A stretch of DNA of 64,000 nt from Polytrichum commune (taxonomy: Eukaryota > Streptophyta > Polytrichopsida > Polytrichales > Polytrichaceae). This document shows positions 1 through 64,000 of the stretch, in pieces. The notes under the pieces are model-generated. The model saw nothing but the letters and a program-made list of their open reading frames with translations. It was not told the origin of the DNA and did no database searches. Position numbers and translations under genes: made by a program. Numbering within the stretch: position 1 is the stretch's first letter; every line of letters begins with the position of its first letter. The DNA lies in assembly GCA_950295325.1 (NCBI GenBank), contig OX485805.1:52290758-52354757 (forward strand), in the 5' to 3' direction.

Positions 1-3000
1 CAGGGAGATTTGATTTCGCACAAATGACCTAGACTCAAATACTACCACTTATATTTACTCACCATTGTTGAATATGACTTTATTTCCAGTTCTTTCTGAG
101 AAGTCGTGCTAACTAAAGATTCCATATCATAGACCAAATCAAATATTGTGTGGATATCTGTTGGGGGTTCATACAAATTGTCACACATCCCATATAATTA
201 TACCCTGGGTAAAGGGTTAAATCACTAAATGTGACACATAACGCTCACCCATCACCAGAACCTGCTCGTCGAGCTTCCAAGACACGGTCCAGCCCAGATT
301 TCCACATCTGTCGCATGGTGCGCGTTCGCCGGGACATAGTTACATTTCCACTTACTGGAACTAAAGCAGGTGCAATATTGGAGATGTCATCATCCTGATC
401 ATGTGTGGCTGTAAGGTTTACACTGCTCAAAAAAAATCATTCAGGGGAGATATTAGTCACCAAACTTGTGACTAGGTATTACCTGGCACACCAATCTTCT
501 CCAATGAATGAATGTTGAATATAGTCTTCCAGCAAGACCATTGCTTCAACTTTTACAGCTGGAGAAATGGTTCAATTTGCCAGCAGTGTCCATCCACAAA
601 TTTACCCCCACAAAAGTACAAGCAGATTCACAATAAACTTTTTCTGCTCACCTATATTCACCCTTGTTGTACAGATGAACATGTAGATCCTCCACAACCT
701 TATTAAATAGTACATTTCGAAGCTTGGATAATTCACTGCGCACATCCTGAAGAGCCCCTACCTGAATTACAAATTCTCAGAGAATTAGCCAAGTGCCACA
801 ATCTTGATAACCTGCTTTGCAGGTATTTCCAGCACCCTAGTGTTATTTTTTTTAAACCGGGCCTCATAGATGAGAGCTTCAGAGTCACTGTTAATTTTAA
901 TTAAATGATATCAGCTTGTTTACCATTATGGGCTGATTATTCAGAACTTACTTAGACATTAAGTATTTCCAACTTTAACTTAGAGTACCTTGCCCTTTCT
1001 CATGGGATCATCTACAGCTCTGTCCCAAATCTGTACACACGGTCAGTTTAGTGTTCACACTTGCATGAATATAATGCTTTAATAGATGTTTTCAGTTAAA
1101 AACGAGCTTGAAGTTAGTTACTTATCCAAAGACTCAAACTTTTAAAATTTGATAGTACTTCTGAAGCTCAGGTTTACCATTAGATTTAAAGGAAGGGGAA
1201 GTAAGAGATACACAAACTCTTGATTGCAGCGATTGACCAAAAGAGCAAAGACACATTTTGTTACAGGTACACAGTAGCACAATCGATTCAGAAATATTAT
1301 TTTCTTGGAATGTATTCGTATTTCAAAAGCAAGATACCTCCATGAGATGATCTAAGACTAGTAAGGGACACAAGAAAACCTACCGCTTGAATACCTTCTC
1401 GGTCCAACATACTGATGGAATGAAGATGGAGCTGAACAGCAGCATAGTAACGCTTCTCAGTTATGAGCTTCTCTATCCTGGCTGGGACCTGTCCATAGAG
1501 CAAACCAAACCCAACATTAAAGCTTACTTGCCAAGATATTAGAGTTGTCCTCTAACTGAACATGACTTTTGATCAGGAGTTGGCTGTTTTGCATACAATA
1601 CCTTCCATTTTTGGTAAGTTTGTGGTGCATGCTTGGAGGTAGTGTGAAGGTTTGAGAAACATTCTATCTTGCTTCATTGTAGGTCAGACTCATTGTGGCA
1701 TACCAAGAGGTGCTAAAATAAGTTTGGCCCTCAATGAACTGAAATATGTTGCTCTTCATTCAAATTCAAACACTACCTCCAAGACTCCACCACAAGTGGA
1801 AAGAAATGATTGAGGTGTGCAAAAAACCGATGAAAATCATAGGGGACCAACTCCCAACAAAAAGTCCCAGTATAACTTTATTTAGTAAGATATCAAAGTG
1901 AATTTACAGTCCCCAATTATCTTGTCAATTCTGCAATTCTGTTGAAGGATTCCAGTTCTTGATGCTCCACCAAGGCACATAAGGGTTTTTCGTAAACGAA
2001 GCATGTAGGCCAAGGCACATTTGAAAGACCTGAGCAACTTTGTCAATTTGATCGAGCAAAGTGATAACATGGCGCAAAGTGACAGAGCGACACCATTGCT
2101 GATGTAGTTGCTTGTGTCGTGCCCCCAGCAACTTTCTTGCATCAGCTAGATCCTCCTTCAAACCATTGATGCTTCCAGCAGAGTCACTGAAAAGGCGCAG
2201 AATCTGCCATACAGGACCCAACATATTTGAACAGATAGGAAAAACCAGTTCAACCATGCCAAATACTTAGGCTCTCAAAGTTGGACCCTGAATTGACGAG
2301 CAAAATACTAGAAAGACCTTGATAACCCTCCATTTGAAAAAGAGAGGTCACACTCAAACTCCTTCCAGCTGTGAATTTGCCACTTAATCTTCTGTCTTCG
2401 TCGATAGGGGCAATCTAAGGACCTTTGTGACTACATATACCAAATAGATGGAGACAAGATATTGATATTTTCAATTTTGCACTGAAAGAGCTTTTGTTCA
2501 TAAGCGATTCTATATTACACAATACAACACCTATTGATGATATAATATTCATCACACATATGCAATGCTGATTATAACTAACATGCTACAATGTAGCAAA
2601 GTGATAAAGAATTGCATTAAACCCATGCAATGATCAACCTAGAAAGACCAGAAGTCAACCCTCTGTTATTAGGTCTCCAAACTTGGGTTGCACTGAACAG
2701 TATAAATATATGAAGCAATTCAGCTGTTCATACCTGTGAGTAATTGTGAGTGGCCTTGTTGAAGCCATTGTGATAAATTCGGACGACATCGTCTACAAGC
2801 TCCTCAATTGCATCTCGTTGCTCTCGCAATTTCTCTAAAGCTGTCTCCGGATTCCGAGATGTCAACACACTAACAACATGTGGCAAGGAATCAAACCGAG
2901 GCTGCTTCCACACCTCATCAATACTCTCAAGTTCCTTCTTAACAACCTGCAAAATGCAGTTTCATCATATATTGAAGTATGAGGCATCATCATCAATCAC

Positions 3001-4401
3001 CCCAACACCTAATTTTGAATGATTTTTAACCACAGCGGTCATGTTGAATAGGCCTCTTGAAATCGGAAAAAACCTCATGGCAGATTTCACCTCACAGCAT
3101 TCTCCCGACCACAATTCATGTCAATCAATAAATTTTGTGAAAAAAAATCAGTAACTTGTGTATTAAAAACGAAGTAGTATCATTGTTCAAGCCCTCGGTC
3201 AAACCCAAAAACCTCTTCAAACTCTCCAAAGCAACATAAATCAAATTCTGTGTAGCTCCTGTTATATCACTATCCTCCTGTCTTCCATCCATGTAATCAG
3301 CTATGAGCCATCATTATTAATCACCCCAACATCTAGATTCGGAATGATTGTATAATCATAGCAATCATGGTGAATAGGCATCTTGAAATCAGAAAAACCT
3401 TGGGGCAGATTTCACCTCACAGCATTCTCATCACCACCATTCATGTCAGTCAATAAATTTTGTGGAAAAGGTAAGTAACTTGTGTATTACAAAAGGAGTA
3501 GTATCATTGTACAAGCCCTTGGTCAAACCCAAAAAACTCTCCAAGCTCTCAAAGCTACAAAAATCAAAACCTCTGTAGCTCCTGTTACTTCGCTACCCTC
3601 CTATATTCCGTCCATGTGTTCGACTATGAGACATCATCATCAATCACCCCAAAACCTGAATTCCAGATAATTGTATAATCACAGCAATCATGTTGAATAG
3701 GTATCTCGACATCAAAAGAACCTTTTGGCAGATTTCACCTCATAGCATTCTCAACCCCATTCATGCCAATGAATGGGTTTATGTGGGCAAAAGTCTATAA
3801 CAGGTCCATTCCAAACGGAATATCATAAAGCAATCCCTCAGTTAACCCGAGGACCTCTCCAAACTCTCAAAGCAACATAAATCAAAATCTCTGTAGCTCC
3901 TGTCAATCCACCTTCCTCCTGTCCCTTCAACCCAAAAAAACAAAAAACAAAAAAAGTTGCAGAAACTTCTCGAAAATATTTTAAGGTTTCCAGGATTGTG
4001 GGGGCCCCGATGTGGAAACCTAAAAATCTCTCGAAAGATAAACCCCCCAAGATTAACCGACATAATTACGGACACCCACAGCTAAAATTCTCCACAGGGT
4101 TTAACGATACCCACTCATCACGTAAGAAACCGAAACTACAAGAATCACTTGAGAATCTCTATGTCGGGTACTTTCGGAACACTCGACTCTTCAAACCACC
4201 AACCTCGGACTACCGATCCCCCACACACACTAATAAAGAATTAAAAAAAACTCCCCCGCCGAACATTCTCCTGGCTTAGCCTAACCATAGAAATTGAACT
4301 CAGAAAAGAAAAAAATTGCAAAACACGAGATCTAAGGCTACGAAGAGGGTTTTCGCGGGGCGTACATTCCAATCCACGGATCCAGAATGCCCTGACGCCA
4401 T
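1..4401 (-). CDS. SEC8: Exocyst complex component SEC8 (EXOC4), 5' half, runs off the left edge
   Basis: SEC8 is a subunit of the exocyst, which tethers secretory vesicles to the plasma membrane. Exons seen on the minus strand: 2734-2946, 2030-2203, 1384-1488, 652-761 and 249-422, all with GT/AG borders and compatible phases. A probable first exon lies at 4366-4401 (MASGHSGSVDWN, donor gtacgc). The joined N-terminal 270 or so residues include RFDSLPHVV, YHNGFNKATHNYSQ, KQLHQQWCRSVTLRH, LLDQIDKVAQ, ARIEKLI, VGALQDVRSEL and MSRRTRT. From memory these follow the N-terminal Sec8 domain of plant SEC8 almost position by position. Full plant SEC8 is about 1,050 residues, so roughly three quarters of the gene lies outside the window. 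I found no convincing further exon in 1-248. The donor after exon 2030-2203 (gtcttt) is weak but the junction fits the homologues. Confidence 0.93.
2985..3925. repeat. Three-copy tandem repeat, unit about 320 bp, in SEC8 intron 1
   Basis: Three diverged copies start near 2985, 3308 and 3633. Each holds in order aatcaccccaa, gttgaatagg (or ggtgaatagg), gcagatttcacctca, cagcattctc, caaactctc (or a close variant) and gtagctcctgt. The last shared motif falls at about 3256, 3577 and 3895, which gives the period. It lies wholly within the long first intron and shows no coding potential. Confidence 0.85.
4366..4401 (-). other. SEC8: Probable first coding exon of SEC8 (12 codons)
   Basis: The minus strand reads MASGHSGSVDWN and then a gtacgc donor. 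Exon 2 starts at 2946 after a tttgcag acceptor in phase 0 and reads VVKKELESIDEVW. Plant SEC8 proteins have a short N-terminal stretch directly before the EELARIDESW-like segment, so one short exon is expected. Another ATG at 4432 opens a different frame (MNEEQDQETPIW) that does not resemble SEC8. The assignment rests on position, phase and splice sites only. Confidence 0.5.
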
Positions 4402-4825
4402 ATTGGAGTCTCCTGATCTTGCTCTTCATTCATGCCCACAACCTGGCCTTCATTTCCGTTTGCATCGCAGGATGCACTGAAGAGAAGAGAAGAGATGATG
4501 CGATGATGCGGATAATCGACGCCAGGGTCGATGGATTGCCAGAGAAACTAAATGTGCGCGATGCGGGGAGCGACGAAGGCGCGGAAGCCTGAACCTCCAA
4601 GAAAAGCAAAAGAAAAGGGGACTCAGCGCGACACGAGAGGAGCTCTAAGACAAGGTCGGCCTCGTACCAAGGGCCGTGGTTTGGTCCTTCCCAGGTTGGT
4701 CCTCTTCTCTTGGGACCAAGACCAAGACGTGGGACCAATCAACTCAAGTGCCATCTAATTTGCCAATGTTGGTATCATTTGGCCATTAGGGCTACATTGG
4801 TTGTAACTTGTACTATACAAGGAAT
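4402..4825. other. SEC8 upstream region; no gene recognised
   Basis: This stretch lies upstream of the putative SEC8 start. It holds GC-richer DNA near 4500-4700, as expected for a 5' UTR or promoter. Short ORFs on both strands have no recognisable protein features. No TATA box could be assigned with confidence. Confidence 0.4.
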
Positions 4826-5240
4826 GTGCATGTTATTTGGATTGTTTCTCATGTTCTCCAACTTCTACCGACTAGATTTCCACATCAAAGCTCACGTTTC
4901 ATTAGCAACTCTATGATGAAACATCTACAAAAATCGGATTCAAAATCGGACGTCCTCTGATTTTGTTGTGGTCATCAAAAGTGCATGTTTGTTGATTTCT
5001 TAACTGCATACATAGGTCCTCCCATTCATGTTCATTGTTGAGTGTTGAGTAGTTATTAATATTTAAAAACGTAGTCCAATCTCTTATAAACACGTATATT
5101 TATGATGTTTCCTCTTTGATCCTCGCCGAACCACATGTCAATCAAATCTAAGGGTCCGATTAAGAAAACGATCCACTCAAAATCCATCTACCTTATATAG
5201 TCCATGGTACACTAAATAATGTATTCAATGTTACATGGTA
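4826..5240. repeat. Dispersed repeat family A, copy 1
   Basis: This copy matches 25390-25770 closely, sharing for example gttctccaacttctaccga, ggattcaaaatcgga, ataggtcctccca (ataaaggtcctccca in the other copy), gtagtccaatctctt and tttgatcctc. It is non-coding and its ends are not sharply defined, so the element class is unknown. Confidence 0.8.
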
Positions 5241-5387
5241 TTTTATGTCACTGTGGTAACTTTTCGAATGACAACTTTTTATGAATAAGTTTACACATAT
5301 TGTCATCCCAGTTTACTCCTAGTTCGTCCATATGCCAATCGTTAAAACAATATTTGGTAAGTTTTAAAACACTAAATTAGTACCAAG

Positions 5388-5715
5388 ATGGATACCTTGA
5401 GGTTGTAGCCACTTTGCTCATAATTTTCGGAGCTCGTACGAACGCCTCATTCTCTATCAAAGTGAATATTCTCATCCTCATTAAAGGGTCGTACATGTCC
5501 ATGTCAATTCTTTAACTATTGAGCCTATAATGGTTATCATATTTCGAGCATGCAATCAAACTTCTTTTAAACACGTGTCTTTTTCATATTCGTTCTCATA
5601 ACCACACCAAACCACATGCCACTAAAATATTGTGCCTATATAAGAAAAGCAATTAAATAGGGATTGTCTACCTTGTTATGTAGTTGGTAGTACTAAGCAT
5701 AAGATACAGTAGATG
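5388..5715. repeat. Dispersed repeat family A, copy 2 (diverged)
   Basis: It shares the motif order of copy 1 and of the copy near 34.1 kb: cataattttcggagctc, tctcatcctcattaaa, gagcctataatggtt, ttaaacacgtgtc, aaccacatgcca and tgtctaccttg. It lies head-to-tail with copies 1 and 3. Confidence 0.65.
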
Positions 5716-5789
5716 GGTTTTACAAGGTTTTCTTTTCTTTTTGAAATAGCATACTTCTCCTAGGATACGAAACATACATTTAGTACTCG

Positions 5790-6045
5790 ATTGTTAGCAA
5801 ATCTAAATCAAGGCGGTAACGACTTTCCTTACAAAATTTGGGCCTTGTATGAGTCACTTCTTCATTGTCAATGTAAAGGTTCTCGTGCTCATTAAATGAT
5901 CGACTATTGAACCTAGAATAATTAACATATTTGAAGACGTGATCCAATCTCTTCCAAACACGTGTCTTCGTAGTGTTTGTCCTTACATCCACAACTAACC
6001 AAGCATCAGTCAAACACAAGTGTTTGATTAAGATAAGAAATTCAG
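5790..6045. repeat. Dispersed repeat family A, copy 3 (diverged)
   Basis: It shares ttctcgtgctcattaaatg, gaacctagaataatt, gatccaatctcttcc and aaacacgtgtcttcg with the other copies. It is the third in a local head-to-tail cluster at 4.8-6.05 kb. Confidence 0.6.
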
Positions 6046-6509
6046 TAAGATCCTCGTATCTTTAAACCTATTGTTGAAGTTTATACTCGCCTCTCTCTAT
6101 GTGCATCCTTTTAAATGCTATGATTTTGCACATTCCCATGATTCTTACACTTTAGAAATGTGTGTTATAATCTCCCTCAGCATTTAAAGGCTCAAAAGGT
6201 CCATTATTGGGCCTCTAGACATCATACACGGGTGTTTAAGAATATTCACCTTTATCGATGGTTAGAAATGGTAAAAGAAATAGTTTATCCTTTCATCAAT
6301 CGTAATTTTCCAGCCGAAGTATGTGAATATCCAAAGACAACATTGGATGTCCATAAAATATTGTGTGGGCAACCTAATTACACACATCAATGTATATAAT
6401 TCCTATTAATGTATGGATTCCCAACCCTTGATTTTGTTAAAGGATCCACGATGGAGCGTTTCTAGGAAAACTCATTACATTTGCCACATCATGCCATCCA
6501 ATGTTTGGG

Positions 6510-7065
6510 GAGATTTTGGACATAATTGATTGAGATTCTAGTGTTTCCCATACTAACAAGTTACATCCCTAGGCTAAATCACATATGTGTTCGGTTGGGC
6601 CCTGTCCCTCCCATGTCTCCTTTACAACCCAGTCTTCTTGCCTGCACCTACGTGGGAACTCTTCCTTGTTGGGAACCAATGTGACAATTCCTAGTCACTT
6701 AAGCCATCAAGATCCTTTGGCATGTGAAGGAACTCCATCAATTTACTTGGGAATAATGAAAGCAATGTCAACTTGAATATTTGTAATTTTGACCGGGTGT
6801 TCCCAACGAGGAGGAGTTCCCACGCATGTGCGGGCATAATGACCTGGCAGTGAAGGAGGCATGGGACAGGCAGAGCCCAACCAAACACATATGTGATTTA
6901 GCTTGAGGCCAAGTTACATGTTGAACTATATTGGTTTTTCTTTGTTGAACTAGGGAATATTTTATACATTTCTCGAAACGGATTAGTAGTTTTCCTAACA
7001 TCTTAGAATGGAACCGGACGTTTCTCTAACTCAACCGGTTCATTTGTAACTAGCGGTTGGTTCTC
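6510..7065. repeat. Dispersed repeat family B, copy 1, split by a fold-back element
   Basis: The flanks of 6567-6909 together match 7250-7465 and 38745-38960. The shared order is gagattttggacataat, ctagtgtttcc, ttacat, ttctttgttgaa, tttctctaactcaacc, aactagcggt and ggttctccc. In the two other copies the ttacat motif is single and uninterrupted. Confidence 0.75.
6567..6909. mobile_element. Fold-back MITE with 10-bp target duplication (Mutator-like)
   Basis: The arms at about 6567-6700 and 6785-6909 are inverted copies of over 100 bp. Both contain gctaaatcacatatgtgtt, ggttgggc, tgggaactc and gttgggaac in mirrored order. The 10-mer caagttacat occurs directly outside both ends (6557-6566 and 6910-6919). 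A 9-10 bp duplication with long inverted termini suits the Mutator superfamily. It has no coding capacity. Two other family B copies provide empty sites. Confidence 0.82.
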
Positions 7066-7249
7066 CCCATTTATCGATACAATCCTAAGGGTGCAAACGT
7101 CAAAACATAGGTAGATATGTGAAATTGACACAAGCATGCATTTTGATTTTGATGAAAGTTTGTAAATACCCAAGATGGCACAAACCTTTTCAATAGAAAT
7201 ATTGAATTAATTATTGAAGTTTTGGGAATTTTTTTCCAACATCACTGTC

Positions 7250-7465
7250 CTAGAAGATTTTTGGGCATAATCCGTCAAAATCCTAGTGTTTCCAAGTCCA
7301 ACCAATTACATGTGGTGATCTATAGGTTGTTTCTCTATTAATTCGAGGTATATTCCACATAGTACTCTACAACGACCAATTATTTTCCAGGAGTCCTGGA
7401 CTTTAACTGGTTATTTCTCAAACTCAACCGGTTCATCTATAACTAGCAGTCGATTCTTCCCTCGT
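7250..7465. repeat. Dispersed repeat family B, copy 2 (uninterrupted)
   Basis: It reads gggcataatccgtcaaaatc, cctagtgtttcc, aaccaattacatg, tttctcaaactcaaccggtt and aactagcagtcg, co-linear with copies at 6510 and 38745. The fold-back element of copy 1 is absent here. Confidence 0.75.
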
Positions 7466-8050
7466 ATTCTCCAACATGTGAACAATAACTTTTTTAAATT
7501 GGTAGACCATACAATGCAATTAAATTAGGTTCATGTTGTTTCAATTAAGCTTTGTTTTGTTTTGTATCTCCATATAAGAAGACAAATTGTTGAGATTTTC
7601 ATGATCGCTACAAATAATTCAAAAGATTGTTGCATTACATTCATAACGAATTGCATGGTAAGTGATGGTAGTCGTTCAGATTTGGTTGTGGGATGTGGTC
7701 CTTGCATGTTCTAGAAAGCATATATACATTCAATAAATCAGGCACCACACTACACCTGACTTGTTTGGCTTTGTATTCCATCTTTCTAGTACTTTGACGT
7801 GTTTAAGTTGGCTCTTTATCCCATAATGGGCTACATAAGAATAATGTGTTTTAGCTTATACCATGGAATATAAATTTTACATTCATGACATTCAAAGATG
7901 CAATGCTATGGAAATTGAGCATGTGAAATATATATATATAGAGAGAGAGAGAACTAGCATAGCGTGCTTGCACCCATTGAAAGAGGACCAAGGACCATGA
8001 TTGGTAGGCATCAGAGCCCAACATTTTCCTTTCTAATTGCACCCATACCC
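7466..8050. other. No gene seen; short TA/GA simple repeat
   Basis: This is AT-rich intergenic sequence. The only clear structure is a tatatata-gagagaga stretch at about 7930-7952. Confidence 0.5.
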
Positions 8051-8054
8051 AGAC

Positions 8055-8415
8055 CATGCCCATCAGCAACGACCTATGCCCACCCATGCCCACCCATAGC
8101 ATGACATGTGCGCACCCATGCCCACCCATGCCCACACATAGCATGACATGTGCCCACCCATGCCCACCCATGCTATTCAAATTGCGCCCATGTATTCAAA
8201 AATTATGTAATGTGTATTGTGTAATTGTGTAATTGTGTAATTATGCCCCGCCCATGCCCGCCCATGCCCGCCCATGCCCGCCCATGCCCGCCCATGCCCG
8301 CCCATGAACAATAATAGCGCAGCCATGCCCACCCATGCCCGCCCATGAACAATAATATTGCACCCATGCCCACCCAAAACCCATGGGCATGGGTGGGTAT
8401 GGGCATGGGCATGGG
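8055..8415. repeat. Minisatellite of a 10-bp unit (cgcccatgcc and variants)
   Basis: Six or so near-perfect tandem units lie at about 8245-8306, with variant units (cacccatgcc) on both sides. The last part, about 8380-8425, carries the same unit in inverted orientation (gggcatgggt). Open frames on the minus strand here are repeat artefacts rich in Gly, His, Trp and Met. Confidence 0.9.
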
Positions 8416-8861
8416 TATGGGCGCCCGATGTAGGGCTCTGGTAGGCATCTAACAAATATTTGCATCATACCTTCACACGTACTGGGCAAGCGCCAACTTT
8501 TTTTTAGTATTTTTTTGCTTTAGTTTTTGCAAACAACGGATTCCACCTCCTTGTAATTTCAATGCAAATATGCCTTTCATCAAGAGTATGACCTCTCCAT
8601 TCATCGGTTGCATCCAACCCTTAAATGATGGTCCAAACAAAGGCACAAGGGTCGGTTGAACATGTATTTCAATTAGGTTGGTCCCACTAAGGCCAACATT
8701 TTTTCTCCAAACAAAGGCACCCTCCTCCCTATGGAACTTGAGTTCATGCCAAATTGTGGTTCACCTCGGCAAGGATTTTAGTTCTTGTGTTCCACACAAG
8801 TTTCTCATCTATAAGCGTACGAGGATCAACGACATGAGCCAACCCGCCATCCCAAGGTTAG

Positions 8862-9313
8862 GCCCACTTTATACATGGCTCAAGCCATGCATGAGCACTG
8901 GTCCGATTCTCAAGCATTAAGCCCTCAACCTGGTTTAACTTTATTAACTATATTTGGGTCCCACCTTGTCACATGTAAAGTGATGAGGCCCAGTTTTAGG
9001 TTTTGATGTTCTTTAAGGGAAAGTTTAGTGAAGAGAATCAACCTTTCATTAATTAACGATAAAGATGTTCATTATCTAATGGATGAGTCAATCTAACCCA
9101 TGTTGAGAGTTTGGGCCGAGGAAAGCCTCGTCCCAATAATTTCAAGTTGGCCTAAAGATTTGGCGCCAAGTTTTTGCCACTTATGACGACTAATGTTTGG
9201 GACCGACTCTAGTATAAAGCCCTTGGGCCAATTTTGATGAAATCAATCGATCCTATCATGCCAAAGTTTTGGAGGTTGGACCAACCCTCAATCCGGCCCC
9301 AAGTATAAAGTGG
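8862..9313. repeat. Possible small inverted-repeat element
   Basis: ggcccactttatac at about 8865-8878 is mirrored exactly at about 9297-9310. The similarity fades quickly inward, and no clean target duplication is visible (tta on one side, caa on the other). The body is non-coding. Confidence 0.35.
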
Positions 9314-9376
9314 GCCCAAGTAGAGTCTTCAACTAGTTTCTTATTCTTTGGTCACCTCCACCCCCAAGTCTTAAGT

Positions 9377-9729
9377 GGATAACATTACCCAACCCAATAC
9401 TCTTAACTCCAGCGCGGAGTTCGATGCGGCTCCGGGGAGGTTCGGATGCCAGCTCCGGTGGGTTCGGGTGGGTTGGGGCAAAAATTGCCCCCTATTTTTT
9501 TGATTGGGTGGGGCCTTACTTGATCTCATAAGGGGCCTCCTAGAGTAATTTGGGGCCGTAGAACCCAAATTTAGCAAAAAAAACCAAAAAAAGTCATCAA
9601 GGGGCCAAAACGGGGAGGGCCAGAAAAATGGACCCACCGGAGCTGGCATCCGAACCTCCCCGGAGCTGCATCGGAGTCGCATCGAACTCCGCGCCGGAGT
9701 TAAGAGTATTGGGTTGGGTACTGTTAGGG
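9377..9729. mobile_element. Inverted-repeat MITE with 9-bp target duplication
   Basis: The left arm holds acccaacccaatactctt, ggagttcgatgcg, ctccggggaggttcgg and agctccggtgggt. The right arm holds the same in reverse complement, giving about 90-100 bp of inverted repeat. gtcttaagt occurs directly outside both ends (9368-9376 and 9730-9738). The arms are GC-rich relative to surroundings. A 9-bp duplication again suggests a Mutator-like source. It has no coding capacity. Confidence 0.78.
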
Positions 9730-9738
9730 GTCTTAAGT

Positions 9739-10900
9739 CCCAAGTCACTTGAGGTCAACCCCATGCAATCTCAGTTGTTGAGAGCATGGAAGTTGAGATT
9801 TGCCACTTCACACGGGGACCCGAGTCCTAAGATCCAAGTACGACATGAGCGTCCACACGTACGGTAACACTTTTTGAAAGTGAGGCTTGGGACTTGTGTT
9901 TACAGATGGGTTGAGTTAAAAGCTAAACCCAACTCTCAACACAAGTCATGCGAATAGTTTTCCATAAGATAATCAAGATCCGACTTCAATGAATCTTAAT
10001 TATATTTTAATGATTAATAAAGGCTCAAAAATTGGGATTATGCCTCCATGTTGGAGTTTGCTAACATAAGTGGGACTTGGAACCCCATGTGCACCGGCCC
10101 TAAGCACAAATCTTTCTCACACACACCCACACGCAATGTAGATTCATTTAAATCAAAACTTTTAAAACGAGAGCCTCACACTTGATCTCTAAACCTCTAT
10201 ACATAGTCCGTTGGAAATCAACATTGTATATAAGCTAGTTGTGACTAGTTATAGAATTCAACAATCCTAGGTAGCTAATATGGGGCTAATACAAAATGTG
10301 CTAGGGCACTTCCGCTCGTATAAAACCCTACACACTCTAAACTCCATAATATCATGCAAGTGGCAACCAAAGTGCATGTGATTATAAGGAGATTTGTAGT
10401 GTTAGCATGGATGCATGATAAAAGAGAATTAGTGTAGCATGTGACATATTGGAATAACACAAAGTCAACATAGTAATAATGACGATAGTTACAATGTTGA
10501 CGATGTGATGCATGCAATTGTGTGGTCTGAATCCTTTGGTGGTTTACATTAATGTCAAATCTCATGATATATGGAAGAGAAACATCACAACAATAAGTGA
10601 GATCGTCACTCTATGGAATTTTAGTGCACCACGTGTGGCAAAGGGGCATTTGTTTAGGGGCTATTTAGTTCCAAGGCGTGAATAAAGGTCCCCTATGATT
10701 ATTTAATTTTCTAACACAACCTATTTGTTTGCACCCTACCTTTATTGATATTTCCCTTGCCAATGAAATTTATTTTAGTATATATTCCTTATAAATGATA
10801 CAATGTAGTTTATGTCCATACATACCATTGCATACAAATTGTTATAAACATGGTTCTCGAAGTCAGAAGGCAAGCCGAGTGTTGGTGTTTGGGGCGTAAA
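9739..10900. other. Intergenic, no gene recognised
   Basis: Ordinary AT-rich sequence. Short ORFs on both strands show no domain, and no terminal repeats were found. Confidence 0.45.
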
Positions 10901-12500
10901 CATGGTATTTATGCTTGGGTGAGGTTGTCATCTTTGGAAATGGAAACATCTAGATATATGCTTTGTTATGGGTGGGGTGTGTGAGTGTGGGGATGGTGGG
11001 TGTGTGTGTTTTTTGCAAATTACATATTAGGAGTGTCTAAATGGCCTTTTGCATTGGGGATGGTGTGAGGGTGGTGGAGATTATGTGTGGGAAAAAGGAT
11101 ATTTGTAGGGTGACGGAAATGGAGATACAACGGTGGATGCAATTGAGTGACATGGTGTGGGGTTCAATGTGACCAAGGAATTTTGAAAAGGTGTGATGGG
11201 ATATTGGAGGGTGTTGCACAAGAAGTGGACGATTACTTTTATCCATGCAGGGGTATGTATGGGGTCAATGAGATGTTGCCAATTGGTGTCATGTATAAGT
11301 AGGATAGTCATGCTTATTCCAGAGTGGGAGGCTAAAAATTGGGCCCATTTCATTGGTTTCCACGCTTGGGCATGCAGGGGAGATGCAAGTCTAATGTCAT
11401 TCCATTGGTGCGAGTAGCTAGAGCCAGTGGATCCAAAGATGCTATCTCCAGGGAATGGGCTACAAAATGTGGTAACATGTGTGGTGCATAGTAGAGGAGG
11501 AGTATGAGTGGGTACCCTTGAATTTGAAGGTGATTGTGTTGAGTAGTGTAGATTCGTAGAGACGTGGTGTTGAGTTGTGGTCGTTATTTTGGTGGATGAG
11601 GGTGGTTTTGGGGGGGTTTGGGTTAGGTAACGTTCTAGGAGCCATTCAATTTTTTTTTGACAATTTGTGCAAGGGGTTTTAGGGTGAGATATTCAAGGCT
11701 TTTGGTTGGGATTTGTTGATATTTATAGTATGTAAGGTGTGAAGTTGTTGTTGGTGGTGGCGGATGTAGTAATCTTTACTAGTTGGGAGTTTACAATGTG
11801 GTCGCATTGACTAGTGGAGCCAAATAGGTTGTTGTTTGGTTCAATTGTGTTGTATGGGTGTGTGCAACCTATCCATTTAATTGTGTAGTTTATGTGGCAA
11901 GCCTTCGTGGATATGTCCATGGATGTGTTGTGGGATATGGCTAGGATTTTTCTATTTTCAATTATGTGGGAAGAATTGCAGAGGAAAGGGGGGCGATCAC
12001 GGGTGAGCAAATGATCACCAAGGTGGCGTGGGGAGATATGTGGTAGGTAGGGAATAGTGTGTGTGGGAGATATGTTTGGGGTTTACATGGTTTGCCGCAT
12101 GGCATGTGATTTTAGTAGCATGTTAATGTGCTCACGGTGTGTAGGGCGTTTTTAATAGGCGTGATGAGTGCATGGTAACATTGTTTGAATTGAAGGGGGT
12201 GATGAGGTGTTGTCCTATATTGTCAATGACTTCCCAAAGATGGTTTATTTGGAGTTTATGCATCATGGTGATTGATTAAGTAATCATGTTGGTGGGTTCA
12301 CGGTCAAGGAAGTGAGTATGGGGTTGATTTTGCTAAGGTTTGAGAGTAGATGAAGGAGTCGGTGTTGTTGGTTAGTGGAGTGGGGACTCTAGGTGAGAGG
12401 GCGAGGGGTGTGTGGGGCACGGACTGAGATCTACATGGAATGCAATATTTGTAGGCTTCTTGTGAGGGGAGAGGGGATACATTTTGTGGGGGTTGACATG
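10900..12500 (-). other. G+T-rich tract, possibly an old antisense retroelement fragment
   Basis: Over about 1.6 kb the plus strand is dominated by G and T (runs such as gggtgtgtgtg, ggtggtggcgg). The minus strand is therefore A+C-rich like the LINE at 52-64 kb. Minus-strand ORFs (for example 11081-11353, 11723-12010) are rich in His, Thr, Pro, Ser, Ile and Asn like that element, but I could not align them. The identity is a guess from composition alone. Confidence 0.35.
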
Positions 12501-13578
12501 TGGTAGGTCATCAAGACCCCCTAGAATGTTTTTGATCCAAAGATTTTACGCATAACTTTGTTGTGTATAAAAGCTAGACCAAACTTAAACCTTCTTTGCA
12601 GACACTTGAAAATTTCCTTTCTTCATGCATTGTAGTCTGGACGTTTTTAAAAAACTCAAAGCCACACTAAACATCTCATTTATTGTGAACCATATTATCC
12701 ATCTCTAACCCATATTAGTTTTCTTGGTATTGCAAGGTGGCAACTAAAGAGGGTGTCAAGTGACACTTACTTTTACATGACATGTCACAAAGACCACTTC
12801 AAGTAACATGTCGCACCAATTTTAATGCCACAATAAATCATATATTTAGTGTAGTCATTTTATAGAGCATTTAAAAAAAAAAGCTTGAGATTTGAGCATC
12901 AAATAGACGATTTGAAATTAAACCATAAAATTACTAAGAGACAACTACTCACTCCTTTTCTCAAAATTTGTATAACATTGTAGCAATATAATGTTTGACC
13001 ATTGGCCATCATTGGATCCTCTCCAAAATAAAATAAAATAAAATCAACAAATCAACACTTTGTAGAATTTTGTAGTCAAACAAACCTCTCATCCATCCAT
13101 GTTAAAAAAAAATTTGACCTCCTATATGTTTGAGTCTGATTCATCTCAAATGTGATTGAATACACCAACTTAGTCTTCTTTCGAAAGTGGGTAGTTGTGA
13201 TGGGACAAATGAGGTTCTTCATTCATGCTTGCTCCATCATGAGCCAACATCATATCTACATCCATTTATATGTATACCAACATGTTGTCTTTGAAGCTAA
13301 TTCTAGTGTCAAAACAACTTCAAGAAGTAACATTTGAATTGCATGTTACATGAATGAAAGGTTTTTTTGTGTGTTACATGAATATAAGGTTCACTCATAT
13401 ATCACAATTCCCTTGCCAGGTTTGTAACGAAGATGTTGTTCCATGTTCACTTGACATTAACCCACAAAAACAATATACTTTAAAATATAAAGAGAAATTG
13501 AAAGATCATGACATGTATCCATTAAGAAACACTAGGATTTTGAAAGGATTATGACCCAAAGTCCCCCCCGGACACTAA
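12501..13578. other. Intergenic, no gene recognised
   Basis: AT-rich sequence with short ORFs only. The fragment at 13354-13554 lacks recognisable motifs. Confidence 0.45.
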
Positions 13579-13867
13579 GGGCCACTTTACACCTAGAGGC
13601 CGGGCCAATTCATTGTGTAAGAGGCTTGAAATCCTCACTTGTGATTGGCCAAAAGGTTGAAATCGACCCCAACCCCTTTACACCTAGAGGCCGCTCAGGC
13701 CGGGGCGATTTGGTGGTATGAAAATTTTAATCCAAAAATGCAAGGTTTGACATGGCCCAAGCATGTTGAATTGGGTGCATCCAAAATGGAGGGCCAATTC
13801 TTCACTTTGGGGCCAATGTAATATTTCAATAAATATATTATAATATATTTTTAGCGAACCAAATCCG

Positions 13868-14560
13868 TTGGATTATGTGGAAATGCATATGGCTCTTATG
13901 ATTCATCATGACTTCATCCTCTTTCCTTTTTTCTTTGTTTCTCTTCTCTCTCTTTCTCTTTCTCTATCTCTTTTCCTTAGGGACGCTTATCTTGATGAAT
14001 TTTTTTGCAATCGCCAAATTGTTGCTACCGTTTCTAAGGACAGCATGGAGGGGCCTTTAGAGATGAGTAGATGGAATTCTAGTAAAGTGTATGAGGCAAT
14101 ACAAAAGTATCAAAGTGCTCAAGGTTATGTTTTCCACCCTTTCAAACTCTTTTTACAATAACATGTAGGTAGTGTAAGGGTTCCCGAATTTTTTCAACCG
14201 CCTTGTGAAATTTCTATTCTTCTTCTGCCTCTGTTGATTATGGACATGCATGCAAGTAATTTGAAAGAGAAAAGCTATGGAAAAGATTGGGGATGAGGAT
14301 GTACATATTATAGCTCCACCAACGCCGGAAAAAAAACCACAACTACAAAAAAAACCTTGGAAAAAGAACGGGGAGGTGGTTGAAGATGAATAATTGGGCT
14401 CAAAGAATTGGAAGGACCATGACGTAGAGACGATGATTTCGTTGTGCAATGTGATGGATCCATAATTTTTGAAGGATGCAAAGAAACAATGTAAGATTTT
14501 TGCAGGCTTAAAATTATTATTATTATTATTATTAATAAAAACATATTTTAGATTTGGCCA
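13868..14560 (+). pseudogene. Harbinger-associated Myb/SANT-like protein remnant
   Basis: Plus-strand fragments at 13868-14161 (CNRQIVATVSKDSM, SSKVYEAIQKYQ) and about 14270-14500 belong to the accessory DNA-binding ORF of PIF/Harbinger elements. The second fragment reads EKKPQLQKKPWKK and then WKDHDVETMISLCNVMDP, a trihelix-like start with stop codons after VEDE and after VMDP. The same NW-D-(E/K)V--L pattern occurs in the remnant at 27.4-28.2 kb. The protein would help the transposase bind its termini. It is broken by at least two stops. Confidence 0.55.
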
Positions 14561-14979
14561 ATTCGGCATTTTTAAAGGCCTTAACATCTCGCCCCCGAGC
14601 CTTTCCCCCCGCCCAAGGGTTTGTAAGCAACCGTCAGAGGGACAATTTGTGTTTGAACTAGAATTTGATTCATCCACTTCGTGGGCGCGAATATATAGTC
14701 TCTTTGGGAGAGCTCCAAGTCTTCTTTATTTTCTACCATGTCTATTGCATTTAATATGTGGTTCTTATACCAAAACCATTAATGTGATTTCTAGCTCATT
14801 TATTATTTACAACCCTTATGATGCCCAATTTGTTTTTCTACTTCAACCTCACTATCTTTAAGTATTTTCTCATCTCTTTTGCAGCTTGTGTAGCTGTCAT
14901 AAAATAATCAACATCCTCTAGTTGTCCCAGTTGATTTGTATTTTCTCTGAGCATAATTGTTTCTACATTTTTTCCCGTT

Positions 14980-16068
14980 CATCATCAAATTTGTTTGAAT
15001 GTATTATACAAAAGTTATGAAAACAAATGTATGTGGTAACCATATTCGGTATATGTCGGAGAAGCTTGTCAATTTTATTTAATAGAATCTTCCATCTCCT
15101 TTTTAATATACCAAAAGCTCTTTATACCGTCATTCTTGTTGATGATTCGATACAATTCCAATGCAACTTTGCTTTAGGTAATCCATCTTCTTTACTTTTT
15201 AAAAGAAGATAGAACCGTGGCCTTATTAGATAAACAATGTCATCTATAAGCTTGTAAAATAATAGCTCGTCTTTTATCACTATTTTCCCAATATTAGAAT
15301 GTTGGAACAAAATCCAATCATGACAACATTCAACCCATCCAAAATTATAATCCCAAAACCTACATTTGTTATCTACTGTACCTTGAAGTACAACTAAATT
15401 AAAATATCTATAATAATATGAAGTAAAATATATAGGAAGAACAATGATAGATATATTACTTCCATGAACCGCTCCAATGACATAAGATAATTCTTTTAAG
15501 CTCCTCAAATTCGACTGCAATTCTTTCGAAAATAGCTCTAGATTGTTTCTCAATCAATAAGGGTTTTAAACCCTTCTCAATTGCTGCATAAAATTCCCTG
15601 AAATTAATAGATGCAGTACTTTCATCAATTCTATAACTTTTAGCACAACCGTGTAATGAATTACCACTACTAAGTTTATTCAAAGAAAGAGAAATCCGAT
15701 TTCTAAAAGAATTGGATGCTCTAAAATTTGTATCTTTACGACTTAATGATGGAGACAAGACACCGCACAAATAATCAAAAATGTCAAAAAAATAACCTTG
15801 TATGTTGCCTAAATAACTTAATCGAGTAAGATCCACATAATAATATGTCCGCAAAAATAATACTTTGGTCATACATCCAAATACTATGTGTCCTTATGGA
15901 AACACTGCACTCTACAACAATCATAGCAAAAACCATTGTCATGGCAACATAACGTTGATGCAAAACAAGTTTTTGCAAAATTGCAACAACCACCCTAACA
16001 TGTCGTACAATCATGAAGAACACTAGAACCACTAAAATCTTTTGTCTTCGTTCATCCATCTTATACAA
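14980..16068 (-). pseudogene. PIF/Harbinger DDE transposase remnant
   Basis: Read on the minus strand in three frames. N-terminal part 15784-16068: MDERRQKILVVL, then IIFADILLCGSY. Middle 15456-15872: GVLSPSLSRKDTNFRAS, LSSGNSLHGCAKSY, STASINFREF and PLLIEKQS. Nuclease part 15122-15553: YVIGAVHGSNISI, then YYYRYFNLVVLQGTVDNKCRF, GWVECCHDW and SSTRMTV. Below 15122 another frame continues with AFGILKRRWKILLNKIDKL and CFHNFC. Family knowledge places the first catalytic Asp in GA(V/I)DG; here it is His (GAVHG). The second Asp (CCHDW) is present. At least three frame breaks make it inactive. Confidence 0.85.
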
Positions 16069-16284
16069 GTGACAGTGAAAAGAGACAGAGGGCTTAAAAT
16101 TTGCTAGAATTATTAAATCAGCTTGGTTTCTTGACCCTAAAACCCTTACATATGGAAAGATTGGCCCTCCTTATAATCTTATTGTAATGTGTAGTTGAGG
16201 CTGGCCTCCAACTCCAAAGGGGTTGAAATTTCTTGCAATTGACCTCAAGGGGAATTGGCCCGGCCTCTAGGTGTAAAGCGGCCC

Positions 16285-17325
16285 TAACATCATCGATGTC
16301 CTCGTGCCCTAGGTGGGAATCTAATAAGTAGTACTCGCCACCCGACCCAACATTGGAGTAATGGTATTAGAATGAAGGTGTAATAAATGATGGCATATAT
16401 TGGGGAGATGCGGTAGGTGCAACCGAGGTCACTTGGGTTTCTTGCTTGCCAAGTGATTGGGTGGGAAGAGTTACCCTTACAAACCCTCCTCATGAAAGCC
16501 ATTATTAACCTCCAATGTACCTCGAGCCCATGACCTCGGTCATGGGATTGGATGGATGGATGGATGGATGAACAACGATCTATCCAACGGAAATTATCAG
16601 ATTCACCTTGGAAACACGACGAACTCCAATGAAATGGATGAATACCAACATCCATCCATTCACATGGAAATGCAGTACTGGTGTTTTTGAGTGTACCTTG
16701 TACGTACCTTGAAACCGTGACCATCTCACAATGATGCCATCCGAAAAAAAACCGTTCATCCACACCAAAATCATCCAGAGGCCATCACCCATGAGCAATT
16801 TTGTGTGTGTGCACTCTTTGTGGTATTTAGTGTCACACTTTCTATTTGCAAAGGGCCTAAACTAGATAGAAGTCTCAAAGTGTTATGCCTGCTAATTTCC
16901 AACACAAGGAATTTCTTTAAGAAATTTTTTATTTACATAATGATATTTAGCATAGCACATTGGGATATTTCTATGTGATAGTTTTGCGTTTTAGTATGCA
17001 AGGGGAAGTTATTCTTGAGCATACTAATGTCAAGTGTCATGTATGTACATATTGCTATACAGGAGGAAAATGTTCTTGAGCATACGGATGCCAAGTGTGA
17101 TTTGTGTACATATGGTCAACTTGCAGACCATTGTGTAACATAGTCATACACTTGATAGACATTATTAGACATACTCATGCCAATATATTAGTAAGCGCAC
17201 TTGATCGCCGACTATCATGAGGTGACATTAATGATGGACTTGTTGATCATTTGTGTAACCTAGCTTATGTGTAACCTATCATGTGCCCAAAAGTATATGG
17301 TAAGTGACATTATTACGCACGTGAC
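16285..17325. other. Intergenic with a GGAT microsatellite and a small inverted pair
   Basis: A (ggat)5-6 run lies at about 16548-16570. gtggtatttagtgtcac near 16821 is mirrored by gtgacactaaatacc near 17321, which suggests a small element of about 0.5 kb ending where the large inverted duplication starts. The minus-strand ORF at 16290-16763 has no recognisable domain. Confidence 0.4.
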
Positions 17326-19300
17326 ACTAAATACCATTAACAATGCAGTACAAGTGTGGTATTTGAGTGATTTTCCACATGCTTGGAAATTGATATCATA
17401 ACGTTAGGAGTTTTGAAATTATTATAAATTCTCAAAGGCAAGGTTCTCTCCCAACCTATATTCACGTCATAGGTTGACCTATTTCCAATAACTGGGAAAT
17501 GAAAACTTTAGTATAATTATTGCCCTTTTCAAGAAACCTAAATCCATGCCCTTTTAAACTTATTTATTCCATCACTATGAATGTGACGGCGCCACCCTTG
17601 GCTTTTCACAACTGTTTTCATCATGTTAGAGAATGACGACATGTGTGGAACTTCACCACTGTAGAGGACTCTATATGTTTGCAACTATGACTAGCTGCTA
17701 CTACTACAGTAGAGGATTAACAACTTGTAGCACTTATCGAAGTTAAGCATATGCTTTGAAAATGTTGGCATGCGACTCAAGAGAAAGGCCACCCCAACTT
17801 CATCTTGAGATACCCACCAAATGTGAAAATTAGTTTGGTAATACAATCTTGATTCCCATGGGTAAGTTCTTTAACACCGTTGTTAATGTTGATTTTTGAC
17901 ACCGTAGATGCACCTATAAACCTATCCATGGCACTTTCAAGGGTTCCTCCACAATCCACCATGTGGAAATGAAATTAGAAACATACGAGTGCCCCAATAG
18001 AGAATTCATATATGATCCCAAGTGTTAGTGAGATCTTTCAATTTACCTTCTTATCCAATCAAAATGATTGTTTCCTTCTTTTTAAAAGATACCATGTTTG
18101 AGTGCAACACCCATAACATTATTAAGCAAAGTGCTTCCGTTCATGTGGGCCCCAAGAATATAACCATGGATGCCGTCACTAATGCAAATTTAGCCTGAAT
18201 GTGCCCTAGTTGCGGTATCCCATGGTTATGTTCTTGGGGACACATAAACGAACACACTATACTCAATAATGTTATGCCTATTGGACTTTCAATTTTTGAA
18301 ATTGGAATTGATATGTGAGGAACAATTTTTTTTAAAACAAACAATTAAAGAATCTTATATTGTCATCCAATATTGAGATATTGAAGTTGTGTGACCTGCT
18401 CTTAAGTAGCATGCCGACACTTTAATAGTCAATGCCTACTTTCGACACATGATTCAATTTGTTAATCCATCATTATAGTAGTTGGCTAGTTGCAAATGTA
18501 TAGCGTCCTTTAAAGCTATGAAATTTCACATATTATGTAGTTAGTCTTGTCTAGAATGATGAAGACGTTGTGAAGAAATCACACATGTTGCCTTCACATT
18601 TGGCGTGATGGAAAAAGTAAGGCCGAAACCCTACTAGGGGCCGGCAGTTCGAATATGTTGTCGTGATTGGCCAAAGCAGAGGTGCAGGTGCCCCACTGGA
18701 GGCAGGGAAAAAGGCGGGAGGCTGACAGGGCAGGGCAACCATGGGTCTTGCAAGTGCCAGGGGAGGGTGCCTGGCACTCCGACCCCCCCGGTGCCGGTGC
18801 CCACCTGTCAATACTGGTAACCGCCACCTGGGTTTAAGCTCCCCTGCAGGCCGCAACTTCCCCGCACATGCCTGGCTTCAACCCTCCGCTCCCCCAGTTC
18901 CGGTGGAACTACCCCGGGACCCTGCCGCTAAGTGGGGCAGTGCAGCCTCATTCTCCCTACACTGGAGGCTACTCTAGCCTCCATTAGCCTAGCCCGGCCG
19001 GCTAATTCCCATCCGCTAGTGGGGTTTCGACCTAAGTTAAAATGGCACGAATTTGAGTTCCTTGTAAAGGGCATTGATTGTACTCAAGTTTTTGTCTCCT
19101 AATGATTGGAAATAAGTTGACCTATGTTGTGAACATGGGTTGGGAGAGAATATTGCCCTTGGGAATTTATTGTAGTTTCAAAACTTGAAAATAAACTATG
19201 ATTGTTTTGCTAAACATTGTGATGTCAATTTTTAAACATGTGAAAAATCACTCCAATATCACACTTGTGCGAAATTGCTTATGGGTAATGAAAATGAGTA
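17326..19300. repeat. Large imperfect inverted duplication (about 2 kb), centre near 18195
   Basis: The left arm pairs with the reverse complement of the right arm along its length. Examples: acaagtgtgg at 17350 with the mirror at 19260; ttctctcccaacc at 17448 with the mirror near 19140; atttgcaacta, ggattaacaa and gttggcatgc-act-aagag near 17685-17782 with mirrors near 18400-18510; and a near-perfect hairpin cccaagaatataaccatgg / ccatggttatgttcttggg at 18151-18238. The arms look roughly three-quarters identical, so it is old. A 412-bp MITE is inserted in the right arm. No protein is encoded. Confidence 0.8.
18621..19032. mobile_element. GC-rich Harbinger-type MITE inside the inverted duplication
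   Basis: The ends are mirrored: GGCCGAAACCCTACTAGGGG on the left, and GGTCGAAACCCCACTAGCGG as the reverse complement of the right. TAA flanks both sides (18618-18620 and 19033-19035), the PIF/Harbinger signature. The partner arm of the surrounding inverted duplication has a single TAA at the corresponding place (…aaataagtttaaa…), which acts as an internal empty site. The body is strikingly GC-rich against an AT-rich background and has no plausible gene. Confidence 0.8.
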
Positions 19301-22040
19301 TGTTTACATTACTAGCATGTCATGAGCACAAGGGATGGATGGGCTAGCTACCCATTCATCATCAACATCTCCTTTTGTTCATTATGTTTTCATTGTTGAC
19401 TTTTAGCCCAAAAACATATATCACAATAGAGTTATTTGTAAAATTTCTTGAAGAGGGATGAAATTGTGAGTTCATCATTCTTTGAGAAAACTTTCTATCA
19501 AATGCTCGTTAGCTCATCATGTATCGGGCCTATATTGAAAGCCAAATTAAAACTTTTGGGACCTCCTATCTTCACCTCTCAAACTTTGAGAGAATTTTAA
19601 GACCTTAAAGAATGTATGCACATGGGACCCATTGTACTAAATCCCAAGTTGACCTATGCAAAGGTTAGCTTGATCCACCCATCCTAATACAACAAACTAA
19701 AAGATCAACTTCTTATAGTTTGACATCACTCTTTGTGTATGATAATTTATACATTAAGAAAACTAGGATGCAATTTGTGTTAATTTTCATAAACCTGAGG
19801 TTTGAGGCTAAACACATGGTTTCATCTTCTCTACTTTACAAATAACTATAATCTCCAAATGCATATTTGATTTGTCACTTTACTTGGGTTTCATCACTCG
19901 AGATGAAAACAACAATCACATGGTTTGATTGACTTGATGCCATCGAGTCTCCATCCTCCATTTACTTCCCATGAGCATAAAATTCCATGTGAAGTGGATA
20001 TGGTTCGATATCGTCATCATCAACAAACATTCTTGTATGTAGTGACCAAAACACGTTGAAGACTTGCCGTCTTTCCATTGCAAAAGAAAGCAAGTGTGAT
20101 TGATTTGTTGCTTGAACACCAAGCAACCGATTGGGTAAGAATGGATTCGTGATTATAATGCAATATTGTTTTAGGGTACACATCATAACCTATTTGTCTT
20201 TATCATTTGTTTTGATTTTATTTGATTCACAAGCTCTCAATTTACTTGCCGCCAATTGGTGACTCCCATTTATGTGCACATGTGCACTTTGTGTTAAAAT
20301 TTGGTATAAGCATGGGCACACAACCTCGTTGAAATGCCAAGCACCCTTGTTGCCAACTCGCCAAGGTTGTAGAACTTAGCCCATACTCATTCATCTATAA
20401 TGTGAAAAAATTCCTAAATAATTGATTGCCTATGAATCTAAGTTGTTAGTTGATTTGAACTTGGAAATAGTACAACAATTTCCAAATTCAAGCGTTACTT
20501 CATTGAGACTAAGTTGGGATACATTCATGACAAGTTATGGGATACATGTTTATACACAACTCCCTTCATCCACGATGAATGAGTTTTCGTGGTTCAAGTC
20601 CATGACTTGCGATTGCCACATTTACATTGTGTTTGTGGAAGGAATATTTTCATTGTTATAAACGAGAGGGGGAGGTGGTTTATGAACAATGCCATATGCT
20701 GTTGCAAATTATGGAAAACAACTCATTGAGTTCATTATGTAATGTTTGCATGTTTGGTCAATCAATATGCACATGAAAAAACAATTGACTAGGATTTTGT
20801 CTAGCAAGCCCGTCACCTAATCTCACACATGTTCAAATAAGCATATGTGACATGGAGGAATAATAAAGATCATATTTATCATATTTATTTATTTTGTTTG
20901 AAAACATTCGAAACAACTGATAGCAAGTGAACGTGGTTGTTTTGGTGTCATAAACTAATATGTAGGGTTACATTTGAGGTAAGTCAATCTCAAAACCATA
21001 AGAGACGTGTTTTGTTGGCTAAGATATGTGTTCCTATAAAACAACTCCATTTGACCAACACATGAAACTTAACCTTTATGTCACTTTCTTGGCTCCCAGT
21101 AAACCAATTGCAAGGGGTATATGACTATTTGTTCAAAATATTGTTAAGCAAATAGGAAGATTACCCCCTCCCCCCAATCCACCCACCTAACAACCCATCA
21201 CCCCCAATTTAATATGCCACTTCTCTTTGGTGCTACTAATCCTTACTGCAAGCCACATCAAACTACTTCACACATGAGTTAAATATGTACATCATATGAT
21301 ATACATATCATACACCATCATTTGAAAATCTATGATACTAAGAATAACCCCATGAAGGTTTAATAATAGCATTGTCGTGGTAGAGTGCATTGCAATTGTA
21401 GCACCAAATGGACATATCTTGGTGAATGGAATGTCAAGGCTAGGGTCCCATGCATGCTATTACTTGGTGCACTTGCCTACTAGCCTCACGATTACGTGAT
21501 GGAACATGTAACGCAATGTTTTCTTTCCTCACATAAATGATTTCACTCTAGTGTAGTACTTTAAGAGGTGACATTGAATGGTTCAACTTCTTCTTATCGT
21601 CCTTGTTGGTGGACATGAATGACGTTCTTGAAAACATAAAAGGACATAATGGGGACCATGGGTTTCACCTCTCCCAAAAAGAATCAGTTTTACACCAAGC
21701 CCAAGGGGAGTCAATGTGACAATAATAAACTTCAACATGGTTGACTTCACGATAAGTTTGATTTTGAGGCAACTTACTCGGATTATAAGAGCACGCTTGC
21801 GTTGACACTTGCTAATATTATGTTAAAATCATGGGTGCCTTAAACCCTATACTTTAATTTGGATCTTATGGGAACTCCAAGCTTAGGTTGCTCAAGGTTG
21901 GAATTGTGCTAGGGTTGGTGATTTTCCTAGCACTCAATTTTAGTGCAGTATAATACATGTATAGCACAAACTACAACAAATTCAATTGCAATGGAAAAGA
22001 ACATAACAACCATCCCGGCCAAACCAAACAACCGATGGGA
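19301..22040. other. Intergenic, no gene recognised
   Basis: About 2.7 kb of AT-rich sequence with only short ORFs (up to 79 codons). None has a recognisable motif, and no element termini were found. Confidence 0.5.
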
Positions 22041-22041
22041 A

Positions 22042-22400
22042 TCAAGAAATAATGCCCATCCGGGGCCTAATCTTCCAAATAACCACTAAAATACTCTTAG
22101 TCACAAGAAGTCCTTTGACACACCAAATTGATTCAAACCCTCTAAAAGCATCTTCATAGGCAACATCCAAAGCTTTTTCCAAGTTGCTAAGGGTTTGTTG
22201 CCAGTCAAGCCTACCATAATCAAGTAAAGAATCCCACACGACTTAGTATGTTTTCTCCATCAGACATTGAATGGCATTGAACGTCAAATGGTTCCTTTGA
22301 CACCAAATAATTTACGACATACCATTCCTCAAGAAAAACCAAATGCGACTGAAAGGTTTAAGTGATCTGCACTATAATTCTTGACAGTCTTAGATACAAT
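22042..22400 (-). pseudogene. Possible C-terminal fragment of a non-LTR reverse transcriptase ORF
   Basis: The minus strand reads IIWCQRNHLTFNAIQ, a stop-broken linker, then VVWDSLLDYGRLDWQQTLS, FRGFESIWCVKGLL and KIRPRMGIIS. The W(R/C)QRN-L-FN pattern followed by LLDYGRL-W resembles the tail after the zinc-binding region in some plant LINE ORF2 proteins, from memory. No RT core is seen nearby. It is a short, stop-containing relic. Confidence 0.35.
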
Positions 22401-22699
22401 CACCCCCTTTATAGCAAATAGAAAAGTGTCTCGTTCACAAGGTTCCTCCTCCCATCATTTATGGAACCTAAAGCCATGTGCTCAGTTTTGAGCTGAAAAC
22501 CTAAAACCATGCATGTAGAAAGTTGCAAGGCTAGCTTGTACACTCGCCCATTCAAGATGTTCAATATTTGAGGGGACACATAATTCTTTTGAGGAGCCAC
22601 CAGTGCCTCTCTTGATGTGCATTTTTGGGTGACCCACATAATCAAACCACCTTGAAGATGACGCAACACCAATAATTCACGCCGGTGACAATATCAAAA

Positions 22700-25260
22700 G
22701 CCATCTCTCTCTAGACCAACTCAAAGATGGATACACCACTCACACAAAAAAGTCTTGCCAAACTCAAATTGCCCACCAACACCTAAGTACTACTTGTTTC
22801 TTCTTTTGTTTTGGGTGGATGGTGACCATTATGAAATGGTCACCCTTATCTTCAAAAAAAGTCATTCATGGGTGACCAACTCGAATTGGCCACAACATAC
22901 CAAAAACAAAAAGAGATTAAGACTAATTAGGTGTTCATTGCATCTTTTATGACAACGAACCCTTTTGTGTAAGTTGTGTAAAATCAAATGGCATAAATTT
23001 TTACACCGATGGCAACATCAAAGCCATCTCTCCTACCATCAAAGCCATCCTCTTCATAGCCAATAGAAGGATGCCGCATGCGCAAGATTCTTGCCACCGA
23101 TTCCATGAGTCTAATGGTGGCTTCATAGTAATGGAAGTTATTTTCAAACTTCAAGAGTGGACTCGAAGATTGGTTCCTCAAACTTAGGAGGAATTATGAT
23201 TTGACTATAGGCCACAATAATTTGGTAGGAAAGTGATGATGCCATGTTAGCGTCAATCTATATTTTTCATACTTTGGACTTGGACCATGTTGTAAAATTT
23301 TTGGCTCTAGAAATTTGTTCGTGACCAATAAGATCGTTCAATTTTCAATTTCTTTGGTCTTGGACCCTAGTCTAGACCCACCACAATTAATATATTGTTT
23401 CATGTTTGGAGGATAGTGACCATTATGAACTAGATAAACAACGAGAGGAGGGTTAATGACGAGTTGTAGGAGTGGCAAATTGTCCACCTACTTGAGTTGG
23501 TTATTGAAAATAACCGATCAATGCATAAACAAAATATGGGAAGCTTTGGATGATATCATGCTTACATGGATAACAAGTTGTAACAAGATAACCCTTTTGC
23601 TGTAGGATAAGTGATCTGCTATGAAATGGTTAGCTTTGTTATATATATAGTTGACTTTTCAAATCTTTTACAAAGTTTGAACTTCCTCTTTTCAGAGGCC
23701 AAATCCTTCAATTTCTTCCTCTTTGCAATACAAGGGTGGGTGGGTGGGAACATCCACAAGACTCTCTCTATGTTTCTTGCATCTTCCTATTTGATCGTAT
23801 AGTACCACATTGCATAATAGAGTCATTTGCCTAATGTCTCATAGTATGTGTTGTACTATGTATATACACCTTGCATACCTAGTTTGCCTTGCAAGAATAC
23901 ATACCTTATTTGGATGTTTTGCTATCATATGGTATTCATCTCCCAATGTTTGATTTTAACTATCCCATGCTTTGGAAGTTAATTGCCAACCTTGTTGCCT
24001 CTCTATCAAGTACGTCTAACTAGATCACCACATGTACGTTGTACTTGCTAAGGAGATGTACCTAGTAACCTCAACCAATATCTGTGCATAAAATGTCGTG
24101 ATCATAATACATCACTGCATTGAATGTGTGAAGGGCATGCCTCACTTGTGCCCATGCAACCAACCAACAAACTATTGAGGAATAGTTACGTACATGAGGT
24201 AAATAACAACAGGGTCCAATTATTATCCATGTCACACACACTTAGTTCAAATGCACCAAAATATTTCAACATACAAAACTCATTGTAAAACAACATATGG
24301 GTGTTCAAACTTGTTCTTTGGCCATGATTGGGTTACTCCAAGTAGAAAACTCCTCTTGGTGTTGAACCCTAGTTACGCTTACTTCAAGCACTTATCTATT
24401 ACCCTAATGTGTATACATAGAGCTCGCCGCACCTCTCACTTCATGGGTAGATCACTTAGTGCATTTAAAAAACGACGTGCGGCATAATATAGAGAGGATT
24501 AAAATCATTTGAAATAAAAATTATAAAGGAATTCCAAATAATGAAGGGGCTATTAAATGTAGACAATCCCATTATAAGTAAGTTAGTTGGACATAAAACG
24601 TGGGCCATTATTTTTTTATAAAATTAATATAGGGGCAAATGATAAGGATCCTAGAAGGTATGTTGCTGGCATGTCCTATGTGGTATTTGTGCTAGCATCT
24701 CCTATGTGTTTTCATCATAACAGTGTTTGCAATGGTATTACTTTGCTATGGTCTCCTATGTGTTTTCTTCATAACTCTGTTTCAATGGTATGACTGTTTG
24801 CACCCTTCTTTGTTTCCATGCTTTCCTTCAACATTCGTCAATTGCGTTAGGAAGTAGATTAGCTTTTATTACTTAAAAGAAAGTAATTATAGGGAGGCTT
24901 TAATTCAACCCTTGAGGGTAAATAGCCCCAAAACAAAAAACCCCCAGCCGCATGTGGTGCACAAAAATGCCTTAGAGTGATCTACCCGTGTCTCACTTGC
25001 GTGAATGGTAAAAAAGATGTTTTTTTTTAGGGTTAAGGGCTTATATTGTAGTACTTATGTATGGTAAGTTCTCGTAACCCTATTTTTACTTCATTCATCT
25101 ATATCTTTATTACATCCATTCCATGGTAAGTATGATTTCTTTCCGTGTGTGTAGATATAGTATTATTTGAGTTTATATCATCTATTTTACATAGATGACC
25201 TTTGCTAGGTCTATTAATGTAAGAGTTTAAACTTGAATTTTTATGTAACATGGCATTAAT
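22700..25260. other. Intergenic; small tandem duplication near 24.7 kb
   Basis: No gene was recognised. A roughly 54-bp unit, tctcctatgtgttttc and what follows, is duplicated in tandem at about 24695-24795. The rest is AT-rich with short ORFs. Confidence 0.4.
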
Positions 25261-25268
25261 CAAGAACT

Positions 25269-25269
<1 letters not shown>

Positions 25270-25318
<49 letters not shown>
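25270..25318. repeat. (GA)n microsatellite
   Basis: An uninterrupted run of about 23 GA dinucleotides. Confidence 0.98.
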
Positions 25319-25320
<2 letters not shown>

Positions 25321-25389
25321 ATTACATCTTGGTGGCCCTTTTTGTGACGACAAGCCCTCATGTGCAAGTGTGGAGATGAAAACCTAAGG

Positions 25390-25770
25390 TGTGTGGGTGT
25401 TATTTGGTTTGTTTTTCATGTTCTCCAACTTCTACCGATTAGATTTACACAACAATATTCATTTTGTGTGAGCAAATCTACGATGAAACATATGCAAAAG
25501 CTGGATTCAAAATCGGACCTCATTTTATTTAGTATGATTATCAGAAGTGTGTGTTTATTGATTTCATAACTGGATATAAAGGTCCTCCCAATTGTGTTCA
25601 ATGTTGAGTGTAGAGTAGTTATTAGTATTTGAAGATGTAGTCCAATCTCTTTTAAGCATATGTATTTATAATGTTTGCTCTTTGATCCTCACCGAACCAC
25701 TAGGGGTCCAATTAAAGAATTGAGCCACATAAGGCCCATCTACAATCCGACGTCTTTAATTTGACACTCA
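25390..25770. repeat. Dispersed repeat family A, copy 4
   Basis: Best match to copy 1 at 4826-5240. It shares ttctccaacttctaccga, gatgaaacat, ggattcaaaatcgga, tttgttgatttc-like and gtagtccaatctctt. Same strand as copy 1. Confidence 0.8.
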
Positions 25771-27400
25771 TGGACTGCCCAAAATGTCATATTATAGAGG
25801 TAATAAACGTACATATGGCAAGTCCCGCACCAGTGTAAGTGCAGGGCGAATATTAAATTTATCTAACATTCACATATGAAATGTGGATAAACAAAAATTC
25901 AATGTAAAATGATTTTAAAACATGGGAACTAAGGGAAGGTGAAGACATCATGGAAGTTCAATATTGCATGTCAAAGCTGGTTGGATATGCCCTCCACTTA
26001 TTATGAAATTGGCAGATCTTGAATATCATGCTCAATTGTTAGCTACATTTTGTTTATGAACAACCCTTTCGGGTTTACTCCTATATACATAATGAAACCG
26101 CGTGCCATGTCGAAGAAGCTCAACAAAATATTTATTACTAATTTGAAGTGGCGACATCAACGAACTATTGAGTCCTTCTTCAAGTCCATGTAAATTTCAT
26201 GAGAGAATTTGCCTATTTGTCAAATAAAATTGACAAATTATTTGTTGTCTATGTGTGACAAAAAAATATAATGTGTGTTTTTATGAAGTATCTCGTTATT
26301 ATGACAAAAATGTCCAATTTCTTATATTATTGTATATGTGACACCTTGGCAATACAACAATATTCTCGTTTCCCAAAAGTGTTGTATTTAAGAGGTTGGA
26401 CTTACAATTTTTTACACTTGTGGCAACATAGCAGTCATCATTCCCAATCGTCCCCTTTTATAGCCAATAGAAAGCTGCTACATCAAAATACTTCCCTCCC
26501 ATCCCATTGGTTACAAGAGCCCTAAAACCGAATGGGTAGGATTAATGAACAATAAGAAGAAATGAATCGACAAAGCTAAAGTTGTCATGTTGGCTTGTAT
26601 GTGCCTATATAAGGTGTTCAACTTTGAAAGAAGGCATAGTTTTTCGGAGTCCATTTAGTTAGGTTCCAATTTCTTTTCAAAACGTGCATTTAGCATCTTG
26701 AAGAGAAGATGAAGAATATTCTTGAATAAGATTGATATGTCATTACAAATTATTGAAAATATTGTTATAGTTTGCTTTTACTTCCACAACTTATATATCA
26801 TACATAGTGATGAATTCGACTAGAATTGGGTAAAAAATACAAAAGAATACATGAAAAGAATATGATTATAATCATTTGATAACATTAAGAATGTAGATAC
26901 ATTTAATGTCTTAGAAGTAGACATAGTTGAGATGATGAATGTAAAAAAATTAAGATGTTTAAGTAGAATTTAATGACCATGTAGAAAACGACACAACAAA
27001 CTTGCATTTTATAGAGGGTGAAAAAAATGATGCTGAAAGAAAAGTAGACTGTGAGAGAAAAATAAAAAAAGTATGTTAAAAGAAGTTATATGAATTCATT
27101 ATGTTTGGCAAAAAATATTATATGGAGCAGTTAAAAAAATAATAATTCCAATAGATACTAACATTGATATAAAATAAGATTAGAGTTTGTCAATGAACCG
27201 ACCATTTGATGATTTACCTTATGTAACAATTTATTGGTCTTGACAAAGTGATCCAACATTGCAGTTTCATTGTCTATCATTTCGAAGTAAATTAAAGTTT
27301 GGTCATGAAATTTGTTTTTCTTTGCATCTGATGATGGTTCAGATTGAAATATGTTTTTTGTTGTACATCTTAAGATACATATTGACTTACATCCTCACAA
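25771..27400. other. Intergenic, very AT-rich, no gene recognised
   Basis: The stretch 26.7-27.2 kb is especially A-rich. The segment 26390-26700 shares scattered phrases with 22980-23200 (acaccgatggcaacat-like, catagccaatagaa), hinting at another diverged dispersed repeat whose ends I could not define. Confidence 0.35.
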
Positions 27401-27405
27401 TTCTT

Positions 27406-28235
27406 TTATGCACTATTATTCGTATTGTTCATTGTAGTTGCATTCACATTCTTCATCACAAAGTTAAGTTGGTGCCACCAATGATTCAAAAAATCATATA
27501 ATTTATAGTCATGCCTATCATATTCTGAAACCGAATTGTAAAGTTTGTCTTCTTTGGACGACTTGAAAATAGTCTTAAACTTCTTCTGACAAGTTTCAGC
27601 AATACGAAAAACCTTTAGGAATTGCAACCAACATTCGTACTTGAAGCCGAATTCATGTATTAACTTATGCTTAAAATTAAGCATGATATTAGAACACTAT
27701 GCAATATCATGTGATGTAGCATATTAAAACGCTTGAAAATAAGTTATAAATCTTTGAAATTGACCTTGAAATGTTTAGATTAACATGTGTTTAGGTAGTA
27801 TAAGATGAATATAAAAGCAATGCGTGGATCCAACATCAAAGAAATGAAATAAAGATTGGTGAAGTGTAGGAATAAGACTTTGAACGGATGAGGTCCATGG
27901 TTTGATACTTAATGACATTGTTTTACCAAATTGAAGCTCTTTCGATTTGAAAATGAAATGGGAGGGGGGGGGGGGGGGGGGAGAAAAGGGGGCTATACAT
28001 CGGGGCAACCCCACATTTCTTGGTTGTAAGCGTAGGGAAAGACAACTACTAAATAAAAAAGAATTGATTTTTTTCTTCGAATGAATGATATACCTTGTTT
28101 TTTTGCATTCTTCTCAAACTCTGGATGCATCTCCCTTGAAGTGCGTTAAAATGCTTAACTTTGATGTCCAACCAATTCTTCTTCTTAACACCCTTCTACC
28201 TTCACCTTTGTAGCTACTTTTTTTTGCCGGGGGCT
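27406..28235 (-). pseudogene. Orphan Harbinger-type Myb/SANT-like ORF remnant
   Basis: The minus strand near 28.1-28.2 kb reads KNWLDIKVKHFNALQGDASRV, which mirrors the NWKDHDVETMISL pattern of the accessory ORF in the element at 13.58 kb. Further downstream, 27406-27684 reads CQKKFKTIFKSSKEDKLYN, then YDRHDYKLYDFLNHWWHQ and MKNVNAT. This is a typical order for the trihelix-like accessory protein of PIF/Harbinger elements. Stops and a G homopolymer break it, and neither a transposase nor termini were found beside it. Confidence 0.4.
27961..27981. repeat. Poly-G homopolymer
   Basis: A run of more than 15 G on the plus strand; its exact length is a likely place for sequencing error. Confidence 0.9.
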
Positions 28236-29100
28236 TTCTGCTTTCCTATTGCATCTCTTTTATTCTTTATGGGTTTGGCTGAAGGTTCTACAATTTGCAC
28301 ATCATTTCGTTCATCTACTTCTTTTTGTCCAAAATGTATGTTATCTTCACATAGTTTAAACTCTCGAATCAAATTTTTATTAGTTGAAGAATGATCCTAA
28401 TTGTAGAAACCAAAGGCACTAGTTGGAAATTGACTTGGAGGTTGAGAAAAAATCTCACTACCTACGTAGTCCTTATATCGGCTACAAGTAAACATCAGCT
28501 ATGAATAACCAACCATCTTGCAAAAAAAATTCGATACACAATTTTCTCACATGCAAACCTCCAAACATCCTCTAAAACGAAGCAAGAAAGAGCGTCGAAG
28601 TGAAAGAGGAAGAACCAACCGCCTCAATAGGTTTTGAACATGGCAAACCTTTAATCTAACGATTCAGATTGCTGTAAGGATTTTTTTTTTTTAATTCAAG
28701 CTGGAGTTCACCGGAGGCCAAGTTTCTTGTCCAAGGCTTTGAGGTTGCCCACAAAACTTGACCTTTGAAAAACTCCCCTTTAAAAAAGTATCGCCACGTT
28801 GGCAGCCAAATTATTTTTGCATCCATTAGTGTAAACCACCTCCGGACAAGAGTGTCCCTCTCGCCCAATCATACATCAGAGTTTGCCCAGAATTCATGAG
28901 CGGTGGGGTGGACTTCTCCAACGTATTGTGAAGCGGCCCTAAGTAGCTTGAGCAGGAGCGATGTTTGGATTCGTGGCTTTCGTCGGGGTGGAGTTTGGCC
29001 TGGAATGGATGCCTCACGCGGGCTGAGATTCAGGCAGACGTTGCTTTCTCTCATGTCTCTCTGTGCATTATTGCGGAGAGTGTAAGCCGGCGTGGCGGGG
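28236..29100 (+). other. Upstream region and probable 5' UTR of the DCD gene
   Basis: About 28900-29100 is GC-richer than the flanks and directly precedes the DCD start codon, as expected for a 5' UTR. No other gene was recognised. A TATA box could not be assigned. Confidence 0.4.
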
Positions 29101-32100
29101 ATGGGGAGCTACAATTATGAGGCTCTCCATAGGCACACTCCAGGGGTGCAGAGAGCCTGGATGCGTAACGATCGCCCTGGAGCAGCAGTTGAGTCCTCTG
29201 TAGGGTTCGATCACATCACTACCTTCGGATCCGAACCCTATGTGAGCTTGTATGGTGGTGGCCATGGAGGTGTGGATGTAAATGGTCTTTCAAACTCCGC
29301 CAATTTTGCAGTAGATAGAGCGGGCCTCACGAAGTACGCCAGTAGTGTTGAGGTGGATAGGAACGCCCATGTCCATGCCCGCACAAACTCCAATTTTATC
29401 AGTACAGGACACTATGTTCCTACGAGTGATAGGTTCATGAATGGTTTGGATGCCGTGGTGATGGAGAGTGAAAGATGTGGTGGAAATGGCTATGGCAATG
29501 TCTATGGTAATGGTAATGGAGTTCAGATTATGGAGCCCATGAGAGACTTCAGTCCTCCCCAACCTACTGTGAGAAGGATGGGCAGTGGTCGAGGGCCGTC
29601 CAATTTGGGGGTCGACGAGACCCCCTTGGCAGGGATGATTTTTGGTTGCACCACTGAGACTTATCAAGAATGTATGAGGCTGCAGTTGTTTGGGTTGCCA
29701 CCTTCAAGCAGGAAAGAGGTAATCTTCCAGAATTGGGTCAAGTTCCCCGCTTATATGTATGTCATCGACGAGAAGCTACTGTCTTGGGTTTCTTTTTGCT
29801 TCGTTTTTAAGCGGCTGTTTTCTTGTGAACAACCGAGCAGATGGAATTCAGATGGTTGAATAGGTACCATCCTTTTGAAGTTCTCACCATTCTTATCAAT
29901 AATGCAGGAGGCAGAAAGCTTTCCTTACTGTAGTACAAACTTCTGTGCTGCCTTTAAAAGCTATTGTCTTCCGGAGGTGGATCTGATTTCCATGTTTTTC
30001 CTTAGGATTCTGTTAATTTATCAGAGTGGAGGATTGGGATTTTGTCATTCAGGGTGAATGAAGAAGAGGGAGACATGGCATATTATTTGTTTTGCTACAC
30101 AAAGCCATTGCAAGCCACTATGTGGGTATGCTTGAGTCTGTGCTGGGAGTGTATTGATCAGTTGCGGTGATTGTCCACCAGGTGAAGCGAGTGGTGCCAG
30201 GAACAAAACTGTTCCTTTACAATTACCGTGAGAAGGAGTTGTCAGGGATCTTCGAAGCTACGTCACATGGGGACCTGAACATTGTGCCAGATGCATTCCT
30301 TCGATGGGGCTCATTCCCAGCTCAGGTCTATTGAGTTCCCCTGTTTTTGTTTTGGTATAATTGTTTCTCCAGAAGTTGCCTTCAGTTGTTAAAATATTAA
30401 ATGGAGGAATGTGACACAAATTTAAATGTGGAGGCGTCCTGTGAGGTAGTTTTGCACTTCTGCAGTATGGTCTTTGTCAGCGTGTCTTCAGGCTCGTGTT
30501 CATTTATTGTTCATAACATGTTGGAGCCCCAGGTTCTACCGAGGTTTACACGAACATAACTTGGGGGGGGGGGGGTGGCATGATGATCAGCTTTGGAAAT
30601 GTCCTCGTATGTAGTGTGGAAACTCAAATTGTGAGAGATTCCCATCTAAGATCAGCAATACAAATCTTCTGCTTTTTAAAGGATAACAAGGTAAGAGTGA
30701 GAAGTAGTTCTAGGTCCTTGTGACATGAAGGAAATCTCGGCAGGTGGAGTTACTAATTACGGTGGGAGTGGGTTTTTGATTGTCTTGCAGGTAAGAATCC
30801 GGTGTGTGGACGAGTGTCCTAATCTGGGGATCAACGCTTTTAAGCCAGCCATGATTGACAACTTCGAACGGACAGGGACGAAATTCAAGTATCCCTTAAG
30901 TGACGATCAGGTAGGTCTTGTAGTCGGTCACTCATCCTTAGAAGTTGTTTCTGAGAATCTGTTCTTCGATGAGTCACTTGAATGGGTATGGTGGCTTTCA
31001 ACCCAAGTTCACCCAGTGCCGATGCTCAGTTTATTCCTCGTCTGATAGTTCTGTCAACGATAGTGGATTAGTCATCCAGCTGTTCTTCTTACCATAGAAG
31101 AAACCCATGCAAGGTTTGTGGGTACACACCTGCCTAATGAACTGGACATATTTTGAGTAACCGGATATCTTTTGAGTTATTATATCCATTTAGTTTTCCC
31201 CATTTCTCAGTGTCAGAATGAGTTCTGTTTCTATTTCCAAGGAGGACTCTGTCTCCTCTCTATTGTACCATCCCATGACATTGGATAATCTGGTCCAATT
31301 TGTGGACCAGTATTATGTACTATCATGGTTTGAGAGTTTCCAAAGAAGGTTGTTTATCATGTTTTATCCTGCCATACATGTTGTGCTAATGTTTCACCAT
31401 TTCAGGAATTCTCTGACAGTGTTCTTCTTTCAGGTGCATAAACTGATTGATCTATTTAGAAAAGAGGCCGACTATTGGCAGCGTCGGAGGGGGCTTGAAC
31501 CACCTCCACCTCACTTTCAACAGGTGCAGTCACGGCCACGATTACAACGAACCTTTCAAAATCATAATCACGAGGTTTGTGAGTCAACAATGTTGGTTGC
31601 TTTGTGAACGATTCAGTAACTACAACTCCTTTTACTGTATGTTAACATATGGTAGTAAAGAGCCATTTTGGGGTAGTTGCTTATATATCTCTGAGAGTAG
31701 AGATATCCATGTTCGTAAATTATCTTATGCACGCATGTGTGTGCAGAGGCAAGGTAAGGGCTATGAGGCTCTAACCAAGCAACCGCATTTGTCTAACAAT
31801 GGACACTTCCAAATGGCAGGAGCAACTGCTCCAGCGAATGCATCATGTTCGCGAGGACCACGTTCACCACCTCCTATCGAAGAGGATCCGCATGTTTTGA
31901 GGCCACTTCGCTATGGCCCCTTGAAAGCCGTTCGTCCAACACAGAAAGCTTTTGATATTTTGCAAAGCGACAATGATACCCTTTTGGGCAAGAATGAGGC
32001 TAAAAGCAGCATACGTGGACAGATGGAAAGGGAAGGGAAAGGGGACCATTCTGTAATTCCCAGCAGGGAGAAGATTCCTATGCCGTCTGCAGATAAAGAG

Positions 32101-32583
32101 CACGAGAGAAGCTTATCACCAATAAAAGACCAGTCAATACAGGGTTGTGTAGACTCTACCATGCCAGTCTCAAATAATGTTTCTACTGTCATGGAGAGCA
32201 CCATCACAATCAGCTTAGGTTCTCATCATCTACATACGGAGAACCCTACCAGATCCGAAGAATTGGCACCATTGTTGCCTGAGGAGGAGAATGAATGCTC
32301 AAAACCTGGAGAGCCAGTTTGTGTAACACCCACACCCACTGGCGAATGTGAAACAGCCAATGAAGCAGGCAATGAAGTCAACCCCAGTGTGGGTAAGAAG
32401 CATTTGAAAGAAGATGGCTCTGTGAAGCCCAAGTCCCGGAAAAAAATGAAAGCTTCAAAAACTCGCTCTAATGTGATGGGCAACTCCCTCTTCACGAGTC
32501 CTGCCAAAGAGGATGATGTCAGTTCTTTGGAGACGATCAAAGTTTCGCTTGCTGATGGAAATGGGCTGATCAAAGGATATTGA
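29101..32583 (+). CDS. DCD (development and cell death) domain protein, five exons
   Basis: Exons: 29101-29718, 30182-30325, 30791-30910, 31434-31523 and 31747-32583, all GT/AG and all phase 0, giving about 602 residues. The N-terminal 175 residues are low-complexity, rich in Gly, Asn and Ser. The DCD domain spans about residues 177-305: AGMIFGCTTETYQECMRLQL, FGLPPSS, VVPGTKLFLYNYREKELSGI, FEATSHGDLNI, FPAQVRIRC, KFKYPLSDDQVHKLIDLF. DCD is a plant-specific domain found in proteins linked to stress, hormone response and programmed cell death; its molecular role is unclear. The C-terminal 278 residues are disordered-looking and acidic, with a basic KPKSRKKMKAS stretch near residue 552 that could be a nuclear signal. 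The start is the first in-frame ATG after GC-rich leader sequence. No Kelch or other second domain was seen. Confidence 0.9.
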
Positions 32584-33390
32584 CAAATTCTGTCAGGGAA
32601 TGGGGTGCATATGAATTTTCTGTCCAACCCCAGGCGCTCCTTGAGACATCAATTTGACTCACGTGTGTTTGCTTTTAAGTAGTGCAGAAATTAACTTATC
32701 AAACACACTTTTTAGCCTTCATTGGTACTTAGATATCCATCCTCATATTGGTTTAGTTGTACATAGATTCTCCAAAGCTCTGCAACATGAGCTCTGCCAC
32801 AGTCCCACAGGGTTGCTCAATAGAGGTGTTGAAGGTTCTGACTGGCTTTTTATCCCCCAGGAACCATAATACCTGTGCTCATTGTCCTGCATCTTTTATA
32901 ATACTCATAAGGTGCAAGCACTTTTGCAATCCACAGAAACCACCGTTTTGGATCTGACTGTTCCTCGCTGATTTCTTTCTTACTCTCATGGAACTCAATT
33001 CCTAATGCATTGCGAAAGTTTGGTGTACATATTTGGTTGCTGTCTTATCATATTGTTTAAAGACTGGAACTGATGGAATCACAAACCTATCTCAGCAGAC
33101 ACTCAGCGGCCATTGATAACTCGCCATTGATAACTCCATGGCTACTATGTATTTTTTGTTGATTCCAGCAAACATAGACATTTGAGAATAATATAAAAAT
33201 TACATGAGCATATTAGCAAATCCAACTGAGGAACATTACAGTTGATCTTACTATTTTTTTAATCAAGGTAAATATCTTCTGAATTCTTGAAATGAAAGTC
33301 ATAGATGACCCACAATCAATTTCCTCTGCATATGAACATTTCAGACTTGGTTATGTATCTATTAGTTAAAATCCATTATATGTCAAGGGT
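32584..33390 (+). other. Probable 3' UTR and downstream spacer of the DCD gene
   Basis: Sequence after the DCD stop has no domain-bearing ORF. The first few hundred bases are presumably 3' UTR; no polyadenylation site could be chosen with confidence. Confidence 0.35.
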
Positions 33391-33820
33391 TCATGTATGA
33401 GGGCCTTTACATAAAGCCAAAGGATAGAGGCACATGAACCCAATAATGGCAACAAGACCAAATAACTTCATTACTAGAAATATTACATAAACTGGTGAAG
33501 CCCAATAACTAATTTCCCCAGATATATCTAACATAAGACTTATGTTCTGTATCCCCAGAGCAATGCCAGTTTGGAAGTTTGCAATCATATCAACTTCAAC
33601 CTCCCCAAGCATGTGGAAAAGGTTGCCCATACTGCCATGCATTTATTGAAAGAGCCTCCATCCAGTGGTATTTTCCCTTACCAACTTGGGCCACTATATC
33701 CATATTCTTGAGACCAGCTGCCGCAACCTGGTGAAATTGAACCTGTGCAAGCACTAAGTGACAATACTCATGTGTTGTACTGAAAGAATAGAAGATTTTG
33801 CAAGCTGTTCTATCGTAGCT
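33391..33820 (-). pseudogene. Possible remnant of an unrecognised protein-coding sequence
   Basis: The minus strand reads CKIFYSFSTTHEYCHLV, VQFHQVAAAGLKNMDIV and GKYHWMEALSINAWQYG. A frame shift later come VEVDMIANFQTGIALGI and a hydrophobic span, YVIFLVMKLFGLVAIIGFM, that could be a membrane segment. Composition is more protein-like than in neighbouring spacers, but I do not recognise the family. It could be a broken gene or an exon pair of an unrecognised gene. Confidence 0.25.
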
Positions 33821-34009
33821 ACCACAGGTCCACAGTCCCTGGAAAGATTGTGAAGGACAGGCATGCTATTGCAAGGAACACTATTACAGGAACACTCATG
33901 GCTACTGTCTGAGGATACTGTGGTAAATTAATCTTAAATGGCTGCTTTTTCTGACTCACCTACTTCCTTTAGGATATGAAACACACAAGTAGTGCAAGAT
34001 GTTCACCAA

Positions 34010-34330
34010 AAAATCAATATCATAGTCACTTCTGTCATAATTTTCAGAGCTCATATGAATATCTTATTCATTATTAGAGTAAAGATTCTTGTGCTCATGA
34101 AATGGTCATTTAGGTCCTCCCCTTAATTATGTTGATTGTTGAGCTTAGAATGGTTGTCACAATTTGAGCACATAGTCCAATCACTTTGAAAAACGTCCTT
34201 TTGGTGTCTGTTCTTGGAGGCACACCTACCCAGATACCACTCAAATATAGGTGTCCTGACTCCTAATGAGAAAAGTGACCGAGTAAAGGGCTATCTACCT
34301 TATGTGGCACGTTGGAAACAAACTGGTGTA
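34010..34330. repeat. Dispersed repeat family A, copy 5 (diverged)
   Basis: It reads cataattttcagagctcata, gattcttgtgctcatgaaat, ttaggtcctcccc, gagcttagaatggttgt, gtccaatcactttg and ggctatctacctta, co-linear with copies 2 and 3. Confidence 0.6.
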
Positions 34331-34846
34331 CTGTTTAGTTCAACACAAATAGATGGATTTTGGAAGAAGAAAAAATAATCCACATGTCAGATTCATATTG
34401 GCCAAGACCTTGTTGAATCCCGCATGGGAACTAATTTTCCGTATTCATAGTGTTGAACCAGACATCACTCTGAAGTAGTAAGACGATAATCTATTGTCAT
34501 AGGAAGAGTTCACTGCAGCCACGTCTTTTTGCAAAAGGATGGATGGAAGTGCTCATTCCCACACAATTGAAACTTCTTGCACCTACCAAATCAATGGGCC
34601 ACAGATTACACACACCCTACTTGTAAACAGATTGAACTCTTGGTTTTTCTGACGCAAAAGTAGTGAATAGAATGTGGGTTCGCCCATTCTTGTACAAGTC
34701 TTCTAGATTCAGTTGAAGTGCACAACATTTCCATGGTCTTGATACAATAACTACTCTCATGAATAACTACATCCATGATACTCCAGAAGTGGGATATCAA
34801 CTTTTTAGACAACATAATCCCATATCATGGGAAACAGTGTATTATT

Positions 34847-36310
34847 TTATTTCTTAGCTCCAGAGGCTGAGAGAACTTGTTGAATGCGGCCGATGAGGTC
34901 GTCCGCTTTCAGTGCACCCTCCTGCACAAATCAAAAAACACTTTTCCCTTAATCCATGTGGGGTGAGGACTTGCTGCCGTACTTGTGCAAAAGCAATACA
35001 AGAGATTTCTAAAGCGATACATCTCCCAAATCTTAAACACAGAAGTGCTCGCTAAAGTCTATCCTGCATTCAGCTTACAATTCTTTCAACCTCCTTTCCA
35101 TTTTCAAAGAGCACCAATGTGGGAAGCGCATAGACGTTGAAGCGGGTGGCAAGGTTTGGATACTTCTCAGTGTCTATCTTCACCTGCCATGACCGCACAC
35201 CAGGCACTCAGTATCATTTGATAAACATTGAAAAACCTCACAACAAATCCTGCCCTGAATATCCACCATTACCATGCAACTCTATAATCACCAATAACTT
35301 AATCTCCAATAACTACAACTCTATACACAAGAATCAAAGGGAATGTAACTTACGACGCGAATCTTGTCTTTCAAGGCGCCACTGACCTCACCAAGGATTG
35401 GCACCATAAGCTGGCATGGCCCACACCTTCACACACATCCACTCACCTCAGTTTCGGAGAAGAACAGGAAATTGAAGAGGATAGAGAATGTGTGTTCAGC
35501 AAATCCAAGCGAAACTAGAGCATTCAAGTACAAGAATCAATATACCACAACATCTTCTTTGCAGTTGGGATTAAGCATAATGAATCTAAAATTTGGACAG
35601 CGTTGAGGAACAAAGGAGTGTTGTACCAGGTTGCATAGAAATCCACCAGCACTGGCACATCGCACTTTTCAATCATGTCATCGAAGGACGAAAAGGTTTG
35701 CTTAGCTGCTTGCATCTGTAACGATTGCAAATCATTAGAACTATGTCAATAGATAGCTTTCAGCCATCGGATGCTGAATCCAATTTTAAAGGGAATCCTT
35801 GTTTTCCTGAGATTAACATGCTACATTTACATTGATGTCAAATCTGGGCAATCCCTCAGGTGAAAATTTACCGAATAACTCAATTCAGCCCTGAATGCCA
35901 CCTTGTCCACCCTCAAATCAAAGAAGCTGCTTCTTCCAGACGCTCAAAACCTTTATTGTGCAAGGATAACATTTTGTTCTTCATTGAAGGCGAAATAATT
36001 TGGAGTAGGTTTCGGAAAGGGTCTGAGGAATCAATCGAGGGTCCATCAATACCCGAAGATGTGGTCGAGCCGTTGCCGAGCGCTTGCCAAACATGCTCCT
36101 CCGCGGGTCACTCGAGCTCCGAATCGAAACAACAGCAGCAACACTGCCGGAAGCTGCAACATGTGACCTTTCCGAGCACCATCTCGGTTGCACTCCAAAA
36201 ATGGACGAAGAGGAATAGGACGAGGAGGAAGCTGAAACATCAGCACATGAAGCAATTCGCCCTGCCGCGCTTCCGACAGGCAGCAGCTCCATCAAAACTT
36301 GGCTTCCCAT
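34847..36310 (-). CDS. TRXY: Chloroplast thioredoxin, y type, five exons
   Basis: Exons on the minus strand: 36053-36310, 35627-35715, 35354-35426, 35079-35183 and 34847-34921 (stop TAA), all GT/AG, giving about 199 residues. Residues 1-86 are Ser/Ala/Arg-rich and look like a plastid transit peptide. The mature part reads AAKQTFSSFDDMIEK, VPVLVDFYATW, CGPCQLMVPIL, VKIDTEKYPNLA, YALPTLVLFENGKEVERI and EGALKADDLIGRI. The WCGPC redox site is at about residues 116-120, with an intron inside the Trp codon. The cis-Pro (ALPT) is near 161. y-type thioredoxins reduce plastid antioxidant targets such as 2-Cys peroxiredoxin. The y assignment rests on AKKQTF-, KIDTEKYP- and EGAL-like phrases recalled from Arabidopsis. 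An upstream in-frame ATG at 36433 would add an acidic, less transit-like extension. Confidence 0.9.
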
Positions 36311-38081
36311 CGCAAACTTCACCGAACTCCACACCAAACCTGCGTGTGTGACCTCGAAACTGCAGCCAGATTCAGGAGGCCAGAGAAATTCAATGCCCAG
36401 CGGTTTCTTATCCTCCGCGATGTGGAGAGACAATGATTATATCGATGCTGTTGCGACGCAGAGAGGGATTGAGCAAGGAATGAAGAAAGTGACAGTGACG
36501 GAAACCCTAATTGATGCTCTGCACATTCTGAGTCCTATCCACAATCACAACGGAAGCGCTCCGCTATGCATGTAGTTATATGATTTACAACTGTGGCATT
36601 ACTATTTGAAGAAAAATATTTTTTAAATGATTTGGTGGAGAACACGGAGTATGCCTTAATCATTTAAACTAATCAAGAAGCTATTTTTCTTTCTCGCATC
36701 TTAATGTTGTAATTGTTGACACTAAAAGTGGTGAGAATTTCCATCACATTTACATCAATACGCCGGATTCATGAAACTCTTGTTGATTGGTGGACATTTC
36801 AGTCTTGTTATTACAAGTGGCATTACATGAGGTACTAGGGCATTGTGGCGCGACTAGGACATTAAATGGGTGCATAATGCACTAGTTTAAGATTTTGGCA
36901 GTTAGGTTTCTTAATGGCAAGGCCCTACAGATCAAGTTTTCAAAAAAAAACATAAAAATGAAGGGGCCGTGCCCCCTCTAGTTCCCACCCTCGTAGTAAG
37001 GCCTTCATTTTCGAAAAGCCCGACCCGCATGACCTTATTGAATACGTAATGTTTGATAAGGTTTTACTTCCTTGGATGCGTTAAATCCTCCTAGTGATTG
37101 CATTTGCATCTTTCTTTGCATCCAAGTTATGGTGTAATTGTCATAATCTTCTAATCACACATATTGTAAGTTCTAATTCAACATCTCCAAGAGACACTTA
37201 CTCTTTGGCAATTGTCATAAACGAAGTCACATGAGACGGTGAGGAATCTATGAACAATATGGCACTCTTCCTCATACCAAAAAAATTTCAAGGGTTTTGA
37301 CAAGAGTGGGATGATACATACCCCATAGCATTCCAAGGGGGGGCCTTTCTGCCAAATATATTTGTGAAAGATGGCAATGGTGCCCATTAACTCCAGGAAC
37401 GCAAGAGCCATTTTAATGGTGGTGGTGGTGGGTTGGGGGAGGGGTGTGTGTGTAAATGATGGTTATCCTTGGAGATGCTCTTATGACTATACTACACATG
37501 TATTTAGTGTAACCCACACTATTTGTCATCAACCTATGTAAGTTATGTTACAACCATTGTTTGTGACAACCAAAAAAAAATTGGCATGGGACACTTGTTT
37601 CTATACAAGACATCATGAAGGCCATTGTAAATCAATTTCTAAAAACTTGGGAACTTCAAAAAGACAAACATGATCTAAATTGAGCATCTAGCTAAGGACT
37701 TTGTCGTTAAACTTTTCAAGGATGAGTGGGAGCCCCGCCATGATTGCGGTGCACCTCTCAACCTCAAATATGCATTTCAAACATACTATAATTCCAATTG
37801 TTACCAGCCGTTCCATTATAATAATATCGGCACACTCCTTCATCCGAGTTTTTTTAGCATGGATTTGCTAGTGTATTGCTCTAATGTCTGAATAAACATA
37901 GCATAATTTTGAATAAAATAACAATTTATTCCTTGCCCCATCCAACATACACACTTAGCTAAATAACATTATGAACATCATGTTCTAGTAAAATATATAT
38001 ACAAACTTACAAAAACCTATCACAAAGTCGTATAATATAGTACTATAGTAGGAAGATGGAGGACGCTATCTCTGCCAATTA
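36311..38081. other. Upstream region of thioredoxin and intergenic DNA
   Basis: No gene was recognised. The segment just above 36310 is the probable 5' UTR and promoter of the thioredoxin gene. The rest is AT-rich with short ORFs. Confidence 0.4.
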
Positions 38082-38579
38082 GGGCCACTTCACACACAAG
38101 ACTGAGTGCCCGTGACCATTACACTTCAAGCAATCTCATTGGTGGAAAAGACGGAGCTGGTCCAAGTTCGCTTCACACTACGCTTGAGGGACCAATGGAG
38201 TATGCGAATGCAAGATGGATGTAAACTCTAAATGGATTTCTACATGGCATCGAATGGATCATGTTTCATGGTCACTTGGACTATTCTCAAAAACCACCTC
38301 TTGGAGGTAGGCCTAACACAACACCTGGAGACCATGGCACTCCGAACACTCACAACCGTTAATTTATTCTATTTTATCATGTGAAGGACCCGTGTGAATA
38401 GAATTTCAGTGAAATAGCATTTGGTTGAGGACCTAGTCACATATGCCTTCACACTACACTTGAGGATCCGTGACCACACTACATGATTTTGGAGGTGTGT
38501 TGGGACGGCCTTTGGACACTTTCTTTTGGGCTCTCACAATTTCATGGTCACGGCTCTTGGCTCGTGTGTGAAGTGGCCC
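38082..38579. mobile_element. Harbinger-type MITE, 498 bp
   Basis: The ends are mirrored: GGGCCACTTCACACACAAG on the left and GGGCCACTTCACACACGAG from the right. They are flanked by TTA on both sides (38079-38081 and 38580-38582). The GGGCCACTT start also resembles the termini of the element at 13.58 kb. Internal subterminal motifs (cgtgacca, cttcacacta-cttgagg) are repeated in both orientations. It is non-coding. Confidence 0.85.
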
Positions 38580-38744
38580 TTAGTCTGTCCATGCATTCTT
38601 TGAAATGCGAAGAAAAGTGTGCACTCAAGGTTAAAACCAATGCTTGGAGATTTGCCTATAAATTTTTTGCACCAAAACTCAACAAGTACCGACCAATTTG
38701 ATGTTGCAAAGTGCAATCCATCCAGAAGGGAACAATGACCGCGG

Positions 38745-38960
38745 AGATTTTGGGCATAATCAGTCAAGATCCTATTGTTTCGAAGTTGAACTGGTTACAT
38801 GTTGATTATCTTGCAGTTTTTCTTTGTTGATTTGAGGCATATATCATAAATTCCTCTACAATGATCAGTATTTTTCATGAAGTCTTGAACTTTAACTAGC
38901 TATTTCTCAAACTCAACCTCTGCATATGTAACTAGCGGTAGGTTCTCCCTGTCCATTGAA
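38745..38960. repeat. Dispersed repeat family B, copy 3 (uninterrupted)
   Basis: It reads gagattttgggcataatc, gtcaagatcct, ggttacatgttgat, ttctttgttgatttgagg, tttctcaaactcaacc and aactagcggtaggttctccc. It is co-linear with the copies at 6.5 and 7.25 kb and has no fold-back insertion at ttacat. Confidence 0.78.
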
Positions 38961-38994
38961 AGGGAACTTAGCAATCTTTCAGACCTTGGACAAC

Positions 38995-39460
38995 TGCCAA
39001 AATAACTATACTTAACTATATTTTTATCAATGCATTTTAGGGAACAACTATAGATAACTAGAAAAATTTAAGACCGGATTCAAGAAGAAACTATAGTTAA
39101 CTAGAAAAAATTCAAGTATTATTATATATTTGAAGAAGTTCGCCTCTTGATTTGCTTCAGTTTTTAATATTTTCGGGCCACTGAGGATCATCAAGAAATG
39201 CCTTTATATGGTCACTCACAATGTTGGGCTCCATAATAACCTCCATGTAAACCACCAACACAAATAACACGCTAGTGACATTACGACATTACAACATAAT
39301 TCTGTGAACAAGTTGCGATCAATTTTAGTTAATTACATATTTAGTTAAGTAGATATAACTATAGTTAACTAGATTTTTCGGGAGGCCAAATTTAAAACAA
39401 CTATAGTTAACTACATTTTTTGCTAGGTCAAATCGCGAACAACTATAGTTACAAAAGGCA
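38995..39460. repeat. Cluster of the palindromic decamer aactatagtt
   Basis: Four exact copies of AACTATAGTT, usually followed by aacta(g/c), occur at about 39098, 39358, 39396 and 39440. Degenerate copies lie near 39003 and 39045. The decamer equals its own reverse complement. The surrounding sequence is AT-rich and non-coding. Confidence 0.6.
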
Positions 39461-40762
39461 ACTAGTAAACTAATAGTTCAATTAAGGTAGAGGGTGCTAA
39501 AACCAACACCCCAGCCAAAACCAACACCTATAAACGCCTCCCAATTGCCAACACTTTATTACCTTAAACCGTTTCCCGTGATGTAGGAGTGTCCAAGATC
39601 ACGGAGCAAGGGTTTTAGGTTCCATTAGTGGTGCTACCTCATAATGGCCTTCACTACCTCTGTGTAGGGTAGGTAATGGGCTCCACTCTATCTCAGGTTT
39701 GTTCAAGGTGGGATTAGTGTGGCTTGTCAATGCCTTTTCTAGCCATTCTATTCACAAAGCACAAAGGGGTCATTTCCCAGGATGGTGGGAGGGGGTTGGT
39801 TCCTGAGATGCAAGGTGATGGTTTTGTAAGTGAACTAGGTGGGATCGTGAAGGTGACCATGTGGCTTTGCATACCCATTACTCCTTGGGCTTTGATGTAG
39901 TCTGGTTCTAGTACCCAACTATGTTGCATTGGTTCTAGGCAATGAGAGTGGGGGTCCTCATCATATGCAAGGTCATCATACACATGGCCTATATATTGGT
40001 TTAAGGAAACTAGTGGTTATGACTTTGAATATTCATCAAATATCTAATTGAGGCTACAATTTTTTTCTTCTTGATACCTATGTTTAGAACAAAGGCTATT
40101 ATGAATATATATTTTTTATATCGATCATGTAGCCATATGTATATTCAGCTGAAGTTCTTCGATCTGCACTTTTAAACAGAACTGAGTGTGGGCTTATTTA
40201 ACTAGATCACACCATTGGCGTCCACATAATTTCTTGCTGAATCCAGTAAGTTTGGAGCTCGAAAACAAATGTTTTAGGAGCTCGAATGTTGTGGGCTTTT
40301 TTAAGGGCCAGCGAGGTCTTCATGCCAAGTGGACAGGGCTAAACAGCCAATGAAAAGGTGCCACATGGCGTACAGCTTGGCCGCCACATGGAGGGTCCGT
40401 GTGGATGGAAGCTTTGTGAAGTTAGGATTGTTCACACAAATTTCCAGACCATGGGGTGCACCTTTCAATGCATTTCTATGTGAGTGCACATGAGTGGAGT
40501 TTGTGGAGACAATTATCTTACAAAAAGTACTTAGTCTGTGTATATTGTTAGATGCCGAGATTTATGTATATGGGAGGGCTTTGAGGATCTGGAATTCATT
40601 TACTCATGAATGAATGACAATGGCATGGAAAAATGCAATTGTGTTGGTGCTGCCATGGATGAACAATAGAGATAATCTGTTAATATATGGCTAGAGGGAT
40701 ACAATAATCTCAAACGTGGTGACGGTGAACTTTGTACTTCCACGATATACATATGGCAACGG
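39461..40762. other. Intergenic, no gene recognised
   Basis: Only short ORFs. The LTR retrotransposon begins at the right end. Confidence 0.45.
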
Positions 40763-41921
40763 TGTCGTGATGTAAATACGTACACTATATAGATGTGTAC
40801 GTATTTAATATTGCATTGTGAATCTTGGTCTTGGAGAAAAATAATAAAGAATAGAAGTAGATTACTTTTTTTATTTACTCATAGTTTATTTTAGTTATCA
40901 TTACCTAAGGATAGAAGTGGATAGAAGTTGCTTACCTTTATGTTTACTCATAGTTACTTTTAGTTACCTTTACCAAATGATAGAAATAGATTACCTTTTT
41001 ATTTACTCATAGTTTATTTTTGTCTTTTAGTTATCTTGAGTTACTTTGGACCAATGGGTGATTAGAAGCCATGTGATGAGGATAAGAGAGAACTTTGTCT
41101 CTCGCATGGATAGGGAGAGGTGGTGAAGGAAAGATGTTATGTGATTATTGAGGGAGAGAAGTTGTGGAGAGAGAGAGAAGTGGATTGGAAGCTCACGGTG
41201 TGAGTTGTTTTTGAGAAGAATATGAAATAAAATACGAGGGATTTGTAATTCATGAGAGATCTCACTTGTTGTTTTGGAAGTTAGCAATCAAGATTTGTGT
41301 TTGTTTGAGTGGAGGGAAGTCTGTTGGTTCTTAAAAGAAGAGCTGAGACTTCGACCAACCATAGAAGACGGACAGATTAAAGAATTGAAGGCTTCAAGAC
41401 TCGAATGTGTGGTTGTTTGTGGCACGTTGTCTTTTTCTTGTGTGTGTGATTCCAAGCCGGTTTTGGAGGCTAGTTGCATTTCATTTCTGCATCGTAATTT
41501 GTTTCCTGTGTGACAACGAAGTGGGATTAATCACCCACAAGGTTGTTTGTGACAACGAAGTGGGATTAATCACCCACAAGGTTGTTTTCTGTCGTTCCCA
41601 CTGGTGAGGCGCGATTGCTGGTCACCGTGGGTTTGAAAGTTTAGGAGCCAATATTTCGGACGTCAGCTCGTGTTCTGACGTCCCGTTTTACCCGTCCGAA
41701 GCTGTGGTTTCTTATCACACTACCCTTACCCTTTATCCATATAGAGCCACAACAGGATAGGTCGACGGGAAAGAGGTTGAAGATTAGAAGAAATTGAAGA
41801 AATTGAAGACTAGAAGACCGGAAGATTCGATTGAAGATCAGAAGATTCGACGGGTCTGATAAAATCTAGTTGCAGCCAGAAGCCCAACGCTTTCCCAAGG
41901 CGGAACCCTCTCTACCCGACA
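40763..41921 (+). repeat. 5' LTR of the Ty3/gypsy element
   Basis: Starts tgtcgtgatgtaaat and ends ctctctacccgaca. It contains a 36-bp direct duplication (acaacgaagtgggatta and what follows) near 41513-41585. It matches the 3' LTR essentially base for base apart from one extra 9-bp unit near 41790. Confidence 0.96.
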
Positions 41922-41941
41922 TTTGGTGCTTCCACTGAGAG

Positions 41942-43100
41942 GTGTTTTGGGGCAACTGGATAAACATCGCGATGGCAGATTCTGAGGGGATAGGTGGTGC
42001 CGGCGGAAAAGGCGGCGGTGGAACCCAAGTTCCCATGGAGGACCTTCTTGGGGCGTTAGCCTTGTTCATGGAGCAGCATCGAACCAATCAAGGAGGACAA
42101 GGGGCCACGAAGGCTCTTAAAACGGTTGTTGCTAATATTGGGAGATTTGATGGCAAGAACATCTCTAAGTTCTTGCGGGTGTACATCTGTGAGATGGAAG
42201 TACACCAAGTTGGTGAGGACCGCATGTCTGAGACATTTGACATGGCGGTTGTGCCTGAAATTCGTGAACGGGTGAGAGAAATTCGTGAGCGGTCACAATC
42301 ATGGAGTGAATTTGCTGAGCTTCTTCGAGATGAATATTTTGAAGAAGACTCAGAAAGAATGACTAAGAGATCTTTTCTTGAGTGGGTGGAGCGGCGACCT
42401 GGAGACAACATGAGCCCAAATGAGTTGCTGAAAGATTTCGAGAAGAAGTTTAGCCAATTACCTTTGGCAGAAAGACATCTCCTAGAGACTAGGAAGGCAG
42501 AGTTATTTCTTCAAGCTGCTGACGAAGGACTTGAAGATAGGCTTCTCTTACTTCTTGGAGATCGCACGACAGAAGGTGGTTTCACCAACGATTGGAGGAG
42601 GGTAGAGGAGACAGTTACTCTCTTGGCCAAACAACGACGTGTAAGGTCAAGGGGTATTGGAGCAAGAATTGATGTGGAGCCTATTCAGACTCCAAGGGCT
42701 CCTAGGCTGTCGGCTGATTCAACACCTTCCATAGCTCCAGGATCCATATTTAGAGCTACAAAGCCAAGTGAAGGAAATACCCTTGAAGACCTTATCAAGG
42801 GATTTCAAGAACTCAAAGTTGAGTTTGGTGAACTTAAGAAGGCTAGAGGGGCTTCTTCTTCTCAACGATCGGAAGAAGGACGAAAATATGCTAGGAGGTG
42901 TGTTTGGTGTGATGAAGAGACTGAGCATACTTTGAGAGGATGTGAGTCCTATGAAGAAGCCCTTAAGAATGATCTTGTCATCTACAAAGATGGGAAGATT
43001 CATGATGCAGCTTCCAATTCTCCATTGAGGACTAACTTCGGGAAAGGGGGAATGAAGAAGTTAATGGAAGAGAAGATGACAAGAACCAACCGTGTGCAAG
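41942..43100 (+). other. gag: Ty3/gypsy part: gag-like region
   Basis: The first long frame after the primer site. It has a Gly-rich start, then NIGRFDGKNISKFLRVY, a typical opening of the retrotransposon gag fold. Helical charged sequence follows, and a Cys/His segment (RRCVWCDEETEHTLRGC) that looks like a zinc knuckle. Gag forms the particle that packages the RNA. Confidence 0.75.
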
Positions 43101-43949
43101 TGCATGGAGCTGAAACGTATCATGTTTAAGTGGAACAATACTCAGTTGGTGTTTCATCTACTCAATCACATGTTCAAATGAAGAGGGGGGCTCAAGCCAT
43201 TAGAAGAGCAACTGGATGGGAGGATCCTGTTGATGCAAACAGTATCAATGTCTTTTTGAATGAAGGAAAGCACCATGATGACTTGCATGATGCTTCAGTT
43301 GAAGAAAAACGTGTGAGATTTGATGTTGAGGATGAAGAGGAGCCAATGTCTAAAAGAAGGCCTCCAGTAAACAATGATCCTGCAAAAGAAATGAGGAGAA
43401 AAATCCCTACAAGGTCAAAGTCAGCCAATCCTGACATTGTACACCCAGGAGATGGACCACTTCCTGATAAAGAGTGGGGACAGTCTAGTGGCAGCAAAAA
43501 AGACAAAGAAAAGGAGGATGTAAGCAAGACCAAAGCAAAGACACCTGCTTACAAACTCCAATCAGACATTGAGACTTCCATTGACTTGAAGGGGGTATTG
43601 GAAGAAAGAATCTTGGATGCCAAGATTGAATTCACCTTGAGGGAGGCTCTTGGCATAGCCAAGAAAGATTTCCATGAGCTAATCATCGACATCATCAAAA
43701 GGAAGAGACAAATGACAGCTGAGGCTGTAATGGTGACTGCCTTAGACACCCACATGACCGAAGATGAAGAAATGGCGATTGGTGAGGTATTTGCTATGAT
43801 GAGTGATCCAGTAGTTGAAGATGGTGAGGCTCTAGCAAATGATCAAGAGAAGGGGAAGATCACATTTTCAACAAATCAAGAGAATGTTGAAGCAAATACC
43901 TGCGGAGTAAAGATTGAAACTCTGAATGAAGAAACTCCAAAGGTTGAGG

Positions 43950-44480
43950 TACAAACTTTTGAATGTACCTCTGATCATTCTCTTATGAAAAGAAGTGAAG
44001 AAAAAACCGAATTTGATCAATTGTTTTGGGCAAGGGCCACCACTGAGACAAAGGTGAAGCTTGGAGGATTGGATGACCCCATTTTAGCCCTTGTTGACCA
44101 TGGTTCAGAGATCAATATTATGTCTCGTGATATTTATGAGAAAGGCAAATGGCCAATTGATACAGACCATGGCTGGATCATGAGAGCAGCCAATACTGGG
44201 CGGACTCGATTGTATGGAGCTTGTCCTGCAGTTCCTACGAAGATTGGAGATGTAGAGGTTGAACAAAATTTCTTTGTTCAAAATCTTAGTGCTTACCCGG
44301 TACTCTTGGGCCAACCTTTCATCACTGCTTCACGAATGGAAACCAAAGTTTTGGATGATGGGTCTCATTATGCCCGAATTCGGAGTGTGGATGGAAGGAA
44401 ATCAGTGCAATTCTTGACGGTGAAGCCTGACAATGAGAGACACCGACTCCAACTAAGGGAGAATCCGCTACCGACATCTC
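43950..44480 (+). other. Ty3/gypsy part: aspartic protease-like region
   Basis: ILALVDHGSEINIMSRDIY followed by a beta-rich segment ending YPVLLGQPFI has the shape of a retropepsin fold (active-site loop, then the hydrophobic-Gly-hydrophobic turn). Before it lies a charged linker rich in Glu and Lys. Confidence 0.7.
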
Positions 44481-45049
44481 CAAACTTTCAGGATTTCTAG
44501 AGAGCACACGTGGAATGAGGGGAGCCACGGGTGCTATGGAAATTCATGCTACTAAATTCCCCAATGTAAATACCGATCTTAGGAGTGGAATTTTAGGTGT
44601 CACAGAGTGTGGATTTGTGAGCTTTACAAGTCTCAAAGACTTGGATCTTGTACATAAAAGATTTGCAAAGAAAATGGAGAAAAATTTCAAAAAGATGAAG
44701 GTTCTCTTGCCAGATGAATGTATCTCCGGAATTTATGAGGAGAATGGGTTACCAAATGATATTGTGCATCTCTTAGAGGATTTAGTTGAAGAAAATGATG
44801 TCATGGAGACAGTTGATTGTCTTATTGGCATTCACTCAAGTCAACTGTATCATGAGATTTCTCAAACAGTGACGATGCTTGGTGACTTCAAAACCAATGG
44901 GGTGAGACCGGAGGCAACAGTACATACAAAATACAAGATTGTTGCTAAGAAGGTGAAGCCAGTTGCAACTCAGCTACCCTTTGACACTGAGGAGCATATC
45001 AAACAAGCTGAGAATGAGCCAAGTTTGAGAGAAATGAGAAAGATTGGGC

Positions 45050-46600
45050 ACAAGTTTATTGAAGAAACTTTGGCAAGATTAAAGATTGGAGGAGATGTTT
45101 TTTTGACTGAGCCGGAGAAGAAGAAATTTCAAGACATGCTTTCTATGCATGGAAAGGCCTTCGCTTCTTCGCCATATGAGATTGGGTGTGTGCAACCAAG
45201 TGTTGTAGCACCAATGGTAATTTTCACGGTACCACATGTACCATGGGATTTGAAGCCTATACCTGTACCTAGGACTCTACTTCCAAAGCTTGTAGAGTTA
45301 CTCAAAGAAAAGATACGCATGGGCATACTTGAGCCTTCAATGGCTCCGTATTCAAACCGTTGGTTTACAGTGCCAAAGAAGTCAGGAGCACTTAGGTTCA
45401 TCCAAGATATGCAACCTGCCAACAATGTGACAATCAGAAACAAAGGATCCGGTCCAATTGTTGATGAAGTAGCAGAAGCATTTGCTGGACATGCTATCTA
45501 TTCCATTGGAGATCTATACTCTAGTTATGATCAGTTTCAATTAGCTACTGAGAGCAGAGATTTGACAACCATGAAGACTCCACTTGGATTAGTACGCATG
45601 TGTACGTTGCCTCAAGGTGCTACCAACTCGGTGGCGCATATGCAGAGTGCCATGAATCAGATTCTAAGAGACTTTGTACCTGAGAAGACGATACCCTTTG
45701 TGGATGACATTCCCATTAAAGGATGCGATGAGAAGAAGAAAGACTCGACAATCCAAGATGATGGTTGTAGAGCTTTTGTGAATGATCATATCAATGATGT
45801 AACCAAAATCTTAAGCAGACTCGAAGAGGTGAATTTGACCCTCTCCATTGACAAATCCAAGTTTGGGGTTGGTGAGATTTTGGTGGTTGGGCATTTATGT
45901 GGTTCCTATGGAAGGAAACCAAATCCTGAGAAGGTGAATGCTATAGGAAGAATGAAGGCATGTAGTAGTGTCACCGAAGTAAGGAGGTTTCTAGGAGCAT
46001 GTGTCTTCTATCAGATATGGATTCCTCATTTTGCTCATATATCAGAGCCTCTTTACAAGCTATTGCGCAAGAGAAATAAATTTCTTTGGCAACATGAGCA
46101 AGATATAGCTATGAGGGAGTTGAAGAAAATTTTAGAGTCACCACCGGTTCTAAAGCAAGTGAGCTATGATTGTGGAAGACCAGTAATTGTGACTGTTGAC
46201 ACAAGTCCAATTGCAATTGGATGGGCAATTGGACAAGATGATGAAGAAGGAAGGAGATTTGCTATCCGATTTGGAGCAAGGATCTTGACAGAGCGGCAAA
46301 GGGCTTATCCACAAGTGAAGAGAGAGTTATGGAGAGCTCTTACAGCTCTAAAGGCAGACATAAACTATTTGATTGGAGCAGAGGTGGTATTAGAAACGGA
46401 TTGTTTGCCTTTGTTGGGAATGATTACAAATTGCTCCACACCAGACATTGCAATGTTGCGATGGATTGCCTACATCAAATCTTTGAATCCTATTCTAGTG
46501 CATATTGAAGGCAAAAATAATAGTGTTGCCGATATGTTGTCTAGAGCTAGGTATTTTAAGGAGGAGGAGATGATGGCTCTTGAGAGTGAAGGAAAATTGT
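45050..46600 (+). other. Ty3/gypsy part: reverse transcriptase and RNase H
   Basis: RT motifs in order: MGILEPSMAPYSNRWF, ALRFIQDMQPAN, YSIGDLYSSYDQFQL, LPQGATNSVAHMQ, FVDDIPIKG, VVGHLCG and VRRFLGACVFYQIWIPH. RNase H follows, with VTVDTSPIAIGWAIG, KRELWRALTALKAD, VLETDCLPLLGM and NNSVADMLSR. FVDDIPIKG and GHLCG are hallmarks, from memory, of a gypsy lineage known from fungi and non-seed plants. Confidence 0.92.
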
Positions 46601-46709
46601 CACATGGAGGCTATGTGATGAGGATTGATGGAGAGAGTTAATCCAATTCAGCTTTACCTTTTGCGACCGAGCTTTATGAAGGAAAATTAAGAGATATTGG
46701 ACTTTACTT

Positions 46710-48070
46710 GAGTACAATGAAGCGGCAAGCGGGTTGGGTGGATAAGACATTCAAATCCATCAGACATCAATCCTATGGTTATCTGTTAAGAGATGGAGTT
46801 TTGTGGAAGAGAGCGAAAAAAACTGATCAAATGCCATTGAGAGTGGTTGGGGATTCTGAGACTAAAACCCAAGTTCTTAAAGAATTTCATGATTCACTTT
46901 GGGCTGGTCACAGAGGAGTTTGGGCCACTTATACAAAAATCAAGGAGAGATATTGGTGGAAGGGGCTATACAAAGATGTTGAAGAATTTGTATCATCTTG
47001 TGTAGTATGCCAATTGCAATCGAAGGTACGACATAGAGATGAGTTGCATCCTACTTATCCCATTGCAATCCATTTCCAATGGATGATTGATTTGGTTGCT
47101 ATGCCAAATGCAATGTGGGGAATGAAGTATCTTGTTTTAGCTAGAGAAGAACTTTCAAATTTTGTTGAAGGAAGAGCTTTGAGGACTAAGACAACAGAAA
47201 ATGTATGCCGATTTATACTTGAAGATATTTTTAGTCGGTATGGGAGCATTGGTAGGATGAGAGCTGACCGAGGAGAATTGAATGTCGCTGAAGCCAAAGA
47301 ATTTTTCAAGCGATATGGTGTGCAATTGAAGTTAACAACGGCTTACAATCCTGAGGCTAATGGCAAGATTGAGAGGGGACATTCTCCAATCATTCATGCA
47401 TTGGTTAAAGCTTGCAAGGGAAAACATAGTATTTGGCCAAAATTGCTACCATTTGCTCTATGGGCTGATAGAACCACACATAGCACAGTGACGGGTTACA
47501 TGCCTGTGGAGCTTTTATATGGACAAAAGCCAATGATGCCAGGGGAGGAAGATATTCCCACATGGGTTTTTCTTTCATGGGAGGATGGCATTAGTACAGA
47601 AAGATTGTTGGAGCTTCGTATACAACAACTTGAGAGATTGCCTGAAGACATTGCAATGGCATTGGAACGATTGAAGGTTGCAAGGCTTAGTAACAAGGAG
47701 CGGTTTGACAAGACGCACCGATTGAGGGTAAGGAAAATTGAAGAAGGAGATTGGGTACTTGTATTTGATAGTTCCTTGGAGAATCAACATAGCACGGTGC
47801 GCAAGTTTGCAAAGAGATGGTTTGGGCCTTATGTGGTGATCAAAGTGCATTCCAATGGCACTTATTCACTTCGCGAATTGGATGGGACTCTTCTACGAAC
47901 ACCTGTAGCTGGGAAAAGAGTTAAGGTTTTCAAAAGAAAAGATAGACGCTTTTACTATGAGGAGCTTGCAGAACTTATGGATCCAGACTCCCGAATTGAC
48001 GAAGACGAAACTCAAGGAGAGTATGAACCAACAGAAAATACATCAAACGATGACCAAGATGATGAAAAAG
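46710..48070 (+). other. Ty3/gypsy part: integrase
   Basis: A zinc-binding N-terminus (HDSLWAGHRGVWATYTKIKE then CVVCQLQSK) is followed by the rve catalytic core (IDLVAMPNAMWGMKYLVLA, RADRGELNVAEAKEF, YNPEANGKIERGH). A C-terminal DNA-binding segment (LRVRKIEEGDWVLVFDSS, KRWFGPYVVIKV) comes last. I see no chromodomain after it; the tail is acidic. Confidence 0.9.
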
Positions 48071-48118
48071 ACTAAATTTGGCACATACCGGAGGATGTGC
48101 AAGTTTAGAGGGGGTGAA

Positions 48119-49268
48119 TGTCGTGATGTAAATACGTACACTATATAGATGTGTACGTATTTAATATTGCATTGTGAATCTTGGTCTTGGAGAAAAATAA
48201 TAAAGAATAGAAGTAGATTACTTTTTTTATTTACTCATAGTTTATTTTAGTTATCATTACCTAAGGATAGAAGTGGATAGAAGTTGCTTACCTTTATGTT
48301 TACTCATAGTTACTTTTAGTTACCTTTACCAAATGATAGAAATAGATTACCTTTTTATTTACTCATAGTTTATTTTTGTCTTTTAGTTATCTTGAGTTAC
48401 TTTGGACCAATGGGTGATTAGAAGCCATGTGATGAGGATAAGAGAGAACTTTGTCTCTCGCATGGATAGGGAGAGGTGGTGAAGGAAAGATGTTATGTGA
48501 TTATTGAGGGAGAGAAGTTGTGGAGAGAGAGAGAAGTGGATTGGAAGCTCACGGTGTGAGTTGTTTTTGAGAAGAATATGAAATAAAATACGAGGGATTT
48601 GTAATTCATGAGAGATCTCACTTGTTGTTTTGGAAGTTAGCAATCAAGATTTGTGTTTGTTTGAGTGGAGGGAAGTCTGTTGGTTCTTAAAAGAAGAGCT
48701 GAGACTTCGACCAACCATAGAAGACGGACAGATTAAAGAATTGAAGGCTTCAAGACTCGAATGTGTGGTTGTTTGTGGCACGTTGTCTTTTTCTTGTGTG
48801 TGTGATTCCAAGCCGGTTTTGGAGGCTAGTTGCATTTCATTTCTGCATCGTAATTTGTTTCCTGTGTGACAACGAAGTGGGATTAATCACCCACAAGGTT
48901 GTTTGTGACAACGAAGTGGGATTAATCACCCACAAGGTTGTTTTCTGTCGTTCCCACTGGTGAGGCGCGATTGCTGGTCACCGTGGGTTTGAAAGTTTAG
49001 GAGCCAATATTTCGGACGTCAGCTCGTGTTCTGACGTCCCGTTTTACCCGTCCGAAGCTGTGGTTTCTTATCACACTACCCTTACCCTTTATCCATATAG
49101 AGCCACAACAGGATAGGTCGACGGGAAAGAGGTTGAAGATTAGAAGAAATTGAAGACTAGAAGACCGGAAGATTCGATTGAAGATCAGAAGATTCGACGG
49201 GTCTGATAAAATCTAGTTGCAGCCAGAAGCCCAACGCTTTCCCAAGGCGGAACCCTCTCTACCCGACA
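48119..49268 (+). repeat. 3' LTR of the Ty3/gypsy element
   Basis: Same sequence as the 5' LTR with one 9-bp unit fewer. A purine-rich tract lies directly upstream. Confidence 0.96.
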
Positions 49269-49272
49269 ACGG

Positions 49273-49770
49273 TCTTCATCTGGGACCAAATAACATTTGT
49301 ATACTTCCGCTGCCCTCTTTACATGAAGGATTAATTTTATTGTTTTTACTTTTGTGTGTATGTGTGTCCACCTATATAACCTCACTTCAACATGTATGTA
49401 TATTACTAAATCTAAACCCAACAAAAAACTTGTATATATAGAGGTATTTTAAAGAAGATAAAAAATGCGGATGTTTCTAGGTTTTATTGGAGGGCACGAC
49501 GCTAGAATTTTCACCCGTTCATGTATGCAAAATCAGAAGTTATAACGTAAGTGTGTGTGTTGGGTTGTCGGGAGCTATGAGTGCCCAAACAAAAACATCC
49601 ACCATAGCCTTTACGGGTTAAGCAATGGATATGGGAGGCTACAAAGGGGAAATATCCAAAGGTTAGTTAGAACTGAGCATGTTGTGTTTGATGGAAAATA
49701 AGTTCAATTTAAAGACTTAAGGCAATCATCACCCAATTTAGATGAAAACCAAAAGAAGTCAACATGCATG
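49273..49770. other. Intergenic, no gene recognised
   Basis: Short AT-rich spacer between the LTR element and the mariner-like MITE; no ORF of note. Confidence 0.4.
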
Positions 49771-49772
49771 TA

Positions 49773-50476
49773 CAGTCTAACCTTGGTAATGTCACACCAT
49801 CCGTTTCACCAAAAAAAGTGATATAAACAAGGTGTGACATATTTGATAATGTCACATTTTGAAGATTTGTGCATAATGTGATATTATCAAAAAAATAGGT
49901 AGAGAATCAAAATAAAATTACAATGTAAAAAAGAAAATAACAAATACGAGACTTCAATGTTTTTGAATGTAAAATCTAATTCAAAATTGTGAATAACAAC
50001 AAGAGCACATCATAATGTGTCATTGAGATCAGGTAAAGACCTCTCACTAGAGACAAAGAAGCTTCTAATGTCACATTGTGTTGTTGATGTTAAATGTGCA
50101 ACACCAATTCTAATGAGTTTGTCATGGATTTTTTCCATTCCTAACAACTCCAGAGTGTTGAAAATCTAAGAACCTTGGCTAGCCATAAAATTCAAAACAT
50201 CTTTAGCATAACCAAGAATAGCATTGCATTATTCACAGGGGCGGCGCATGACCCTTTCGGCTACTACAATCTGTCCATCCAACCATCACATACAATCCAT
50301 CCATACTTGGTATTATCACATTTACACTACGGATTTTGGAAAAAAAATAATGACATTACCCAGGGTGATAGGGATAATAACAAGGGAGTTTTACACTATG
50401 AAAATCGGTTTCAAACTTTTAGGTGACAATATCAAGGTGTTCTATTAACAAGGGTGACATTATCAAGGTTAGACTG
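49773..50476. mobile_element. Mariner/pogo-like MITE, 704 bp, TA target duplication
   Basis: The left end is CAGTCTAACCTTGGTAATGT, and the right end read in reverse is CAGTCTAACCTTGATAATGT. Both are flanked by TA (49771-49772 and 50477-50478). Inverted termini starting CAGT with a TA duplication fit the Tc1/mariner/pogo group. Internal copies of the terminal motif (aatgtcacattttg, atatcaaggtgt) are subterminal repeats. No transposase was recognised. Confidence 0.83.
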
Positions 50477-50744
50477 TAACAAGATGATTTAAATTATTAT
50501 TTTTGGATCTTCACCGGTTTCATCCAACTTCTCTCCGTCATTGTGAGGGCATGTGTGGGATTGCAAGTCCCAAGTGCCAAGAAAGTAGCAAATTGTATGG
50601 GAGTGATGCACCCACCCGAGTGGCCTCTTCACATGGAAGGTGGTTGGTCCAATTGTGGGCACTCTAAACTCTACAAAAAATTACTTTGATGGGTGTTTGG
50701 ATTGGGAAGCCTTGTATCCAAGTAGCAATTGCAAATCACAGAGA

Positions 50745-51060
50745 TTGTCATTTCAAGCTTCATAATCGAGGTTGACATGCCCAAATTATAGGAGGTCAAA
50801 GTCAATATTCTCTTTCATTTCAAATGGTCACGTGGGCCCTCTTGATTATGTTAATTGTGAAATCTGGATGTGTGTCTATATACTCTACATAGCTCGAAGA
50901 ATCGCAAATTACTGATCCTTTGTCCAAGCACATAGTCGAATCTTATCACAAGCCTTACCATAGACCATTCACATGTAGGTCCTTGAATAAGAGGAGTGAC
51001 CATTTACCTTTACGTATACTTGTTTCATTACACCATTTATGGTCGATTGTGTCACATGCG
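50745..51060. repeat. Dispersed repeat family A, copy 6 (most diverged)
   Basis: It reads aaatggtcacgtgggccctc, ttgattatgttaattgtgaa and gtccaagcacatagtcgaat in the same order as the 34.1-kb copy. The LINE seems to begin just to its right. Confidence 0.45.
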
Positions 51061-51107
51061 TATTAGTGTCACTTATCTGGACCTTCAAGGATTTGGTGAT
51101 GTGTAAC

Positions 51108-51912
51108 GGGGGAGGGGATGAGAGAGAGCTGCTGAGAGCTCCGTAATTCCTGGTGAGGTGAGCGACGAAAGAGGTAGCCACTGGAGACTTATGTGTGTGC
51201 TGCTAAGGAGCTGGCCTTGCAGTGACCCCGCGCCCATTAGGAACTAGACGGTCAGAGTGTTTGAAGAGGTGTTTGGCAGTGTTGAGGGGTACTGTGTAAG
51301 TTCAGTTTTAGATCTGGTGATTTAGGTGTGTGGAAATGTCAGTTAAATCTTAAGGGGAGAGCACTCTGAAGAGCTGGGGCTTTGTTTGGTTGTGATTACC
51401 GCATTTCGCCACTGATATTTGCTTAGATCTGAAACTGTACGCATCACATTGGAGAGAGGAAACAAGCACCAAGGACTCAAACATACTGATACTCTAAATC
51501 GCCACACTGAGCCAGGAATACACTTTTCAGAATAGACAGAGAATCACATAGGAGGAGCCGAAGGCTCCTTCTTTCCTTCATACACATTGTTATTACATTG
51601 TCCTTGCTTCTTACACATAGCATAGATGCATGTCAACTAGGTCTAGAACCACATCTTCAGCACAAAGGAGATCTGCAGGTGGAGGGTTCAGCCACATGTG
51701 GAGGAGAACCATACAACACCAACATACGGAGCAGTGAAGGGGTCGTAGCGGAAGATCGAGGTGGCGGTAAAAAAGGAGGGGATCCAGCAAAACAACACTG
51801 CCCATATCTACATCAAAGATCTACATCTAAGAGCACAGACACACCCGGACTTCACCCCAAAGAAGCAGATCAGGAAGAGAGAGGCAAGGGCACATTAAGA
51901 ACTCATAGCAAA
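51108..51912 (+). promoter_or_regulatory. Probable LINE 5' leader
   Basis: This GC-richer, non-repetitive stretch lies between the family A repeat and the monomer array. The left boundary is inferred from the change of sequence character near acgggggaggggatg. A short ATG-initiated ORF begins at 51629 and ends near 51737, upstream of ORF1. Confidence 0.4.
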
Positions 51913-52575
51913 CACCGCCTCCGAACTACATCGCCGAATTATCATCACCGACCCAACAAGAAAAGCCGGATTGAAGAAAAAGACTGTGAAGTGCTACACC
52001 AGATCCCCTACGAAACTAACCCTGCAGGTCTACACAACAATCACCGCCTCCGAACTACATCGCCGAATTATCACCATCGACCCAGCAAGAGAAGTCGGAT
52101 TGAAGAAAACTGCGCAACGCTACATCAGATCCCCTACGAAACTAACCCTGCAGGTTCACATAGCAATCACCACCTCCGAACTACATCGCCGAACCATCAA
52201 CATCGACCCAGCAAGAGAAGCCGGATTAAAGAAAATTGTGAGTAAGAATGTGCAGCGCTACACCACATCCCCTACGTAACTAACCCTACAGGTCTACATA
52301 ACAAACACCGCCTCCGAACCACATCGCCGAACTATCATCACCGACCCAACAAGAGAAGCCGGATTGAAGAGAGCTGTGAAGAAGACTGTGCAGTGCTACA
52401 CCAGATCCCCTTCGAAACTAACCCTGCAGGTCTACACAACATACACCGCCTCCAAACTACATCGCCGAACTATCATCATCGACCCAGCAAGAGAAGCTGT
52501 ATTGAAGAAAATTGTGAAGAAGACTGTGCAGTGCTACACCAGATCCCCTACGAAACTAACCCTGCAGGTCTAACT
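51913..52575 (+). repeat. Five tandem monomers of 126-138 bp before ORF1
   Basis: Units begin at 51913, 52042, 52168, 52306 and 52444 with caccgcctccgaactacatc and include catcgacccagcaagag, ccggattgaag, ctacaccagatcccctacga and aaccctgcaggt. The periods are 129, 126, 138 and 138 bp, all multiples of three. The frame that continues into ORF1 reads LRTTSPNYHHRPSKRSRIEE and LHQIPYETNPAGL in every unit and has one stop (TAA at 52243-52245). No in-frame ATG precedes 52612, so the array could equally be untranslated promoter monomers. Confidence 0.92.
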
Positions 52576-52611
52576 AACTACTACCGCCCCCGCAACACAG
52601 TGCAGATCCAG

Positions 52612-54410
52612 ATGACCGCAGCAAAGGCCTCCCAACGAGACAGCAACATCGGAGCTGGAAGAGAGATGATCCCTAAGGCCCTAGCTAAGGTCTTTGGGGA
52701 GGAGGAAGACACCATGGAGATAGACTCCCCATCACTGAGCCTAAAAAAGCTATTGGCCGAGAAAGCTAAGGCGAATTCAAGAGCAGTAGCCAGCGGGAAG
52801 AGATCCAGGGACCGGGCCGGAACGTCCCCTCCTTCGAACACCCAGCAAGTGATCTCCCCCCGCATTGGGACCCATGCCACAGAGCCCTCACCGAACCAAA
52901 AACTCAAGCTTTGGTTAGGCTTTGAATCCATGGAAAACCTTGCCATAGAGCAAGGGATTGAAGAGTTGTTTTCAGATGAAACCATTGCTGATAGAATTAC
53001 AAGGGGCATCCCTCGTAAGGAAGCCAAGGAACTTGAAAACGTAAGTATTTCCTACCCAAGAGTGCCACAAATATTGTATCCAAGTGAGAGAAGTGATGGA
53101 CTCCCGGGGCAGCACCTTAACCTCACTCAACTCCCATCTGAAATTGAAATTGACCCCATCTCTCGCATGTCTCTAGATTTCCAAATTGCCATTCATTTTC
53201 AGCTCCCTAACAACCCCTTATTCCACAACCACATCAAAGAGCTTGTTAAAGAAAGGCTAAATGACATGCACATTCCACTTGGTACTAACCTCATTGAACC
53301 TATCTCAGTTTTATGCATGAGTATTAAGAGAGGAGGGGTCAAGGGAGTGTGGGCTGGGATAGTTAAACTTCACCTCCTTAACCCCCAAACAGATGGAGTA
53401 GCCCTACTCACGGGTCTTAGACCCTTCATCTTGAACCTCACTCCAATGGTGGAAGCCTTGGCAAGGTATGCAAGTCATACCACTCCATTGCTAGGAGCAA
53501 CAATCTTTCTATCAAAATCTCAAATGATGCATTGATTGGATTGACATCTCATGCTCTCTTTCTTGATGTCCTAGAAAATAGCTTTAGAAGAGGTCACAAT
53601 TTTGAGATTGTTGAAGTTCAAAAGAGCACCACTAACAATCATGCCTATCTTGTTGCCCCTACCCCCCTTCAAGCCAAAAAAATCCAAACTCTTCAAGTTA
53701 CTACCCACCACCAAATCCTTGAAGGTCAAGTGAAGAACGGCCCCTCTCTCACATTGGAGCGAAAGGCAAGGAAAGAGGCCCTTATTCTAACCTTTTACAA
53801 CCTCCCAATATTGATGAATATTGATGACACCTCATTAGAAATTTGCAAAATACTAGGAACTAAGAATGTTGTTTCTATATGGTTCCACAAGCAAGACGGT
53901 TTGAGGCATAACGGTAGTGCCAACGTGGAATGCCTTAACCCCTTTGTGTATAGGAAATTTGTAGGGAAAGAGGTAAAAATCGGAACTTACCATGTGGAAA
54001 TTACCCCACACCGCCAGAGTATTGAAGGAATTGACAAACCCCCCAAGGAATTACTAATCAAATTTGGATTTGAAGATACCAATACGTGTTTGGTAAACAC
54101 TATTGAAGCCATTCAAAACCAAACTCAATGGGAGGAAAGTGCTACAAAAGGGGACGTTCTTACCGTCATGAAGGAAGCAATAGAGGAAGGTAACAAAAAA
54201 CTCAAACTTGAGCTCCACAAAGACATGAAGGAGTTAAAAAATGATATAGTGAGAGAAGCACACATATATGTGGATGAAATAAATTAAAAATTAAAAAAGA
54301 AAATACTAGACATCCAAGGTACTTTAACCTTAGCACTTACCGGAATGCAACAAATCACGGGATTGGTAAACCCAAACCTCATGCTTAAAGACCAACCAAA
54401 TGTGGAGTGA
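52612..54410 (+). pseudogene. LINE ORF1 (nucleic-acid-binding protein)
   Basis: The start is the first in-frame ATG (MTAAKASQRDSNIGAG). The first segment to 53535 reads EEEDTMEIDSPSLSLKKLL, KLKLWLGFESMENLAIEQG, DFQIAIHFQLPNNPLF and IKRGGVKGVWAGIVKLHLL. A frameshift near 53490-53515 moves the reading to SHALFLDVLENSF, then ALILTFYNLPILMNI and GSANVECLNPFVYRKFVG, which look like the two beta-strand signatures of an RRM-like fold. A charged helix follows (EAIEEGNKKLKLELHKDMKE), and a TAA at 54285-54287 interrupts a frame that goes on to NVE at 54410. Typical LINE ORF1 proteins coat the element RNA. About 600 residues in total, one frameshift and one stop. Confidence 0.75.
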
Positions 54411-54929
54411 CCACAAACCGCCAAGAAAAACAAAAGTATTTACTACAATACTACCCTAGATACATAGAAGTATATAGATATAGTAGAATACAAATACATA
54501 CTAGTATAAACATACTATACCTTAATATCATACAAAGCAACATACGATGTCAAACAACGTATGAGGAATACAAACATACCTCACATCTACTCCAATACGG
54601 TATACCCCAACAAACCACTCACCCAATACACATACCAAACTACAAATACCAATCATATAACAGATCGCAAACAAAATACAAAACCCGTATAAAATACAAT
54701 ATACATCCAAGTGGTAAAATACACCAACTTCACCCAAAATATAATTATCATCTTAGGCACAATCTTCATACAACAAACAACCTTCATACGAAGTACGGAA
54801 AGTACACAAAACACATACTTCATCCAACCAACTACTCCCATCCAATAAATGGACTTCATCAGAAACACATGCTTTACTCAAAACACATATCTCATCCAAA
54901 ACATAACCCGCTAAATGAGCAAGGAACCC

Positions 54930-56445
54930 TGTGAGGCCAAACCCCCCACCCTTAAGCGTCCGTAGTCCGAGTAGTGGGTTTGGGCTCACATTCCTCCGCG
55001 GTATTGGATTTGGACTTGGATGAGTCCATAGTGCAAGGTTCACCCTTCAAGTGGTCTTGGATTTAACTAGCTCCTTCATAAACCCAGCTCCTTCATAAAC
55101 CCAGCTTCTTAGCTTCTAACTAAACAAACCCAGCTCCTTCATAAACCCAGGTCCTTCATAAACCCAGCTCTTTACTTTCTAACTAAACAAACCATGCTCC
55201 TTCATAAACCCAGCTCCTTCATAAACCCACAACTTTGTAGTTGTAATCCCCAACTACCTCACTAATTATTCAAGCCCTTAACTAATCTTCCTACCTAATT
55301 TCCCTAATTCTACTAACAACCCCTTTCTAATCACACAATTCTTCTCTAATCCTAAAATCCTAAAATCCTAGAGAGGAGAGGGGGAGAGAGAATTTCCTAA
55401 CTTCACTAAGACTAACTAATCCACACAAGTATATTTTTGCACTCATCACAACATCAAGTGCTCAACTCTTAAACATGGAACTTGCAACCACGTGTATTCA
55501 AAACATGAACTTTAAGTACCACAAATTGGAATCATGAATTAACTTTAAAATCCTTCACGTCAACACTAATTCTACCAAGAGGTCAAGCCCTCTTCAAGGC
55601 TAACAAGCCTTGGCTCTCAAACTAAAAACTAAGCACACACATGTGCTCCAATATGGCTTCCCACACCCACACTTATAACTCGTGGGGTGCCTTGGAGCAC
55701 AAAGGAAAGAGAGGATGAGTGAGGGAAGAATGAGGGATTATATAGTAAGCTTGAGGGGGTGAGCACCCTCAAGGCTCACGATAAGCCCTTGAGATTTCCT
55801 CCTACTTAGTAGGCGCCAATCCTATCTTCTAAGCCTTCCTCCCTCAAATGATCAACAAGGATCCTAATTCGAACATTTAACTAGCCTTGGCTTTCTACCT
55901 ACCACACTTTACCAAACTTGGGATGCTTCAACCCAAACTTAGCCTCCTTCGCTTTCCGCCGCCATAACTTTCTCCCCTTACTTTTCCAAATCGTCGCTCA
56001 CCACTTAATTCAAACCACGATGCTTAACTCGTGATTTGATTGGTGCTTTGAGAATTTGCTTATCCTCCACCTTGCATTCTTCCTTGGGCCTTCCCCATTA
56101 AGTGGCCATGATGAGGTGGTCCACTTGTGCGCTCCATGTGATCCTCCATTCATCCCAATTCGAATGCACTTGCCTCTTGAGTCACTTTGGTTGTCTCCAT
56201 CCATTTGTACTAGCCTACTCACTAACTACTCAATCCAAGTTCTCCTTACCTATCCTCATTCACTCAAATCCTTCCGAAGGTAAAAACACGATAACAACTC
56301 ACATCCTAGCCTCTTACAACATGGTACTTCTAAGACTAACATTTCACTCTTTTTATATTTTTGTGAAGTAACATGCTACTTCAAAGTGCATCAACTAACG
56401 TTTCAAGGGTCTAAGACTAAATGTGGGCACCCTTTTGGGCTCACA
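54930..56445 (-). mobile_element. Solo-LTR-like insertion A in the LINE
   Basis: The 1.5-kb segment begins tgtgagg and ends ctcaca (TG…CA). aaccc directly outside both ends (54925-54929 and 56446-56450) is a 5-bp target duplication. Later LINE repeat units read straight across this site (aaggaacctatcc), which gives an empty site. The interior is non-coding and includes a 17-bp minisatellite (aacccagctccttcata) at about 55068-55240. It matches insertion B over much of its length. It is a fossil LTR without internal region. Confidence 0.75.
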
Positions 56446-56559
56446 AACCCATCCTAACCTAAAGACAAACCAACAAAATAAACTTCATCCTAAACACAAC
56501 GCACACCCAAAACCTAAACTTTATCTCCACTCAAAACCCAACCCCCACTCAAAGTACAA

Positions 56560-59120
56560 ACAATACCCAAAAAACAAAATGGCCTCGGCCTACCGGCCTC
56601 GCCACAAAACTAACCACAAATACCACCTCATTACTTGGAAACCTACCCCAATAACAAATCAAATACCTAAATACTATGCAATCTCACACCCCTTACCCAA
56701 ACAACAAGAAAGCATAATACCCGCCCTACACCACATTCTTCCTACAACAAAACAAGCACGCATTAAAAATCATAAATCATAAATGACAAAACCAAAAACA
56801 AATAACCTATATAGATACTACCCCATTACCTCAAGTACATCAAGTAATAAAAAACTTACAAATAACCCAAACTACACTAACCACACACACAACAACAATC
56901 ACCCAAAACACACTCTCCGAACAAAACACACTACACAACCAAATTATACTTCCCATCCAAAACACAAAATACACCAGCTTCTCTCTCAATATAGGTACTT
57001 CCCAAGAAATGGACCTCATCCTAAATCCAAACCGCATCTAAAACATAGTCTACAACCAAAACAAAAACCACACCCAAAACTAAATCCCCCCCTCACACCT
57101 AAACATTCAAGTAACATTACACACACCCGGAAATACGGAAAGTTCCCAAAACACTTACTACATCCAACAAACTACATTCATCCAAGACACGGACCTCACC
57201 CAAAGCACATACTTTACTCAAAACACATATCCCATCCAAAACATAATCCACACCATAAACAAAGAACCTATCCTAACCTAAAGACATACCAACAAAATAA
57301 ATTACATCCTAAACACAAACCCCACCCAAAACCCATACCCTACCCCCACTCACAACCCAACCCCCACTCAAAGTACAAACAATACTCAACAAACAAAATG
57401 ACCTCGGCCTACCGGCCGCGCCACAAAACCAACCGAAAATACCACCTCACTAATTGGGAACCTACCCCAATAACAAATCAAATACCTAATTTATACTATG
57501 CGAACTCACACCCCTTAACCAAACAACAAGAAAACACAATACCCGCCCTACATCACATTTCTTCTACAACAAAACTAGCACTCATTAAATATCTAAAACC
57601 CAAAACAATTAACCTATACAGATACTACCCCTCTACCTCAAGTACATCAAATATAAATAAACCAAACTACACTAACCACCCACACAACAACAACCACCCA
57701 AAACATACTCTCCGAACAAAATACACCACACATCCAAATTATACCTCTCATCCAAAACACAAAATACACTGGCTTCACTCACAATATAGGAACTTCCCAA
57801 GAAACGAACTTCATCCTATATCCAAACCGCATAGTCTACATCCAAAACAAAAAAACACACCCAAAACTAAATCCCCCCTCACATCTAAACAATCAAGTAA
57901 CATTACACACACCCCAAAATACGGAAAGTACCCAAAACATATACCAAATCCAACGAACTACTTTCATCCAAGACACAAATTTCATCCAAAGTACGTAAGT
58001 TACTCAAAACACAAAATATATTCAAAACATAACCCACACCATGAACAAGGAACCTATCCTAACCTAAAGATATACCAACAAAATAAATTACATACTAAAC
58101 ACAAACTCCACCCAAAACCCATACTTTACCCCCACTCACAACCCAACCCCCACGTAAAATACAAACAATGCCCAACAAACAAAATGGCCTCGGCCTACCG
58201 GCCTCGCCACAAAACTAACCGAAAATACCACCTTACTAATTGGAAACCTACCTTAATGACAAATCAAACACCCAAATACTACGCGAACTCACACCCCCTA
58301 CCCAAACAACAAGAAAACATAATACCCGCCCTACACCACATTTCTTCTACAACAAAACTAACTAACAACTACCCAAAATATAATCCCCGAACAAAATACA
58401 CTACACATCCAAATTTTACCTCTCATCCAAAACTCAAAATACACCGGCTTCTATCACAATATAAGTACTCACCAAGAAATGGACTTCATCCTAAATCTAA
58501 ACCACACCCAAAACATAGTCTACATCCAAAACAAAAAACACAACCAAAAATTAACCCCCCCCCCCCCCCCTCACACCTAAACTACCAAGCAACATTACAC
58601 ACACCCTACCCAACCCGATCACCACAACTAAAACCGTATGCATGAAAAACCTAAATACAAACAAAACACGCCCTTTACCCAACCAATTAGGAAATATAAC
58701 ACCCGCCCTACAACACGATACCTACTCAAAACAAAAAATACCCCGGCCCCACCCATACAAGTCTCATCCAAGATATAGTCCTCACCCAAAGCACAATCTC
58801 CATCCACGGGGAAAGCTCCATCCAAATTATAGAGTTCATCTAAAACACAAACTTCATCCAAAAACCAAAATATATTCAAAACACAAATACCAACCAATGT
58901 ATAGTTCTCATCCAAAACAAGAAACCCAATCTAACTCAAAATCTCACAAGCTTCATCTTACAAACAACTTGCATCCTAACCCCACACCCCACCCCCACTC
59001 AAAACACCACGCACACCCTAAATACAAACCCCACCAAAAAATCAACTATCATTACTCAAAATATAATTCCTACCCAATAAACAAAACGGCCTCGGCCTAT
59101 CGGCCTCGCCATACAAACAA
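56560..59120 (+). repeat. Four units of an approximately 0.8-kb coding repeat in LINE ORF2
   Basis: The sharpest marker is a GC-rich island, GGCCTCGGCCTACCGGCCT, at about 56581, 57400 (ga-variant start), 58186 and 59088. Spacings are about 819, 786 and 902 bp. Between markers the units share caatatag-tacttccc, ttacacacaccc-aaaatacggaaa, tactcaaaacacat and cctaacctaaagacatacc. Confidence 0.85.
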
Positions 59121-59799
59121 CGTCACATACCACCTTATAAACAAATGGAAACCTAACTCAGTAACAAACTCAATACCTACAAATAATACAACGTCACACT
59201 TCTCACCCACACTAGTAGAAAAAATCATACCCGCTATGCCCAACCTCTTCACTACAACCAAATTCACACTTATGATATATCTAAAAATAAATATGAGGAA
59301 ACCAAAAACACTTCAATTCTACGGATACTACTTCATTAATAAACTAGATCTACTACAATGCGTAACATTGAACTCAACCCTGGACCAATGCCTGATATCT
59401 TACGTACACACCCTGCTACAAAAAAAAAAAAAATCCAACACATATTTTATTCCTAATACTATAAAACTTCAACCTGAATACCAATACATAGCGAATACAT
59501 TCGCCTCCATACTAAAACACACACACCCACTACACCCCCAGGCAATCACTACATACCCACATCTATACCAATATATCCAAACACAAAGCCAATCACCACC
59601 AACCCATATGCTATACGCTCTAATCATTACCATCCACCCCTCAATAGACACATGCAATAACATACTAGCCCAACCCCAAACCTACCACTTTAATAACATA
59701 TGGACCAACACATTAATCATTAGATTAGCTAACCTCACCAACCCCCCGAGCGACACATACTGACACCACATCCCTACACAATATTTATAAAAAACAATC

Positions 59800-60810
59800 A
59801 AAATATAATACTTCCTCAAAACTCAATACACACAAAAATATATGAATACATCCACAACCAAGTAACCACACCCACATCAATCATCCTCAAGAAAGAATTT
59901 CCTTTCCTCCCAAACCAATTGATAACCGAAACACTCAGATGTCTAGAAAACATTAACGAATACTCACACCCACCTCGACTCCCAGCCGCTCCCACACCAA
60001 TCATAAGAATCAACACCAACACCGAACACGAAACAAACATAATAACATGGAATGCGTCATTACTCAACACATCATTATCAAACTTACAAAACCTAATAAA
60101 TAACTCTCTAAACAACACAGCAATCATACATATCCAAGAAACCAAACTCACTGCAAACAAATCTACAAAATATATACAAAACCTATTTCCAGAATATAAA
60201 CTCATCTTTAACAACACACATGCACTCACAAGGTGCATTCAACAAAGAATGCCCTACACCCCTGGAAGAGGCGGTCTACTCACACTTATGCACAATAAAT
60301 ATGCATTCCCTGGAAATATCACCAAAATTCCAACACCAGCAAACATCTCACCGTATCTACAAATAATAAAAATAAATAACCATCCACAAATACCTTGGCT
60401 AATCATACACATGTACATGCCTACACACTTAGAAGACACATGTCTCATCCCACACCTTAAGAACGAAATCACCAACCAAATCACTATACACAATAATCAT
60501 ACATACACATTATGCGGTGACTTTAACCGAGACATTGCACTTAGGGGTAGACAAAATAACAACACTAACACCCCCCACAAGAAGAAGACTTTCAATGGAA
60601 AAACTTCACTACATCCCTCAACCTTGAATATATTCCAACCAACACTAGTCTCTCTAGACAAGGAGGCTATAACTACACATCAACAAGCCTAATAGATGGC
60701 TTCTACATTCACTCCCCAGACAAAAGCAAATTCATCTCCACTACAAACACAAACATGAATCTAAATTCAAACCATTATCCAGTCATATTACACATCCCGC
60801 GCAACACACT
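59800..60810 (+). pseudogene. LINE AP-type endonuclease domain
   Basis: The frame opens at about 59790, then reads IITWNASLLNTS (motif I), AIIHIQETKLT with the catalytic Glu, WLIIHMYMPTH and YTLCGDFNRD (the GDFN motif). After a frameshift near 60590 it continues as NYTSTSLIDGFYIHS and LNSNHYPVILHI. The order matches the exonuclease-endonuclease-phosphatase fold that nicks the target DNA in APE-type LINEs. The last motif, usually SDH, reads SNH here. One frameshift inside the domain. Confidence 0.8.
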
Positions 60811-61633
60811 TACAGCCAGATATCTACCCCCTACAAACACCTCACCAACTAGAATCCTAAACCCGATACTACCAGAAAACCTAGAAAAATTCAACATAAT
60901 ATTCTTTGAAGAAAACACTACACAACTAAAAATACTTACCATACTACTAGAAAATTACCAACACTTAACATTTGATCAATGGCAAGAAGTCTGTACATCA
61001 TTGGATTATATTATAAAAAAAATCTCAAAAACAATTGAAAAAATCTGCAAAGCAGACTCATTACCCAACCTTACAAACAGAACATCACAACAAGGTGGTT
61101 TTCTACCATGTAAACTAGCTAGAGAATGGAAAAGACACCTCAACACATATCACTTCATCAGAAAAATCATATACATAGCACAACATGACCCACACTGGCA
61201 AGCGCACCCCATTCTAAACGATATCTGAAATCACCAACACGTCAACATCCCGCACCCACCCTCTACAACAACATTTCATGCTGAATGGATTGACACCATA
61301 GCAGTCATCGTAAAAACTACAAATAAAGAAGCCAGGAAAATCACCACAAAATACACCAAAGACTACATTCTAAAAGCCGTATCAACATACCGCCAAATGT
61401 ATGAAAAAAACCCAAAAAAAATAAACCGTAGAGTCTTCAAAAACACTGAAACCTCACCTCTTGATTCCATCATTGATAGACAAAATAATATACTAACTAA
61501 CCCTGAAGACATTGTATCAGAAATTCGCAACAATCTATCAGTAACCGCCCAACAGTCCCCAGATGCCACCATCAAAATACACACCCATTACACTGCACAT
61601 GTGGAGTCAGACAATACCTATGGCACGATTTAG
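60755..61633 (+). pseudogene. LINE ORF2 linker between endonuclease and RT
   Basis: Frames 60755-61228 and 61397-61633 hold helical, Lys/Glu-containing sequence: FDQWQEVCTSLDYIIKKISK, LAREWKRHLNTYHFIRK and EIRNNLSVTAQQSP. This is the position and style of the linker that precedes the RT in LINE ORF2 proteins. It contains a stop after LNDI and a frame change before the RT core. Confidence 0.65.
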
Positions 61634-61639
61634 AAGGAT

Positions 61640-64000
61640 ACACAATTGACAAACGAGGCCAACCCCAAATTCCCTTACAAACATACTTTGATCAAGAAAC
61701 CTACGACTTCTGTCTTAAAAACCTAAGTAATAACAAAGCCCCAGGCCCAGACAAGATTTCCAACTCAATTCTAAAAAATATGCCTCCGCGCTTTTACAAA
61801 CTATTTTTCCTATTCTTTAAGCACTGCTATAAACAAAAATAAATTCCCGCATCAAGGAAAACTAATCTAACAGTTTTATTATATAAAAAAGATAACTCAT
61901 CACAACTAACAAATTACAGACCTTGTCACCAAAAGTACTCTACCCCTCGATTTCGTCCTAGCCCGAGTGGAATAGTATTGATGACACTTAGCAAACTCCT
62001 TTCTTAATAACTCAATGTATCATTCCAATATGCCTTTGGAATATACACAACGTTAATGACTTATGATTTAACCCCCTAGGCTACATCCAGAACAAATTTC
62101 AGAATAGTGTAATTTTCCCATTACTTCTCAGAATATTCTGAAATTTTATCTGTAAATAGAGAGACAAAGCAAAAAACATCTCACCAATTTGTGAGCCTAT
62201 CCCATTTTTTGTCCGACAGTTATGACCATTTTAGTGTGTCAGTCTACCCAGATTTCAGAATGTCATAACTTCCTCCGACGGGCTCCAAAGAACATTAAAT
62301 TTTGGGAGCAATCACAAAAACTAATTGTTTATGACCCCCTGAAATTTCAAATTATTTTCATTTTCTGCCAAAACGTTATGGCCTTTTTAGTCTGCAACTC
62401 TTGAAAACACTTCAGAATGATATATCTCCTTCTCATCTACTCGGAGTGACTTGAAATTTGTACCACAACTAGGAAACCTAAGAACAAGGCATCCCTCAAA
62501 ATTTCATGCTTTTCCAAGCCTCTTTCCAGGAGTTATGCCCATTTCAACTCGAAAATGTAGGCTAAGTTCAGAATGTCATAACTGCTGCTCCTGTACTCCA
62601 AACATCCTCAGATTTTGACCATGTTCATATAAACAAGTTGTTTACTAACCCTCTAAATTTTAACAAAGTATCTTCTTCTGCTCGGAAGTTATGCCCCTTA
62701 TAACCTAGACTATTCAAAGGACCCTCTCATTTACCAACTCGTGTTCCGGCAATGTGTCACCAAAAGTACTCCAACCTTCGATTTCCTCCTAGTCCGAGTG
62801 AAATAATTATGGTGACACTTAGCAAACACATATACCTAAGAAATATGAACTCAAGTACTACAACTTGAAGCCATAAATTATCTTAAAATTATTCACACCC
62901 AAACTAATTCTAACAAGAGGTCAAACCCTCTTCAAGGCCAACTAGCATTGGCTCCTAACTCCAAAATCATGCACACACATGTGCTCCTATCTTGTTTTCA
63001 TATACCCACACTTATAACACGTGGGGTGCCAAGGAGCACGAAACAAAGAGAGGATGAATAAGGGAAGAATGAGGGATTATATAATGAGTTTGAAGGGGTG
63101 AGCACCCTCAAGGCTCACGATAAGCCTTCGAAATCTCCTCCTACTTTGTAGGCTCTCATCTTATCTCCTAAGCCTTCCTCCCTCAAATGACCAACAAAGA
63201 TCCTAATTCCAACATTTAACTAACATTAGTTTTCTACCTACCACACTTTGCCAAGGTATGTCCTCATACTACTTGAATCCACTCCACACAAGCCTAATGC
63301 TTCAGACTTAGCTTTCCTCAAGCTTCACTCTTTTTATATTTTTGTGAATAATAAATCAACAAAACACCACTTGTAATGTTTTACAAGTGTTAACAACACA
63401 TGTGGGCATCAATTTGGGCTCACAGACCTATTGCTTTAGCTAACCCTATATATAAACTTTACACAAGTACACTAACCTCTATTTTATCAACATACGGAGA
63501 AAGATACCAAATACTACACGATAGCCAAGAAGGATTCAGAGCAGAAAGAAACACCTCCAGACAAATCCAAATACTAATTGCAGCGCTTGAAGACGCAAGA
63601 CTCATAAACCAAGATATATACATTCTTTACATTAACTTCAAAAACGCCTTTGGCTCCATTGACCACGCCAGACTCTTAGCCATAATGAAAGTCTTAGGTT
63701 ACCCCAATGACTCAATAAACCTCATAGGAAATATATACTCACAATCTTCAACCATATTCACTGGCGAACACTTCAGAAAAACCCTACCAATCCACATCCA
63801 AAGAGGTACAATACAAGGCGATACCCTTAGCCCATACTTATTCATCATATTTCTAGAATCCCTACTTAGATGGCTACAACAAGGAAACAATGGATATACT
63901 TTCGGTACGTCCAGACTCCAGAGTTTAAATCTCATCAGCAGCATATGCAGATGACCTTGCAGCAATCGCCGACAAACTAGAGACACTACAAACACAATTA
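61640..64000 (+). pseudogene. LINE reverse transcriptase domain, split by an insertion and cut by the window edge
   Basis: Before the insertion: YFDQETYDFCLKNLSNNKAP, GPDKISNSILK, a stop, then LLYKKDNSSQLTNYRP. After it (63425 onward): RPIALANPIYKLYTS, SQEGFRAERNTSRQI, ILYINFKNAFGSIDHARLL (RT block A), RGTIQGDTLSPYLFIIF (block B) and, after a frameshift near 63940, AYADDLAAIADKLE (block C, YADD). In block A the usual catalytic Asp of L(D)F is Asn (INFKNAF). One stop, one frameshift, one substitution and one 1.5-kb insertion show it is inactive. Confidence 0.88.
61924..63424 (-). mobile_element. Solo-LTR-like insertion B in the LINE RT
   Basis: The 1.5-kb segment begins tgtcacc and ends gggctcaca (TG…CA). 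gacct on both sides (61919-61923 and 63425-63429) is a 5-bp target duplication. Its right two-fifths matches insertion A: aagaggtcaa-ccctcttcaa, cacacatgtgctcc, cgtggggtgcc, gagcaccctcaaggctcacg and ctttttatatttttgtgaa. It also contains its own first 90 bp a second time near 62755. Reading from the minus strand both start TGTGAGCCCAAA. A fossil LTR without internal region. Confidence 0.72.

Follow-up and report, generated by a model that had tools for sequence, protein, structure and literature searches.

The window, i.e., the whole stretch of 64,000 nucleotides of Polytrichum commune DNA that was analyzed, contains a LINE with a long region of degenerate repeats between ORF1 and the endonuclease. 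This repeat region genuinely exists, is coding and occurs throughout the family. It is probably a translated RNA leader whose frame is kept, which would be entered by termination-reinitiation and discarded by a 2A (StopGo) peptide. The window copy itself is dead: its frame is broken before the 2A site, ORF1 is interrupted and two solo LTRs have been inserted. Therefore, the claim rests on other copies of the family.

Table 1. Parts of the LINE copy in the window (positions of the window)
Feature	Position	Strand	Remark
5' region of element	51117-52611	+	upstream of ORF1 ATG; contains tandem array
138-bp tandem array, 5 copies	51904-52572		inside element 5' region
ORF1, without known domain	52612-54410	+	interrupted in window copy; dN/dS 0.07-0.12 (8 pairs)
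ORF1 stop TGA	54408-54410	+	
GTGA overlap of ORF1 stop and NTG codon of ORF2 frame	54407-54410	+	proposed reinitiation site, putative start
Putatively translated leader (HPK repeats)	54411-59319	+	split by solo LTR; frame open in L022 and L026, frame-keeping fixed indels between subfamilies
Solo LTR in leader	54930-56445		5-bp duplication AACCC at 54925-54929 and 56446-56450
GC-rich motif, unit 1	56581-56604	+	
GC-rich motif, unit 2	57400-57423	+	2 mismatches
GC-rich motif, unit 3	58186-58209	+	
GC-rich motif, last unit	59088-59111	+	1 mismatch
2A/StopGo site	59320-59387	+	NPG^P bases 59376-59387; frame broken upstream in window copy
Post-2A linker and APE-like endonuclease	59388-61228	+	Exo_endo_phos E 0.0045, below Pfam cut-off
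Reverse transcriptase region	61229-63954	+	RVT_1 E 2.4e-17 at 63394-63951
Second solo LTR	61924-63424		inside reverse transcriptase region

The start of the element could be placed at position ∼51117, since the window copy, L009, L018, L022, L025 and L026 share this start base and have unrelated flanks; at the other side the element extends beyond the window end. A comparison of window positions 51000-64000 with Rfam gave zero matches. The sequence-only reading had correctly placed the repeats between ORF1 and the endonuclease and recognized HPKxxP-like hexapeptides in them. It let the segment end at 59763; the true end is the 2A site, and the remaining part belongs to the next protein. The whole element greatly exceeds the segment that this reading had delimited.

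Copies were collected by endonuclease similarity, and 20 were taken of 39 other scored copies. The leader region was mostly or wholly present in 17 of these 20, with only its later part in L015; L013, L024 and L027 are truncated. For the alignment, 16 copies and the window were used, leaving out L013, L015, L024 and L027 as truncated or partial. Stop counts and leader lengths come from 10 of 16 copies, the other six being without the expected stop pattern, and L016 was left out of the indel analysis. dN/dS was determined for eight chosen pairs, seven between subfamilies and one within subfamily A; the null dN/dS of two endonuclease pairs was unusable due to too few changes.

In L022 and L026 a single frame is open from the ORF1/ORF2 overlap through the units and the 2A site into the endonuclease. 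No stops were found in 893 and 887 leader codons, respectively, compared with ∼44 expected from dinucleotide shuffles, and the other two frames contain 41 and 59-60 stops. The nearly open plus-strand frame that had been noticed outside the solo LTR of the window is confirmed, and in these copies the openness exceeds chance. The distance from the ORF1 stop to the 2A site is 2,681 nt in L022, 2,663 nt in L026, 2,681 nt in L028 and 3,406 nt in L010. Fixed indels in the leader were mostly multiples of three (5/5, 11/13, 15/21, 12/17, 17/23 and 8/11 in overlapping subfamily-pair comparisons), with frame-breaking fixed indels as a minority. Among fixed indels of the 5' region the fractions were 1/14, 8/36, 8/39, 0/6, 3/16 and 4/30, and among private leader indels 6/37.

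At the end of the leader, the sequence GDIE[L/P]NPGP is intact in 19 of the 20 copies, which had been picked without regard to 2A, and it contains the (D/G/C/N)(V/I)ExNPGP core of 2A/StopGo peptides as given in PMC12846837. In all 20 copies taken by endonuclease similarity the 2A could be placed within a LINE. A degenerate 2A pattern matched the genome 273 times and its reversed control 0 times. Among the matches listed for contigs C1 and C2, eight of eight further copies have a 2A match at a distance of 435-437 nt on the upstream side of their endonuclease match, and in some copies long open frames run through the 2A. The 2A and linker had a dN/dS of 0.17-0.26 in seven of the eight pairs and 0.46 in the eighth. 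As the leader ends in an intact 2A, release of the repeat polypeptide is expected: on this sequence evidence, the ribosome should release it and then make a separate protein with endonuclease, reverse transcriptase, PCIF1-like domain and RNase H. That the leader is a domain fused to the endonuclease was rejected in view of the conserved 2A between them. Of the earlier proposal of an extra module, it holds that the family gained and amplified a coding region, but not that this region stays attached to the endonuclease; nor does ORF2 begin almost directly with the endonuclease in the manner of plant L1, as leader and 2A precede it.

Alignment of 17 sequences showed that the ORF1/ORF2 junction reads ATGA, GTGA or TTGA depending on the subfamily. 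In most copies the start codon at the overlap is non-AUG; close by, the third frame contains an AUG. SART1 is a termination-reinitiation LINE in which ORF2 starts at the ORF1 stop. The element resembles SART1-type LINEs in this position of the ORF2 start, but its overlapping start codon would be AUG, GUG or UUG by subfamily. Other entries into ORF2 were considered. Codon 203, which is the first AUG in the B copies, was rejected as sole leader start, as the open frame and the frame-keeping indels extend upstream of it. An AUG located five nucleotides ahead of the ORF1 stop is mostly out of the ORF2 frame in the 17 sequences (it is in frame in L010 and L025), and for -1 frameshifting no canonical slippery heptamer was seen by eye. 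ORF1 gave no Pfam match over the cut-off, and a single-sequence structure prediction for part of the window ORF1 was uninformative (mean pLDDT 35).

The units of ∼0.8 kb that had been described from the window are confirmed by a GC-rich, hairpin-forming motif of 20 nt, which occurs once per unit and is near-invariant; its spacings in the window are 819, 786 and 902 bp. Leaders contain 3-4 motifs, and their number and spacing differ between subfamilies. In 32 instances from 12 loci the motif core was near-invariant and most flanking columns were variable. The frame was open from the motif to the 2A in 39 of 92 instances examined, and these motifs are read as SAYRPR in 35 cases, as RPTGLxQ in three (L032 and L033) and as LGLPASP in one (L039). 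The two unusual frames thus comprise four instances at three loci, of which L032 and L033 are closely related; families with different motif frames are 51-72% identical directly after the 2A. Since it is read in three frames across families, the motif looks conserved as nucleic acid. On contig C1, a 2A was found within 6 kb downstream of 55 of 68 exact motifs and upstream of none; for 13 of the 68, no 2A match was present within 6 kb downstream.

In four copies, the mean folding energy per 60 nt of windows with the motif lay between -8.8 and -11.0 kcal/mol, compared to ∼-1.6 kcal/mol in the rest of the leader, where values of -7.4 to -10.0 kcal/mol occur in some windows without a counted motif. 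The folding z-scores of the four motifs in the window ranged from -1.75 to -3.01. Among 34 distinct motif variants no compensatory double changes were found in the hairpin; of the altered inner pairs, six become G-U and four break. The motif was absent from the 1.5 kb examined of L034, which belongs to a distant 2A family, and from L041 and L024, which both look truncated.

The amino acid constraint on the leader is weak: the frame is kept and the sequence is nearly free. For leader codons 203-885, dN/dS was 0.45-0.70 in the eight pairs compared to neutral means of 0.59-0.70 and to 0.07-0.12 for ORF1, and it fell within the lowest 15% of the null in six pairs and outside it in two. The dN/dS comparison proposed in the sequence-only reading gave an intermediate answer. 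In L022, Lys, His and Tyr are above what shuffled RNA would encode, with K at 12.0% (9.4% in dinucleotide shuffles, z 3.5) and H at 10.8% (7.4%, z 4.5), both z values being inflated by the repeats, and a net charge of +0.147 per residue compared to +0.103. K and H were within 2 sd of expectation in L043, L032 and L035, and K had a z of 2.5 in L047; the L010 leader was taken from its last stop only (307 aa). The reported Lys/His/Pro richness is largely a coding consequence of A/C-rich RNA. These data bear on the reading, rather unlikely in our estimate, that the leader polypeptide works by its composition, as a basic disordered chaperone of ∼890-1,140 residues that is released by 2A and coats the element RNA. 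The open frame, the raised charge, K and H of L022 and the slight dN/dS deficit in six of eight pairs would fit such a chaperone, but its composition mostly follows the A/C-rich RNA, the post-2A/endonuclease RNA is A/C-rich too, the amino acid sequence is almost free and the best-conserved part, the motif, occurs in three reading frames.

It is more improbable still that the leader is a decay-tolerant passenger, a non-functional spacer that was inflated by tandem duplication beside the 2A and stays open only because stops upstream of the 2A would abolish the enzyme. L032 and L033 do contain a duplicated ∼350-bp unit with the motif and a decayed 2A, and the variable number and spacing of units and the weak amino acid constraint agree with a passenger as well, but it leaves unexplained why a 20-nt motif is near-constant across families with differing flanking leader sequence. 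A non-coding satellite inside one dead LINE copy, which the broken window copy might suggest, is very unlikely and contradicted by the leader region in 17 of 20 copies, the open frames of L022 and L026 and the frame-keeping indels.

For the translated RNA leader discarded by 2A, the following course is proposed. Ribosomes finishing ORF1 would reinitiate at the overlap of the stop and the NTG codon and translate the leader through 3-4 degenerate units. At the 2A the Gly-Pro bond would be skipped and the leader polypeptide set free, while translation would continue to produce the endonuclease-reverse transcriptase enzyme as a separate protein. Selection maintains the open frame, the 2A and, in each unit, a single GC-rich motif, but hardly the amino acids of the leader, which suggests that its payload is most likely RNA: a near-unstructured A/C-rich stretch with 3-4 hairpins in this family, perhaps a cis-recognition or packaging signal. 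In this way, the 2A would let the element carry an RNA signal in coding sequence, untied from the enzyme. Several observations speak against this course: the slight amino acid constraint, the raised Lys, His and Tyr of L022, the missing compensatory changes and the moderate folding z-scores in the window, strongly folding windows outside the motif, the few instances behind the two unusual frames, the motif-free L034, exact motifs with no 2A match downstream, frame-breaking fixed indels and the mostly non-AUG start. The full combination, a disposable translated leader whose selected content is a frame-independent RNA hairpin array together with entry by reinitiation and ejection by 2A, is put forward tentatively, as somewhat under an even chance.

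Downstream of the 2A, a LINE-type reverse transcriptase is present (RVT_1 E 1.5e-27 in L029). Its best PDB matches are R2 proteins (3.3e-29), which makes identity as an ordinary plant L1-type LINE doubtful; PDB chain 8c8j is human L1 ORF2p. The Exo_endo_phos matches of the endonuclease (E 0.0045 and 0.0087) are both below the Pfam cut-off, and RNase H (PF00075, 4.3e-7) is above it. The C-terminal part of ORF2 contains a PCIF1-like domain (PF12237, 4.4e-10 and 9.8e-8, above cut-off); genome-wide, 697 candidates for it yielded 150 scored matches. This domain, which resembles the PCIF1/CAPAM cap m6Am methyltransferase, matched the PCIF1 structure weakly (E 0.064). NPPF is the catalytic motif of PCIF1, but HPHN aligns to it in all three copies read. 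By eye, the C terminus of L048 has a CX2CX9HX4C zinc knuckle and an RPD...IEF sequence resembling a restriction-like endonuclease, for which there was no Pfam match over the cut-off and no relevant PDB match; the RPD...E form is a general motif of restriction-like endonucleases. No cysteine protease was among the Pfam matches of the parts scanned.

Dualen encodes a cysteine protease, and its reverse transcriptase branches between early and late LINE groups. According to the available parts of their descriptions, elements of the Dualen/RandI group have both an APE and a restriction-like endonuclease as well as RNase H, and RandI is listed for green algae. The present element is similar in its APE-like endonuclease (a weak match), R2-like reverse transcriptase and RNase H, and in the C-terminal zinc knuckle and RPD...E, seen by eye only and confirmed by no search. 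It differs in the lack of a cysteine protease among its Pfam matches and in the 2A, the leader and the PCIF1-like domain, which those parts of the Dualen/RandI descriptions do not mention. L1Tc of Trypanosoma cruzi and the elements of Odon et al. (2013) likewise have a 2A-like peptide, with a -D(V/I)ExNPGP- core, in frame with retrotransposon proteins. The element described here differs from them in that its host is a land plant, that its 2A is preceded by ∼890-1,140 codons of repetitive leader with a GC-rich motif in different frames, and that a PCIF1-like domain lies behind the reverse transcriptase. Among the literature matches listed, none dealt with 2A in plant LINEs, with PCIF1-like domains in LINEs or with Dualen in land plants, and an earlier description may exist.

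A 2026 survey reports that 2A (StopGo) works in plants and found no evidence that plant viruses use it naturally (PMC12846837). The element described here might supply 2A sequences of natural plant origin. It could also be a case of a selfish element that separates RNA signals from its enzyme via ribosome skipping, which, if true, would allow a message to retain cis-acting RNA signals in its interior that are not bound to the enzyme sequence. The C-terminal PCIF1-like domain would be a further, unexplained capture.

The P. commune genome comprises 408 Mb, with seven large contigs of 42-78 Mb, and contains ∼14 genes with NAM domains (28 exon matches); their presence marks the host as a land plant, and their low number suggests a bryophyte. 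The endonuclease of the window LINE was used as a probe against this genome; the best 40 of 440 candidates were scored, the window copy included, and 20 of the 39 other matches were fetched. The leader, the HPK-repeat coding stretch of ORF2 between the ORF1 stop and a predicted 2A (StopGo ribosome-skipping) site, was mostly or wholly present in 17 of these 20 copies, with the later part alone in L015, while L013, L024, and L027 were truncated. The repeat region described in the sequence-only reading is therefore real and found throughout the family. Identical first bases of the LINE, with unrelated flanks, were observed in the window, L009, L018, L022, L025, and L026. Three subfamilies are distinguished among the fuller copies, A (which includes the window copy), B, and C, and 16 fetched copies were aligned with the window copy. 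Each ∼0.8-kb leader unit bears a GC-rich motif, and four motif-bearing units were counted in A and C and three in B; in L011 (subfamily A) three units were seen and the final one was unrecognised.

Features of the window copy and other repeats in the window
Feature	Window position	Detail
Minisatellites	8072-8422	CCCATGCC type
Three small tandem arrays, first set	40851-41850	same three arrays as the second set, ∼7.35 kb apart
Three small tandem arrays, second set	48207-49197	
LINE with HPK leader	from ∼51117	extends beyond 64000 (window end)
Tandem repeats upstream of ORF1 ATG	51904-52572	five 138-bp repeats
Third-frame AUG	54400-54410	five bases upstream of ORF1 stop
Leader	54411-59319	
Solo LTR in LINE	54930-56445	5-bp duplication AACCC
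Solo LTR in LINE	61924-63424	5-bp duplication GACCT

The first solo LTR has a 99% identical counterpart adjoining the LINE copy L015. The two sets of small arrays may represent paired long terminal repeats. In L010 and L012 the tandem array upstream of ORF1 differs from that of the window copy; such arrays are possibly promoter monomers.

The TGA stop of ORF1 overlaps an NTG codon of the ORF2 frame, which reads ATGA in L010 and L012, GTGA in the window, the rest of A and B, and TTGA in C. From this arrangement we infer reinitiation at the overlap. The A-run 3' of the overlap varies between copies, and in L010 and L025 this variation brings the AUG near the ORF1 stop into the ORF2 frame.

The 2A sequence GDIE[L/P]NPGP was kept in 19 of the 20 fetched copies, with an upstream context near LDLLxC; L022 has NLGP instead of NPGP. 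The window copy retains the NPGP bases, and its frame is broken upstream of them. Eight copies that were not fetched lie on the part of contigs C1 and C2 that was covered, and each has a 2A match 435-437 nt upstream of its endonuclease match. A degenerate 2A pattern had 273 matches in the genome; with two narrower patterns the counts were 35 and 58, and with the reversed controls zero. From these patterns 16 additional loci were drawn, other LINE families among them, and over the first 120 residues after 2A eight representatives were 39-89% identical to L010. L034, a distant LINE with an intact 2A, showed 35-43% identity to ten others after 2A. 2A-bearing LINEs are already known from trypanosomes and other species.

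Compared with PDB, the reverse transcriptase (RT) matched R2 proteins (3.3e-29) and chain 8c8j (4e-13), which we take to be human L1 ORF2p. An RNase H is present in the C-terminal part of ORF2, a likeness to the Dualen/RandI group, which is described as having two endonucleases and an RNase H, RandI being recorded for green algae. In L048 (413-1204) a zinc knuckle CX2CX9HX4C followed by RPD...IEF resembles by eye a restriction-like endonuclease; this stretch gave no Pfam match over the cut-off and no relevant PDB match, and because the resemblance is thus unconfirmed by these searches, the LINE is not filed as Dualen.

Between RT and RNase H lies a PCIF1-like domain (PF12237; L029:4119-5078, E 4.4e-10). 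The catalytic motif of PCIF1 is NPPF. The LINE domain has HPHN at this position, and it may therefore not be a working methyltransferase. The PCIF1 profile was run against the genome, and the best 150 of 697 candidates were scored. On C1, a same-strand 2A was found 4.0-6.3 kb upstream of 27 of 46 scored matches, and within 9 kb downstream of one of the 46. Five of the 150 scored matches belong to open frames that reach 2,600 codons or more and that by estimate would extend back beyond 2A.

In L022 and L026 a single stop-free frame starts at the ORF1 stop, crosses the repeats, and continues into the endonuclease; in the sequence retrieved it spans 1,195 and 1,209 codons, respectively. Between the ORF1 stop and 2A, the 2A frame of these two copies has no stops, whereas their two alternative frames have 41 and 59-60 and shuffles ∼44; L010 has one, versus 40 and 65 in the alternative frames and 54 in shuffles. 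In the remaining seven copies tested, the 2A frame contained 12-64 stops, seen as frame breaks; six copies without the expected stop pattern were left out of the count. Judged from these frames, the leader appears to be translated.

Selection was compared in eight pairs; for the neutral means, the changes seen were placed anew. All eight pairs show strong purifying selection on ORF1 (dN/dS 0.07-0.12). Values were 0.17-0.26 for 2A and the linker in seven pairs, with 0.46 in the within-A pair, and 0.13-0.47 for the start of the endonuclease. Leader codons 1-195 gave 0.51-0.81 versus neutral means of 0.65-0.73, and codons 203-885 gave 0.45-0.70 versus 0.59-0.70. Fixed leader indels kept the frame in 5/5, 11/13, 15/21, 12/17, 17/23, and 8/11 cases per subfamily pair (overlapping comparisons), and private ones in 6/37. 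In the 5' region, multiples of three made up 1/14, 8/36, 8/39, 0/6, 3/16, and 4/30 of the fixed indels per subfamily pair and 16/41 of the private ones. Near-neutral dN/dS together with frame-keeping fixed indels indicates that frame is preserved in the leader far more than sequence.

The closely related L032 and L033 each have two versions, 76-77% identical, of a ∼350-bp unit comprising the motif and 2A; in the upstream version, 2A is decayed and reads KDTETNLGP. This points to an array that grew as the 2A-adjacent segment was duplicated and the upstream 2A was lost. In inner units of the HPK family, the upstream context of 2A, and nothing more of 2A, could be recognised by eye.

An exact search of the genome for the GC-rich motif, CTCGGCCTACCGGCCTCGCC, gave 275 matches, and none for the reversed control. 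At up to five mismatches, the window copy and the fetched loci together contain 96 sense-strand instances, and all those with a recognisable 2A lie upstream of it. Both reverse matches are in L024, which carries another element on the opposite strand. The motif was absent from L041 and L024, which both appear truncated, and from the 1.5 kb upstream of 2A in the distant L034. The predicted fold is a small hairpin (z-scores -1.75 to -3.01 for the four motifs of the window copy) in a nearly unstructured leader (mean ∼-1.6 kcal/mol per 60 nt, minima -7.4 to -10.0, four copies); no compensatory changes supporting it were found among the motif variants. Outside the window copy, the frame from motif to 2A was open in 39/92 instances, in which the motif reads SAYRPR (35), RPTGLxQ (3), or LGLPASP (1). 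For 24 exact C1 motifs within 400 nt of 2A, the distance modulo 3 was 1, 0, and 2 in 19, 3, and 2 cases, dead copies counted. Across 32 instances from 12 loci the motif core is near-invariant and most flanking columns are variable. The extra basic, His-rich module fused ahead of the endonuclease, as first proposed for this LINE, thus gives way to a leader that would be released at the predicted 2A, is kept in frame, and has nucleic acid as its best-conserved content.
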